DNA of 64,000 nt from Geosiphon pyriformis (Eukaryota > Glomeromycota > Glomeromycetes > Archaeosporales > Geosiphonaceae): positions 507,639 through 571,638 of the forward strand of contig JAAOMT010000289.1 in the NCBI GenBank assembly GCA_016748015.1, in the 5' to 3' direction. A program made the position numbers and the translations under genes. Numbering within the stretch: the stretch's first letter is position 1; every line of letters begins with the position of its first letter. Shown here piece after piece: positions 1 to 64,000 of the stretch. The notes under the pieces are model-generated. The model did not search any database. It saw nothing but the letters and a program-made list of their open reading frames with translations, and had not been told where the DNA came from.

Positions 1-1784
1 CGGAAAAGTGGGGTTTGGCAAACCATATGTTCGTAAGGTTTAATTCCTAAAGTGCTCCAGCAATCCACCTGGAATTAAACAGGATTTGTCAAAGTATAAT
101 TTCCACAAAAGATCATACACTAAAATCCACGTTATACCATTGCCAGCAAAGACAAATGCGAATTCGGCTTTCGTTTTTCTTTCGGTACAATCGAAAGCGA
201 AAATTGATCCAAATAAATATCGGATAATAAAATTGGCTCTCGAATTTCCATAGATTTACCGAAAACGAATGCACCTGCCTGAGTATCAAACAGAAATAAG
301 ATTAAACAACGCTCTTGTTGATTTTTGCTTTACTAACCTGTTTTACCCGATTTCTAAACTCCTTCTCTTTCTCCTGAATCATTAACTTAAACAGATCGGA
401 TACCGACTGCGCGTATTGATGAATTTGTACTTTAGCACTTGGATTCAAAATGGCGAGTCCTTTTAAAAGCCCAAAATCAATATAAATAAATTTTGATTAG
501 TAAGAGTTTAATAGTTAAAGGATAATGGTAAAAATCAGATAATATTACCAGCATAAACGTGCCATTTGTTAGAATAAATTCTCAATGCCATATTCACTTT
601 GACATTTTCTATTCCACCAACATATTGGGGGGTTTCCCACTAATCAAGCAGCAAATGTGAAAGGAATTTACGCGGCAAATAACAAAGATGATCGGTGAAT
701 GGAAGGACATTAACAGAATACCGGAAATTGTTTTTGGGTTTTCCATGCAGTTCCCATGCTTGAAATCCAAAAGCGTATTTGAACGAGTATATATCAGTGA
801 GATCAAATTAAATTTAGCAGTATTCCCATTTCTCACCTCAAAAATGCTACATGAGTAACAGCTTGAGTGTCTGCAGTAATGCGATCATGCTCTTGGAATG
901 ATAATTGAACTATTTCTGAGTCAAAGCAATCCAGTACTCTCATCACAATATCAAATTTCTCTTGAGATGAACGATGCTTGATCATCACCTAATTTCAAGA
1001 AAATTTAAACAGAATTGAACTAATTCAACCAACTGTTGATTAAAGCTATTCAAAATAGAACGTACTAAAGGCTGCCCTTTTGGATCTATGGTAGGCCCAT
1101 GTAGTGAATGGAATGAAACGATATGAACATCTTCTGCGAGATGTTTTTCAAAAGCACGTATTTCTGGTTCTTTTACAGATGTCTAGCTTAAAATATTGAT
1201 CAATAAAAATAGGGGTGAAATCAAGGTATAAAGTCTCAAATTATTTTTACCTGTCCACCCACAATTGCACCAAGTTTTGTAGCTTATTAACGAAGAAAAA
1301 ATTAAATATAATTTATTAAAAATTTCTGATAATTGCAAAAGATAATTTGAAGTCTTACAAGGTCCGTACAATCCTACAACTTTATCAATGTTCTCTGCTT
1401 CTACCGAATAAATAATAAAATCACTACGTCGAGACACGGCATGTCCATCCCGTAGAACATTAACTCCGCTATCTGGAACTAGGCAATTTAAGAATAATCA
1501 AATCGACCAAAAAATCAATTTTTATTCAGTGAGATATTCCTATTATTACTCGCCTTTAAATTGTTCTTTTAATTGTTCATAGCGAGAAGGAATATCGCAA
1601 ACATTAATCCTAAAGTACGAATCAAAATCTCATAAATTGACGAATTTCGTAAATAATTTTTTAGGAAGTATGCAAACCTTTTCCAACCAGCTTTTAGAAT
1701 TTTTTTGGCGTACATCAAACCCATATCTCCCAAACCTATGAAACCTATCTCTAATTCGTCTTTTTCTTTTTCGGGAGTTGCCAT
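1..1784 (-). CDS. TYR1: Prephenate dehydrogenase (NADP+), 3' end outside window
   Basis: Tyr1 oxidatively decarboxylates prephenate to 4-hydroxyphenylpyruvate in tyrosine synthesis. The start is the ATG at 1784; codons further upstream in frame are not ATG. Exon 1 (1678-1784) has the Rossmann NADP-binding start GFIGLGDMGLMYAKKI. Exon 2 is 1554-1609 and exon 3 begins at 1478, with SRRSDFIIYSVEAENI. A later exon near 540-640 reads YVGGIENVKVNMALRIYSNKW, a block highly conserved in yeast Tyr1, followed by LAILNPSA. The gene runs off the left edge of the window, so the C-terminus is missing. Intron 2 appears to use a GC donor (GCGAGT). It is divergent from the GH16 gene. The family call is firm; exact internal exon ends between 1 and 1180 were not all resolved. 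Confidence 0.9.
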
Positions 1785-2349
1785 GATCAAAGATGCTTAA
1801 CAAGAGTCAAAAATTATATCTATTAATAGAAATATCTACTATATATTTTAATGCTAAATTTAGAGTTCACACGTTGAATATGACTCAGCTTATCAATATA
1901 ATGTACCACAGTCCCACACGACCTACTATCGTGTTTAAACATTTGTTAATTTTTGCAATTCGCGATTTTTGTCTCGAGACACATCGGTGCGACGTTAACC
2001 ATAGTCGAAACTTTGAAAACTCTTTTAACTACTGCCATCATCATGGTTGCTCTTGTTTCTCTACTACTCACCCTTCTTTGCGACCCTCCTCCTCCTCCTC
2101 CTCCTCCTCCTCCTCCTTTAACATCTTATCCTTCAAAAATCCTTGGCCATTTTTGACCCAAGGTTAACAACCTTCTTTTCACTGAAACAATCACTCATTC
2201 GCCAATTACTACCATAATCTCCCTTCCTTTGGGGGAACCTTTCATTTTGTCTGTTACCTCAATCGGTTGCATTCCAGAATTTCTTCGAGAATCGAATAGA
2301 TCTACTTTTTAGCCCAACTTTTTACTAGTGAATTAATTATTCGCAGTAG
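1785..2349. promoter_or_regulatory. Divergent intergenic region TYR1 / GH16 with (CTC)n microsatellite
   Basis: This 565-base gap separates two divergent genes and should hold both promoters. It contains a pure pyrimidine CTC/CCT run at about 2087-2118. Small open frames across the run give poly-Ser or poly-Pro, which is what the repeat alone would produce, so I do not call a gene. No clear TATA element was identified. Confidence 0.4.
2087..2118. repeat. (CTC)n microsatellite
   Basis: About ten or more uninterrupted trinucleotide units lie upstream of the GH16 gene, probably in its 5' UTR or promoter. Confidence 0.85.
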
Positions 2350-3844
2350 ATGCTGGAGATGGGTTCAATGACTCACATTATGATATACTTAGCTTTGTTC
2401 ATGTTCGCGACCACACTTGAAGTCAATGCTCAATTACAATGTTCTGCCGGCAACAAATGCCCTGAATCGGCACCCTGTTGTTCAGGTTTGTTATATTTAT
2501 AATCAAACCTCTTATAGTTCGAGACCATGTATTTTGGCAAAATTGTATTAATCGGTGGCAAATAACGCAATAGAATTTGGTTTCTGCGGCATTGGAAGGT
2601 TTTGTCTCGGTAAGTCTACAAATATTTCATAAACATCATTATTATGATATTAATCAGTTATATCTGTCTTAGGTGGTTGTAATCCCTTATTAAGCCACGC
2701 GCCAAACTCGTGTGCACCAAATCCCATTTGTCAAACAATGACCTATGATTTCAAAGACACGAAAAAATTCATCGATAGTGGTTCGTATAATGGAGAAACT
2801 AAATATGATTTCACCACAGAAGGTCAACCGATATTTTCAAATGGTATTGTTTTATTGACGATGGCCAAAAACACTCCGGGCACTCGCCTTTCGACTACCC
2901 GCTATACTCAGTACGGTAGAATTACTGCTAGACTCAAAACGTCGAGAACTCAGGGTATTGTGACCGCCTTCATGTAAGCCATTTAGGATGAGCTCTGACA
3001 ATGAAAAAATTTCTAAAATTACAATCTCTAATACTTATACAGTACAATGTCCAATATAAAAGACGAAATTGATTGGGAATGGGTTGGCCATAAATTGGAC
3101 CAAGGGCAAAGTAATTACTTCTACCGAGGACATATTGACTGTAGGTGATAAAAATCTTGTACGATTTTTAAATGTAATAAATTGATTAAAAAAATTAATA
3201 CACAATTTTGGTATAACATAGATAAAAATGGTGACACTCATACTCTGAATTCTGGCGACACATTCAACACATTTCACGATTACACGATTGATTGGCAAGA
3301 AAACCAAATTCAATGGTTCATTGATGGTAAACTTGTCCGGACACTAAATAAAAAAGACACGTTTAACGAAACTTCTGGTACGTATTCATACCCTTCAACT
3401 CCATCACGTGTTCAATTATCTATTTGGAATGGAGGGGAAGGTGCTGCTGGTACTAAGGAATGGGCTGGTGGCCAAACAAACTGGGATTCACCTGACGTTA
3501 AGTTACCAGGATACTTTTATGTGCAAGTTCAGAGTCTTGATATAAAATGCTATGGTCCTCAGGTCTCGGATGTTCCTGGTCAATCACAATTGACAAGCTT
3601 TATATATGGGGCAAGCGGTAATATTAGTGTGAGCAACGCTAACACTGTCGTTCAGGTTGCCACACCACAAAGTCAAGGGGTAGCACAGGATGCGGGGAAT
3701 AACGTTAATCTTATGTCGAATTTTACTGGCCAGTACATTGCAAATTTAAAGGCTTCTGGAAGCAGCAGATTAGTTATTGCCACCTCTATAATGATGATTA
3801 CTGTATCGATTTCAATGTTATTGTCGATTTTGGAGCAACTTTAA
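2350..3844 (+). CDS. GPI-anchored GH16 chitin-glucan transglycosylase (Crh family, with CBM18-like N-terminus)
   Basis: Crh enzymes move chitin chains onto beta-glucans at the cell wall. Five exons join in phase: 2350-2485, 2574-2609, 2673-2973, 3043-3140 and 3222-3844. A signal peptide (about residues 1-27, hydrophobic core MIYLALFMFATT) is followed by a short Cys-rich segment (CSAGNKC...CCSEFGFCG). The segment resembles a chitin-binding CBM18 module, as in yeast Utr2 and Crr1. Exon 4 carries the GH16 catalytic motif DEIDWEWVG, with the expected E-D-E triad. The substrate-binding region includes WFIDGKLVR and SIWNGGEGA. The C-terminus is a Ser/Asn-rich stretch ending in a hydrophobic tail (LVIATSIMMITVSISMLLSI), as expected for GPI anchoring. 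All intron junctions are GT-AG. The nearest yeast relatives are Utr2/Crr1; I cannot choose between them. Confidence 0.92.
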
Positions 3845-4626
3845 ATAGTCATTCACTTATAACGTTTTTCCTTCCGAACCCCAACCATTTATACCTTTGA
3901 TCGTATTTGCCGAGTTTATTATAATCATAATTTATTGTTTTAGCACCATTCGGCCATTATATTCTTACTATCAGAGTAAAATGAATTCTGAGCCAAATAA
4001 TTTTAATTTGTCGCCTCACTCAGAATCCCGTGATTTCAGGCAACATGAATTTTTGAGTCAATAAAAGATTTCAAATAGTAGACGTGATATTTAGCAACGA
4101 TTGGCTGAATACACGTAAATGATCATCAGTTCAGAGATTATCATCTGTATGCGCGGTATATCATTTGCGCGTCAGGAATATGGCCTGTGTAATAAAAAGA
4201 AATTACTTTTAGTAATTTGAAAATAAATTATTTCGTACATGTCGGGACTATTGATCTTTCACGCTTTGTGGGTTTTAGAAAGTATGAAAAAAGAAACAAA
4301 TGTCTCTATTTATATACGCCACATAAATGACACTGCCAGATTAATATTTAAGTTTCTAATATGCAGCAACACGTTGTGGCGATTTTTTATATTTTCAAAG
4401 GAGTGTCAATACTGTAGGCATGGTTACCTTGGTAGGAGAATTTCCCTTGACGAGGAATCGCGACAGCGTAGTTAGGGCATAATATTCCATATCCACGCTA
4501 TATATAAATTGCATTAAATTAACTGCAAGCAATTTTTAAGCTTAACAACACGCGATGCGGCGAAATCATATGCTCTGCAGAAAGATAAATTGCCAAAAAT
4601 ATCTTTTACCAACCTAAAATAGCCAA
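3845..4626. other. Convergent intergenic region GH16 / OXA1, no gene seen
   Basis: This stretch of 782 bases lies between two convergent genes. It contains short unsupported open frames only, for example near 4239-4475, with no recognisable domain and no splice partner. It probably holds 3' UTRs and polyadenylation signals. Confidence 0.5.
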
Positions 4627-6227
4627 TTAACGTCGGCGCTTTCGTCTGACGACTTCAACAGCTTCAGATTTTTTTTCTTTGTCGGCAAGAAGATCTTTAA
4701 ATTGCTCCATGAAGGGTGTGCTGGGAACTTTTCTTAATTGTGAAGGGGGAATGTCGAATGCTTGACGCACTCTCGGATTATTTAATAAGAAAAATTGACC
4801 CAAGGAGATAAAGCTTGATGTAGCAAAATAAAGAAGGGTTCCCTATAAGATATCAATTAAAGATGTTAATTTATATATAGTTCAATTCATCAAGCAATTA
4901 GGAGTTAAATCAGCCTAATAAAATTAACCAACCGAAGGTAAGTAGGCAGCAACTGGTATCGAAATCAATCCTAAGCCACGAAGGAACCATTTAGAGGTGC
5001 TCATCTCGCTGTTTTGTGGTGTCATTTTAGAATTAAACTAAGATTGAGGGACAATTTTTTCATAAAATATATTGATGAGATGGAAGCGGCATTAAATAAA
5101 ATTAAATATGAAAAAACCTCGATCATTGCCAATAGTGCCACACTTGATACGACAGGTAACATATAATATGGATCGGTGACGCTCAAATCAGTAAACCATA
5201 ATATACCACCTTCCTTATAACCTGGTACCGGAATATTTGCAATGTTCCGTAACGCCAGGAAGAAACTCAGCATAACTGGTGCCTGTAAAATTGGAAAAAT
5301 GACGCTTTTAAAAGGGCTGACTCCATTAGAAGCATATATCTGTTGCAATTGTTGAGATTTTGCCAGGACTGTCATTTTGTCACCCGAGTTATGCGCCGAC
5401 TTTATTTCTTCAATCATCTTTTGAGCAGTAGGTTGCATATTTTGAAGTTTAACTGTGTTGCGGTGTGTTTTAATAGCAAAAGGTAGAAGTATCAAACGCA
5501 TCACACAAGTAGCTGCAATAATGGTCCCCCACCAAGGGAGACCAGAGTAAACATATAATGCTTCGAAAAAGGCTTCAATGGCACCAACTGGAGTATAATG
5601 AACTAGACCCATAGCTTTAAAGTCTCCAATTTTTAGAATGCTGTCTGAAAGATTGTTAATGAGGGTAGGTTCATCCAGCTCAAATACTGTAGTAGAATCA
5701 GACACAATATTTCCAGCAGCTGCCGGTGAAATTTCTGTGATGGTATTAAGGGTGGGCAAAGCAGTGACCTGACTCAAAACCGGCGCCGCTTCAACATTAT
5801 TCATTGGAGTTGTATATAATCGACGAGGAGCGGATGATTTAATGTTATAGGAATATTTGACATTATTCCTCAGGGAAGCACCAAAATACAAATGAGCATT
5901 CTTATGAGCGTCTACTCGGATGGAGTTTTTTCCTGTAGAAAACCTCTGTGTACTGTTCACGAAAGTTGAAAACTTTGGAGGCGTAAGGGAAAAAAACAGG
6001 TTTATGAGCTTTAAGGAAATATAGGAAAATAAAAACTTTCTCGAACCTTTTTTGAACTAATCAATCTTAAAGTTCTGGAAGAAAGCCTCAGTACACTATG
6101 GGTAAAAAGTCCAGCACCTTTTACTAATATATTCCAACTTTGAGTGAGTCAAGACTTGGATGAAAACTTACATGCTATTATTGGAAAAAAAAAGCGGCTT
6201 TCTGCCACAGATTACTAGAAAACTCAT
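4627..6227 (-). CDS. OXA1: Mitochondrial inner-membrane insertase Oxa1/YidC family
   Basis: Oxa1 inserts mitochondrially and nuclear-encoded proteins into the inner membrane and binds mitoribosomes through its basic C-terminal tail. The exons I support are 6172-6227 (ATG at 6227), 5118-5952, 4933-5037 and 4627-4842, all joined in phase. The N-terminus is basic and hydroxylated (ITQRFSTGK, then RRLYTT), as expected for a targeting peptide. The YidC core begins near LPWWGTIIAATCVMRLILLP and continues with IKTHRN, MQPTAQKMIEEIK and SPFKSVIFPILQAPVMLSFFLALR. Later exons give the last membrane segment (GTLLYFATSSFISLGQFF) and the tail VEVVRRKRRR. The first exon rests only on phase and splice signals, so the start is less certain than the rest. 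Confidence 0.92.
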
Positions 6228-6414
6228 GGTTTTATGGCCTTTTGGCGAGTTGTTCTAGCTTAGTAATGCAAACGTTTTTTGCTGAAAAAAATTTCTTGTC
6301 ATAAAAATCCATCTCCCAGAGATTATCAGAGATTATCAATCATAAATAATAGTCTCTTGTTTTGAAACCGCGAATTGAAAAAATAATCCGCTTAGACGTG
6401 GTGAATATTGATTC
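6228..6414. promoter_or_regulatory. Compact bidirectional promoter region OXA1 / TFIIIC subunit
   Basis: Only 187 bases separate the start codons of two divergent genes, so promoter elements must be shared or interleaved. No specific binding site was recognised. Confidence 0.5.
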
Positions 6415-9400
6415 ATGAATCCAGTTATAGGAGTAAATCTAACTAATCACCCAGATTTACCAAATTCTCTCCAATGGTCCGAAGATAACCAAATTGCCGT
6501 GGTTACTCCTTCAGCTCTTTATATTTTCGTGAGTTAAAGTATTAATGCATATTTTTTTTATTAACTCAAATTAATTTTCTTTTTCCAAAATCTTTTAGTC
6601 ACCTAAATATAAAGGGGCTTATCCTCTTGGCCTCAGCAGGTTGCACATGACCATTTTAAGTCTTGAAAACGTGGCAGTAAAAAGCCCTTTTCCGAAATAT
6701 TCAAATGGTAAACAATTTAATCCTTAATAGTTTTCAAAGCTATATTTCAAAAGGTGCAATAAACCTTGATCATTTTCAGATTTTGCAACCCAATCTACCT
6801 TTTTTTCCGCGGAGGGGTTTCGCTGCTTGACATGGTCACCAATTGGTTGCTCTAATTATAAAGGGTAAGATAATCTAGATTTCTGCAATTATCTTGTTAC
6901 GTGGATATTCAAAGTTGTATTCTTTATCTATACTAGCTGCTTGTTGGCAGCAATCACGACACATTTTTATGTCGGCATATATGGTCCAAAGTCAGGATCA
7001 AACAAGGATGAGTGGGTTGAGGTAAATTTTCCGAATCCATATAGTAAAAACTCTTTGAAATTAAAGATGAAATAAACAATTGATCTTGTCCTCTCTCAAA
7101 AATAGACAGTAAATCTCTCCCAACTTTTAATGGAATCATTGACCACCAGTAAATATCAGTCTAGCATCCCTAAGATACTAACTGATGAAATGTCATCCAT
7201 GTGTAAGTGCATCTAAACTGGTATTGTTTTTGTTTTATTAAAAAACACTTTCCTTACACCTAATCCTTTTATCTGTTTTATAAAACAGCAATATCATGGT
7301 CACCACAATGCTTTTCTGTATATCATAGTTTTTTTTCCTTGATCGCTCTTGGTAGTAAAGCTGGGATTATAACATTGTGGAGGTTCTGATACCATTCTGA
7401 TATATTGATTCGGTCTGATGCCAATATATATTGATTTGGCCCTGGGTTGTTTTTAGTTATACAAAAACCACTGATCATATAAACACCTTCAAAGCTCACG
7501 ATTCTTGGGTTGTGGTAATAGCTTGGTCACGTTGGGAGCAAGATTCGGATAACACATGTAAGGAACCATTCACCATCTTTAAATATCCTGTCAAGCTTTT
7601 CTTAGTAAACCTTCTATAGGTCTCTCTAAGTTGATTACCGGCTGTGTGGATGGCTCGATATCTCTTTGGAATATAAAATTGGCTTTATCTAATAATTCAA
7701 CTGGTCTTCAATTACCTGAGGTTACTGTTGAATTACAACAGATATTAACTAAAAAGGATTATGTGGTGCCCTCCGTAGCAAAGTGGTTTTTCACCATGGT
7801 AATGTCTTTAGTCGGATTTTGAATGATTAATGTATTGCAACGTTAACTAATAAATATTTCTCTTATTTTAGGGTCACGGAAGTGATCAAGTCGCAGTTGC
7901 AAAGGGTACTAAAATATACATTTGGAATATCTCTTCTTCCTTGGTGCAAATCATCGCAGAACCTGTAGAATTAAATAACTTCTTTTTCTCCCCCATGTCA
8001 ATTACAGGTAACTTAGTTTATTATTGCTTAACTTTTAGTGTATATATAGTCATCAAAATAAATTATATTCCATCATATGCATGGAGAGAAGGTTTAAGCT
8101 GGAATCACAATGGAAGTCAATTACGTGTTTTCACTGTTGACGGAAAGCATACGGCTTTTGATATAGTAAACAACACAATTCATATGAACGATTATTTCAC
8201 GGAATTTATGAGTGAAAAGGTGGACGAAATATGTTTCGAGCAATTAATGAATCTAGATGATGATGAGATTGAACTTGGTTTGGAAGAAGAGGAAGAAGAT
8301 GATGACGACGATGATGAAAATAACGAAGATATCGTTAATAGTCGAACTTTGTTCTATGGAGCAGATGGATCCGCGAATGGCCTTTACATATCGATGATAT
8401 TCGGGTAAATATGCGTCGTTTATGAACCTTTACAGAATGCTGAATATTTCAAATTAATAGAATCCTTTCACTTCAGAATGCTCTCTCAAATAGATATGGA
8501 GTATGTGACGGACAAGGCTGATAACGCATATTTGTGTCTTTTTTTAATCGAAGAGGAGGATCTGGCTCAATTCAAGGTTACACTAATAACACGATTAAAG
8601 GAAATTCTTGATAACCCGTATCTATGTATTCAAGTGGGAATTCATTTTTTCGTGAATTTCCTTCATGTTATATTTAATTGACAGTTTATTTCTCTTTAAA
8701 TATTTTCCAGTGTTGGAAAAAACTCCTGGTTACTTGCTTTGGGATTTGATGGAATTTTTTGATATTCAAGATGATAAGATTGTCACTCTTTTCCCTGATC
8801 TTCTGAAGGCATGTAAGGATTTCTACCAGGTTTATCCCAGCAAACTTACTAATTTGCAAGATCTTGGTGAGTTGAACCAGAACCACAAGTGAGTTATGAT
8901 GCCAAAGAAAGTGTAGGTTTTCTTTAGTTCTTACACTCTAAACATTATGGTTTCAGTGACATGCTATTAAATCGTATTAGCCGCCTTTGGAAGGAGGTTT
9001 TCTTGCAAGATTGTTCACTGAATGCTCTCCGGCTTGCTTCCTTCTTATATAGCAAGAAGATGGTAACAATTTAGGAAATTCATGTGAATTTTTGCACAAA
9101 CTTTAAATTTACACTGCTTTATATCAAGGTCGAGAATTTTTTGTCTTCATCAAATTTACCAGCCACAGTTTATTCAGAAATCGAAGTCCATGCTGAAATA
9201 GAAAAGCACAGGTTAAACCTAATTTTGACCATAATACATAATTATTTAAATCAAGGTCTTCAGATTACAAATGGTAAGCTGAAAGATTTTTTTTGATTTT
9301 TTTGCCCAGTTAACAATTTTTCTTTAGCCATAGATCAGTTGTTCGTCCTAAATGTTTGCGATCGGACTCTGGTATATTTTGGAGGCGATCTGAACATACT

Positions 9401-10005
9401 CAAATTGGCAAATATTGGTTACGAATATATGAGCAATATTTCTCAAACACATACATGGGACGTGCAAAGGGAAATGAATTTCATTAGACGTATTCTCGTA
9501 ACGCGTCAAAATCCCAACAAGGACAAGTGGAAAGAGCCCATTCGAGAACCTTGTCCTATATGCAGAAAAGATATCCTTAAAATTTCTTGAATAGAAAAAG
9601 ATCTCATATTTATTAATCTATATTTCCGTTTTGAGATATTTCGTCTTTAAGTGTTTTGGTAATTGTTTCTACCTGTCTCAAGGGACATTGGATTGCGAGG
9701 TATTTGTGCAAATCAACACATTTGGGGTAAGTTCGAATTCGGTTCTCATTTAATAAGTGATCAATACATCAACTAAATCAACCTACAATACACTAGATAT
9801 TTGCTCGTTAACTTTAAGCCTATTATTCACCCCAAATGTGAGATCGTGCACAGGCTGTAAGCTTAAAGCCATTTCAATGCCGCAACCACACCCATTTGAT
9901 GAAGTAATCCATTCCTCGATTTTTGTTAAAGCGCTTCTAGAAGCATCGGATAGATGCCTCTTCTGTGGAGGGTTTTTCACGTCCTCGTCACAAATCTTTA
10001 TATGA
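6415..10005 (+). CDS. TFIIIC subunit, TFIIIC-delta / TFIIIC90 (S. pombe Sfc9, human GTF3C4) family
   Basis: This is a subunit of RNA polymerase III general factor TFIIIC, which recognises tRNA-gene promoters. At least a dozen exons join in phase. The N-terminal half is a WD40-like propeller: LQWSEDNQIAVVTPSALYIF at the start, then CLTWSP, ISWSPQCFS, AHDSWVVVIAW and ITGCVDGSISLWN. A strongly acidic linker lies at 8256-8330 (Glu/Asp run). The C-terminus has the TFIIIC zinc-finger pattern CPIC...CANQHIW...CSLTL...RSCTGC...CLFCGGFF. Linking the first Cys pair to the CANQHIW exon requires an AT-AC intron at 9571-9672 and then a GT-AG intron starting at 9727. The stop is TGA at 10003-10005. The family assignment rests on the zinc finger and propeller layout; sequence conservation elsewhere is weak. 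Confidence 0.82.
9571..9672 (+). other. Probable U12-type (minor spliceosome) AT-AC intron
   Basis: The exon ends ...TGC AGA AAA G at 9570. It is followed immediately by ATATCCTTAA, an exact match to the U12 AT-AC donor core ATATCCTT. The region then has in-frame stops. Ending the intron with TTTCTAC at 9672 restores the frame (G+CT) and leads directly into codons for SRDIGLRGICANQHIW. A branch-point-like TCTTTAAG lies about 22 bases before the acceptor, slightly farther than usual. No GT donor downstream of the CPIC codons and before the stop can do this. Confidence 0.72.
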
Positions 10006-10138
10006 TGTCAGGCTACTTGTTTGATTACCGATACAGTTGAGTTTTTAAAAGGCTACGGTCACTATAGAAACAAATAATTATATAATATCCCGCGCATTTG
10101 CACATAATTATCCGTTTTATCTAAAGGATGCGATTTTC

Positions 10139-11948
10139 TTATTTATAGTATTTGGGAGGCACAAAAGGCATTTTTACCACCTTGGCCCTTTGGTATCGAC
10201 TTCGAACCTTAACTTGTAGCCAAGTCCCAATTTTATGAAACCCATTTTTGACATAGCCCATTGCAATATTCTGTTTGAGGGAAGGCGATGGAATACCGCT
10301 GGTAACTTTACCTAAATTAGTGAACCAGAAAATGTCAATGGATGATCTGATAAAATCACGTTTTTCCTCCAAAGCTATTTACCAATGGCCTCTTCATCAA
10401 GGTTATAAATCTCCGCATTTTCTGAAAAAATAAGATCAGGGAGTGGATACAGTTTTGAGAAGAAAAATTATTTCAGAATATGATAGCATTCAAAAAATCA
10501 AGTTCTTTCAATTTTTTTACCCCTCGCTGGTGACCCTTCAACGATTAATCCAATGCGGCGGCGTTTGGGTCCCTCACGAAGGTCTCGAATTGTAATATCA
10601 GAACCTAAAAATCCCCCTTGCTGTCTTCTGCGCTGACCTACATCAATCAGAAAAGCATAGGCGTGAGCTGAAAATGTGATGAATCAAGATTTGTGAACAA
10701 ATCTTTCTTTACCAATCGTCCAACCCAATCCAGCCTCAATTGGAGTAGTGGTTTCATCCAGATCATGTCCATAAAGACAGAGACCGGCTTCTAATCGCAA
10801 ACTATCACGTGCTCCTAGTCCTGCCAATTGAACAGCAGGGTCAGCTAAGAGTGATTTTGCCAAAGGGACTGCTCCCGACGCGGGGATTGAAATCTATAAA
10901 TCATTAGGCTTGAGCTAGAATTGAAAAATCCATCTGAAAACCGATTCATTAACTCACCTCAAAACCATCCTCCCCAGTGTAACCGGAACGAGTGACATGA
11001 CAGTGAATACCATTTAAATCCATAAATCTTCCTGTCATGAATTTTAGGTCTTCCAAAGATTTTCCGGCTAACCTCTCTAGAGCTCGCGCAGCTTTTGGTC
11101 CTGAAACCAAAGTTACTGTAGAAGCGGGGGTCTTATCAACAGCGAAAAGATAAATTGAATACCTTGTAAAGCAACTAGGGCGTGATCTTCAATGACGTTC
11201 AACTCTGCCTCTCCTCCATTCTTTTGAAACTCGGCCAAATGTAGATGTATATGAGCTAGATCCTTATCTGCGCAAGCAGCATTTGAAACAATATATATAT
11301 GATCTTCACGTTGACATATGACTGTATCATCAATTATACCCCCATTTTCATTTGTAAAAACAGAAAGGGCTGAATGACCTAAAGGTAGACTCTTAATGTC
11401 TGCTACAATGAGTTTTTCTAAAAAGGATATCCGGTCTTTTCCAGTTAGCCTAAGTTGATTAGAAGAATAGGTAATTAATTATCAAATTAAATATCCATTT
11501 CTAAAGAGGTTAAAGCAACGGCAAAAGGAAAGAACCTTGTCTGAAGCATATGTGAAACATCAAACAGTGAGGCATTTTCACGCGTATGCAAATGGGAAGC
11601 AAGGATTCCAAGGCCCTGGTACTGAACTGGCATGGAGTACCCAGCGAAGGGGACCTTGGTCGGCTTTCATTAGCATAGCGCGAGAGAGCTGAAAATCCGG
11701 AACGTAGAATCAAGCAAGTCTAACATGTTACCATTTTAGCTCCATTTTCGACATGGAAATCATACAAGACTGTTTTTTTCAAAAACTAGTGCAATTGGGC
11801 ATATTGATTTTTTTTAGTTGTAAAGCTTTTATTTTTTAAAAAAAATTAATATACCTACTTCTGCTGGTGTTGAATAACGGCTTGTGAAAGATTTTAAAAA
11901 AGTTTTATTCGAGCTTGTGACGCGTGAGTAGAGGGGACGCATCAACAT
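10139..11948 (-). CDS. GCV1: Glycine cleavage system T-protein (aminomethyltransferase), mitochondrial
   Basis: The T-protein transfers the aminomethyl carbon from H-protein lipoate to tetrahydrofolate in mitochondrial glycine breakdown. Exon 1 (11859-11948) encodes a classical presequence, starting [13 protein letters not shown] and ending in SRYSTPAE. Exon 2 (11732-11785) reads [16 protein letters not shown]. Exon 3 starts at 11654 with [12 protein letters not shown] and continues [23 protein letters not shown]. The next exon gives [21 protein letters not shown]. The final exon ends with [20 protein letters not shown] and [11 protein letters not shown], the standard T-protein terminus. Splice sites are GT-AG. 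The ATATCCTT at 11425-11432 on this strand is coding (Arg-Ile-Ser-Phe) and is not a splice site. Confidence 0.95.
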
Positions 11949-12278
11949 TTTAGTTGCGAGGGAAAATCGGGAAAAAACACTACCAACAACCCCAAATCAG
12001 GATATTGAACTTGTTCAAACATCACTTTGCTTTTAAATTATATTAGCGAATATCAGATATCAGATTCAATGATGAAATGCCCGAAATAGAAAAAGCCTAC
12101 TTCAACTTGGAATATATTTATTCCAGCATCTTACTAAAAACGCATATACAGTATAAACTCGTATAAAAAAAAAAGGTTTTAAAATATTAACTCATACCAT
12201 AAATATTTTCTAGGCCCAAAATTGTCAAAATCTATACGAAAAAAAGCATCATACCAAAGACTGCAAAATTTGTGGTTT
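11949..12278. promoter_or_regulatory. Upstream region of GCV1
   Basis: These 330 AT-rich bases lie between the stop of the next gene and the GCV1 start. I see no further gene; the region should include the GCV1 promoter. Confidence 0.4.
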
Positions 12279-14073
12279 TTATTTGAAAACTAATTCAATT
12301 GAGCCAGTAACTGCTTCCAATTTCGCATGGGAAGCTGTCTTTCCTTCCTTCTTTCCTTTATATCCGACTTTACCATTTCGTGAGTTTTTCTCGAAATGCA
12401 GATTCGACCCTTCCACACTAGCATACCCGACCAAAGTGCTAGCTGAGAAGTCACCTTCGAATGTATCGTCAACTGTAGCCACAATACCCCCATTTATAGA
12501 TCGCGCAAAAAAGTCAATAGATTGGGTCTTGGTTATGTCGCACTGATTCGAGAAAGCAAAAACTTTATTAGCAATTAAATCTAAAATTAACCCATAGATA
12601 CAATGTACGTACCACCTGAATATCGATTTGCCCATTGACAGACTTGGCTACAATGGAAGCATTCTCAGCCCACGGATTCAAACGAACACGAGCGTCGATA
12701 GCACCATTAGCATTTTTGATCTTGAGGCCAAACAAATGAGATAAACTTTAAATTTAATCAGTCTTTAAATTTTTAATTCAACAATTAATTTCAAGATACA
12801 AACCTCCAAATTCTCGGATACCACAAATTCAGCATGAACGTGACCATTAACCGTCCCGATTTCGGCTGAAGCAAAGTTAAGTTTCTAAAAAGAATTTAAA
12901 AAAGATTTAAAATTTCTGCCCAGGATAAAATCGAGGTTTATTGTGAATTCATAATTAACCTCAATTTTAATATGGCCGTTGCCGGTTTTGAGGTTCACAT
13001 AGGCAAAATCAACATCATCCAACGACTCTGTAGCAATCCATGCATTAGGGACATCTACAGCCAAAGATTTGAAATATTTAACATGCGAGGGTAAGGTTAT
13101 TATTGTATCGATACGAACGCATTTTCGCGTTGGACGAGGACCATCGAATGAAGGTGTCTTAATCAACAAAAATCAAAATCTATTAGTGTTAATGTATTAA
13201 ATGATAAGATATTCGATAAATCTAAATAGAAAAACTACCTTGACTTCCATAGCATAGTCTTCGTCACTGACATTGATGTTGATTTTAACTTGTTCCTGGA
13301 GCGAATCTTCGGAAAGGAAAATACGATTGGTAATATTAATGTGACCATGATAATTAGGATCTCGACGAATGATAACGCTTCCTTGCTAAGTTTTAGATAT
13401 AATCCATATAGTCAATGAAGTGATTGGTTTTTTTTAGTAAGGTTGATTGAAATTGAGGTATTTAAAGAAAATTATATTTGAGAGTGATACCGCAGAGGCG
13501 CCCTTAACACTATAAATCAAGCCACTGATATCTTCAGGATTGAGCAAGAATTCCTTTGGTCCTTCCCACTTGGTGTGGGGATCGCATGAAGGGGATCCCC
13601 AAGATGACTTGAATTGAGAGGTGGACTCAAATTCAGGAGTGAAAAAAGTATTATCATTGGAGATAAATTTTTCTTCATGTTGACTCTTCATGTTGAGTAA
13701 ACACAAAAAAATGAGAATATTAAAAAGATTAATATAAAATCAATTATAGCATAAAATAGCTTACCTTGTAAAAGTATCCACCGAAGCCGGCAAAGAACAA
13801 GCGAGTAACGAGTAAGGTTGCTATAATAGCAAATAATCCTTTCCTAAATGCAGCTCGATGGCGCCAGCTTTGATTTGTTTCCAAGGCAGGATTAAGCCCT
13901 ATAGTGGGGGATAGGTTCAATGTGTCGTCTACAAAATGGTAGTATAAAGAAATGTTCAAATTGAAGGTAAGAATCGCAAGATAGGAAACTTTTAACATTG
14001 ATAGAATACCAGACTTTTTTTCAGACCCATTCATAAAACCGTTTGAATCTTTAAAGTTTTTCTTATCGCTCAT
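12279..14073 (-). CDS. Predicted type II membrane protein with adhesin-like beta-repeat ectodomain, function unknown
   Basis: I do not recognise an orthologue. Translation starts at the ATG at 14073 (MSDKKNFKD). A cytosolic segment of about 90 residues contains SWRHRAAFRKG and is followed by one hydrophobic segment (LFAIIATLLVTRLFFAGFGGYF). The long remainder, split over about seven exons, is rich in short repeats of the kind seen in DUF4097-type putative adhesin domains. Examples are SGLIYSVKGASA, VDVPNAWIATESLDDVDFAYV, KTGNGHIKIE, GTVNGHVHAEFVV, SVNGQIDIQV, SINGGIVATVDD and AVTGSIELVFK. Alternating 'G.I' turns suggest a right-handed beta structure. The exon chain is supported by matching splice sites. 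The DUF4097 link is a resemblance, not a demonstrated match. Confidence 0.65.
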
Positions 14074-14449
14074 TTTGATATTTCTCAAGAGTAAAGGTCA
14101 AAGGAGTAAAACGGCTATATTCAAGTGAATAATTTTTGTGTTGAAGGAAGGAGAAATTCCCAGAGACTTTAAAGGAGAATGAAGTTTTCCTATTTCCCAG
14201 GTGATCGGGTTTTTTGGCGTATTGTCTCCTCATTCAGTAATGTTTATTTGCGCCCGCGTCTGGATACTGACCATATGACGCACTTCTTGAGTTATTTGAT
14301 TTCTTCATCAAATCAAAGTATTGATGAGTCACATTATTATTTTTATTTATTATTTTTATTTTTATTATTATCATCACTGGGATGAATTTTTTACCTGGCT
14401 TTATTGGATTCACTGAGAACTTTATTAAAAGCTTTACATCAATAAGACG
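14074..14449. promoter_or_regulatory. Divergent intergenic region, membrane protein / NHP2
   Basis: A gap of 376 bases between divergent starts. A short open frame at 14179-14385 shows no domain and is not called. A T/A-rich simple stretch lies at 14331-14372. Confidence 0.4.
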
Positions 14450-15401
14450 ATGACGAAAGAAGGCAAAGAAAAGAAGGAGAAAAAAGAAAAGAAGGAGAAA
14501 AAGGAAAAGAAGGAGAAAAAAGAAAAGAAAGAGAAAAAAGAAAAGAAGGAAAAACGAACAGAGGACATGGAAATTGTCGTAGAGGAGGAGGAAGAGGAGG
14601 AGGAAGTAGTTGATATAAAGAGTGCAGCAATGTTTTCTACACTCTCGATGGAAAGTGTCGAAATAATTTCAGAGGAAGTTATCAAGAAATCAAAAAATTC
14701 TGAAATAAAATTTTCATATAATTTGAACGCTTTATCACCTATCGCACGTCCTTTGGCTTCGGAGCAATTAACGAAAAAATTGCTGAGAACTGTGCATAAA
14801 GGTATTTATTTGGTTTAGAACTGGGCATAAAGGTTTTCTTGTGAAACAATGGTTAAATAACAGCATCTGATAAACTTTTGTTATTGTGTACAATTGGAAA
14901 ACGATTGTAAAGCTGGTGTGAAAAAACATCTTAAACGTGGTGTCAAAGAAGTTGCTAAAGGTTTGCGTAAGGGCAATAAAGGGTAAGAATTTAAATAAAA
15001 TTACACGTTTTTAATTTTGAAATTTGGTACAATCAATTTTTTAATTTAATGATTCAATTAGGCTTGTCGTGATAGCTGGTGACATTTCACCAATTGATGT
15101 AATAACACATTTGCCAGTTCTTTGTGAGGATCATTCGGTCCCTTATGTTTATGTTCCTTCAAAAGCTGATCTCGGTTTTAATGCCTCAACGAAGAGACCA
15201 ACGAGTGTTGTAATGGTGATACCCGGCGGATCTAAAGGAAATATAGAAGGAATTGAAGAATATAAGAAATTGTATGACGCATGTTATGAGGAAGTCAAAA
15301 AAATGGTGAGAAGTATCCAGTTTTATTGGGATTATATTTTTTTAAAATTTTTTTGATTAATTAATATTTAATTGATTTAGGATGAGGATTTAGTTATTTA
15401 A
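14450..15401 (+). CDS. NHP2: H/ACA ribonucleoprotein core protein Nhp2 (L7Ae family)
   Basis: Nhp2 binds H/ACA guide RNAs in pseudouridylation particles in the nucleolus. Exons are 14450-14801, 14913-14982, 15062-15305 and 15381-15401, all in phase. The conserved core reads SPIARPLASEQLTKKLLRTVHK, then KKHLKRGVKEVAKGLRKGNKG, LVVIAGDISPIDVITHLPVLC and KRPTSVVMVIPGG. The ending DEDLVI is short, as in yeast Nhp2. The N-terminus is unusual: about 30 residues of KEKKEKK repeats followed by an acidic EEEEEEEE patch, before the conserved domain. The repeat is encoded by a purine-only tract at 14459-14553, which also opens a spurious long frame on the other strand. Confidence 0.93.
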
Positions 15402-17195
15402 AAGATATTATTAAATTATCTTTTGAAATATATACATTGCTTTTTATAATTCAAAGATGTTTTCGAGAAATTTTCCTTTATAGAAATTATTCAAAAGCTT
15501 GCTCATTTATTTCATTAATAAAAATTCAAATGATTTAATGAATCAAACAGTTTTTTCATTACATTAAAAGATGGCAAATAGGTTTGGACGATGATAATAA
15601 ATTTATTTCACACTTTATTATAGTCATCCTTTTTGGGACTTTATAATAAAGAGAAGTGGTTATAAATAGATTTATAAAAACTTTTATTTTATATATTAAT
15701 TAATTAAACTAAAAAATGTATTTAATTTTAACAATAGTAAAATATACTGTAACTTAATATTTAATATATATAACATTTTTAAATACATTTGCATTTGCAA
15801 TGAATTTTGAATTACTTTTTATGGATTCTATTATTGTAATTTGATGGACAAAAATAAATAAAACAAACAAGTAAACAAACAAGCAAAAAAATAAATAAAT
15901 AAATATTATGGGAAAATATTAAAAAGACAATCATTTGAAGATTTTTTTTCTAATGTCTAAGATCGACGTATAAAAATCCTTTTATTTAAAATTATATATA
16001 TGATAAGAAAAGCAAATTTATGAAATGTTAAATTTAAAAATCTAACGTTATTACTATAAAAGATAAAAGTCATTTTTTAACTAAAAATTATTTTTATTTA
16101 TAAAAATATAATTTTTTTTAAGAATGAAAAATATTTTTCCAAAAAAAAAAAAAGAATCCTAAATCCTTTAATTCCTAATCCCTAAAAATATAATTATTTT
16201 AACAGAAAAAAACAACAATTAATAAATTATTTCTTTTAATTCAATTTAATTCAATTCAATTCAATTCAATTCAAGTAACTTATTTTTTTTATTCAATTTT
16301 CTTGGCTTTCTATAACGATAAGGAAGACCCAACTAAAATCTGGAACGTTTTAATTAGATTTGTACTTGAACATGACGGGTAAGATGAAAGGAGGGTCATT
16401 TATTCATAATTTCGATTCAAAATATTTTTTTAAGTTACGAATAGTAAATTAAAATAAGAAATGCTAAACTTTGGGTTTTATATTTTATATATTAATTGAT
16501 TTTCAAAATTGATAAAGTAATTTAAAAAATATTTTTTATTATTTTTTTGTATTTATTTATATTTTTAAGTGTATTAATTATCAATGTATTAAAATTTTAA
16601 ATATAAGATTTTTTAAAATAATAACTAAAAATTTTAATATAATAATAGATTTATTTTTTTGCAATTAACAAAATCATAATTTGTATTACAAAAATACCAA
16701 TAAATTTAATAAATAATCAATTTAATTAAACAAACCATTTTTTTATATATTTAAAACTCCAAAAAAATTAAAATTTTTATTGAACACAATAAAATAAAAC
16801 ATAACAAAATATAAAAGATAAAATAATAAGTTTAATATAAAAAATTAAGTAAAGAAACCAGTTTATAAAAAACTTAAATATATATAATAAATAACTTAAA
16901 AATAAAAAAAAACTTTAATACTTATAACAATATTAAAATTATTATTATTATTTAAAAAACTTAAAAGTAACAATAATTAATTTTAAATTTTTTTTTAAAT
17001 GTTTTAACTAAATAAAATCTTTCTATTATCTATTGTAATTTACTACATAAAAAATTTTTCTTATTGTAAATTCGAATATAAATTACAAATTGCAGATCTA
17101 ATAAAATATAATATATTCGAATCTATAATACTATTTAAATAAAAAATTTTAATACTAAAATATAAAAAATATAATTATTTATTTACTTTTTTTTG
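15402..17195. other. AT-rich intergenic desert
   Basis: No gene is seen. The sequence is almost entirely A and T, with homopolymer and dinucleotide runs. A TTCAA microsatellite occurs at about 16237-16275. A small less AT-rich patch at 16310-16395 has no open frame of note. The rest could be decayed transposon DNA. Confidence 0.6.
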
Positions 17196-17199
17196 TTAA

Positions 17200-18995
17200 T
17201 TAATAAATACAGTCCAACTATTATTTATTAATAATATGATTATGAAATTTTTTAAAATAAACATAAATTATGTTTTTTATATATATAACTAATTACTTGG
17301 CCAATTAAAACAATACTATATACTTATAATATTAAAGATACTAATCATAACATGAAAATTTTTAAATAATTATAATAATAAATCAAACTTAAAATTAAAA
17401 TTAATGTAACAACTTTTAGTAAATTTACTAATAGAGTCTAATTTATTAAAGTTAAATACAATAAAACCAACAATATTAACAATAAAAAAATTATTATTAA
17501 TTAATAATATATATAAAAACATGATTAGAATTATCATATAATTTACAATAAAAACTATTTATAAATAAATTTTTTATAAAAAAACTTTTATAAAATAAGT
17601 ATAAAAATTAATAATAGTTTAATTAAAAAACTTTATATACATATAATTATTAAGATGTTATATTAAGATAATTTTTATTGGATTCAAATTTTTAGCAAAT
17701 AATATATTATTAAATTTAAGAATATATTTAAACTTTTATAATAAATTAAATTAAATTAAATAAGCTTTTTATAAAAATAGCATATATTTTTTAAATATTA
17801 TTTTCATGTTTACTAAAAAAAAATATTTAATAATATTAAAAATAATACAAATTTTAATTCTAAAATATTAGCTATAAATATATATATTTAATTAATATTT
17901 ATATTATCAAAATAGTTTTTTACTTTAATTTAACAAATATTTAAATTATTATTTTTTAATTTAACAATAATTACAAAAATCAAGATTTAACAAATTTAAT
18001 TTAGATTTGTATATATTTAAAGCTATTTAACTATTAAATTAAATAATAATTATATTTAAAATAAAAATATAACTTAAAACTAAAACAATTACATATAATT
18101 TAACTAAAATAAAAAATATTAATTCTTGAATACACATATTAATATTTAGATTTAAATATTAAAAAAACTTTTAAATTAAAATAAAAACAATTTTATAATT
18201 AGTATTAAATAGTTAAAATTTTTTAGCTAGTTATAATATTAATAAATAAAACAAACACAAAAATATAATTAATTATTTTTAAAATATCATAAAAATTATT
18301 CTAAACTATTAAAATTAAAATTAAAATTTGCAAAAAAACCAATATATTACTAATAATTTTAAATATAATTAATTTAAGTTTTGATAATTTTTTAATTTTT
18401 TAGCTTTTATTTATTTACTTAATCATAGTTAATCAAATATTAATATTATTAATTAATCATCTTATTTTTAAAATTAGTTATTAATATAATTATTAATTTA
18501 GTTATTAACTTAATTATTAACTTAATTATTAACTTGGTTATTTAATTTAATTATTAATTTAATTATTAATCATTTTTAAGAATATATAAGCAATGTTATA
18601 AAAAACATTTATATTTAGTTCTATATTTAAATCAATATAATAATAATAATTCTATTATAAAATAGTTTTCTTGGTTATTTTAATTACTAATATTTTATTT
18701 TAATTACAAGAAGTTTTTTGTAAGTTTTTTAATTCTATTTGTGTAATAATGTTAATATTTATGCTAAAAGCTTTTTTTTAATATTATGATATAAGTTATA
18801 TCTTAATTTTAATTATTATATATATTTATATACTTCTTTTTAAAGACTAAATTGAAATCTATCTACTGTTTGGAATTTTTTTGAAGCTACTTTTCTAATT
18901 GTCTAATGTGTTTTTCTAATTTAAAAACATAGAATATTAATAATTTTTAGTACTTTTTTTAATTTTTATAATAAAACTTTTATTAATTAGTAATA
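17200..18995 (-). mobile_element. LINE relic G (AT-decayed, 3' terminus at left)
   Basis: At 17205-17330 the sequence carries a degenerate copy of the shared LINE 3' terminus: 'cagtccaactattattta...taactaattacttggccaattaaaac' aligns with the LINE A end near 19045-19165. Upstream on the minus strand nothing codes any longer. The 5' boundary near 18995 is a guess based on where LINE A begins. Orientation matches LINE A. Confidence 0.45.
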
Positions 18996-19370
18996 ATATA
19001 AATAATCTTGATCAAAGATTATTATTATTATTATTATTATTTTACTGTTTAATGAGTGAAGTCCAAATGCTACTTAGTGCAATACATCATTCAAATGATC
19101 TAAACTAGGTGCGAATCATGCTTTTACTACACATAACCAGCCACTCAGACCAGTCAAGACTACACTAGACACCTATATGAACCAAAATCTCATTACAAGT
19201 ACTAGAGAAAAACAAACAGGACTTACGAAATCCGAAACTAATGCCAAATGTCTTAGCAACTCCCAACAACTTAACAACACTAGATGAAAGCCACTGTTAC
19301 TCATAAAATATAGGAAGTATATTATTATTAGCAAGTAGATATTAGCCAATCAGAAATAGACATAGTAAAT

Positions 19371-19530
19371 GTGGAATTCCAGGATTTCTTTCAGAGGAAT
19401 TGTAGGATTCCAGAAATTTCAGAATTCTCTGGTAAGGAATCACAGGATTCTAGAATTCCAGGATTCCTTTCATTAGAAATTGCAGGATTTTAGGAATTCC
19501 AGAATTCCTATCGCAAGGAATTAAAAAATT
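19371..19530. repeat. Degenerate tandem repeat with GGAATTCC / AGGATTCC units
   Basis: Motifs such as GGAATTCCAGGATTTC, CAGGATTCTAGAATTCC and AGGATTTTAGGAATTCCAG recur. They form about two to three diverged units of roughly 65-70 bases, many of them locally palindromic around GAATTC. Confidence 0.6.
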
Positions 19531-19832
19531 GAGAAATCTTAAATATGTATATATAGCAGTAATATTAGAAGCAGAAAAAGAAAAAATCAACACCAAAAAT
19601 CCTTAACTTAGTTATCACAATCCTCAAATAAATAATTATTTATTATATCAAATTCATTTTTCACTATTAACACTTCATGTTAATAGTAACTAATACTTAA
19701 CTATATTGGAACAATAACTCTTGATCACAGCTATTGACAGGATACTAACTTGCAAATCACCTTGGCTTATTTCTTATTTTCTCTTTTATCTTTTCTTTAT
19801 TTTCTTTGTTGTCTACTAATTTGATTAAAGAA

Positions 19833-19952
19833 TTTACTCTTGAAGGACTTATGGAGAAATAAAACTTACTTAAATAATACTTACTCTTGGAGAACTTACG
19901 AAGAAATAAATTTGCTTAAACAATACTTACTCTTGGAGGACTTACAGAGGAA
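19833..19952 (+). repeat. Tandem repeat, about 46-base unit, about 2.6 copies
   Basis: The phrase TTACTCTTGGAGGACTTA occurs three times (with small changes) at about 19834, 19880 and 19926, each followed by related GGAGAAATAAA-type sequence. It lies within the insertion in LINE A. Confidence 0.75.
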
Positions 19953-22900
19953 TTGACATCAGGAAACAGCACTAGTATACACTTATGGAGGATATCATAC
20001 CAGGAGAATCATCAACCATCAAGCTGAACAAGCAATCAACGAAATTATGGTTTCAGGAAACTACTAATAAACTGTTATTATTGAATCTCTGTCTATTATA
20101 CAAAGAACTCAATTGGAAAATCTTCAGATAAAATACCTTCAGATTATCATTATTACCAATTACCTTAAGCACCAAGTTATGGGTTTGTTATTCACTTGAT
20201 ACCCCAAAGAATTACCTATAATACCGTTCAGAAAAACCAGAAACAGAGACAGAAATAGAGCCATCATGTAAGATCAGCCTATTCCTTTCCATAACAGCAT
20301 GGTATTTCACACGGACCAGCCAAATATTGTCCTAGAAAGCAATATAAAAATCATGCACAAAGTTCACCACATTAGTAGCCATCATCTTAGAGTCCTTAAA
20401 AGTGGAAACAGATTCCTGATACCAATCCCTGAAAATGAAACCCTTGCACAGAGCTGCACCAGTTACAACATCAGATGTGCAAGCAGACAACAGCTGTGAA
20501 ACACAAGAGAAGGAATGAGATAAACCAGAACAGGTCTTCCAAGTTACCGCAAAAGTATTCATCAAATGAGAACAACCAGTAGCATCAAAAGAGCAGGAAA
20601 AGACATGATCAGAAACCTCAACATCACCACAGAATAAACATGCCATGCTGGGATAATATCTATCATATAGACGCTTACGTATAGTCACAAGAAGTCAGTG
20701 GTACAGAGCCTTCATAAAATAAGTCCAAAGGCCAGTTGTTTGTGCACTAATAGAACCAGCAGCCATGTGAGAATTGGAGTGCCACACCAAAAAAGATCTG
20801 GACCAATTAATATCACCACATAAACCACCAACCACAACCTGAGAACCAGAACCAATCTCCCAATGCATTCAGTTAACAGACCAAAAAACATCATAAACAA
20901 AGTGTCTTAAATTACCAGAAACCACAGAACCACCACCTCTTAAAAAATGTTCACCAATCCTATGAGGAGCCACCAAGAAGAGAAAGCAGCCGTCTTAGCA
21001 AGTACATTGGCTTGTTTATTGTCTGAGACACCTGAATGACCCTTAATTTTGACCCAATTCACATTCAAATTCTTATTCTAAATAACATCAACAATGTGGT
21101 GATGCTCAATCCAGCACCGATTCCTAAAATCAAGACGAATCAATAAAAATTCAGATTCACATGTATTCAAAGCCACTTGGTTGTCTGAAAATAAGTCAAT
21201 CAAATGAAAAAAAAAAATACACTCAAATGCCAAAGCAATGGCCTGTAATTCTGCCAGCATCGAGGAAACCATGTTAGACACCCTTATACCCAAATCCAAA
21301 TGAATGTCCTCAAAAAAAGCAGTAGCACCAGCCTTCATACTAACAGTACCCAAACCATCTGTATATACAGAAAGACTAATAGCAGCATTAGTGTTCAGCA
21401 GAGCATCACAAACAACACCAAAATCATGTGAATGAAGAACATCAGAAAGAGCATAACCATCTATGGAGGGAAGGCAAACAGAAGAAGAAGAAACAACATC
21501 ACTAAAAAATTGTACAGAGAAATCAAACCAGAGAGAAACTGGGCCACAGAGGTCCAGTCTTTTCCAGTATTTAAAAATATTCCAACTAAAAATGGCACCA
21601 GCCCAGTCACATAACTGCTCCATGAAAGCAACACCATAGTGGCAGAGTGAGGAAACATACTTGAAAAAGCAATGCTCACCAAGAACAAAAGACATAGGAG
21701 AACCACCACAAAAACGAAAAGCACTAGGAAAAGAACCACCAAGAGACAAATCACATCCAGAAAGGATATGGACCACTCCAGCCAAAAAATTGTTTATAGA
21801 ACAGACCTTAATATGAACTGGAAATTGCAAAGGATGATGAGGATACCAACTGAGAACCTGAAGGTCATGAGATCTGTGAGAAAATAAATGACCCAATAAC
21901 TCAACAGAATTTACAAAAGAAACAACAGAAGCCAATTTGCTCTCAGCCTGAATTTGTTCAAAAGTTCTTAGACCATACAAAAAGGAATGATAGAGTGCAT
22001 TATTGAAGAAGTCAAGCAGAAAGCCAGCCTTAGACTTCAAGCCTTTGTGAATTATAACATCCCACTTATTGCACACACTCAAAGGAACATAACTGAATTG
22101 CGTCCTGTAGCAGACAATTGGAAAGAGTACAACAGACACCAAATACACAAACTGTTTATCTGAAACCACTTTTTTTAAAACAAGATTAGCAAAAAACCAA
22201 ATATCTGAATGAACTTTGACCAGGCTAGACCTCGACAATCTCTCAGTTGACAAAAAAATACTCAGATAACAATGACATTCTCCTTTCTTGGCAATGGAAA
22301 TAGGTGAGCCACTGATAGTCAGATAAGAGTTTACAACCTGGCAGTTAATAGGGATGGCCACTGTTTTGTCATTATTTATTGAAATGTCATTAAACCTAAA
22401 AAACTCACTAGCAACATCAAGGATGTGTTGTATAGCAGTCTGACTGCTACCAACCCAAATTGTATTGTTAACAAAAGCACTGGCAGCAAAAAATAATGTC
22501 AATCTGGTCTGAGGATCCATTCAACCAGTTTTGGATATAAAATGAGAATTCAATCTGTATCCACATACACTCTTCTGCCTCTTGACTTCACACAAAAGCG
22601 AATCATAGAAGATGCACCAAAGAAGAGGTAAGAAAACTTCCCCTTGGTCCAATCTATCATGAACATGATACCTATCAGTCAAGCCAAAATCTGTTATCAC
22701 CCTATTGATGCACCCATTGTAAATACCACCAAAAAATCTTATAAACTTGTCACACATTTTAATTCTGACCAAACTCCTCCTGAAATGTTCCCAACCAACT
22801 GAGTTATAAGCCTTGTGCATGTCCTGCAAAACCAACCAGAGTTCTTGGTTCTTCTCCAAGGCATCTTTAACAACAGAACCAATAGTAAAAATGGGGGACT

Positions 22901-24764
22901 GTGTCATCGTACCTTTTAAAACAGAAAAATTGTTCCCATGAAGAACATTAAATGTACTACAAGCTAAGGAAATCCTATCCAAAAAGACCTTGAAAAGAAT
23001 CTTGCAGGCCGTTTCAATCAAAGCAATAGGATGGATGTTCGTGAGAACTCTCTCCCATTCATAAGGTTTCGGGATCATCAAGACCCAAGCTTCCTTCCAA
23101 GGTCCAAAAACTGATTTACTAACCAGGCAAAAGTTCAAAAACACCAGAAGCATATCCAAAACTGACTTGTTACATCATTTCTACAATTCATTAGAGATGC
23201 CAGAAAGTCCAGCAGCTTTTCCATCAGGAAGCTTTTTAACAATGGCAGACATTTCATCAAAATCAATAGGACACATAATCCCAAAAAAAGCATCATTAAA
23301 CATGTAATTCAGAGGCTGATATTGGTGGGTTCAATCATCGGAAACATCAGACACCACTTTGCGTTTCCTGGTCCATCCTTCCATGATCTCATCCACCTTA
23401 GACTTAACCAAATCAGATTCCAAAATCAACTCATTCTCCACAACAAGATGATCTAAGACCACTTTGCAGAAGGGACACTCCAACACACTCTTAATGGTGT
23501 GGTCTTTGTTCAGCTCAAAACTCTTCATTCTTTTATTAATGACTTGCTTAATAGATGATTTTTTAGCATGTTTGGATTCCAACAACTTAGAAGAGCAATA
23601 CAACTTTCTTGCTTTGGCCAGTGTAGAGCAAATGACATCAAAATTAGAACCTGAAAGTAAAAGGAACTTTACTGCTAATGCACCAGTAGAATTGAGTCTG
23701 TCTCACACCTCAAACAAAAAAACAAAATCATCACTAGAAACTGAACATGAGGCCTTGACCAATTTAGATATCAGCAATTCTAGCTTATAAAATCTGGAGG
23801 ATACCTTGGTAAAAACACCATCAAAACTCTTAAACCACTTTTTTTTGAACATTCTATCTGCTGAAAGAACCATAATCTTGCAAATAATGTCCCACATGAC
23901 ATCCAAATCCAAAAATCCACTGGCTGAAGAGAACTTATTCGAAAACATTACAGTATTGGCCACTGTAGACACTCAAAACTCACACCATTTAGTACCATTT
24001 GTGTCTTTGACATCAAATTTTCAACAATCCTTATTTGCTTGTTTGTGCAACAAAATCAGACAAACATCAAGCAAGCCACCCAAACTCACAGAGACAGAAA
24101 CAGCTTTGTGGTTAGTATCAAAATGGTCCACAACATTAGCCATACTATAATTCACAATTGCATTAACCAGATTTGAAGAGACGAATAAATAATCAATCGT
24201 TTTTAATACACCATAAGAATTACTCCAAATAGGTGCCTTCACAACTTAGAGAATTCATCAAACCTAAATCAAAGCATTTTTTATAACTAGCACACTTACA
24301 AAACCCATCCTTATTAAAATCACTACTAAAAATAACAAAGGATGAATCATTCACAGCCTTGGCAATTAGAGAGTTGACATCACCAGCTTGAGAAAACCTG
24401 ACCGCCGAAGAGGCACCAGCATAAAGCCCCAAAATCAAAACTGAAGGCTTGTTTCTGAAAAGCAGCCTGATGGAGATGAGCTGGCCAGGCACCTTAGAAA
24501 CCTTGCAAATGTGCTTCGCTAAAGAATTGTTCATGACAACAGCCACACCAGCACCCAGATAACCAGAATTCAGACCAAAAGTAAACACCCACACACCATC
24601 AAACCTATTGGCAATCCAGGGGCAAACCTTTTTTTTTAATTTTAATTCAGTAAAAATAGAAATCAAATTGTCCATATCTTTGTGCCAACAAATAACATCA
24701 TCCTGCTTGGTAAGATTGTTCATCCCATGAATGTTACACATGGCAATCTTTCAAACAAAATCTG

Positions 24765-26651
24765 TTATTTAAAAAAGTGTTTGAGAAGTGCACCACTAGC
24801 CAGAATTGAATCATCAAACCTTGCTGTTAGACTTAGAACTGAAGCAGAAAGTCCTTCCAACATATTTTCCAATCTTTTTATCTCAGGAGAAACAGAAAAA
24901 ACCGAAATCGCAGCAGTATTACCACTAGTGGCCCCACCCAAGCCCTCTCTTATTACTATATTACCCACTTGATCCTGTGATGGGGAGGTCACTGACAGCT
25001 GACATCCAGAGCTAGACTGAGAAACTGCCAGCACAAATGAGTCCAATCTCTTAGCCAATTCACCAATTTGCCCCACGAGATTGGCAATACTGCTTTCCAG
25101 AACTGCAAATCTTATATCCAAATCACTTATAACAGGATGAGTAGGCTTTATCTCCAAAGAGAAGCCAGCATTTACCAAATCATTATGAATAGGGGGAGGA
25201 GGGAAAGAAGACTCACCAACAATTTTGGCCCACGAGACTCCACCAAAAGAGACAGAATGAGCAACAGGTGCTGAATGCTTGGCATAAATGGCTGCCAACT
25301 TGCCTTTATCTGCATCTGACAAAACTTGATGTGGCAAGCCACTAGAGGAAGATTTCCCACCTGAAACACAGCCCAGAGATGTATGATCCAGTTTCTCACA
25401 CTTTGCACACATAGCAGAGCCAAGATAGAACCAATAAAGATGAGCACCTTTTAACACAGGTGTGGTTTCCATGACGGCATCCAATGATTTAGCTAACTTG
25501 AAACAAACAATGGCACATCTGGCCTGAGCATATGTAACTAGATAGCAATCAATTACACAAGTTTTTCCACCCACAGAACCAATGAAATTCCAGACGTTGT
25601 GAGCATTCGTTCCCACTGGAAGAGTATAGAGCAGCACCCTATAATAATCTCTCATATCCCATGTCAATTTGTCCATATCTGATCTGGCAACACACACCGC
25701 ATCTTTCCCAATTAGGATAGACTATCTAGCTGCCAAAAAATCTGCTTGATTCCACTCCTCAAATTCCACAATCACTTTCTGCTACAGTCCTATCAACTGC
25801 ATCTTGATTGACTTAATCGTACCAAATTCAGATAGCGCAGTGCACACAGCCTCAGCTGATGTTTCCACCAGAATTTCTTTTAGCACCACAGCCCGATCTG
25901 AGTGACCAGTCAATTTTTTGAGATTGGTGTTCACCAGAATTTTCACATTAGCAGCCAATTTGGTAGCTTTCATTAAACTAGATTCAGAAGTGAATATTAC
26001 CCAGATGATTCCAGAAAATTTTGAGAGGGTAGAGGCCCTCCCAAAACTATTGATTTTTGAAAATAATTTTCTGACCACAACCAGCTTGTCCTGAGCAAAT
26101 TTTCCAGAAATATTGATCAGATCAATATCCAAAGCAAAAGACTTCCTAGCAGACATATTGACTAATTTTTTGAGAAGAAGGGGAAGCACCACAGGTTTAT
26201 TCAGGAAAATGTCATCATCATCATCATTGCCTAGAAAGTTAATTTTGCCCAAAGGCTTGTTCAAAGCCTGTTTGGTAACCAATCTTGGATCTTTTGGCAT
26301 TTGGTTACTGTCCATTCCTATAAGAACATTTCTCTCTTCATAATTTATACTAGTTTCCTCAATTAAAAACTCCCCCTCCATATCTACACTGTCCGATTTG
26401 GTGGTATCACCAGCTTCAAACCCCCAAGAACCACCAACTGGTTGATCAGGTAAAACCATTCCATGAACAACACTGTCTTTTAGAACACCTCCTTTTCTTT
26501 TTTTTCTAAAGGCAATATTTTTGCTAACAGTATCCTCACTAAAACCTTTGACAGACTTTTTTATCACAGCCATACTAAAACCAACAATGGTTTTGTAGTT
26601 GAGCAGAAATGGTTTTGATTTATCATACTGAATTGTAAAAACTTCTTTCAA
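24765..26651 (-). pseudogene. LINE A ORF1 (gag-like, RRM-like domain and CCHC knuckle), broken
   Basis: Two open stretches (25782-26651 and 24765-25697) are separated by in-frame stops. The N-terminal part has KSFALDIDLINISGKFAQDKL, followed by an RRM-like unit ending ALSEFGTIKSIKMQ. The second stretch carries a zinc knuckle CAKCEKLDHTSLGC (C-x2-C-x4-H-x4-C). Its C-terminus, around PEIKRLENMLEGLSASVLSL, looks like a coiled coil. The role in LINEs is RNA binding in the ribonucleoprotein. The upstream in-frame sequence (VFTIQYDKSKPFLLNYKTIV) is also present in relic F. Confidence 0.8.
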
Positions 26652-26707
26652 AAAACTTTTGACTCTTTTTTAAGAATTTAAGACAAAGAAGAGAAAAAAG
26701 TTTTTAC

Positions 26708-29280
26708 TTTTTATTATTTTTTTGAAAAATTTAATTAATAAATAATAATTTTATTTAATAAATAATACAAATAAGTTTTTTAATACTTTAGATTATGATA
26801 ATCTAGATTTTAATATTTTTTTTATTTCTTTTTGATTAAAAATTTTTGTGAATATTTATTTTAAAAATAAAGACTAGAAAATAATTAAAATAAAAGTATT
26901 AAATAAATTAATAAATTGTTATTTTTCTTAATATTAAAGCTATTATATATACATATATTTATAGTTTTACAAGAAACACATTGTAATATTTTTTTGATAT
27001 TTTAAATTAGTGTTTGCTATTATTATCAATTGGTATTAGCCATTATTGTAAGCTAATGTTTGCTATTATCACAAAATAGTATTTATTATTATGTTAATTA
27101 TTATTTTTTTAAGATTATTATTATACTATATTATAATTAAATAATTTATATTATTTTATGATTTTTTTGCTAAATTCTTGAATTGTAACAACTCATTATT
27201 TTTTAATTTTTGTAAAGTATATTAAATAAATATTTAATATTAAATTTTAAAAATGTTAATATAAAATATAAAATTATATTAGTATATTATTTTTTATTAA
27301 TAATATAAATTATTTTTTTACTTTTAAATTTTCTTAATACTTTTTAAAAAAATAGCAACTAAAATATTTATAAAATTAATCTTAAATGTTAAATTTTTAC
27401 TAATTTAATTTATTTATTAAAAATTAAATTATTTTTTTATTAATTTTATTATTATATAATATTGTTTTTATTTGTTATTTATTAACATATTATATTTAAT
27501 TATAATATAAATTAAAAAATAAATTCAAAACCAAAAATTTTTTTAACAAAAACAAAATTTAAACAAATTTTTTTGGTTATATTAATTTTATAAATTAAAA
27601 TAATATTAAGCAAAAAAAAATTAATATTAAAAATTAAAAATCTTATTTATTAATAAAAAAATTTTTTTTCGTATTTAATCTAAAACTTAAAATTAAATAA
27701 TTGAATTAGATTTTTATAAGTTTTTATAAAACTATAAATCAAATTAACAATTATTATAGAAGCAATATTAACTTAATTTAACTTAATATTTTAAATATTA
27801 ACAAATTTATAAAAAAAAATTATAATATCAAACTTAACAAATTATATACTACTAATAATAAAAAGTAATTTAAATAAATAAATTTTTTTTTGTTTAATAA
27901 TTAACTTATAAACATAATTTAAAGATTTTATTATTTTAACATAAAATTTTTTACTAATAATAATAAACATCAAAATATTATTATAAAAACAAATAAATAT
28001 TAATAATAAATTAAAAAATTATTTATTATATTTGTTAAAAAACTGTTTATAGAATTACTAAAAAGTTTATAAAATTATATAATAAATAATATAATATCTA
28101 TTTATAAATATAAAAATTTAAAAATTTATAATTAAAAAATTTTTAAAAAATTCTATTAATATTTAAAAATAATTAAGTTATAAAGCAAAAAATTGTGTAA
28201 TATATTATTAAAAATAGTTTTAAATAAATAAAACTTAAATTTTAAAATTTTTTTAATTAATTATTCTATTTTTTGTAAATTTTTTTGAAAATAAAATTTA
28301 TTTGTATAATATACAATAATTAGTTATAAAATTACAACAAATAAATAGTAAAACTGTTTATTAAAACTACTTTTTTAATTATTTTATTAACACAAAACCT
28401 GAAATTAAAATCAGTTTTTTTTAAATTAAATATTAATTTTTTAAAATTTTATAACTAAAATAAACAGTTTATTTATCTTTAAAAATATATTTTTAACTTT
28501 TTAATTAATAAAAATTGTCACAATTTTATTATTATTTATAAATATGTTATTAATTTTAAAAAAATTATAATATTTAAATATTTTTATATAATAATTCAAT
28601 TATTGTAAACTTAAATAATATTACTTATAAAATTAGTAATTAGAAAATAAAATATAATAATAACTTTTAATTTTATTTTACCAATATAAATAACCAATTT
28701 AAACATAATTTAATATTCAAAATACTTTTTAATTTTTTATTTTACACAAAAAAGTAAAACACTTTTTTTAATTTAATTTAATATAAACTTGGTATTTATT
28801 TGTAAATACAAAATTAATTCTAATTTTATTAATATAAATATAATCAAAACTTAATAAAACTTTTATATATTTTGATTTTTTATAAGCTTTTTTAGTTAAT
28901 TTTAGTTTATTATATTTATATCTTATAAAACAAAACAAATTTCTTAATTTAAAATATAAAAATTAGGCAAAAATATATAAAAAACCTTTTTTAAAATATT
29001 TTTAATTATAAAATTAATAACAAAATAAAAATTCAAAGCAAAATATTCTTTAAAACCAAAAAATTATTCTTTTATTTATAAAACTTAAAAATTATAAAAA
29101 TATAAATATTTTTATACAAGTTAAATACTTATTTAAAAATTTAAAAATAAATTTAACATAAATTAACTATAATATTTTTAAAACTTATTAAGTATTTTAA
29201 ACAACTTAATAATTTTGTTTTTAAATAAAATCTTATTTATAACATAAATAACAGTAAAAATATAAAACTCTTTGTTTTCT
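26708..29280. other. AT-only desert between LINE A and element B
   Basis: More than 2.5 kb of almost pure A/T with no coding signal and no RNA gene seen. It is probably old transposon DNA decayed beyond recognition. Confidence 0.6.
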
Positions 29281-29284
29281 TAAT

Positions 29285-31525
29285 TTTATGACCATAACCA
29301 AAGCAAAGAATAAAAAAACTGTATCTAATATCTTTCCTGAGATATCAAATAAGATTTCAATCAGAAAAGCTCTTTCTGTTGTAAAGACAACTAGACAAAA
29401 CGTTTTAAAAGTCTTTTTTTTACCCAGTAATCGTGAAAAGCTGCCTTTGGTGGCTACTGAAGCAACTTTTTCATCTTTGGCTGGTTTTTTGCCAATTAAA
29501 GTTCTCTCAAAAAAACACACTTGGATTAGTCTCAGTATTGTTTCCATTCCAACTAAGAGCCCAAAAGTTTTTAATAATAGACTTGTAAACAAGTTGGTTT
29601 TTTTTTTCTTGTTTCAATATCTAGTGCTGCTAGCACCACCTCTTCAAAAAATGATCAAAAAGACCAAAAGTTCAGAAAAGTGGAAACAGTTACTTGTCTC
29701 TGCTATTGTTATACTGAACTCCTTTGTGGTTCTCAATGAGATCTTAAGTGAGATCTCCATAGCATTATCTAGCATATCATTCAAGATGGGCCAAGATCAA
29801 CTACTGGCTGTGTTGCTTAATATGTGTGTTTTGTGGTAGATTATTACCAGTTTTAGAAGTAAAACAATCATTTTCTGTAGTGTCACCTGTTCTTGAGAAC
29901 TGCGCTGACCAAATAGAAACTGAATCATCTCCTCTTCTGATTCTTGATACTGTTACTAATGGTGCTTGGGAAACTATTACTAGTTGTTAAAGATTTGCTG
30001 AGTGGGTGGCCTCCACTCTGGTGCCTAATGCTACTTTTAAGATCAAATTGGCTTATGTCAAGGTTGTTTTTTAGTCTATACATAGTTTCTTGGATGTTAA
30101 ATCAGTATCAAAAAACAATATAAAGCTGTTTTATGTGAAGTTTGCTTTCCAAAATTTTTTGAATGCTGTATTTTTAGTTAAGTTTACAAGCTCTGTTTAC
30201 CTTACCACTTTTAAAATTGTCAAGTCTTTGGTGGTTTTTGAATCTGGCTCCCCTTCTGCTGTTATTGCATTGTGTGATGTGCCTTTAGATGCATCTGCTA
30301 CTGACATTAAAATAGCTCTTAGTGTTTTTGGTAAAATTTCTTGTATTTAGTCAAGATCTGCTGGTATTTGGCAATATGTTGTTGTTACTTTAAGAATTTG
30401 GATGCTGCCACATCTGCTCTTAATTACTAGTCAGTTTTGGTGGACAAAAATAGTGTTCGGATCTTTTCTTTTGTAAATCAACAGGAAACAATTATGTTTT
30501 GTGATAGATTTAAGACCAAATTGATTAATTTTCCTCCTGGTTACACTGTCTTTGAGATCAGTAATATGGTTTCTCAGGTTGGTAGTTGGACATGTTTTAT
30601 TCCCCATTCTTCTGAGTTTGGTTATTATTTTTGGTTTGCTCTGATTACATTTGATTCTCAAATTGATTTGAATGTTGCAATACTAAAAGTTAGTACACTA
30701 AAAAAATGCCATATCTGGTGGAAAACTTCTGGTTGCTGGCATTGTTTTCAGTGTCAAGAGATAGGCCACTTGGCTGTGAATTGCAAGGTTGCTTACTTTC
30801 TCTTTCTAAGGCTTTCAAGATGTTTAAACCATATTTTGTTAGTTTTCTGTCTTATGCAAAGACATCTGTTTTCTCTATTCTTTTTGAGTTTCCTTTTTTG
30901 ATGGCTTCTGCTTTTTCTGTAGCTGTTAAAAATTCTTTGGTGTCTTCTTGGCTAGCATCTCTGGAATCTAATTTGGCCAAGCTTTCTGTTTTGGTTAAAT
31001 CTATTGTTAAGCCTGTTGGCTCTATGGTCAAAGTTTTTGAACAATTTGTTAATGGTAATCTGGTTTCAAGTTCTGCTCTTGGCCTTAGGGTCAATGAAGT
31101 TTTGGTTTACATAGTACTTTTAGTAGAGTTATTGGTAAGTTGGAATGAGAAATAATTACTCTGAAAACTGAATATGGTTTTGAGAATATTGATATGTCTG
31201 GTTCTTATGTAAGTTTGTCATCTTTTAATGATGATATGTTTTCTAATTTAATATTTCTTTGGGAACATAAATCTGCTGCTGTAAAGACTAATGTCTTCAA
31301 AATGGCTAAGTGGTTGGTTGATTTGGTTAATAATAGTGCCACATTATTTAAGATTGTTCAAAGGATGTCTTTTTTGGGTAAGTTTTCTTTTGAAGTATCA
31401 ATATAGTGTAGCTTGAACTGACTCAAGTAGCTAATTATATATAGTAAATACATAAATCATATTTAGCTTTAGATTACTTAGTTTGGTCCTAATTTCTAGA
31501 TAATGGTTGAGCCATACTCATTAAA
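29285..31525 (+). mobile_element. Element B: ORF1-only LINE-like element, no reverse transcriptase
   Basis: The element reads rightward. It starts with MTITKAKNKKTVSN at 29288 and carries broken gag-like frames to about 31406. It then ends directly in a 3' terminus (about 31405-31520) that aligns with the termini of LINE A and LINE C. The shared phrases are TAGTGTAG, ACATAAATCATATTTAG and CATACTCATTAAATTTATAAT. No endonuclease, reverse transcriptase or RNase H sequence lies between. It may be an internally deleted LINE or a non-autonomous derivative moved by another LINE's enzyme. Confidence 0.6.
29288..31406 (+). pseudogene. Element B gag-like ORF1 with CCHC zinc knuckle, broken
   Basis: Open stretches lie at 29288-29839, 30090-30350, 30437-30901, 30706-31155 and 31194-31406. 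An RRM-like unit (VIALCDVPLDASATDIKIAL, then SVFGKISCI) is followed by a second folded region. The zinc knuckle CFQCQEIGHLAVNC (C-x2-C-x4-H-x4-C) lies at about 30748-30792. A helical Ser/Leu/Val-rich C-terminus follows (SLESNLAKLSVLVKSIVKPV). The ORF1 differs from that of LINE A and C, so it belongs to another ORF1 lineage. Confidence 0.65.
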
Positions 31526-31529
31526 TTTA

Positions 31530-32455
31530 TAATAAAAAAAATATTTATAACATAAAATTATTTTTAATATTAAAAAAAAAATTAAAAAAATTAAATATTT
31601 AACATAAAAACAAATATTTATGCTTTTATATTTACTTTATTATAATTTATTAACTTCTAATTGAATTTTAACAAAATTCAAAATAATACTATTATTTATA
31701 ACCAAATAATTAATATTTTTTTTAAAATTTTTAAAATATTATTAAATATTATAATTTTTATTAATAATAAAAACATTTATATATTTGTTAATAGTATTTT
31801 TAATTTTAAGATTATTAGTAAATTTGGTTTTAAGCTTAAAAAATTGATAAAATTTTTTACCAAAATTAAAAAACCAAAATAGTTTTTTTAACCCAATTTT
31901 TGTCTTTTTAAATATTTAATAAAACATTTATTCTTAATATATTACCAAATAAAATTGATTTTAATAGCTTAAAAATCAAAAACTTTAAATTATAAAACAC
32001 AAAAAATATTTTATTTTATATAATAATTAAATTTTATAAATTTGATTTAAAAAAATTTTGTTAACTTATTTTAACAAATTTTATGTTATAAAATTTTTTT
32101 TATATTTATAATCTTTAAATTAACTAAAAAAAAATTTAGAATTTAATTTTAATTTATATTAGTTTTATTTAAATTAAATTTTTAATAATTTTATTATTAT
32201 TATTAATTATTAATTTATATTAATAATTTTTAGATTATTATAATTTTTTTGTATTTAATTTAGATCAATAATTAAAATATGTTATATTTTTTTGTTGTAA
32301 TTAAATTAATTATTATTATTAACTAATATTTTTAATTAAATTTGATAATATAAATTTTTTTACATAATTTTTATAATATGTATTGTAATTTTTTGTATAA
32401 TTATAATAAAATTAAAAATTATAATTAATATTATTACAGAATTAACAATTAAATA
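31530..32455. other. AT-only spacer between element B and LINE C
   Basis: Nearly pure A/T. An open frame at 31661-31882 is Asn/Ile/Lys/Phe-rich, as random AT sequence would give. No gene is called. Confidence 0.55.
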
Positions 32456-32456
32456 A

Positions 32457-35400
32457 AAAAAACTTTTTTCTTTTCTGTATTTTAAATTCCTTAAAAAGCA
32501 AATTTTGAAAAAGAAGTTTTTTATTTTTTTTTGTTATTTTTTTGTAAACATTTTTCAAACAAATAATTTTTTTATAGTAAATTTGATGATTACTTTAGGT
32601 AGCAATATATATCTAAAAAAAAATTGTTTAAAAGAATTCTTTATGGTTTTATTAGAGATTTTTTTTCCCAAAAAAAAAAGGTATTTGTAAGTAACATTAA
32701 GTATTTTGTTAATAAAAAAAAAATTTCTTTAGTCTAACTTAATATTAATAATAATATATACTCATATATAAACAGTAAATCTGATATTAATAGTGGCTTT
32801 TTTTTTGGCTTGGCAGCAAATACTTTTAAAGTTAAAAAGATAAATACTAATCTGGTTTGTGGTTTTTCTATTAGTTCAATTGATTATAAAATAGATAAAA
32901 ATAAAAGACTTCTTCCTTTTTTTCTTAATATTTCTTTGGAAAAATGTAGATAAATCTTAAGATTATGAAAACTCAAATAGAAATACATATTAAGAAATTT
33001 TTTGCTTTAGATATTAATTTTTTAACTATTAATAGAAAGTTAACAATAATAAAAACTCAAATAATTAAGAAACTTTTTTTAACAATTAATGGTTTTAAAA
33101 AGACTACTATCTCTTCAAAATTTGAAAAGATTATTAAATTAATATTTGTTTCAGAAGAGAGTATAAATAAGATTGCATCATTGATTAAGAAGAAAAAAAT
33201 CAAAGTAAACAACAATTTTAAAAGACAAGAAGTGTATTCAAATTAATCTGTAATAATCAAAAAAATTCTTATAGATATACCAAAAAAATTAATTGTTGCT
33301 GCAGTATCTAAATTTGGTCAAATTGTGTTAATTTATTTATAACTAATTAAACTGTGACAAAAAGCTGTGATGAAATTTGTTAAATCAAGTCAAGCTAATC
33401 TGTTAGCATCAAAGTAATTATTTCTAATTAAGAAATATTCAGTATATGTGACAAAAACTGTAAAAAATCATAATACTTAAATGTTTAAAAATCAATTTAG
33501 GACTCTTTTGTTTATTTTTTTCATGAAAACAACTGCTTATAATTTTAGTGCTTTATTAGAAAAAACCAGTAAAAAACTTGCATTATAAATTAATTATTTG
33601 AAACTAATAACAGAGTTCACTATATTGTAATTGGTTTTGAATCAGATAAAAAACTAGAATTTGTCTTTTATATAAAGCTAATTTTTAGTGATATAAAACT
33701 CTTTTAAACTAGAATGGATGTGGTTCAATATAAAAAATATGACTATTTTGGTTATTTTGCTTTGAAATGTGGTGTTTCTAATTTCCCTACTTTTTTATTT
33801 TTGAAAGTATTTAAAAAGTTTGTTTCAGATAAAAATTATTTTTAGCTAATCAAGTTATATGCCAAAAAAACGTTTCTATCTTTTGTTTTGCTGTTTTTGG
33901 TAGCAAGTTTGGGCTTAAATAGTTTTGGCAGCTTTTGTTCCAACAATTTGCTTTTTGGTTTTGGTTTTGGTTCTTTTTTTTTTAGTACTTCTAATCTTAA
34001 TAGAAATTTTTCTTCTATCTTATTAAATGACTCTTCTTTAAATACATGTTTGGTTTCTTTGAAATGCTTTTTAGAGCTTTTGATAAATCAAATATTTAGT
34101 ATTATGTGAAAATTAAGCTTTATAGACTTGGTATTTTTAACATATATTTCTTAATTCCCTTTTTTTAATGTGTTTATATTTTTGAATTTGAATTTGGATT
34201 TAAATATGATTTTGAATAATATATTTGTATTGTCTGTTTTCTTTTCTTTAATTGTAAATAATAAGACATTAAATTTGGGTTTAAGTAGATTGAAAATTTT
34301 GACTATTAAAATGAGTGGCTTGAAAACAAAAATAATTGTTCTTGAGATTTCTGTTAATTTGGTTTTAATATAATTAGATCAATTGTGCTTTGGCTTGGGC
34401 TTTTTAATACTGTTACCAAAAGATTTTCACACTTTTCAATGCAAAAATTACAACACATACAATGGAAATTAACATCAAAATCATGTGAAAAAGACCTATA
34501 TTATCGCACTTAATCAACAAAATCAGCCAGCAATCTGAAAATAAATGATCAGCAATCAATTCAATTACAACAAAGAAATATGGCACAATCCAACAGTTTA
34601 ATTAAGTTGGATACAAAGAAATCTTGGCAAACTAAGAAACACCAATGGAAATGAATGATTGATGTATGTAATCAGATAACAACAGATTTTGTTATGCTCC
34701 AAAATTCTTATACACTCTTATTAGAACAATTTAACATTCCAGATCTGCAATTAATGGTTAAAAATAGTTACCAAAAAATGTAATCAATTAATCTACTTCT
34801 GATTACATTGATCATAATCACAATTGGTATCATTGATTTACAATTAATGTTCTAAATCCAGCTATCTAAATCTGATCATCTAAAAATCATTAACTCTGAG
34901 AAATAACATGCTGAGTAAGCTTATTATAAATTGATTAAATTAAAATGTATAAATAATTGATGTATCTTAAATAGTTTTAATATAGTATGTAGATCTGATG
35001 TAATTTAGCTATATATACAGTCTCTTTGTCAACTCAGGAAAGCATCAGTTCAATACTAAGCCAACTCTTTGCTATAGTTTTATAGTGAGCAGTTAGTTCT
35101 TTTCTCTACTCTTACACTCTCTTTTCCTTTTTCTATGCTCTAAATACTTGTCATTACAATCTCAAGTATGTCTTTCTATATTTCTTATCATTATTTGAAA
35201 TCACATTATTTATAACTTCTTACTTACTTGTTAACAAAAATTATCAAGTTTTTTATTACTTCTGATCTTTCAAATCATGTGTTATCACCATTTTACATTA
35301 AGTTTTGTTTCACCAAACAAGTTGTTATATATTAAAATAAGTAATAAAGTATTACATTGTTAGAGAGTAGTCTCAACAATAAAAAGTTTAAGCAAAATTT

Positions 35401-38400
35401 ATTTCAGTTATGTTCGACTTTTATAATTCCTTTTATAATTCCTATAACTTCATTTTCAAAGTGGGCATTTGAATACCACACCCTTTTGACAACTAATTAA
35501 AAAATTTTTGGTTATGTATTTCTTTGAGTAATTGGTTTCACTCCTTGTTACTGGTTGTGCTTCAGATACTTATAAAGAGATGAGACTTCTCTTTTTCTCT
35601 TTTCAAATACCTAAGACTAGTTTTTGTCCAAAAACAAATAATAATGACAATACTTTCTTTCACTTTTAATGACATTATTACGTACTCTTTTCTGCTTTCC
35701 CATTTACTAAAATAGTTCATACACCCATGATATGTTATAGTCAATGGCATAATCATAGTAATGTGTGTTACCAGTTGAGCTAAAAAATGTTCTCTAATAC
35801 TGACAAAAACCACTGGTAACAATGCTTTTATTATCTTAATAAATAACTTAGTATGGAAATTTGCTATATGTAATATTTAGAATATTAATGTTTTTATGAA
35901 GTAAAAAAACATTATTTATTAACATATAGGTTTAGATAATATAGTTTTTATTGTTACAGAAACAAAGTTAAGATCTAATATTAGATCATAAATTATAAAC
36001 AAGTTTAATAAAGTGTGAATTTTTACAACTGGTTTGAATAAGAGTTTTCTTAGTACTAAAATAGCTGTTATTATAAACAATTCTTTAGCTTAATATGTCT
36101 TTAAAATGAAAAAAGTTTTTGATTATGTTATTTTAATAAAGCTTTTCTTTAAAAATAAAATTTTGGCTATGATTTTAGGTTTATATACTGGTATTTCTGT
36201 AAAAACAAAATTTGGCCAAGTGTTTAAAGTTAAATTTTTCATTGCCAAAACAATTAACTTCAGCACTTTTATGATATTGGGTGGAGATTTTAATAAAAAT
36301 AGTTCTAAAAAAAGTGTGAATTTTAAGTTTTATTTGAATTTGAGTTTAGTTAACTTATTTAATAAATACCTATTAGCCAAAACTTCTACTTAGAGCAATT
36401 CTAAGAATAATAAAAAGGTCATAGATTTTATTTTTGTAAATCAAAATCTGGGATCTGCAGTTATTAGTTATAAGATTGATATTTTTGCTGATTTTTTTGA
36501 CATTAATTATAAAACTGTTTCAATTGTAATTGGTTTGGGTGATTTTTTAAACATTTATCTTAATAGTGTTTATAAATAGGCTAATAGAAATAAATAAAAG
36601 TTCAAAATCAAAGATGCTAAAATTGCTAAGTAGTTATATTTTAAATTCTTGAATAAAGTGATTGGGTTTAATAATACAAGAGATTATAATAATTTAGATA
36701 CAATATAAATGATTTTAAGGGAAATGATAATGAGTTTTGTTGATAAAGTGTTTTTTAAATTTTGGCTTAGTAATTTTAAGTGCTTATAAAACAAGCAATC
36801 ATCTAAGTTTTTTAAGCTAAAGCTATTGATAACCAAGATTGTAAAGAATTTAAACTTGAATCAAGGTTTAGAAACTAATTGTCTTATTAATATTTGGACT
36901 ACTATTAATAAAAAAAAAACTTTTAAGATAAACATTTTGGTAAATAGTAATAAAAAATTGGAAAAAATTTTGTACTATTTGTTAAGAATCAAAAAAAAAT
37001 TGCAAATCCAAGTATTATGAATTCAAAGTTGTTAAAGATAATTATATCAAAAAAATAATAGAAAAGTGCATGGAAAATTTTTATTCTAATAAAAGATACA
37101 TAATTAAAAGTATTTTAAAATAACTGTTTTAGAAGATAATACTTAATTATTTAATAGTGAATGACAATCTAGTTCTGAAATTTTATGAGATCAAGTTTAT
37201 AGTCAATACTATTATAAAAAAATAAACAAAAAAATATGTAGTACCTAGTATTTGGTCTAATTAATAATCTAATCAATATGTTTTCTTAGACTATATCAAT
37301 AACTGTGCATTTTCAAAAATTATATATGATATTAAATTTAATAAATTTCTGCAAATAATCAAAGATCTGTTTAATAGAAAAACTGCTGGTTTTTTTGGTA
37401 TTTTTAATAAGCTCTACAAACATAGTAATAAACAGATTTTAAAAGATTTATTAGACATTTTCAATATGTATTTGGTATTAAGTGCAGTTTTTATACAATA
37501 AAAAAAGATTTAAGTTTTTATAATACCAAAATTATATAACTAAAAAGGGATTTTTATAAATACCAAACCAATAGTCTTAATTGAAACAACTTATAAAATC
37601 TTATCTAAAATTTTTTCAGATAGAATTTTTTGGCATATAGTGGGTTTAATGTCTTATATAGTGATAATTTTTTAGTTTTGAAAAGAACATAAATTTAGAT
37701 TCCAATTTTTGTTATTGGTTTTATGATTGAAAATGCATTAAAAAAAAGCAGAAAATTATGGCTGGTTTTTCAAAATATGTGTAAAACATATGATTTTGTT
37801 GAGTAATACTATTTGTAAAACAGTCTAATTAGAATTAAAATATGTTTCTATTTTATTAAGTTTTTTGGAAGCATTCACAATAATAGAATTAATTTGATAA
37901 TAACAGATTTTGGGATTACAAAAAAATATATTATACACAATAGTTTGGATTAAAAAGATGTTTTCTTACTACTGCTGTAGAGAATTTTTTATGATTCTTT
38001 GTTTTGTGAAGTTAAAAAACATAACAGTTTGTTTGGTTATAGATTAGATTCGAAATTTATCACAATGATTGACAAGCAGAATTTTAAAAGTGGCAAGATA
38101 TCTTTTCTGACAACAAGAGTTTTTATGAATAATACAATCTAAATTAGGAATGATATGTTTGCTATTCAATGTATTTTAAATATTGTTAGTAAAATTTTCA
38201 AAATTAATGACATTTTAATCAATATTGAAAAGACAATTGCCATACTTATCAATTAAAAAATAAAAGTTTTTATTTGTTAATAAATAGATCTGATATTTTG
38301 ATAGCAAAAAAAAGTAAATCTTATAAATACTTGGATATTTTTTTGTTCACAGATGGTCTTTCTAAACCAAGTTTTGCCAAGACTTATTCAAATATTAAAT

Positions 38401-40660
38401 TTTTCATGAATCTGGTTTTGAAAAAGATTGTTTTAGACAAGCAATTTTTGTACCTGATGTCTGCAGTTTTCCAGCCTATTATTAATTATAGACTATAATT
38501 TAGTTATATAATAATAAATATATATAAAAAATAGGACAAAATACTGAGAAATAAGTTAAAGCTTAAAGCCAATTTGCCTAAAAACTTTTCTAATGAAGTT
38601 ATTTTTCATCTTAAATTATATGGTCTCAAGTCTTTTAGACAAATACAGACTGAAAATTTAGCAGCTAATTTGGTTATTTTTGCTAATTTAGGAAGAAAGA
38701 AAAAGAAAAAAGAAGAAAAGAAGAATTTTCAGCAGATTATTCAAACATAGAATTATAGATTTACAGGCTGTTAGTTAAATGCTCTAACATCCTTTCAGTT
38801 TTCTGGTTATGTTGTTAATTAATCTAATAAACTGCTTTTTAACAGATAGAATTAATATTTTAGTGTTATGCAGTTTGTCTTTACAGAATAATCTCTTAAA
38901 TGTTTTTATATTAGTAATAATATTGCTGTTGTTAATATTCTGGATTTGGATTGTTATATTAATATGGTAAAATCCTTGAAGAAGTTAAGCATTGCTTTTG
39001 TTAACCAACTTTTGAACTATTATGAAGTTTGCTTTACATAAAACATGTTTTGTAAGTAAAAAAACTTGATCTTAAAGATACTGTTTTTGGTTGGTTTAGT
39101 TTATTTGTTATGTTTATTAAGAAAAATAGTCTGGTCAGCTGCAGTTTTCTAGCTTTTTATCTTATATCTGTTTAATTTTGAATTTGTTAAGAAGTATTTT
39201 TTAAAGAATAAAGCAGAAAAAATTGTTGTTTATATAAATAGTTTAATTAAGAATATTGGTTTTGTAGGTGTTTATGATAGTATGACTATATATTTTTCAA
39301 ATATTAAAACAAGTATTAGAATTAAAGTAAGTGGCTTGCATTTTTTAACTCTGATAGAACTACAGATTATTGCACTTGTGCTGAAATACATTTTTATATT
39401 TAACTTGGTTGTATTATTTACAGATAGTTAAGTGTTTTTGAATGTTTGTACTTTGAATAAAAAATGCATTAGGCCTGATTTTCATGATAAATACTAAATT
39501 GAAAAAGAACATATTTGTCAAAATATTGTGTTAAAAAATTTTTTAATCAATTAAAATAAAGTTAAAAGTTATTTTAGAATTATTAATAATAAATACACAG
39601 ACTTTTTTGCTAATGTTATTACTATGTTTGGTTTTATAATGTCTGTTTAGATGTTATACTGTTTTTTTGCCATTAAAAAAAAATCTGTTTTTGAAAATAT
39701 CTGTTATTTTATTAAGCAGTTATTTAAGACTATTGGTTTTGTTAGCTAGAAATCCAAATATGCTGATAATACTGTAGATATAACACTTTGTAATCTTTTT
39801 AATATGTATAGAATTTTTAACATGTAGTATTTTAATAGTTATATTAGATCTGGTTTTACTAATTCTGCTTTTACATCATTTTAATTTTACTTTATAAAAA
39901 TTTTATACCACTATTTGTCTATAATTAAGAGAAAAAAACTGTATAATTTAAATTATTTTAGCATATTATGTATCTAATATAGACTAATTAAGGATTTTAA
40001 TTATATATTTTTATATATTTATAACAATTGTGCTAAAAAAAATTTAATCTTAAACATTATTCAAAAGTAAATTAATTTGTTAAGTATTTGTGCTGCTAAT
40101 TGTGAAGTGATTTAATTCTTGTATAAGACTAAATCTTCTGATTGCTTATATATATTGCTGGTTAAAAGTTTTATATTGAAGAAATAAGTGATTAAGACAG
40201 TATACTTGTTAAGTACTGGATCTAATAATAATACAATGATCATTAATTTGATTTGGAGTTTTGTTAAGAGTTATAAAGCTGCTATTTGGTTATTAAACAC
40301 ATAACTAAAAACATATTATAAAAAGTATAGTTTTTTGTTTTATAATAAATTGGTTATTCCATCTATTTTAAAGTTATTATCTTTGTAGACTCTTAAAATG
40401 ATTCATAATTTTGGTATTAAATTAGATATATATGTTTGTTTTAGATTAACTCTCTTTTGACTAATTTGTATTTTGGTTTTATGTAAAATTTTCTTGTAGT
40501 AAATAGTGTAAGTATGTAATATTGTCTTTATTAGTTTAAATAGTTGGTTATATAAAAAAAAAGCATAAATCATATTTAATTTAGTATTTTCTTTAATTGT
40601 ATGTTTTTAAGTAATAGTTAGACTGTATTCATAAAACTTAATAAAAAAAAAGATTATAAA
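32457..40660 (+). mobile_element. LINE C: full-length but heavily AT-decayed LINE of the LINE A family
   Basis: The 5' end (AAAAAAACTTTTTTCTTTTC at about 32460) matches the LINE A 5' end read on the other strand. ORF1 remnants include FFALDINFLTINRKLTIIKT at about 32995. A broken knuckle lies near 33735-33775. An endonuclease remnant LGGDFNKNSSKK lies at about 36275-36310. The pre-RNase-H segment FMNLVLKKIVLDKQFLYLMSA at about 38404-38466 aligns closely with the same segment of LINE A. The 3' terminus is at about 40510-40655. A separate 1.38-kb insertion lies at 34413-35794. Almost every frame is broken, and codons are strongly biased to A/T. Confidence 0.75.
34413..35794. mobile_element. 1.38-kb insertion in LINE C flanked by an 8-base direct repeat
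   Basis: TAATACTG at 34405-34412 is repeated exactly at 35795-35802. LINE-like sequence resumes directly after it. The inserted DNA is visibly less AT-rich than LINE C. It has a TATA-like CTATATATACAG near 35011 followed by an ordered, T/C-rich region. No coding domain or long terminal inverted repeat was recognised. An 8-base duplication would suit a hAT-type element, but this is weak evidence; a solo LTR is another reading. Confidence 0.5.
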
Positions 40661-41520
40661 AAATTATAAAAAAAAATAACAGTTTAATTATTAACTTATA
40701 ATTAAAAATCTTAAAATTTTTTAAAATAATAATAATTATATTAAGATTAACTTTAATATATTATTTTAAAAAAACTTTAAAAATTTTTTTTATTTAAAGC
40801 CAAAAAATTAATTTGTTATAATATTATTTAAAAAAAAATATTAAATAATTTTTATAGCTGTAAATATGTTTTTAATAAAAATATTACTAATTATTTCAGA
40901 TACTATAAATTATAATTGTTTTATTTTTTATTTTTTATTTTAATTATAATTATAAAAATAATAATAAAATTGTTTTTTAATAAAATTTATTGTTAATTAA
41001 AAAAACTTATTATATTTATATTAATTTAAAAATTTATGTTTAATATAAAAAAATTAATAATGTTTAAAATTAATCATGTAAAGTTTAAAAACAAAACAAA
41101 TTATATAATTAAAAATACATTTTATAATTTTATTTTATATTATATTATTTTTGGCATATTTTATTTTAATTAATTATTAATTATAAAAGATAAATTTTAA
41201 CCCATTTAATATATAATTTTTTATTTTATAATATTAAATATTATGTTATTAAAATCAAAAGCTGTAATTTGTTAATTTCAGTTACCTACATATTTTAACA
41301 CTTAAAATGTAAACAATGATGATTGCTATTGTATTTAAGTATTGGCCAACGGTCATAAGACAAAGGTCCAATAATAATCATCCTAAGGGTGTCTCCCCAG
41401 TACGTAACCCTGTGACGTCACTCAAAGTAGTACCCTCAATCACTCAGTATCATAACCTAATATCCTTCTTGTCTTTTTTCCTTTCACCAACTTTGACCTC
41501 CCTATACACTCATCAAGACG
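40661..41520. other. AT-rich region and BDF1 upstream region
   Basis: To about 41290 the sequence is A/T desert with no gene. From 41300 composition becomes normal, and the 230 bases before 41521 are the probable BDF1 promoter and 5' UTR. Confidence 0.5.
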
Positions 41521-43933
41521 ATGGCCAAAGGAAGAAAACAAAATACTAAAGCTCGACCTGAAACACCTGAAACTACAGGAAACTTGTATGTATCTTTGAC
41601 TGGTGTATTTTTTACTAGACACTAAACGGCCAGATTGGCAAAGAAAAAGCTTTTTGACAACTAAGCTCACTCGTAAACGAAAGAGTCATTAGTGTGCACC
41701 GTTTCTACTCCTATTTTATTCTCTTTATTCTCACTAAACACAAAATGCGAGGTTTTTCACGCTTTTTTGCCTGTCTTTTGGCTTTGAAAATTTTTCACTA
41801 CCTACACTTCGTCTGGCTCTATTTTAACTTCCTCGTCAACAGCAGAAATACCCAAATATCTAAAGAAATATTTCATGCCTACAACATGCTTAAATATTTC
41901 TTTCCTTATTTCCCTATGAACATAACAATTTCAGCTCTAGAAGTGACTGGCGTAAAGCTGGAATGACTCGTGAACAGCACAAATATTGTGCTAACATTAT
42001 AAAGTCTTTGAAACAATATAAACACGTTGGACCTTTTCTTGATCCGGTCGACCCTATTAAACTTAATGTTCCTGATTATCACGACATCGTCAAAACTCCT
42101 ATGGATCTTGGAACAGTCGAAAGAAGACTCAATAACTGTGAATACGAAAGCACACTTGATTTCGCAGCAGACGTTCGTCTCATATTCGGCAATTGCTACC
42201 TCTATAATGGAGTACAAGCGACTATCTCGCAATTTGCGAGGGATATGGAAGACATATTTAATAATTCATTTTCTAAGATGCCTGGAGAGGTAAATTAGTT
42301 TTGCAATTGTCATCTCTCGTTACAAAGTAAATATTATGTTAAGAGATTGCTTGTAAAGACATTTTCAAAATTGTATAGTCTGTACTTGTAAATCCTCCTC
42401 AAACTTCGACAGCTCAAAAAGTACGAAAAACTCCAAAAGTTCCAAAAGCTCCTAAAGTGGCTGAAAGTTCCTCATCAACAGCTGCTTCTGAAATCCAAAG
42501 GCCTAAACGTGAAATTCGACCTCCACCATCGAAAGATCTTCCTGATACACAATCCCTTAAGCGCAAAAAACCCTCTAAAAAGAACAATGATATTAGTTTT
42601 TGCCGTGGTGTTCTCAAAGAATTGAAGAAAAAACAACATTATCCCTACGCATATCCTTTCTATGAACCTGTTGACGCGGAAAAATTGCAAGTCCCTGATT
42701 ATTATACCGTCATAAAACAGCCGAGAGATATCCAAACGATATCGAACAAATTGGAAAACGATCAATATGAAAATGCGAAAGCATTCGAAGATGATATTCG
42801 GTTAATGTTTCGAAATTGCTATACTTATAATCCAGTCGGGAGCGATGTTTATCGAATGGGAAAACAGCTAGAGGAAGTGTTTGACAGAAAATGGAAGGAA
42901 AGGCCAATGCCTCAAACCCGACAAACCTCCGCTGAACCACAAGCAGATGATTCATCTGAATCTGGTAATTTCAAAGAGTTTTTTATGTTGCCTTACTCAG
43001 TTAAAATTTATTTATGAATTAATCTATACATGAAAATTGCTTCCATAGTGGAGGAAGATGATGAATCTCAACAACACCTAAAAGCTTTACAAAAGCATTT
43101 GGCTGCACTTCAAACACAGATTGCTTCAATGCAGAAGCCATCAAAAACAAAGCCCAAAAAAGCTTCTTCGAAAACCTCCAAGACATCCTCTAAGAAAGGG
43201 GGTACTAAAACAACTAAGGATGCACCACCAAAAAAAAATTCAAAGAAGCCGCGTCCTAGTACTGCTGCTCCTCGACCTGTAATCATGGAAGAGGAATCAC
43301 CTTTAAGCGCTGAGCAAAAGAACGATCTCAGTGAACGAATTCTTCATCTCTCAGAAGAAGGGATGTCCGATCTAATTGAATTAATCCGTGCTAGTGGCGC
43401 TCCGTTGGAGGTATGCCAAATAATGTATGATCGATAAAATGCTAACTCGATTTATGCTTTATCGAGGATAACAATTTTTTGTTATCTGATTAAAATTCAG
43501 GCTGATGATGGCAATTATGAACTTGAAATCGAATCAGTTGACAACGCTACTGCGCGCAAAATTTACGATTTTGTTTTAAGTAACACAAATTTGCCCAAGA
43601 AGCCTCCGGCTAAAAAGCAGCGAGTTGCCTACAATGAAGCAGAGCAACAAAGGCAAATTGAACAATTGGAAACTCAATTGAAAAAGTTTGAACCAACAAA
43701 TGATGAAGAGTCTGGTAAAATATCTCCCAATATTTTATCGTATACTTTTGTGTTCCCGATCTTAACTGAACGACCTTTTTTTTATAGCGGAATCTCACGT
43801 AACTAGCTCAGTCCCTATGGAGTATGTCGAATATTCTAACTATGACATCTCCCAAGACGAATCTAGTGATGCCGAAACAGAGTCTTCGGGTACCGGGACG
43901 GATGATTCAGGTAGTAGCAGTGACTCTTCATAG
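41521..43933 (+). CDS. BDF1: BET-family double bromodomain protein
   Basis: BET proteins bind acetylated histone tails and recruit transcription factors such as TFIID. Six exons join in phase: 41521-41585, 41941-42289, 42379-42964, 43049-43410, 43501-43714 and 43788-43933. Bromodomain 1 spans YCANIIKSLKQYKHVGPFLDP to DIFNNSF, with the acetyl-lysine motifs NVPDYHDIVKTPMDL and IFGNCYLYN (conserved Asn present). Bromodomain 2 has QVPDYYTVIKQPRDI and MFRNCYTYN. A Lys/Ser-rich linker and a coiled segment (HLKALQKHLAALQTQIASMQ) follow. The NET domain is LSAEQKNDLSERIL...IELIRASGAPLE. The end is Ser/Glu/Asp-rich, as in other BET proteins. Confidence 0.95.
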
Positions 43934-44118
43934 ACATTAGATGTCTTGAGAATGATATCTTTCCCCTATACTCTCCTTTATGTTTCCTTCAATTCATTTG
44001 TCGCAAAGTGATCCCCTTATCAACTTAATATAGTTGAGTTGCTTTGCTGTATACACTCAATATTTGAAACTTGATCCTATTTTCGATAACTGATAAAATA
44101 TTGTTATATCGATCCACG

Positions 44119-45979
44119 ATGGAGGGCTTTACAATATTGTATGGGAAACACTCAGTATTAAGACTACTCTCACGTCGATGTTTTCAGAAAGAAGGGGCTG
44201 AGAAAGCTTCCCATATTATTTTGTGATTTATAATAAACTCTCAAGTACCTTGATGCATGCTTTTGCATACTGAAATCTCATTCTTTTTTTTTCTGTTTTC
44301 TGATAAATACGAATATACTTGAAAAATTTCACAACCTGCTCCTTATGCACTTCAAATCCTACGATAGAAAAGTCTCCCCGACCCGCAAAACGTACAGTAT
44401 CTAGAAAGTCCTCATGCACTTCGAAATCAACACTAGCTAGCCGAAATTCTTCCACAAACAAGGCTTCCACTTCCATTGCGAAACAACCAACAATAAACAA
44501 TGCTTCCAGTATTGCCTCAACGTCAACGGATAGGAAGCCCTCCGTTTCAAATGCAAAATCCACTTTCTCAAATCCTACCTCGATATCAGCAATTAAGAAC
44601 TCTTCTGCATCAAACACAAAATCCACTACTTCTAATTCTGCCTCGATTTCAACGACTAAAAAAACCGCTGCTTCCAACATGAGTTCTATAAATCCCACCT
44701 CCCTATCGATGGCTAGTAAATCATCCCTTTCAGACACGAAAACATCAGTAATAAGCAATCCCTCCGGTTTTACCTCGACTCTAACGAGGGCGCCAACAAA
44801 TAAGCGAAAGTCTCCTGCAACAACCGAGTCCTTCGGTTCTATCTCGACTTTAGCAAAGACACCAACAGATAAGGGGAAGGTACTCGCGACAAGTGAATTC
44901 TCACCCACAAATGGGAAATTAACTGTAGCTGGGCAGCCGACCACATCTAGTTCAATAGTTACGGGAGTTAACAAGCCCGAGTTATTTGGTTCAACGTTAG
45001 CTGGGCAGACAACCTTTCCTAATTCAAAATTTATCGGAAACGGGGGGCCCATCTCACTTAATTCACTATCTACAGAAGCTATCCAGTCCAAATATTTTGC
45101 TCCAAAATCTATGCGAGCTAGCCAATCAGACTTATTTGGTTCAACGGTAGCTGGGAAGTCGACGAAAGCTGGGAAGCTGGACCTAGATTCGCTGCCACCC
45201 TTGCCAAATTCAATATCTACCGGAGTTGGGCAGGGGAAGTTGTCTTATTTAGAAACGTTGGATTCTGTCGAAACTCCTGTCGAGGTGATATATGCGGAAT
45301 GATTCTCCATTTGCTTATTAGCTACAAATATCTACAATAAAATAAGTTTTTTCGCATAATAATTATAACTGTATTTTTACTTTTAATTGAAAATCTTACC
45401 GCAAATCAAAGATATATCGAAATGTAGCGATTCCTCCGATTCCAATGATTAAACATGAACTTGATGAGCTGGCTGTAAATATATTCACTTTGTTGTTTGC
45501 TTTTTGATAAAATTGATGTGTTTTTGGCTGATTTTGTTTGACTCGCCTCTTCATAGAGACGAAAACAGGAAAAAGAAGAGGAGTTCAAAAGAAAAAGGGA
45601 GGAATTTCTCCGAGCGATCCAAGAACAGGAGGAGCAAGCAGCTCGTGAAAAAGAAAAAGCAGCTCGCGAAAAGGAAAAAGCAGAAAGAGAGGAACGCAGA
45701 AAACAGTATAGGCTGATGCAAATTAAGAATTTAAGAGAGAAAGATCGAGTACGCCATGAAAAATATGTCAGTATTATTAAATTTTGAAAGGCTAATTGAT
45801 TTTTGGTTTAATTATTGGGCTTTTCGAAAATTTTACAGATAAAACATACCGAAAAAAAAGAATTCTGCTATCATCAATTGTCGGAAGCACAAGAATACTT
45901 GTCAACTCACGAGTTTGAAATCTACCGATATCATGTAGAGAAGGCCGGTGTCTGGGGTCTCGCCTTACCCCATCCATAG
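44119..45979 (+). CDS. Unrecognised protein: Ser/Thr-rich region plus C-terminal charged coiled coil
   Basis: I do not recognise the family. The C-terminal exons are well supported because four junctions keep phase 0: an exon ending at 45284, then 45412-45474, 45557-45766 and 45839-45979. The large exon (about 44368-45284) is a repetitive Ser/Thr/Lys/Asn-rich low-complexity region with units such as KSTTSNSASISTTKK and a recurring TVAG(Q/K) motif. Next come IYRNVAIPPIPMIKHELDELA and a long charged helix (RRKQEKEEEFKRKREEF, REKEKAAREKEKAERE). The end is a compact segment, HQLSEAQEYLSTHEFEIYRY to WGLALPHP. The N-terminus is unresolved. An ATG at 44119 begins a mitochondrial-style presequence (SVLRLLSRRCFQ), but its splice to the large exon was not established. 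Confidence 0.6.
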
Positions 45980-46165
45980 GCGATTAAGGAAATGATCTTC
46001 CGTTGCTCACATTGATCTGCTTATCTGCACAATAAAATTCTCCACTCCTTTAAAAAATGGTTTTCATTTAATTTTTTTTCCAAAATGGCATAGATTTTTA
46101 ATGGCTACGCGGAGAAACGCAAAATGAATAATAAAGTACTAATAATTTCGTTTGTATCCTATTAT

Positions 46166-47420
46166 TCATGATAAATCTGTGACATAGCAATGGGTTTTCT
46201 TCAAAAAATCATCAATAGACAATGCTATTTTCCAATCTTGGTGGCCTGCGCCTAGATAAAAGATTCGTGGTTGAAGATCTGTTGTAATACTGTTGGTCAT
46301 AATAATCGGTATCGGAAAGGTCATGCCTATATTTGATTTTCAAAAATAGAACCATAAATAATGGGAATATGAGAATATATAGGGGATTTATTTTTCTAGG
46401 GATAAAATTAGAAACAGAAACGATGAGAGAATGAACAAATCCGTGAGATCCTACCTATAGGTGAGACACCATTACTTCCGAAACCAGTTAATTCCATTGT
46501 TTTCTGAAATAAAAACAAAGCCAATTAAAAAGAAAACCGAGAAAGAATTTTGGTACAACGTTTTATGCTATCTTACTTTTTTACTAGCCAACCGAAAATT
46601 GAATTGCTTTTTACTAAATTGTTTCTGACTGAGGGATCGTACAAAGTTGGCCAGTTTTTGTGTATTGATAGATGTTATGTACTGTGATGTGAGGGTGGAG
46701 ATCAATAATGATAAATTAATTGTGACGATCCATTAGATCTTCGAAAGTTCTATTACCTGTACAATTACACAATAATATTTCGAATTTGTTGGATCTATGA
46801 TGGGACCGTTAATTAAGAAAGAGATTTTTAAATGATTTCCATATTAACAAATATCCAACACAAACCTTCAGTATTGTTCTGAATGTATCTGGTATTCTCG
46901 AAAATTACGCATTTACAAAGATGTTTGATTGAAGGTGCAACTAAACGAAAGCTTTTGGGATAAATGATAATATTGGATTTTTTTTAAAAAAATAAGTGGT
47001 ATTTTATCATGGAGAACTTTTATTCCAAAGAAAAAAATCTAAAAGATATATACGCCCGTCGTTGAAGTTCCCACTCATAATAATCAGGTTCAACATGGTA
47101 AAACCGTGCAAAATGACGTAGTCCAAGTTTCTTACACGCTTGTGCGACCTGTTTGGTGAAACCCGAGGAAAACGATATTTGAGCCAAAAAAGAATAAGGC
47201 CAAAAATTACTCCAACTTTTTAATTCGAAAGTTTTATGTCCTGTAAACCTACGTGCTTGACAGTTTCCGGAGCGTCTTCGGGTAACTGAGAATTTCTTGC
47301 TTTGCGTTCAAAATACTCTAAATAAGGAGAGTCTAGCGCAGGAGAAGCATATAGAGCCGTTATAGACTTTGTTAAGGTTTCCAAGACTTCAATTGTGGAA
47401 TTTGGGTCGACGAGCGCCAT
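46166..47420 (-). CDS. YbaK/aminoacyl-tRNA-editing-like domain protein
   Basis: YbaK-type domains include enzymes that deacylate mischarged tRNAs. The eukaryotic stand-alone forms are poorly characterised. The start is the ATG at 47420 (MALVDPNSTIEVLETL). Successive exons give FARFYHVEPDYYEWELQRRA, then FRLVAPSIKHLCKCVIFENT, DPTNSKYYCVIVQ, NTQKLANFVRSL and FNFRLASKK. The last exons give LTGFGSNGVSPIGM, then FPIPIIMTNSI and RIFYLGAGHQDWKIALSIDDF. The order and the GVSP-IG...LGAGH pattern fit the YbaK fold. The TGA stop is at 46166-46168. Seven or so small exons with GT-AG borders are implied. Function by family is tRNA editing, but this is inference for the fungal form. Confidence 0.72.
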
Positions 47421-47602
47421 ATTTCATATTTGTTGACAGAACAGTCGATCAAATTTATTATTATTATTATTGATGTTAAGACAAATAAATATAGGTAGAT
47501 AATTCTGTAATTTCGAAATTCAAATTCATAGGTTCCCGCGCGAATCTTGTCCACTGTTCAAAACGGGACCTCCAATATTTTAAAATCATTTTTACTTTTG
47601 AT
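47421..47602. promoter_or_regulatory. Upstream region of the YbaK-domain gene
   Basis: A short gap of 182 bases between two genes on the minus strand. A small (TTA)n run lies at 47456-47470. Confidence 0.4.
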
Positions 47603-48235
47603 TCAACTTTTGACAATATTTGATGAGGCAAGGCGGCGAAAAGCAAGCATTAATGGTCCAATAATCCTCTCTGCTAACCAAGGTGTCAACCAAACACATG
47701 CAGCAATGCGCACAGGTAGTAAAATCTGAAACAAAAATTTTTTACTGACATATCTAGATCAAAGAGTGATTTTAGCATAGTTTAAGGAAAAACTTACTTT
47801 TACAATAGCATAACTGGTAGCAGCATTAATGGCAACCCTTGAACCATTTTCAAATCCTTTCCACCCATAATAGTTTACAACTTTATTGATAAAACGATTG
47901 CCATCATCCATCATTTTTTCTGGAAAAGGAATATTGACACCTGTTCTATCTAAAAAAATATATACTATTGGTATAGGTATTATAGCGGTTATTTCGTGCA
48001 AAAGGGCAAAAGAAAATATGTAAGAAGCTGGCTTTGAACGGAAGCGTGCGGCATATTTTCGCCATCCTTTCAAAGATTCCTCGGGTGGTTTTGATTGAGT
48101 TGAAAGAGAACGATAATAAATAAATTTTGAAGCTTTGAAAAGATTATGGTTAGAGTATCCTTTAGGATTATCACGCCAATAAAATCTTGAATATTGTTGT
48201 CTAAGAAATCGGTTGCAAAAATTTAAATTTTTCAT
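47603..48235 (-). CDS. Mitochondrial inner-membrane protein, Fmp10-like, function unknown
   Basis: Two exons. The first runs from the ATG at 48235 to the donor near 47799 (AYAIVK|gtaagt). The second begins ILLPVRIAACVWLTPWLAE and ends at TGA 47603-47605. The N-terminus is basic and hydroxylated (NRFLRQQYSRFYWR, YYRSLSTQSK), as expected for a mitochondrial presequence. A membrane segment follows the basic FRSKPASY (FSFALLHEITAIIPIPIVYIFL), and another lies in exon 2. The layout 'KPASY...HE...P.P..Y...TG..IPFP' matches my memory of fungal proteins similar to yeast Fmp10, with a FAM210-like flavour. The exact family is not certain. Confidence 0.68.
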
Positions 48236-48815
48236 AGTAGCTTTTTCTAAATTATGAAATAATAAATACCAGTTTCGAATACCACATTACTTAAAACTGT
48301 TGTCCGCTTTCACGTGATATTATCCTTTATCCCCTGTACACAAAAATTTAAAATATTTAATTAGATTTAATTGGAAGATTGAGTAGACCAATCAAGTACT
48401 TTAATCTTATTTTCTTCAAACCATTGCTTTGTAGAACAGATGGTATGTTTAAAATTATTATTTTGTTGAAAAATAATTATTAATCTTCTATTGTTTAAGA
48501 TTGATATTTTTTTAAAAATAAAATTTTTTTATTTAATTCATAATTTTGACACAAAATTTTTTTTTACAATGCTTTTGCATTAATTTTAATTTTAATTTTT
48601 AATTGTTTTTGGCCAATAACAGTATTAATATATTATTTTAATATAATAAATTATAAACAATAAAAAATTTTAAACATTCAAATTTTAAAGATATTAAATT
48701 TATTTATTATTATAAATAATTAATTATCTTTAATTATTATTGTTATTATTATTATTATTTCTTTTTATTATGTTTTTAAATTTAATTAAATATAATTATT
48801 TTTTATTTTTTTATT
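48236..48815. other. AT-rich intergenic DNA
   Basis: Apart from the promoter side of the previous gene (to about 48450), this is A/T-only sequence with a TTA microsatellite near 48740-48762. No gene is seen. Confidence 0.5.
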
Positions 48816-48819
48816 TTAA

Positions 48820-50720
48820 TAAATAAGATCTAATATTATTTAATATAATACATCAAACTAAATAATCTAAACTAAGTATAAATTACATACTTTCTATATA
48901 TAATTAGTTATTTAAACCAATTAAAATAATATTATAGATTTATTTTAATAAAAACATTATTATTAACATTAAAAAAAAATATATACAATTTGTATAAACT
49001 AAAACAAATACTAAATATCTTAAAATTTTATAACACTATTAAAAAACAGTAACAACAAATTACAAATAACAGAAAACATTAAATTATTACAAAATATTAA
49101 ATTATTTTTCTTTAAAATAATTTTAAACTTAAATTAAACCAATTATATCTTATTGTAATAAGTTATTTTTAAATTATATATAAAATTCATAATTTTATTA
49201 ACTGTAATTTTAGTATTACCAAAAATAAACAAAATTATTAAGTATTATTTCTTAAAAACAAAACTTTTGTATAAAGTAATATATAATATATTATTAAATA
49301 TACATAAAAAAAACAACTATAAAACACAAAATAATAACAAATACAAATCTAATATAAATTTTTACAGAATAATATATAATTTTAACAATTTTTTATAAAT
49401 ATTAAAATTTATCTTATATAAAAAAATGTTTAAAAAACTCAATTTTTTTACAATACAAATACAAAATATTGTAATATTTTTTATTATATAAATGTTTTTA
49501 AATAATAATAAATAAATAATAATATAAAGTTTTTATAAAATAAAAATAAAAATTTGTTGTAAATATATTTGTATATTTAAAAATTATATATAAATTAAGA
49601 TATTAAACCAAAAAAGTTTAAATTCAATTAATATTTTTTTAATAATTCTAATATTAAATCTAGTTTTCTAATAAACATAACAAACAGTCTTAAAAATATT
49701 ATAAACAAAATATTAAACATTTTTAAAAACAGTTATATTATTAATTTTAATATATCTTTTATAAACATAAACAAAAAATATTTAATCTAAGCAAAAAACA
49801 ATATTAGTTAATTTATTAATCTTTTTATTATCCAAAATATCTAAGTAGATTTAACTTTTAATCAAATAATATTAAGATTATTATTCTTAACAATATTTAT
49901 AATATAATATTTTTTCAATTAACAATAGTTTCAAAAATTTAACAATATTAGATTCAATTTAAATAAACATATATTCAAAACAGTTTAATTATTTAAGTTT
50001 ATTACAACTGTATTAAAAATAAAAACATACTTTAAAGTTAAAGTAATTGTTTATAATTTTACCAATATAAAAAAAACCAATTTATCTATTTTAATATTAA
50101 TAATTATATTTAAATTAGCAAAAAACACAACAGTTTTACTTTTTACTTTAATTGTATCCAAATTTTTTAAAAAATTATTTGTATAAACATTAATAACACT
50201 TAAATTAACAATTAATAAACTTTTTTTTATTGTAAAAAACTAAATATATTAAAAGATTAAAAATTATTATTCAAAGATAAAACAATATAATAAAAAATTT
50301 TACTATTCAAATAACTAATTGCCAACCTAAATCTAATAATTAAACAATATAAATATTTAATTTTACAAATAAAATTCAAAAATTCAATAAATTTAATTAG
50401 TATTAAAATAAAAGTTTTAACAGACAAAAATAAAAATTATTATAATTAACAAAATTTAAAATTATTATACTTTAAAAAATAATTTAATTTAAAAACAATT
50501 AAATTTTATAAAAATCAAATAATAACATAATTTTTAAACATAATTTTTAATTAATAATATTAAATTATATCTATTTTTTAATTGTAAATAAAATAATTTA
50601 TGTTTTAATATTTCATATATATATAAAATTATAATAAAAATATTTTTTAAATTATATTTTTTTTTGTTATAATTATTTAAATAAATTTTGTTTAAAATAC
50701 TTTTTTCATTTCTTAAAAAA
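48820..50720 (-). mobile_element. LINE relic D (AT-decayed)
   Basis: The shared LINE 3' terminus is recognisable at 48825-48955. 'ataagatctaat...' and 'aaataatctaaactaagtataaattacatac' align base by base with the LINE A end, with G replaced by A and C by T. The body (to about 50720) is decayed to A/T, and its 5' limit is approximate. It is too short for a full element, so it was truncated or internally deleted. Confidence 0.5.
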
Positions 50721-50724
50721 TCTG

Positions 50725-51253
50725 AATTATTAATTTTTAAAGTTTGTTTTTTTTGTTAATTACTCTTTATGTAATTGTAACACATAAAAATTTTATAAGT
50801 ATTTTAATTAATTCTATAAAAATATAATAGAAAAATGTAGTCCATTATGATTTAATTAGTAAAGAACAGCAATGATAAAAACTTTTCAATATTTCAAGCA
50901 AATGTAAAACACTATCTTTACGAAATAATATCTCTACTAATTTACGTTAAAAGTGATTGTTGATACAAAGTTTAGGGAGAGTACGCATGTGCGTTTTTTG
51001 TGTGGCTTTGAGTGGCGTATTAAATATCAAATGTGCCAATTCAAAAATTTCTTTTTATGGTTTCACATCACACAAATTTTATCAAGTAGAAATTATTCAA
51101 ACTTTTTTGAAATGTGATCATGATTATACGAAAGGCAATATAGATAATTTGTTATAAAGGGTTTTTCAGAGAAAGCTTAGCTTAGAACCTGTCACTACCT
51201 TTACTAATCCCCATTGGTAACCTTCCTCTCAGCTCCTGTGATAAAACTTCCGG
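50725..51253. other. AT-rich spacer and FYV10 upstream region
   Basis: Composition normalises after about 50840. An open frame at 50957-51157 has no domain and no splice partner. The final 100-200 bases should contain the FYV10 promoter. Confidence 0.4.
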
Positions 51254-52952
51254 ATGAATAGACTAAATCATGAAGGCTTGCTCGTGTTGGAACAGCCCTT
51301 CATAAAAGTTAGTGTGTCCTAAGTTGGTGTGTGTGTGGGTCTATAATTAGATGACTCAAAATAAAATATTCACCCTTTAATAACAACTTCTCTATAAAAG
51401 GTTCCGTTGGAACAACTAAAAAAATCGGCCCGTATTTCTCAGAAACAACTCGATAAAGAGTTTACCAACGTCGCCCAAAGCATCACCGAACTCGCCTCTA
51501 AAACAAGTCAGGACAAGATTGGTACACTCGAAGCCACAGAAGCTATTGAAAGTATGGTTGGTCGACTGCAAAACTTAAAGCGAAAGGTGTCTTTCCCTTT
51601 TATTTCTTGAGGTTACCAAAAACTCGGAACATTAAAAAATTCCCTATTCCCCACTTGAGCTAATAATTTTCCCAATCCAACACATAGCTAAACGACATGA
51701 AAGAAGAGGAAACCATGTACGTGGCTCGCAGTCGAAAACGGCTCGAACATCTTCACGAATTGACACAAATTTCAAATTCCAACTCTGAGACGTATATTCA
51801 ATGGAGCCGGGTTCGCCTTGATCGAATCTTGGTCGATTATATGCTTCGCGAAGGGTTGGGTGAGACAGCCCAGAAATTGGCAAATCAAGAAGGAATTGAT
51901 GTGAGCTCCCTTCTTTTGGTGTTACAGCTGTAGCCAATCTCAAGGAGTTCCTAATATTTATCATGAAATAACGTTTTTTAATCTTAAATCCATTCTCTTC
52001 GCATTAAGAAGCAGTATGTTGATGTTGAGTTATTTACCCAGTCGAGGCGTGTTGAGCAAGCTTTAAGACAGTACAGCTGTACTGAAGCACTACAGTGGTG
52101 TAAAGAAAACAAATCGAATCTGAGTAAAAAAAATGTAAGGCTGTTCTTGGTTTTTATATGTTTCCTCATTATCAAAGATGACATCAATAATTTTTTCATA
52201 GAGCACTTTGGAATTTAACCTTCGTCTTCAAGAATATATTGAACTTGCACGAGCACGACGGACCTCTGAGGCGATTACCTATTCTCGAAAACATCTGACC
52301 CAATGGCCAGAAACACATTTCAAAGATATTCAACAGGCATTAGCTTTGCTCGCATTTTCTCCCAATACAACATGTCCCCCATACAAGGTTTTTCATTGCA
52401 TTTTTCTTCCCGATTGTTTTACAACTGACTAACACCAAGTTTATAGAAATTGTATGATACGGCACGCTGGGATGGGCTTATTGAACAATTTCGTTCGGAT
52501 AATTTTGCACTGAATTCCTTGACATCGCAGCCTCTTCTTTCAGTCACTCTCCAGGCTGGTTTATCTGCTCTGAAAACACCAATGTGTTATCAATTAGAAA
52601 ACCGAAATATTAATTGTCCTGTTTGTTCACGTGACACACTTGGAATGTTGGCTGAAAATTTACCCTTAAGTCACCATGTCAACTCTACAATTGTTTGTCG
52701 CTTGAGTGGGGAGATTATGGATGAAGATAATGCTCCGATGGCTTTGCCAAATGGTTACGTCTATTCACAAAAGGTATTAAAAACACGAATATTGAGTTTA
52801 TCAAATTTATGGAAACTTGAACGAGATTGAACCGTTGGTTTCTTTTTCAGGCTCTTAATGAAATGGCTGGAAAAAATGATGGAAAGGTGGAATGTCCTAG
52901 GACTGGAACTGTTTTTGATATATCACAATTAAAGAAAGTCTTTATATCTTAA
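51254..52952 (+). CDS. FYV10: GID/CTLH E3 ubiquitin ligase RING subunit (Fyv10/Gid9, human MAEA)
   Basis: This subunit forms part of the GID (CTLH) ubiquitin ligase, which in yeast degrades gluconeogenic enzymes. Exon 1 (51254-51307) encodes GLLVLEQPFIK and joins in phase to VPLEQLKKSARISQKQLDKE. Later exons give RLDRILVDYMLREGLGETAQ and VDVELFTQ (LisH), then ALQWCKENKSNLSKKNSTLEF and FNLRLQEYIELAR (CTLH/CRA). PARW-like ARWDGLIEQFRSDNF and LQAGLSALKTPMCY follow. The degenerate RING has CPVC, SRLVC-like STIVCRLSG, MDEDN and MALPNGYVYS, and ends VECPRTGTVFDISQLKKVFIS. The stop is TAA at 52950-52952. Exon order and junctions agree with MAEA along its whole length. Confidence 0.95.
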
Positions 52953-53802
52953 TGTATCTGACTATTGATATTTGGGACTTTATAATTGTATCCATTGTCT
53001 GTTCATTAAATTTTATGAAGAAAATGGAATCAAATAAAAGTTTCTCATATATATGTATGACTGATTTTCAAGATTCAAAAGTCTGGTTTTTGTTTGTTAT
53101 TACCTCACCAACTTCCTGCGATCCACCCTTAACAAGGAGAGGTCACGGGGCTTATGCAACTTTAAATGCTTTATCTTGTCGATTTTCTCTTCTGCAATGA
53201 CTAATCTACACTTACGGAAATTTGAAGATTATAATTCCCAAATCCTCCCTTGCAAACTGTGGAAACCACCTTTGGCCTGGGGGAAGGAATCCAAGCAACT
53301 GCAAGGACACCATTCACAAAGCTAGCACAGTTTTTGTTGATGATTCCAAAATTGAGACTTTATCTTGGTTTTATACATTATGAATGGCATGTTAAAGATT
53401 GCCTTCTCGCCGCGTTGCCTAGGCAAATGTTCAGGAAGCGCTTTGGACGATTAATGTCGATATAACCGAAGGATGATCATCGAGACAATAATATACTTAA
53501 AAATTGATTACAATAATTGTGTAGTTTTAATGAGGCTATAGACTGTTGTTTCCCAAGTTATCGAGAGTCCCGAACAATTAATGGCCAGGTGTGAAGCTGT
53601 CTTTGTTCATACCTTTCGAGTGGCTGGAAATTTAAATAGAAAAAAGGATGCTGTTTTGATCATATCCAGGAATTGATCGGAGTGAATAGTGTTAAGGAAA
53701 TATTTAAGGGTCAGTTTATTATATTTGACTTGATCATTCATTAATATTTTATTAATTTCTCTCAGATTGACAATAATATTTATTCTGAAATAAATGATTA
53801 AT
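52953..53802. other. Unexplained region between FYV10 and ERG20
   Basis: Eight hundred and fifty bases of normal composition between convergent 3' ends. Open stretches exist on both strands, for example minus-strand codons reading GVLAVAWIPSPRPKVV at about 53240-53310. I could not assemble an exon chain or name a domain. A small gene or pseudogene is possible. Confidence 0.4.
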
Positions 53803-54846
53803 CTATTTAGTTCGCTTGTAGATTTTATTCATATATGTGATAAAAACTTGAGGTTTTAGCTCTGACTCTTCTAATTTCGAGATAAGTTCATTAATGTGCA
53901 AATAAGATTTTTCTTCGTATTCCTTGTATAAATTTTCGAGATTGAGCTCTCGATAAACTCCTTTAACAATTGCTACATTTTCGGGAGATTTTTTACCATA
54001 GTTCAAGTCCAACAATCTTCGTTGTTCCGGGGAAGCCAAGGTCAAAGCTTGATTGATGAACCAGGAACATTTATTGTCCTCGATATCGGTACCAATCTTG
54101 CCAATAAATGCTGGATCGCCATAACAGTCTAGATAATCATCCTGGATCTGAAAGTATTCCCCCAGAGGTATAAGAATATCTTTTGCTTGTTTATAAGCTA
54201 ATTCTGATTTAATACCAGCCATATTCATTGCCAACGCCACAGGAAGATAAAATGAATAGAAGGCAGTCTTGTAAATCACAATAAATTTGTGTTTCTCAAT
54301 ACTGAATTTACTCAAATCTACAGAATCTTCAGGTGCGGTGATCAAATCAACTAATTGACCAAGTTCGGTTTGTAAAGTGGTTTCGTGAAATAATTCAAGT
54401 AAATCGATGTAATAAGCGTCTTGACGAAAGTACTTTTTCAAAAAAAAATAGATTGCCGACTCGAGTATAACACCATCGTTGATCGCTATATTTCCAACAC
54501 CTTCGACTCGATACCAACAAGTATTCCCACGACGAGTGAGCGATTGATCCATAATATCATCTTCCACTAAGAAAAAAGCTTGTAACCATTCCACACACCA
54601 ACCGAGAACTCTTGCCTTGAATTTTTCATCAGGAGATAATTTGCCTCCTTTCAAAATATCCAATGTATCAATGACCGATAAACCACGGTTCAATTTACCA
54701 CCAGCAACATTGTGATATAAGCTTCTTTTTAACCACTCGATCGACTCCTGTGGAAAGTTATATGAACGTACTTTAGCGAGGAATTCCTCGGCTAGAATAG
54801 GGAACACTTTTTCGAATTCTTGTTTTCCGTTGACTTGGGTGGCCAT
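53803..54846 (-). CDS. ERG20: Farnesyl diphosphate synthase
   Basis: Erg20 condenses dimethylallyl and isopentenyl diphosphates to geranyl and farnesyl diphosphate, feeding sterols, dolichol, heme A and protein prenylation. A single exon of 347 codons starts at the ATG at 54846. The first Asp-rich motif is [17 protein letters not shown], with the aromatic residues before it that set chain length in eukaryotic FPP synthases. The second is [15 protein letters not shown]. The substrate-binding [14 protein letters not shown] and the C-terminal basic IYKRTK are present. Length and all motifs are normal, so it should be active. It lacks introns, unlike most of its neighbours. Confidence 0.97.
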
Positions 54847-55030
54847 TGATATTCGTTATAATATTGAGATACCAATAAAAGCTTTTTTAATGAATTTCTT
54901 TTTTTAAGCCTAATTTTCATTTTCATGTTGCACCAACTTTTATTAAAATTTCAAGTGAGGCAAATCCCTAATCCTTTTGTTATTTGAGGATTAAAAACAT
55001 AGATAATCTATACATTTGCCAAATGAGGTT

Positions 55031-55034
<4 letters not shown>

Positions 55035-55073
<39 letters not shown>
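55035..55073. repeat. (TAA)n microsatellite
   Basis: About 12-13 uninterrupted TAA units lie between ERG20 and the next small gene. Confidence 0.9.
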
Positions 55074-55074
<1 letters not shown>

Positions 55075-55102
55075 TAGGGGAAACATCAATTTGGCCAAAT
55101 TA

Positions 55103-55373
55103 TCATTGCTGCTCGCTTGACTTATTCTCCAAATCTTGTTTCACCAATTTCGCTTCTTGATGCGCGTGCTGTTCCGCGCTTTGGTCAGTTATACGTTCCT
55201 TTCTTGCTTGCTCTTCTGCTTTACGCGCCGCTTCTACTGAAGTGTGAATTTCGGCGGGTGCGGATTTATCATTGTTTTTCTTTTTGAAATTAAAAAAGCA
55301 GTTATTTATTAGTTGGGGTCAAAAAAAAAGGAGAATTTATTGATTTATTAATTACTTGATTTTGTGGGTCCAT
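55103..55373 (-). CDS. Small charged protein, about 66 residues, unrecognised
   Basis: Two exons. The ATG at 55373 begins MDPQNQ, and a donor GTAATTAA follows at once. The second exon, after an AAAAG acceptor near 55286, reads NNDKSAPAEIHTSVEAARKA and continues EEQARKERITDQSAEQHAHQ, ending ENKSSEQQ before TGA at 55103-55105. It is Ala/Glu/Lys/Gln-rich, with no Trp, Tyr, Phe or Cys, and is probably helical or disordered. Its GC content is much higher than the surrounding DNA, which supports coding. I cannot assign a family. The exact acceptor is a choice among close AG sites. Confidence 0.5.
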
Positions 55374-55706
55374 TCTAAAAAGTATTTTATTTAATCGTTT
55401 TTTGATAGAAAGGATAATATTTCAAGAGGTATAAAATTTAAAAGTCGTTTAATGTAATAAATTTCCAACATGTTTGAACCTTCTTTATATACTTATTTTC
55501 TAATTTGTTAATTATGCTGAAATCATACGATGTGTTCAGTAATTCTTTTTTGTGGGCGCTATAAGAAATCATGTCATATTTAAACAGCTGATTGTTGGTC
55601 ATAATGAGAGATTAATGACGTGTAAAAATTCCCTGTATTGAGGAATTTTAGCATGGCGTCCATCTAATATTTACTTTTTTGCTTTATTTACAGATTTCAA
55701 CTTACT
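55374..55706. promoter_or_regulatory. Divergent intergenic region, small gene / bL28m
   Basis: Three hundred and thirty-three bases between divergent starts. No gene is seen. An AG-ending pyrimidine run just before 55690 could mark a 5' UTR intron acceptor. Confidence 0.4.
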
Positions 55707-56564
55707 ATGCGGGCCACGCTTAGTCTTTTCAAAAAACTAAAGACCAACCAAAAACCTCCCTATGAGAAAAACCAGACTGGTCTGTTCTATGGGAAATCTG
55801 TTGGATATGGAAATAAAGTCTCAGAGAAAGGACATAAAACTAGACGGTCATGGTTTCCCAACTGGAAGCTTAGTCGTATATGGTCCGAGACCTTTAAAAG
55901 ATTCCTCAAGATAGAGTGTACGGCCTCGGCTTTACGTACCATTGACAAAAAGGGTGGCCTTGATAGATTCTTGCTGACGACCAAGGATGACTTGTTGGGT
56001 GCCCGTGGTATAGAATTGAGGGGTTATTTGGAAAAGCGATTAAGACACATACAAAAAGTCAGGTATCCTGAGTTTCATATTTATATTCAAAGACCAGCAA
56101 AGGTGAAAACTACGACCTTTTTTGATGGAAAAGACTATTATACGAAGCCACTTGATAAAGAAGTGATTGAACCGAAACTATCATTATTCGGGAATTTGAA
56201 AATTATAGAAGAAGAGGGGAAACCACAGGATACTTTGAAAACACCGTTCGTCACATTTAACGCTGGGAAAGTCCCGCAACCGGGTCATAGGAAGATCATG
56301 TATTACCCGAAAGGATCAGAAAATATTGAAAAGAAGAGCAAACCGTCAACCTATCCTGTAAATAAATCTTGGTACAAGGAATTGAAATCAACTCCAGGTT
56401 TAAATGACAAGATAGAACCAACTACGAAAAACAATCTGATTGGAGATAAAACCGCTGAAGAAAAAGAAAGAATCACAAGTGATAATGGTATAAATGACAA
56501 GATCCCTAAAGAAAATACAAAGAAAAAAGAAAATGTTTTGAATCCTGATTTTTTCAAGTTTTAA
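55707..56564 (+). CDS. MRPL24: Mitochondrial large-subunit ribosomal protein bL28m
   Basis: A single-exon gene of 285 codons. Residues about 25-95 carry the bL28 core: GLFYGKSVGYGNKVSEKGHK, then TRRSWFPNWK and CTASALRTIDKKGGLDRFLL. Those blocks are diagnostic for bacterial L28 and its mitochondrial form. The N-terminus, MRATLSLFKKLKTNQKPP, is basic and suits mitochondrial import. About 190 further residues extend past the core and end in a Lys/Asn/Glu-rich, probably disordered tail. Mitochondrial bL28 proteins are usually longer than bacterial ones, so an extension is normal, though the tail is not recognisable. The symbol follows yeast naming. Confidence 0.9.
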   Translation: MRATLSLFKKLKTNQKPPYEKNQTGLFYGKSVGYGNKVSEKGHKTRRSWFPNWKLSRIWSETFKRFLKIECTASALRTIDKKGGLDRFLLTTKDDLLGARGIELRGYLEKRLRHIQKVRYPEFHIYIQRPAKVKTTTFFDGKDYYTKPLDKEVIEPKLSLFGNLKIIEEEGKPQDTLKTPFVTFNAGKVPQPGHRKIMYYPKGSENIEKKSKPSTYPVNKSWYKELKSTPGLNDKIEPTTKNNLIGDKTAEEKERITSDNGINDKIPKENTKKKENVLNPDFFKF

Positions 56565-56774
56565 TAATAATCATTTTATCAAATAAAGAATCTTTAAAAC
56601 ACATGTTTCTTGTTCAATTAAGTTTGTTTATAATTTTACACTGGATTTTTGTACATTAAAAAAATTTTGCATATTATTTAAGTTAAAAAAAAACTTATTT
56701 TAACACAAATTTTTATACAAATATAATATAATAACCATATATATATATATATTTATTTAAATATTTAAAATTTA

Positions 56775-58190
56775 ATTTTTATTATTATTAATTAATGAGT
56801 GCAGCGCAATCAATATTTATTACAATACAATCATAGAAGATTTTAAAATAAATGTGGTTTATGCATTTTTTACACGTGATCGGCCATTCAAGTCGATTAA
56901 AACAACATTAGAAGTTAATATTACAAAAAACACAAATATTATTGGTAAATTCAAAAGAAATTAAAAACAAAGAATTCATAAAACCAAAATTGATTAAAAC
57001 ATCATGACAAAATCTGGTATTACAAATTTTCAAATCAGAACCACATAATAACAATTCATCAACTATATTAACAATCAAATTATTCATAAGTATTAAATTA
57101 TTAAATTTATAAAACTTTTTTAAATTAGTATTAAAAAGCCAAATATCTAATTTATGCCAAATTACAATATTATATGTAAATTTAACAATATTAATAATTG
57201 TTTTTAACTTGTCAAAAAAAAATATTAGAAGTTTTTATAAACTAATTTCTTATAATAAAACTTTTAATAATATTTATATATAAATAACTATTAAATTTTA
57301 TTTTATATAATTAAATAACTATAAAATTTATAATTAAAAGATTAAAAATATTATGATAAACTAAAATAGTGTTAATATTAATAGTTTTTTAACAATAATA
57401 TTCAAATTACACAAAAATACATAATTAGAATTTTTTAATAAACCATAATATAAGCAGAATATATTTAAATATATAGTATTATATAATTTTTTTTTAATAT
57501 AATTGGCAATTTTTTGTATAATATTTTTATAAAATAAGAATACAAAGTAATAAAAAATAATTTAATTGATTTAATTTATATATATTTATTTAAATACCAA
57601 ATTATAATTATATACAACAAATTAAAATTCTTAATTAAAAAAATATTTACATATTTTAAAGAACAATTAGTTTTTTAAATAATAAAACTAATAAAATTGA
57701 ATAAATCATATATAAATTATTAAACATTACTAAAAATAAAACATTTATAAATAATTAAAAACTGTTTTTTAATATTATTTAATATAATGTTATTTTAATT
57801 AATATTTATTATAAAAATTAAGATTAATAGTTTTTAAATTCAATACATAAATATTTAATATAGTTTAATTATTTAATTTAATAAAAACTATATTTTTTAT
57901 AAGTATACAAATAAAAACAAAAGTTATTATATGTAATTTAGCCAAAGTTAATAATAAAATACTATAAATATTTAATTTAACTTTAAAATTTAGATCTAAG
58001 AAATAAATAGATATATTAATAATTATATTAAAAAAATTCAATTTTTTAATTAAATTATCTGTATAAACTTTAATAATATTTATAAAATTTAAATTAAATT
58101 AAATTATTTAGTTTTTTTGATTTTTTAATATTTTTATTAATATTAATTATAATATTATAAATATAATATTTTTTTTGTATTTTTATAATT
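56775..58190 (-). mobile_element. LINE relic E, next to relic F
   Basis: The terminal sequence at 56791-56910 (TAATGAGTGCAGCGCAATC, then TTTTTTACACGTGATCGGCCA) aligns with the LINE A 3' end and is less AT-mutated than the other relics. A (TTA)n tail precedes it. The body is decayed and ends where the tail of relic F begins. It is only about 1.4 kb, so the 5' part is missing. Confidence 0.6.
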
Positions 58191-60143
58191 ATTATTTTTA
58201 TTATTATTATTTAATAAGTGTGATCTAACTATTATTTAATATACAAAAATGAAAAAATAAATCTAATTAAATATAACTTATATATTTACTATATATAACT
58301 GATTACTTAGATCAATTAAGACAAAACTATATATTTATATAAACTCTTATTCTATTATCAATACCTTAAAAAAAAAACACACTTTATACAAACCAAAACC
58401 AATAGCAAAAGATTTATAAATCTTTAATAATTAAACAACTTCTACAGATAAAAAACTTAATGTACTACTTAAAGCTATAAAAACTAAATCAACATTACTA
58501 ATCAGACTACTTTTTTTTATGTCCATCCTAAATCTTGCTTTAAACAATCATAACTTACTTCAATAATTCTCAGCCAAACTGTGAACAAAATTAATTACTA
58601 TTAATATCACTTTTTTATTATTATTAAAAATTGATATTGCTTTATCAATTTAATTTCTAAAAACAAAATCTTTGTATAAAACTATATAAATATTAACATC
58701 TGAAATTTCAAAAAAAAATATACACAATACCACAGAAGATAATAGAAAATTACCATTCACAAAAAATTTTTACAGATCTATGTAATTTAACAAGATTTTA
58801 GAACATATATTAACTTTTTTTGGACAAGTAAAAACATAATTAGATAATTTAATATTACTGTACAATAAGCACAACACACTTAAATAATTTTTGTTATAGA
58901 GTTTTTTTTTTATAACAGTCAGTAGTCTTTTATAAACCACTTTTATTAAGTATATATAAAAAGCAGCTGAAGTTTTGTTTGTAAATCTTAACAACATATG
59001 AAAATCTGGATGCTATATTGTAATAATACTATTTTAGTCAATTTTTTTAATTATTGACTTATTCACAAATTTAGCATCAGATCCAGTCTCTTATTAAGCA
59101 TAACAAACAGATTAATAAATATTTTAAACAAAGTGACAAGTATTTCCTAATATGATTTTGCTGTTAATCATAATAAATCTTTTATGAATCTTTTTTAGAA
59201 GAACATAGTCAAAATGTGTTGTCTTATAAGCAAAAACGTCTGTTCTGTTGTTATCAGCATTCTTTAAATAATCTTTGATCTTCATCTATTTGACAAAAAT
59301 ATCTTTAAATCTTATTAAATTAACTATATAGCATTTTTCTATTTAGTATTTGATTTTTTGAAATTAGTATTTATAATAATATTCTCAGCTTTAGCCAACT
59401 TAGTTATTTGTGCTAAGTTAAATTCAAATATAAATGTAGCTCTGATAATCTTAACAAATTTTAAAAAGATAAAAATTTTTCTAAAACCATTAATTTTTGA
59501 AAACAACTTTCTTATTACTATAAATTTTTCTTAAAAGAACTTCTTAACAATGTTATTCAAGTCTATATTCAAAACAAAAAACATTCTAACAGAAACAGTA
59601 ACCAGATTTTTTAGAAGAAAAGAAAATATTAATAAAACATCTAACAAAATATTATTATTATTGTTATTACTTAAGAAGTTGATTTTCTTTAAAGATATTC
59701 TTAATGTTTTCTTGGTTTTTACCTGTAGATCTTTTGGTATTCAATTAGAATTTTCCTTATTAAAATTTTTTTTTTCATTATAATTAATACTGGTTTTCTT
59801 TATTGAACACTTTTCTTCCATATTAATACTATTGAAATTAGTAATATTATCAGTTTTGAAGCTTCAAAAGTAACTGGTTAAAGTTTTAGCAAAAACTATT
59901 TTATTATTAATATTGTTTTTTAAAATATTATTTCTTTTTTTTTTCTTAGGAAGAACTTGTTTGTTATTATTATTAAAACCAGAATTTTTAGCAGACTTCT
60001 TCATAATAACAATATTAGAATTAACAATAGTCTTATAGTTAAGCAAAAATAATTTGGATTTATTATATTAAATAAATAAAAACTTTTTTTTACAAAAATT
60101 TTACTCTTTATTAAATTTTAGATATAAGAGAAAAAAAAGTTTT
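58190..60143 (-). mobile_element. LINE relic F: internally deleted LINE
   Basis: The 5' end near 60143 matches that of LINE A. ORF1 N-terminal codons remain (LNYKTIVNSNIVIMKKSAK, aligned with LNYKTIVGFSMAVIKKSVK in LINE A). The C-terminal region of ORF2 is present at about 58770-58997 (VIKKKLYNKNYLSVLCLLYS and YVFTC, aligned with the LINE A zinc motif). The 3' terminus and (TTA)n tail are at 58190-58330. The whole endonuclease and most of the reverse transcriptase are missing. The element is about 1.95 kb long. Confidence 0.65.
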
Positions 60144-60149
60144 TATAAA

Positions 60150-61655
60150 TTGTATTATATAATATTATATTATTATTAATTAGCAAATTTTAATTTAATA
60201 ATAAAATCTAAAATATAAATTTTATACAAAAAAATTACATTTTATTTTAATTAATTTTAAATTAATAATATATAGTTTTAATATAACTTAATTTAATTTT
60301 AATAGCTTTATTAAATATTAAAATAAATAATATTTATTTAAAAAAATTTTAATAATTAATAAATATTTTTTAAATATTATTAAAACTAACAGTATTTTTT
60401 AAAAACAAAAAAAAAATTTTTTTAATTTTTATTTAATTAGTTTAATTTTTAAAATTAAATAATTTAATTAAAATTAGATGTAAAAATATAATTTGTTTTG
60501 CTTTCAAAACTGGTAAAAATTAATTATAATTCAATATATTAAATAATTTAATTATGTATTAATTAAAGCTAATTTTAATAAACATATTATTATTGCTATT
60601 ATTTAAATAATAAAAAAATTATTGTTTATAATTAAATTTAATGTAATTATAACAAAATAAGTATAAATATTATAAAACCAAAAAAAATTAATTTTCTATT
60701 TTTTATAAAAAAAAACAGACTTTAAAATAAAAGTAATGTTTTAAAAAAAACTTTTAGTATTTTAAAAAAGTTGATAACAGTAATAATAATAATAATAAAT
60801 TTGTTTTTTTGGTTTTTTTAGTCATTTAAACAAATATAAAAAAATTTAAAAGAAAAAATTTATTATCAATTTGTTTTGAATTTTTTATAATAATAATAAT
60901 TACATTAAAACTGGTTTTAATTGGTTGCTTAAAAAAAACTTTTACTTAAAACCAAAAACAGTTTTTTAATAACAGTCAGAAATTGTTTAAACTTTATATT
61001 ATTTAAAAAAAACCACTTTAAAAAAATGCTATTTAGCTTTTTTTACTTTAAAAAAACTTTCTAAGTATTAAAATCAATAAAAACAATATTAAAAATAACA
61101 ATTACAATTATTTATTCTTTATTTTATGTGTAATTACAAAATAAAAAGAGAAAAAGTTTTTGAGCTTTTTAAATATTAAAACTATTAAAACAATAAAAAA
61201 TAAAATTTTCTTTCTTTTATTTTTTGCTCTAATTATAATTATAAGAATACAAAAAAAAAGTTTTTTAAAGTTAATTAACTTTGCAAAAATTAATTATTTT
61301 ATGTTTTATGACTATATTTTATTTTTATTAAAAACATAATATAAAAATAATTTAAATTAAACTTTTATATAAAATAAAACTTTTAAAAATTATTTTTAAA
61401 AATTTAAACTAGTTATAATTTTAAAATAAAAACCAATTAATTATTATAATATTAAATAAAAAAATTTGTTAATATAAAAACAAGAATAAAAAAAAATTGT
61501 TTAATTTTTTAAATACAACAATTAAAAATCAAAATCAAAATTTTATAATTAATTTTATAATTAGAAATTAAATTAACATTTTAGGTATCAAAAGTAAGTT
61601 AAAATATTTGTTATATTATTATATTATTTTTATATATTATTTTCTAATTAAAAAA
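60150..61655. other. AT-only desert
   Basis: About 1.5 kb of nearly pure A/T with homopolymer runs. No gene is seen. Confidence 0.6.
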
Positions 61656-61657
61656 TT

Positions 61658-61852
61658 TATCGGAAAGAGAGAGAAGTTGGGTATATTTTCTCATGTGCGG
61701 TCTAGATTCGGATGCCTTCGGGTGGGTATCAACGATGGTGAGGGTTTTGATTGCCTTTGCGTAAGTCCGGGTGGGTGGTCATGTGTTGAAAACGCATGAT
61801 TCACATGTATAGCTGCCGTAAGTAGCTAGAGTAGATAGTGGAAAGCATTTAA
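61658..61852. other. GC-richer island with predicted hairpins, identity unknown
   Basis: About 195 bases of mixed composition lie abruptly inside A/T desert. They contain TCATGTG-TTGAAAA-CGCATGA (a 7-bp stem, at about 61779-61799), GATGCC...GGGTATC (about 61711-61731) and TAGCT-GCCGTAAGT-AGCTA (about 61810-61828). An open frame crosses it but resembles nothing. I cannot match it to tRNA, U1/U2/U4/U5/U6, SRP or RNase P/MRP from memory. A fragment of a mobile intron or a transposon end is possible. Confidence 0.4.
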
Positions 61853-62120
61853 AAAAAAATTCGTTTATTCGTTTATTTATAATGAATTTATTTTTATTAA
61901 ATAAATATAATTATATTTTTAGTTTATAAAAAATTTTGAAAATATTAACATTTTTTTTAAAACTTAAAAATATTAATTATAAATTACACTTTGAAATTAT
62001 AATCTTTTGAAAATTGAGTTTCAAATTTTAACATTTTAAATATTAAAGTCTTAATTTTTCTTGCTGGTGTTTTCACGTGATTGTGTTTAAATAAGATTCC
62101 TGGAAAGCCTTTAGAAGCAC

Positions 62121-62202
62121 GGTGATTTGGCCGAGTTGGTCTAAGGCGCCGCACTCAAGTTGCGGTCTCGAAAGAGGCGTGAGTTCGAATCTCACAGTCA
62201 CC
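62121..62202 (+). tRNA. tRNA-Leu (anticodon CAA)
   Basis: An 82-base cloverleaf with a long variable arm, as in class II tRNAs. The acceptor stem GGTGATT pairs with AGTCACC. The D-arm contains the A-box TGGCCGAGTTGG. The anticodon stem CCGCA/TGCGG encloses CTCAAGT, with anticodon CAA at 62156-62158. The T-arm has GTTCGAATC (B-box). No intron is present. The CCA tail is not encoded by rule; a CCA occurs here by chance from the next base. Confidence 0.95.
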
Positions 62203-62330
62203 ATATCTTCTATGCTCATTGTTAGTAAATTTCCTTAAAAATTCTGTATTTTAGCATTTTATAACAAAAGCCTTTTTCTCCTTATAACAAAATATTTCAG
62301 TGATTATTTTACAGAAACTGCAATTCTATT

Positions 62331-64000
62331 TTAAGTAGAAGCTAAGGTGATGAATTTTCGCTTTTTTTTAGTTTTGGATTTCAATGCATCGATCTTTTCC
62401 AACTCTTCATCGTCAGCATAATATTCGGCGGTTATATTTGCTTCCCAATCACGCTTTATGTATTTTAATGCTGCTAGATTGTATCCACACATATCCTTTT
62501 AGAGTAAATAGGACATTAATAACGTGAGATTTTTAGAAAAATTAATTTCAAATATAAACCTTTTGTTGGCTCAATACTGCTCGGACATTTATTCGCAAAG
62601 AATCCAACATTGGTCGCATAAGCCGATTAGCAACAATTTGATCATGATGGATACGAAGAAGATGGAACAATATTCGGCATGTTAAGGCAATATTCCATCC
62701 CTGACCATCGAGAATTTTAGGCATTAATTTTAGGTAGATTGAAGTGTAATAATCAAACAAAACTTACCTTTGAAGCCCATATCTCTAAATAACTTAATAA
62801 AGAAACAACCTTTCCAAAAGGTAAAACCAACAAAGATTCTTCTAACTCGGAAGATCTAATCTTCTCAATAGTTCTTAGTACATATTGCTCTGCAGTTAGA
62901 TTCCCAAGAGCTATTAATATTGGATTCCGTTTTGGTGTACTACCAGGAGCTTGACCCTTGGCCTTGAGCTAATAGGATTGGTACAGAAATGATAAGCAAA
63001 AATTTGAAAAAATACATATAAGCACTTTATTTACCTTATTGAATGTTTCCCATGCGCTTTTATCATCATCTGCAATATCCAACGCCTCCATAATCTTTTC
63101 ACCTGATTTCAATGTTTCCATTGTTTGCTTACCAGCAGATGTGAGTTCAACGCTATCCTCAATTTTTGCTTGTTCAAATGAAGAGGTTATTGTTGATTCG
63201 TATAGTTTCTCCAATTCCTTTTCTCGCTCCTCTTCCAGAAAAAGCTGAAATCAATTTAGAAAGTTCCTTACCAATTATTGTGGTGTAGGATTTAGTGGAC
63301 TGAAAAATCATTTTAACAACATACCGGCTCATCTGTTTGCTCCCATACTCTAATAGACCGATCGTGTGAAGCTGAAACGACAAAGTCTCCTTTTTTGCTT
63401 ATCGCCAAAGTCCAAACCTCACCATGATGGCCTTCTAGGTTCATTATATTTTCAGACTAAATATTTGATAAAAAGGATTAAATATAGAGATATTAAAAAC
63501 AATAAAGTGATGAAACCAAAAACTCACTTTATCGCCATCCCAATATTTTACGAGTTTATCCTTACTAGCAGTAAAGAAAAAATGAGTGTTTTGCACAAAC
63601 TGTATTGCCATTATACTATCTTGATGAGCGAAAATTGATCTATGGCAATCTCCAAAGTCAAGACCCCATATTTTAACGTTCTTGTCAGCCGAACAAGTGA
63701 TGATCAATCGATTGTCTGAAGATATATCCATCGAGAGAACAGGTAACTAAAGCAGATTTAAATGAATTGTTCAGATTATAAGAAAAAGAATCCAAGATTA
63801 CTTCCCCTGAAAAATTACCTTATGCCCATATAGCGACAAGAAAAATTTTAATGAATCTTGGTAAAAAACTTTTACTGTTGCGTCCAATAAAGACACCGCA
63901 ATCAACTTTGAATTGGGGCTATATCTTACACACAATACATCATCAGTTACTTTTAATGTACGCGTATGTTGTAAAATGCGAGATGACTAAAGAATTGGGA
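62331..64000 (-). CDS. DIP2: U3 snoRNP / SSU processome WD40 protein Utp12 (Dip2, human WDR3), 5' end outside window
   Basis: Dip2/Utp12 is part of the UTP-B module of the small-subunit processome and acts in 18S pre-rRNA processing in the nucleolus. The window holds the C-terminal part in several exons. WD repeats read [21 protein letters not shown], then [20 protein letters not shown] with [38 protein letters not shown] and [20 protein letters not shown]. The Utp12 domain follows ([83 protein letters not shown]). It ends with a basic [10 protein letters not shown] before TAA at 62331-62333. Introns are GT-AG where checked. Confidence 0.93.

Follow-up and report, generated by a model that had tools for sequence, protein, structure and literature searches.

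The closest described systems are found among early-diverging fungi. Larue and Roy (2023; PMC10639083) predicted minor introns in two species, Rhizophagus irregularis (205) and Basidiobolus meristosporus (249). Rhizophagus has the full set of four minor snRNAs, and its introns display an animal/plant-like consensus and favour phase 1 (PMC10639083). Smaller numbers of U12 introns have been reported from Rhizopus oryzae (about 4) and Phycomyces blakesleeanus (about 20) (Bartschat and Samuelsson, 2010; PMC2846911). An initial annotation of the DNA described here pointed to reports that Rhizophagus keeps minor introns; it also implied that such introns are a rarity in fungi, and this was overstated, as hundreds are published for two early-diverging species.

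Because fungal minor introns have already been published, the kind is known, and the segment at positions 9571–9672 of the window (the whole analysed stretch of 64,000 nucleotides) is a further member of it. The gene that carries it encodes a TFIIIC subunit, and TFIIIC is not named in the main text of PMC10639083. As with R. irregularis and B. meristosporus, the present genome is that of an early-diverging fungus with many minor introns; it differs from Rhizophagus as far as small-subunit rRNA (SSU) sites tell. With R. oryzae and P. blakesleeanus it shares AT-AC as well as GT-AG U12 introns together with U12-spliceosome RNAs, whereas those two species have few such introns and belong to another lineage.

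The segment lies in a gene whose identity as TFIIIC, proposed in the initial annotation, is borne out by domain matches. The N-terminal exons match the Pfam TFIIIC_delta propeller at 72 bits, and the C-terminal exons match zf-TFIIIC at 55.5 bits when 9571–9672 is removed, both scores being above the cut-off. The propeller and the C-terminal zinc finger that mark the TFIIIC90/GTF3C4 subunit are thus both present. A single copy of the gene was found across the 124.7 Mb of the genome searched. All its modelled introns other than 9571–9672 are GT-AG, the stretch at about 7383–8082 having been modelled in part. Coordinates are given in Table 1.

Table 1. Positions in the window of the TFIIIC90/GTF3C4-type gene and of the features at and around its probable AT-AC intron.
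Feature	Position	Strand	Basis
TFIIIC90/GTF3C4-type subunit gene	6415..10005	+	TFIIIC_delta and zf-TFIIIC matches, exon model
Upstream exon, ends in CPICRK, phase 1	9328..9570	+	Exon model
Probable U12-type AT-AC intron, 102 nt, phase 1	9571..9672	+	Donor, frame, zf-TFIIIC score, GTF3C4 alignment
5′ splice site ATATCCTT, exact match to the U12-type consensus	9571..9578	+	Sequence match
Best candidate for the branch site, GTCTTTAAG (weak), 21 nt from acceptor	9643..9651	+	U12 duplex
3′ splice site AC (TTTCTAC)	9671..9672	+	Sole standard acceptor keeping frame and full loop
Downstream exon VSRDIGLRGICANQHIW, same frame as upstream exon	9673..9726	+	Exon model
Ordinary GT-AG intron (GTAAGTTC...ACTAG)	9727..9796	+	Exon model
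Last exon, ICSLTLSLLFTPNVRSCTGC...CLFCGGFF, stop TGA	9797..10005	+	Exon model

The insert is located inside the zinc finger and contains in-frame stops. Its first eight nucleotides fit the U12-type donor RTATCCTT exactly, as the initial annotation had stated for the AT-AC minor consensus. The chance of finding this motif within the ∼27 nt able to hold the donor is ∼0.0016 under a first-order Markov model. The octamer alone is not proof, because the window contains seven copies of it, and of the six elsewhere at least three (at 11430, 21769 and 42651) are in coding frames.

Removal of the segment with AT-AC ends restores the reading frame, and the resulting finger, C-x2-C-x13-C, aligns without a gap to residues 736–786 of human GTF3C4 (TFIIIC90, PDB 8cli), which has the same zf-TFIIIC finger and HIW motif; this likeness is at the protein level only. 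The alignment is weak by itself (E = 1.7), and it is the sole PDB match and to the correct protein. The claim that an AC acceptor at 9672 rebuilds both frame and finger is upheld accordingly, as is the further claim that no GT-AG solution keeps the first Cys pair. The latter follows from an enumeration that found 52 frame-compatible donor/acceptor pairs (GT-AG, GC-AG, AT-AC, AT-AG and GT-AC), among which no GT-AG pair keeps both CPIC and CANQHIW, each removing the first Cys pair wholly or partly.

These pairs bear directly on the proposal that the major spliceosome removes the segment through GT-AG or GC-AG sites and leaves a shortened zinc finger, a very improbable course of events. Frame-keeping GT-AG pairs are available, for example 9553–9699, 9527–9682 and 9490–9699, but besides cutting into the first Cys pair they have poor donors. 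The GC-AG pair 9562–9699 keeps both Cys pairs, with a poor donor (GCAGAAAAGA) and deletion of the 13-residue loop. The zf-TFIIIC score is best for the 9571–9672 splice and falls to 42.1 bits for GT-AG 9553–9699 and 42.9 bits for GC-AG 9562–9699. An alternative AT-AC pair, 9573–9686, scores 53.3 bits, only 2 bits lower than the best, and this is a point against the exact boundaries 9571–9672.

The in-frame stops might also signify that the insert is retained or regulated, or that the gene copy is decaying, the stop at 9588 cutting the protein off partway through the finger. Several properties of the locus make this most unlikely: the gene is present once, the frame is intact on both sides of the insert, the downstream cysteines are conserved, and ordinary GT-AG introns flank the segment on both sides.

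A genome search for minor-spliceosome components, which had been suggested as a check, was productive at both the RNA and the protein level. Rfam matches above the gathering score were found for U12 (55.1 bits), U11 (80.9 bits) and U6atac (70.9 bits). The U4atac candidate, on the minus strand of locus L003, scores 43.7 bits, below the gathering score of 53, but near its 5′ end it has CGTCCTTATTCGGGG, which is mostly complementary to CCCCTCGATAAGGACG of U6atac; the duplex has a calculated energy of −42.6 kcal/mol compared with −25.1 kcal/mol for the wrong strand. With U4atac accepted on this complementarity, all four minor snRNAs are represented. The U11 gene displays an AAAAGGG 5′ end, a CAAGAG motif and an Sm-like site, the U12 gene has GAGTAAGGAT and the U6atac gene has AAGGAGAGA; we take these motifs to have their generally known roles in the respective RNAs.

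The protein search covered PDCD7/U11-59K, U11-48K and CENATAC. PDCD7/U11-59K is present (35.6 bits, above the cut-off), and the candidate also has a structural-database match to PDCD7 in the solved U11 snRNP (E = 5.4e-7). A U11-48K-like CHHC finger scores 27.3 bits and its best PDB match, a weak one, is U11-48K. CENATAC/CCDC84 is encoded in three exons and is above the cut-off. In human cells, CENATAC is required for AT-AN minor introns (PMC8280824).

The branch site is weak. Candidates were sought near the consensus TTCCTTRAY, within about 8–21 nt of the acceptor. The best one departs from this consensus and pairs with the U12 RNA of this genome at −5.2 kcal/mol, while several GT-AG introns of the TFIIIC gene reach −7.5 to −9.9 kcal/mol; U12 duplex energy therefore does not separate 9571–9672 from the GT-AG control introns of the same gene. 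In well-formed minor introns of this genome the distance from the end of the branch motif to the acceptor is 10–21 nt, and thus the distance here is at the edge of the range and not outside it.

U2-type AT-AC introns, which are excised by the major spliceosome, do occur, and their known donor form is ATAAGT. That the segment belongs to this class has little probability. A branch site that is not clearly U12-like would suit it, but the donor is of the U12-type consensus (RTATCCTTT; PMC2846911) and the minor machinery is present.

The anatomy of 9571–9672, the restoration of the protein and the machinery genes are direct observations. From the sequence evidence, the segment is very probably a genuine spliceosomal intron of the U12 type (A-type, AT-AC), in the single-copy gene for the counterpart of human GTF3C4/TFIIIC90, and we infer that it is spliced by the minor machinery of this genome. 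In the standard pathway, CCUU in the donor would base-pair with U11 and the GUCUUUAAG branch region with U12; U6atac would then take the place of U11 at the donor, and CENATAC would assist excision. Excision would link CPICRK to the remainder of the zinc finger.

Other U12-type introns appear to be present. The genome was scanned with a strict full donor-branch-acceptor motif, and the genome-wide raw count was not above that of a reversed-pattern control (27 vs 100 rows). Since the control had more rows, motif counts alone prove nothing, and candidates were therefore judged by whether their removal joins the reading frames of conserved genes. For about ten other full-motif candidates, removal brings open reading frames together. 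Joined peptides scored above the cut-off for MIOS_WD40, STX6_10_61_N, ORC_WH_C, uDENN and RPN1_C, and the ORC_WH_C (L029), uDENN (L031) and RPN1_C (L022) candidates are GT-AG U12-type introns. One further joined peptide has an LsmAD match just below the cut-off, and another has a PDB match to the S6/EF-hand junction of a voltage-gated calcium channel.

The location of the intron in a Pol III factor gene raises the question of a regulatory role. The initial annotation proposed that tRNA output may depend on minor splicing. In an extended form, the intron would be a switch by which limiting minor splicing, or the supply of U6atac, sets TFIIIC, Pol III transcription, tRNA output and perhaps the synthesis of U6atac itself, which is a Pol III product. 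In human cells the U6atac level does limit minor-intron genes (PMC3728624), and the U6atac gene found here ends in a T9 run, like Pol III terminators. However, a scan of the surroundings of the U6atac gene found no B-box, the TFIIIC site, and consequently a TFIIIC–U6atac loop is without sequence support. A growth-linked switch is disfavoured because proliferating cells of Rhizophagus retain minor introns modestly more, rather than less; that survey found that minor splicing was not raised in such cells (PMC10639083). The proposed dependence of tRNA output is unsupported, and the switch is highly unlikely.

The genome has two identical U6 genes, only one of which has a B-box, 365 nt downstream in neighbouring tRNA-like sequence. 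This is the copy at G000:C397:351303-351407 (L047), where the U6 gene is closely followed by the tRNA-like gene that holds the B-box. The other full-scoring copy (L046) has no B-box in the range scanned.

The fit to a glomeromycete, raised in the initial annotation, is partial. The rDNA was located through 5.8S. The SSU (L037, reverse strand) differs at one position from each of the AML1 and AML2 primers, whose letters were confirmed from papers on arbuscular mycorrhizal fungi, and has an AM1 site with four mismatches. The AML sites are glomeromycete-like, but the Glomus-type GLOM1310 site was not found, nor were LETC1670 and GIGA5.8R. We read the organism as a fungus that is glomeromycete-like or from a neighbouring early-diverging lineage, and probably other than Rhizophagus. 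The region expected to hold the LSU reads N. Besides the strong nuclear 5.8S, there are weak 5.8S matches of 49.9 and 45.2 bits at L035 and L036 (G000:C317 and C202). These are possibly 5′ ends of bacterial-type 23S genes and could signify endosymbiont or organelle-derived DNA.

Elsewhere in the window, one open reading frame matches FLILHELTA, a mainly fungal family. Adjacent long open reading frames at 20332–26669 on the minus strand appear by eye to be pieces of a LINE-type retroelement, with reverse-transcriptase-like, RNase H-like and zinc-knuckle-like stretches; those at 21078–22520 and 24765–25721 have no Pfam match. Positions 16001–64000 form a strong composition mosaic, with 4-kb blocks ranging from 16% to 38% GC. 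A tRNA gene at 62121–62203 is the sole Rfam match in the window at the gathering score.

The general picture is unchanged, since published minor introns of fungi already number in the hundreds. What is added is one minor intron with good support, together with a substantial parts list of four snRNAs and three specific proteins, from an early-diverging fungal genome. Both are useful for tracing the loss of minor introns across fungi.
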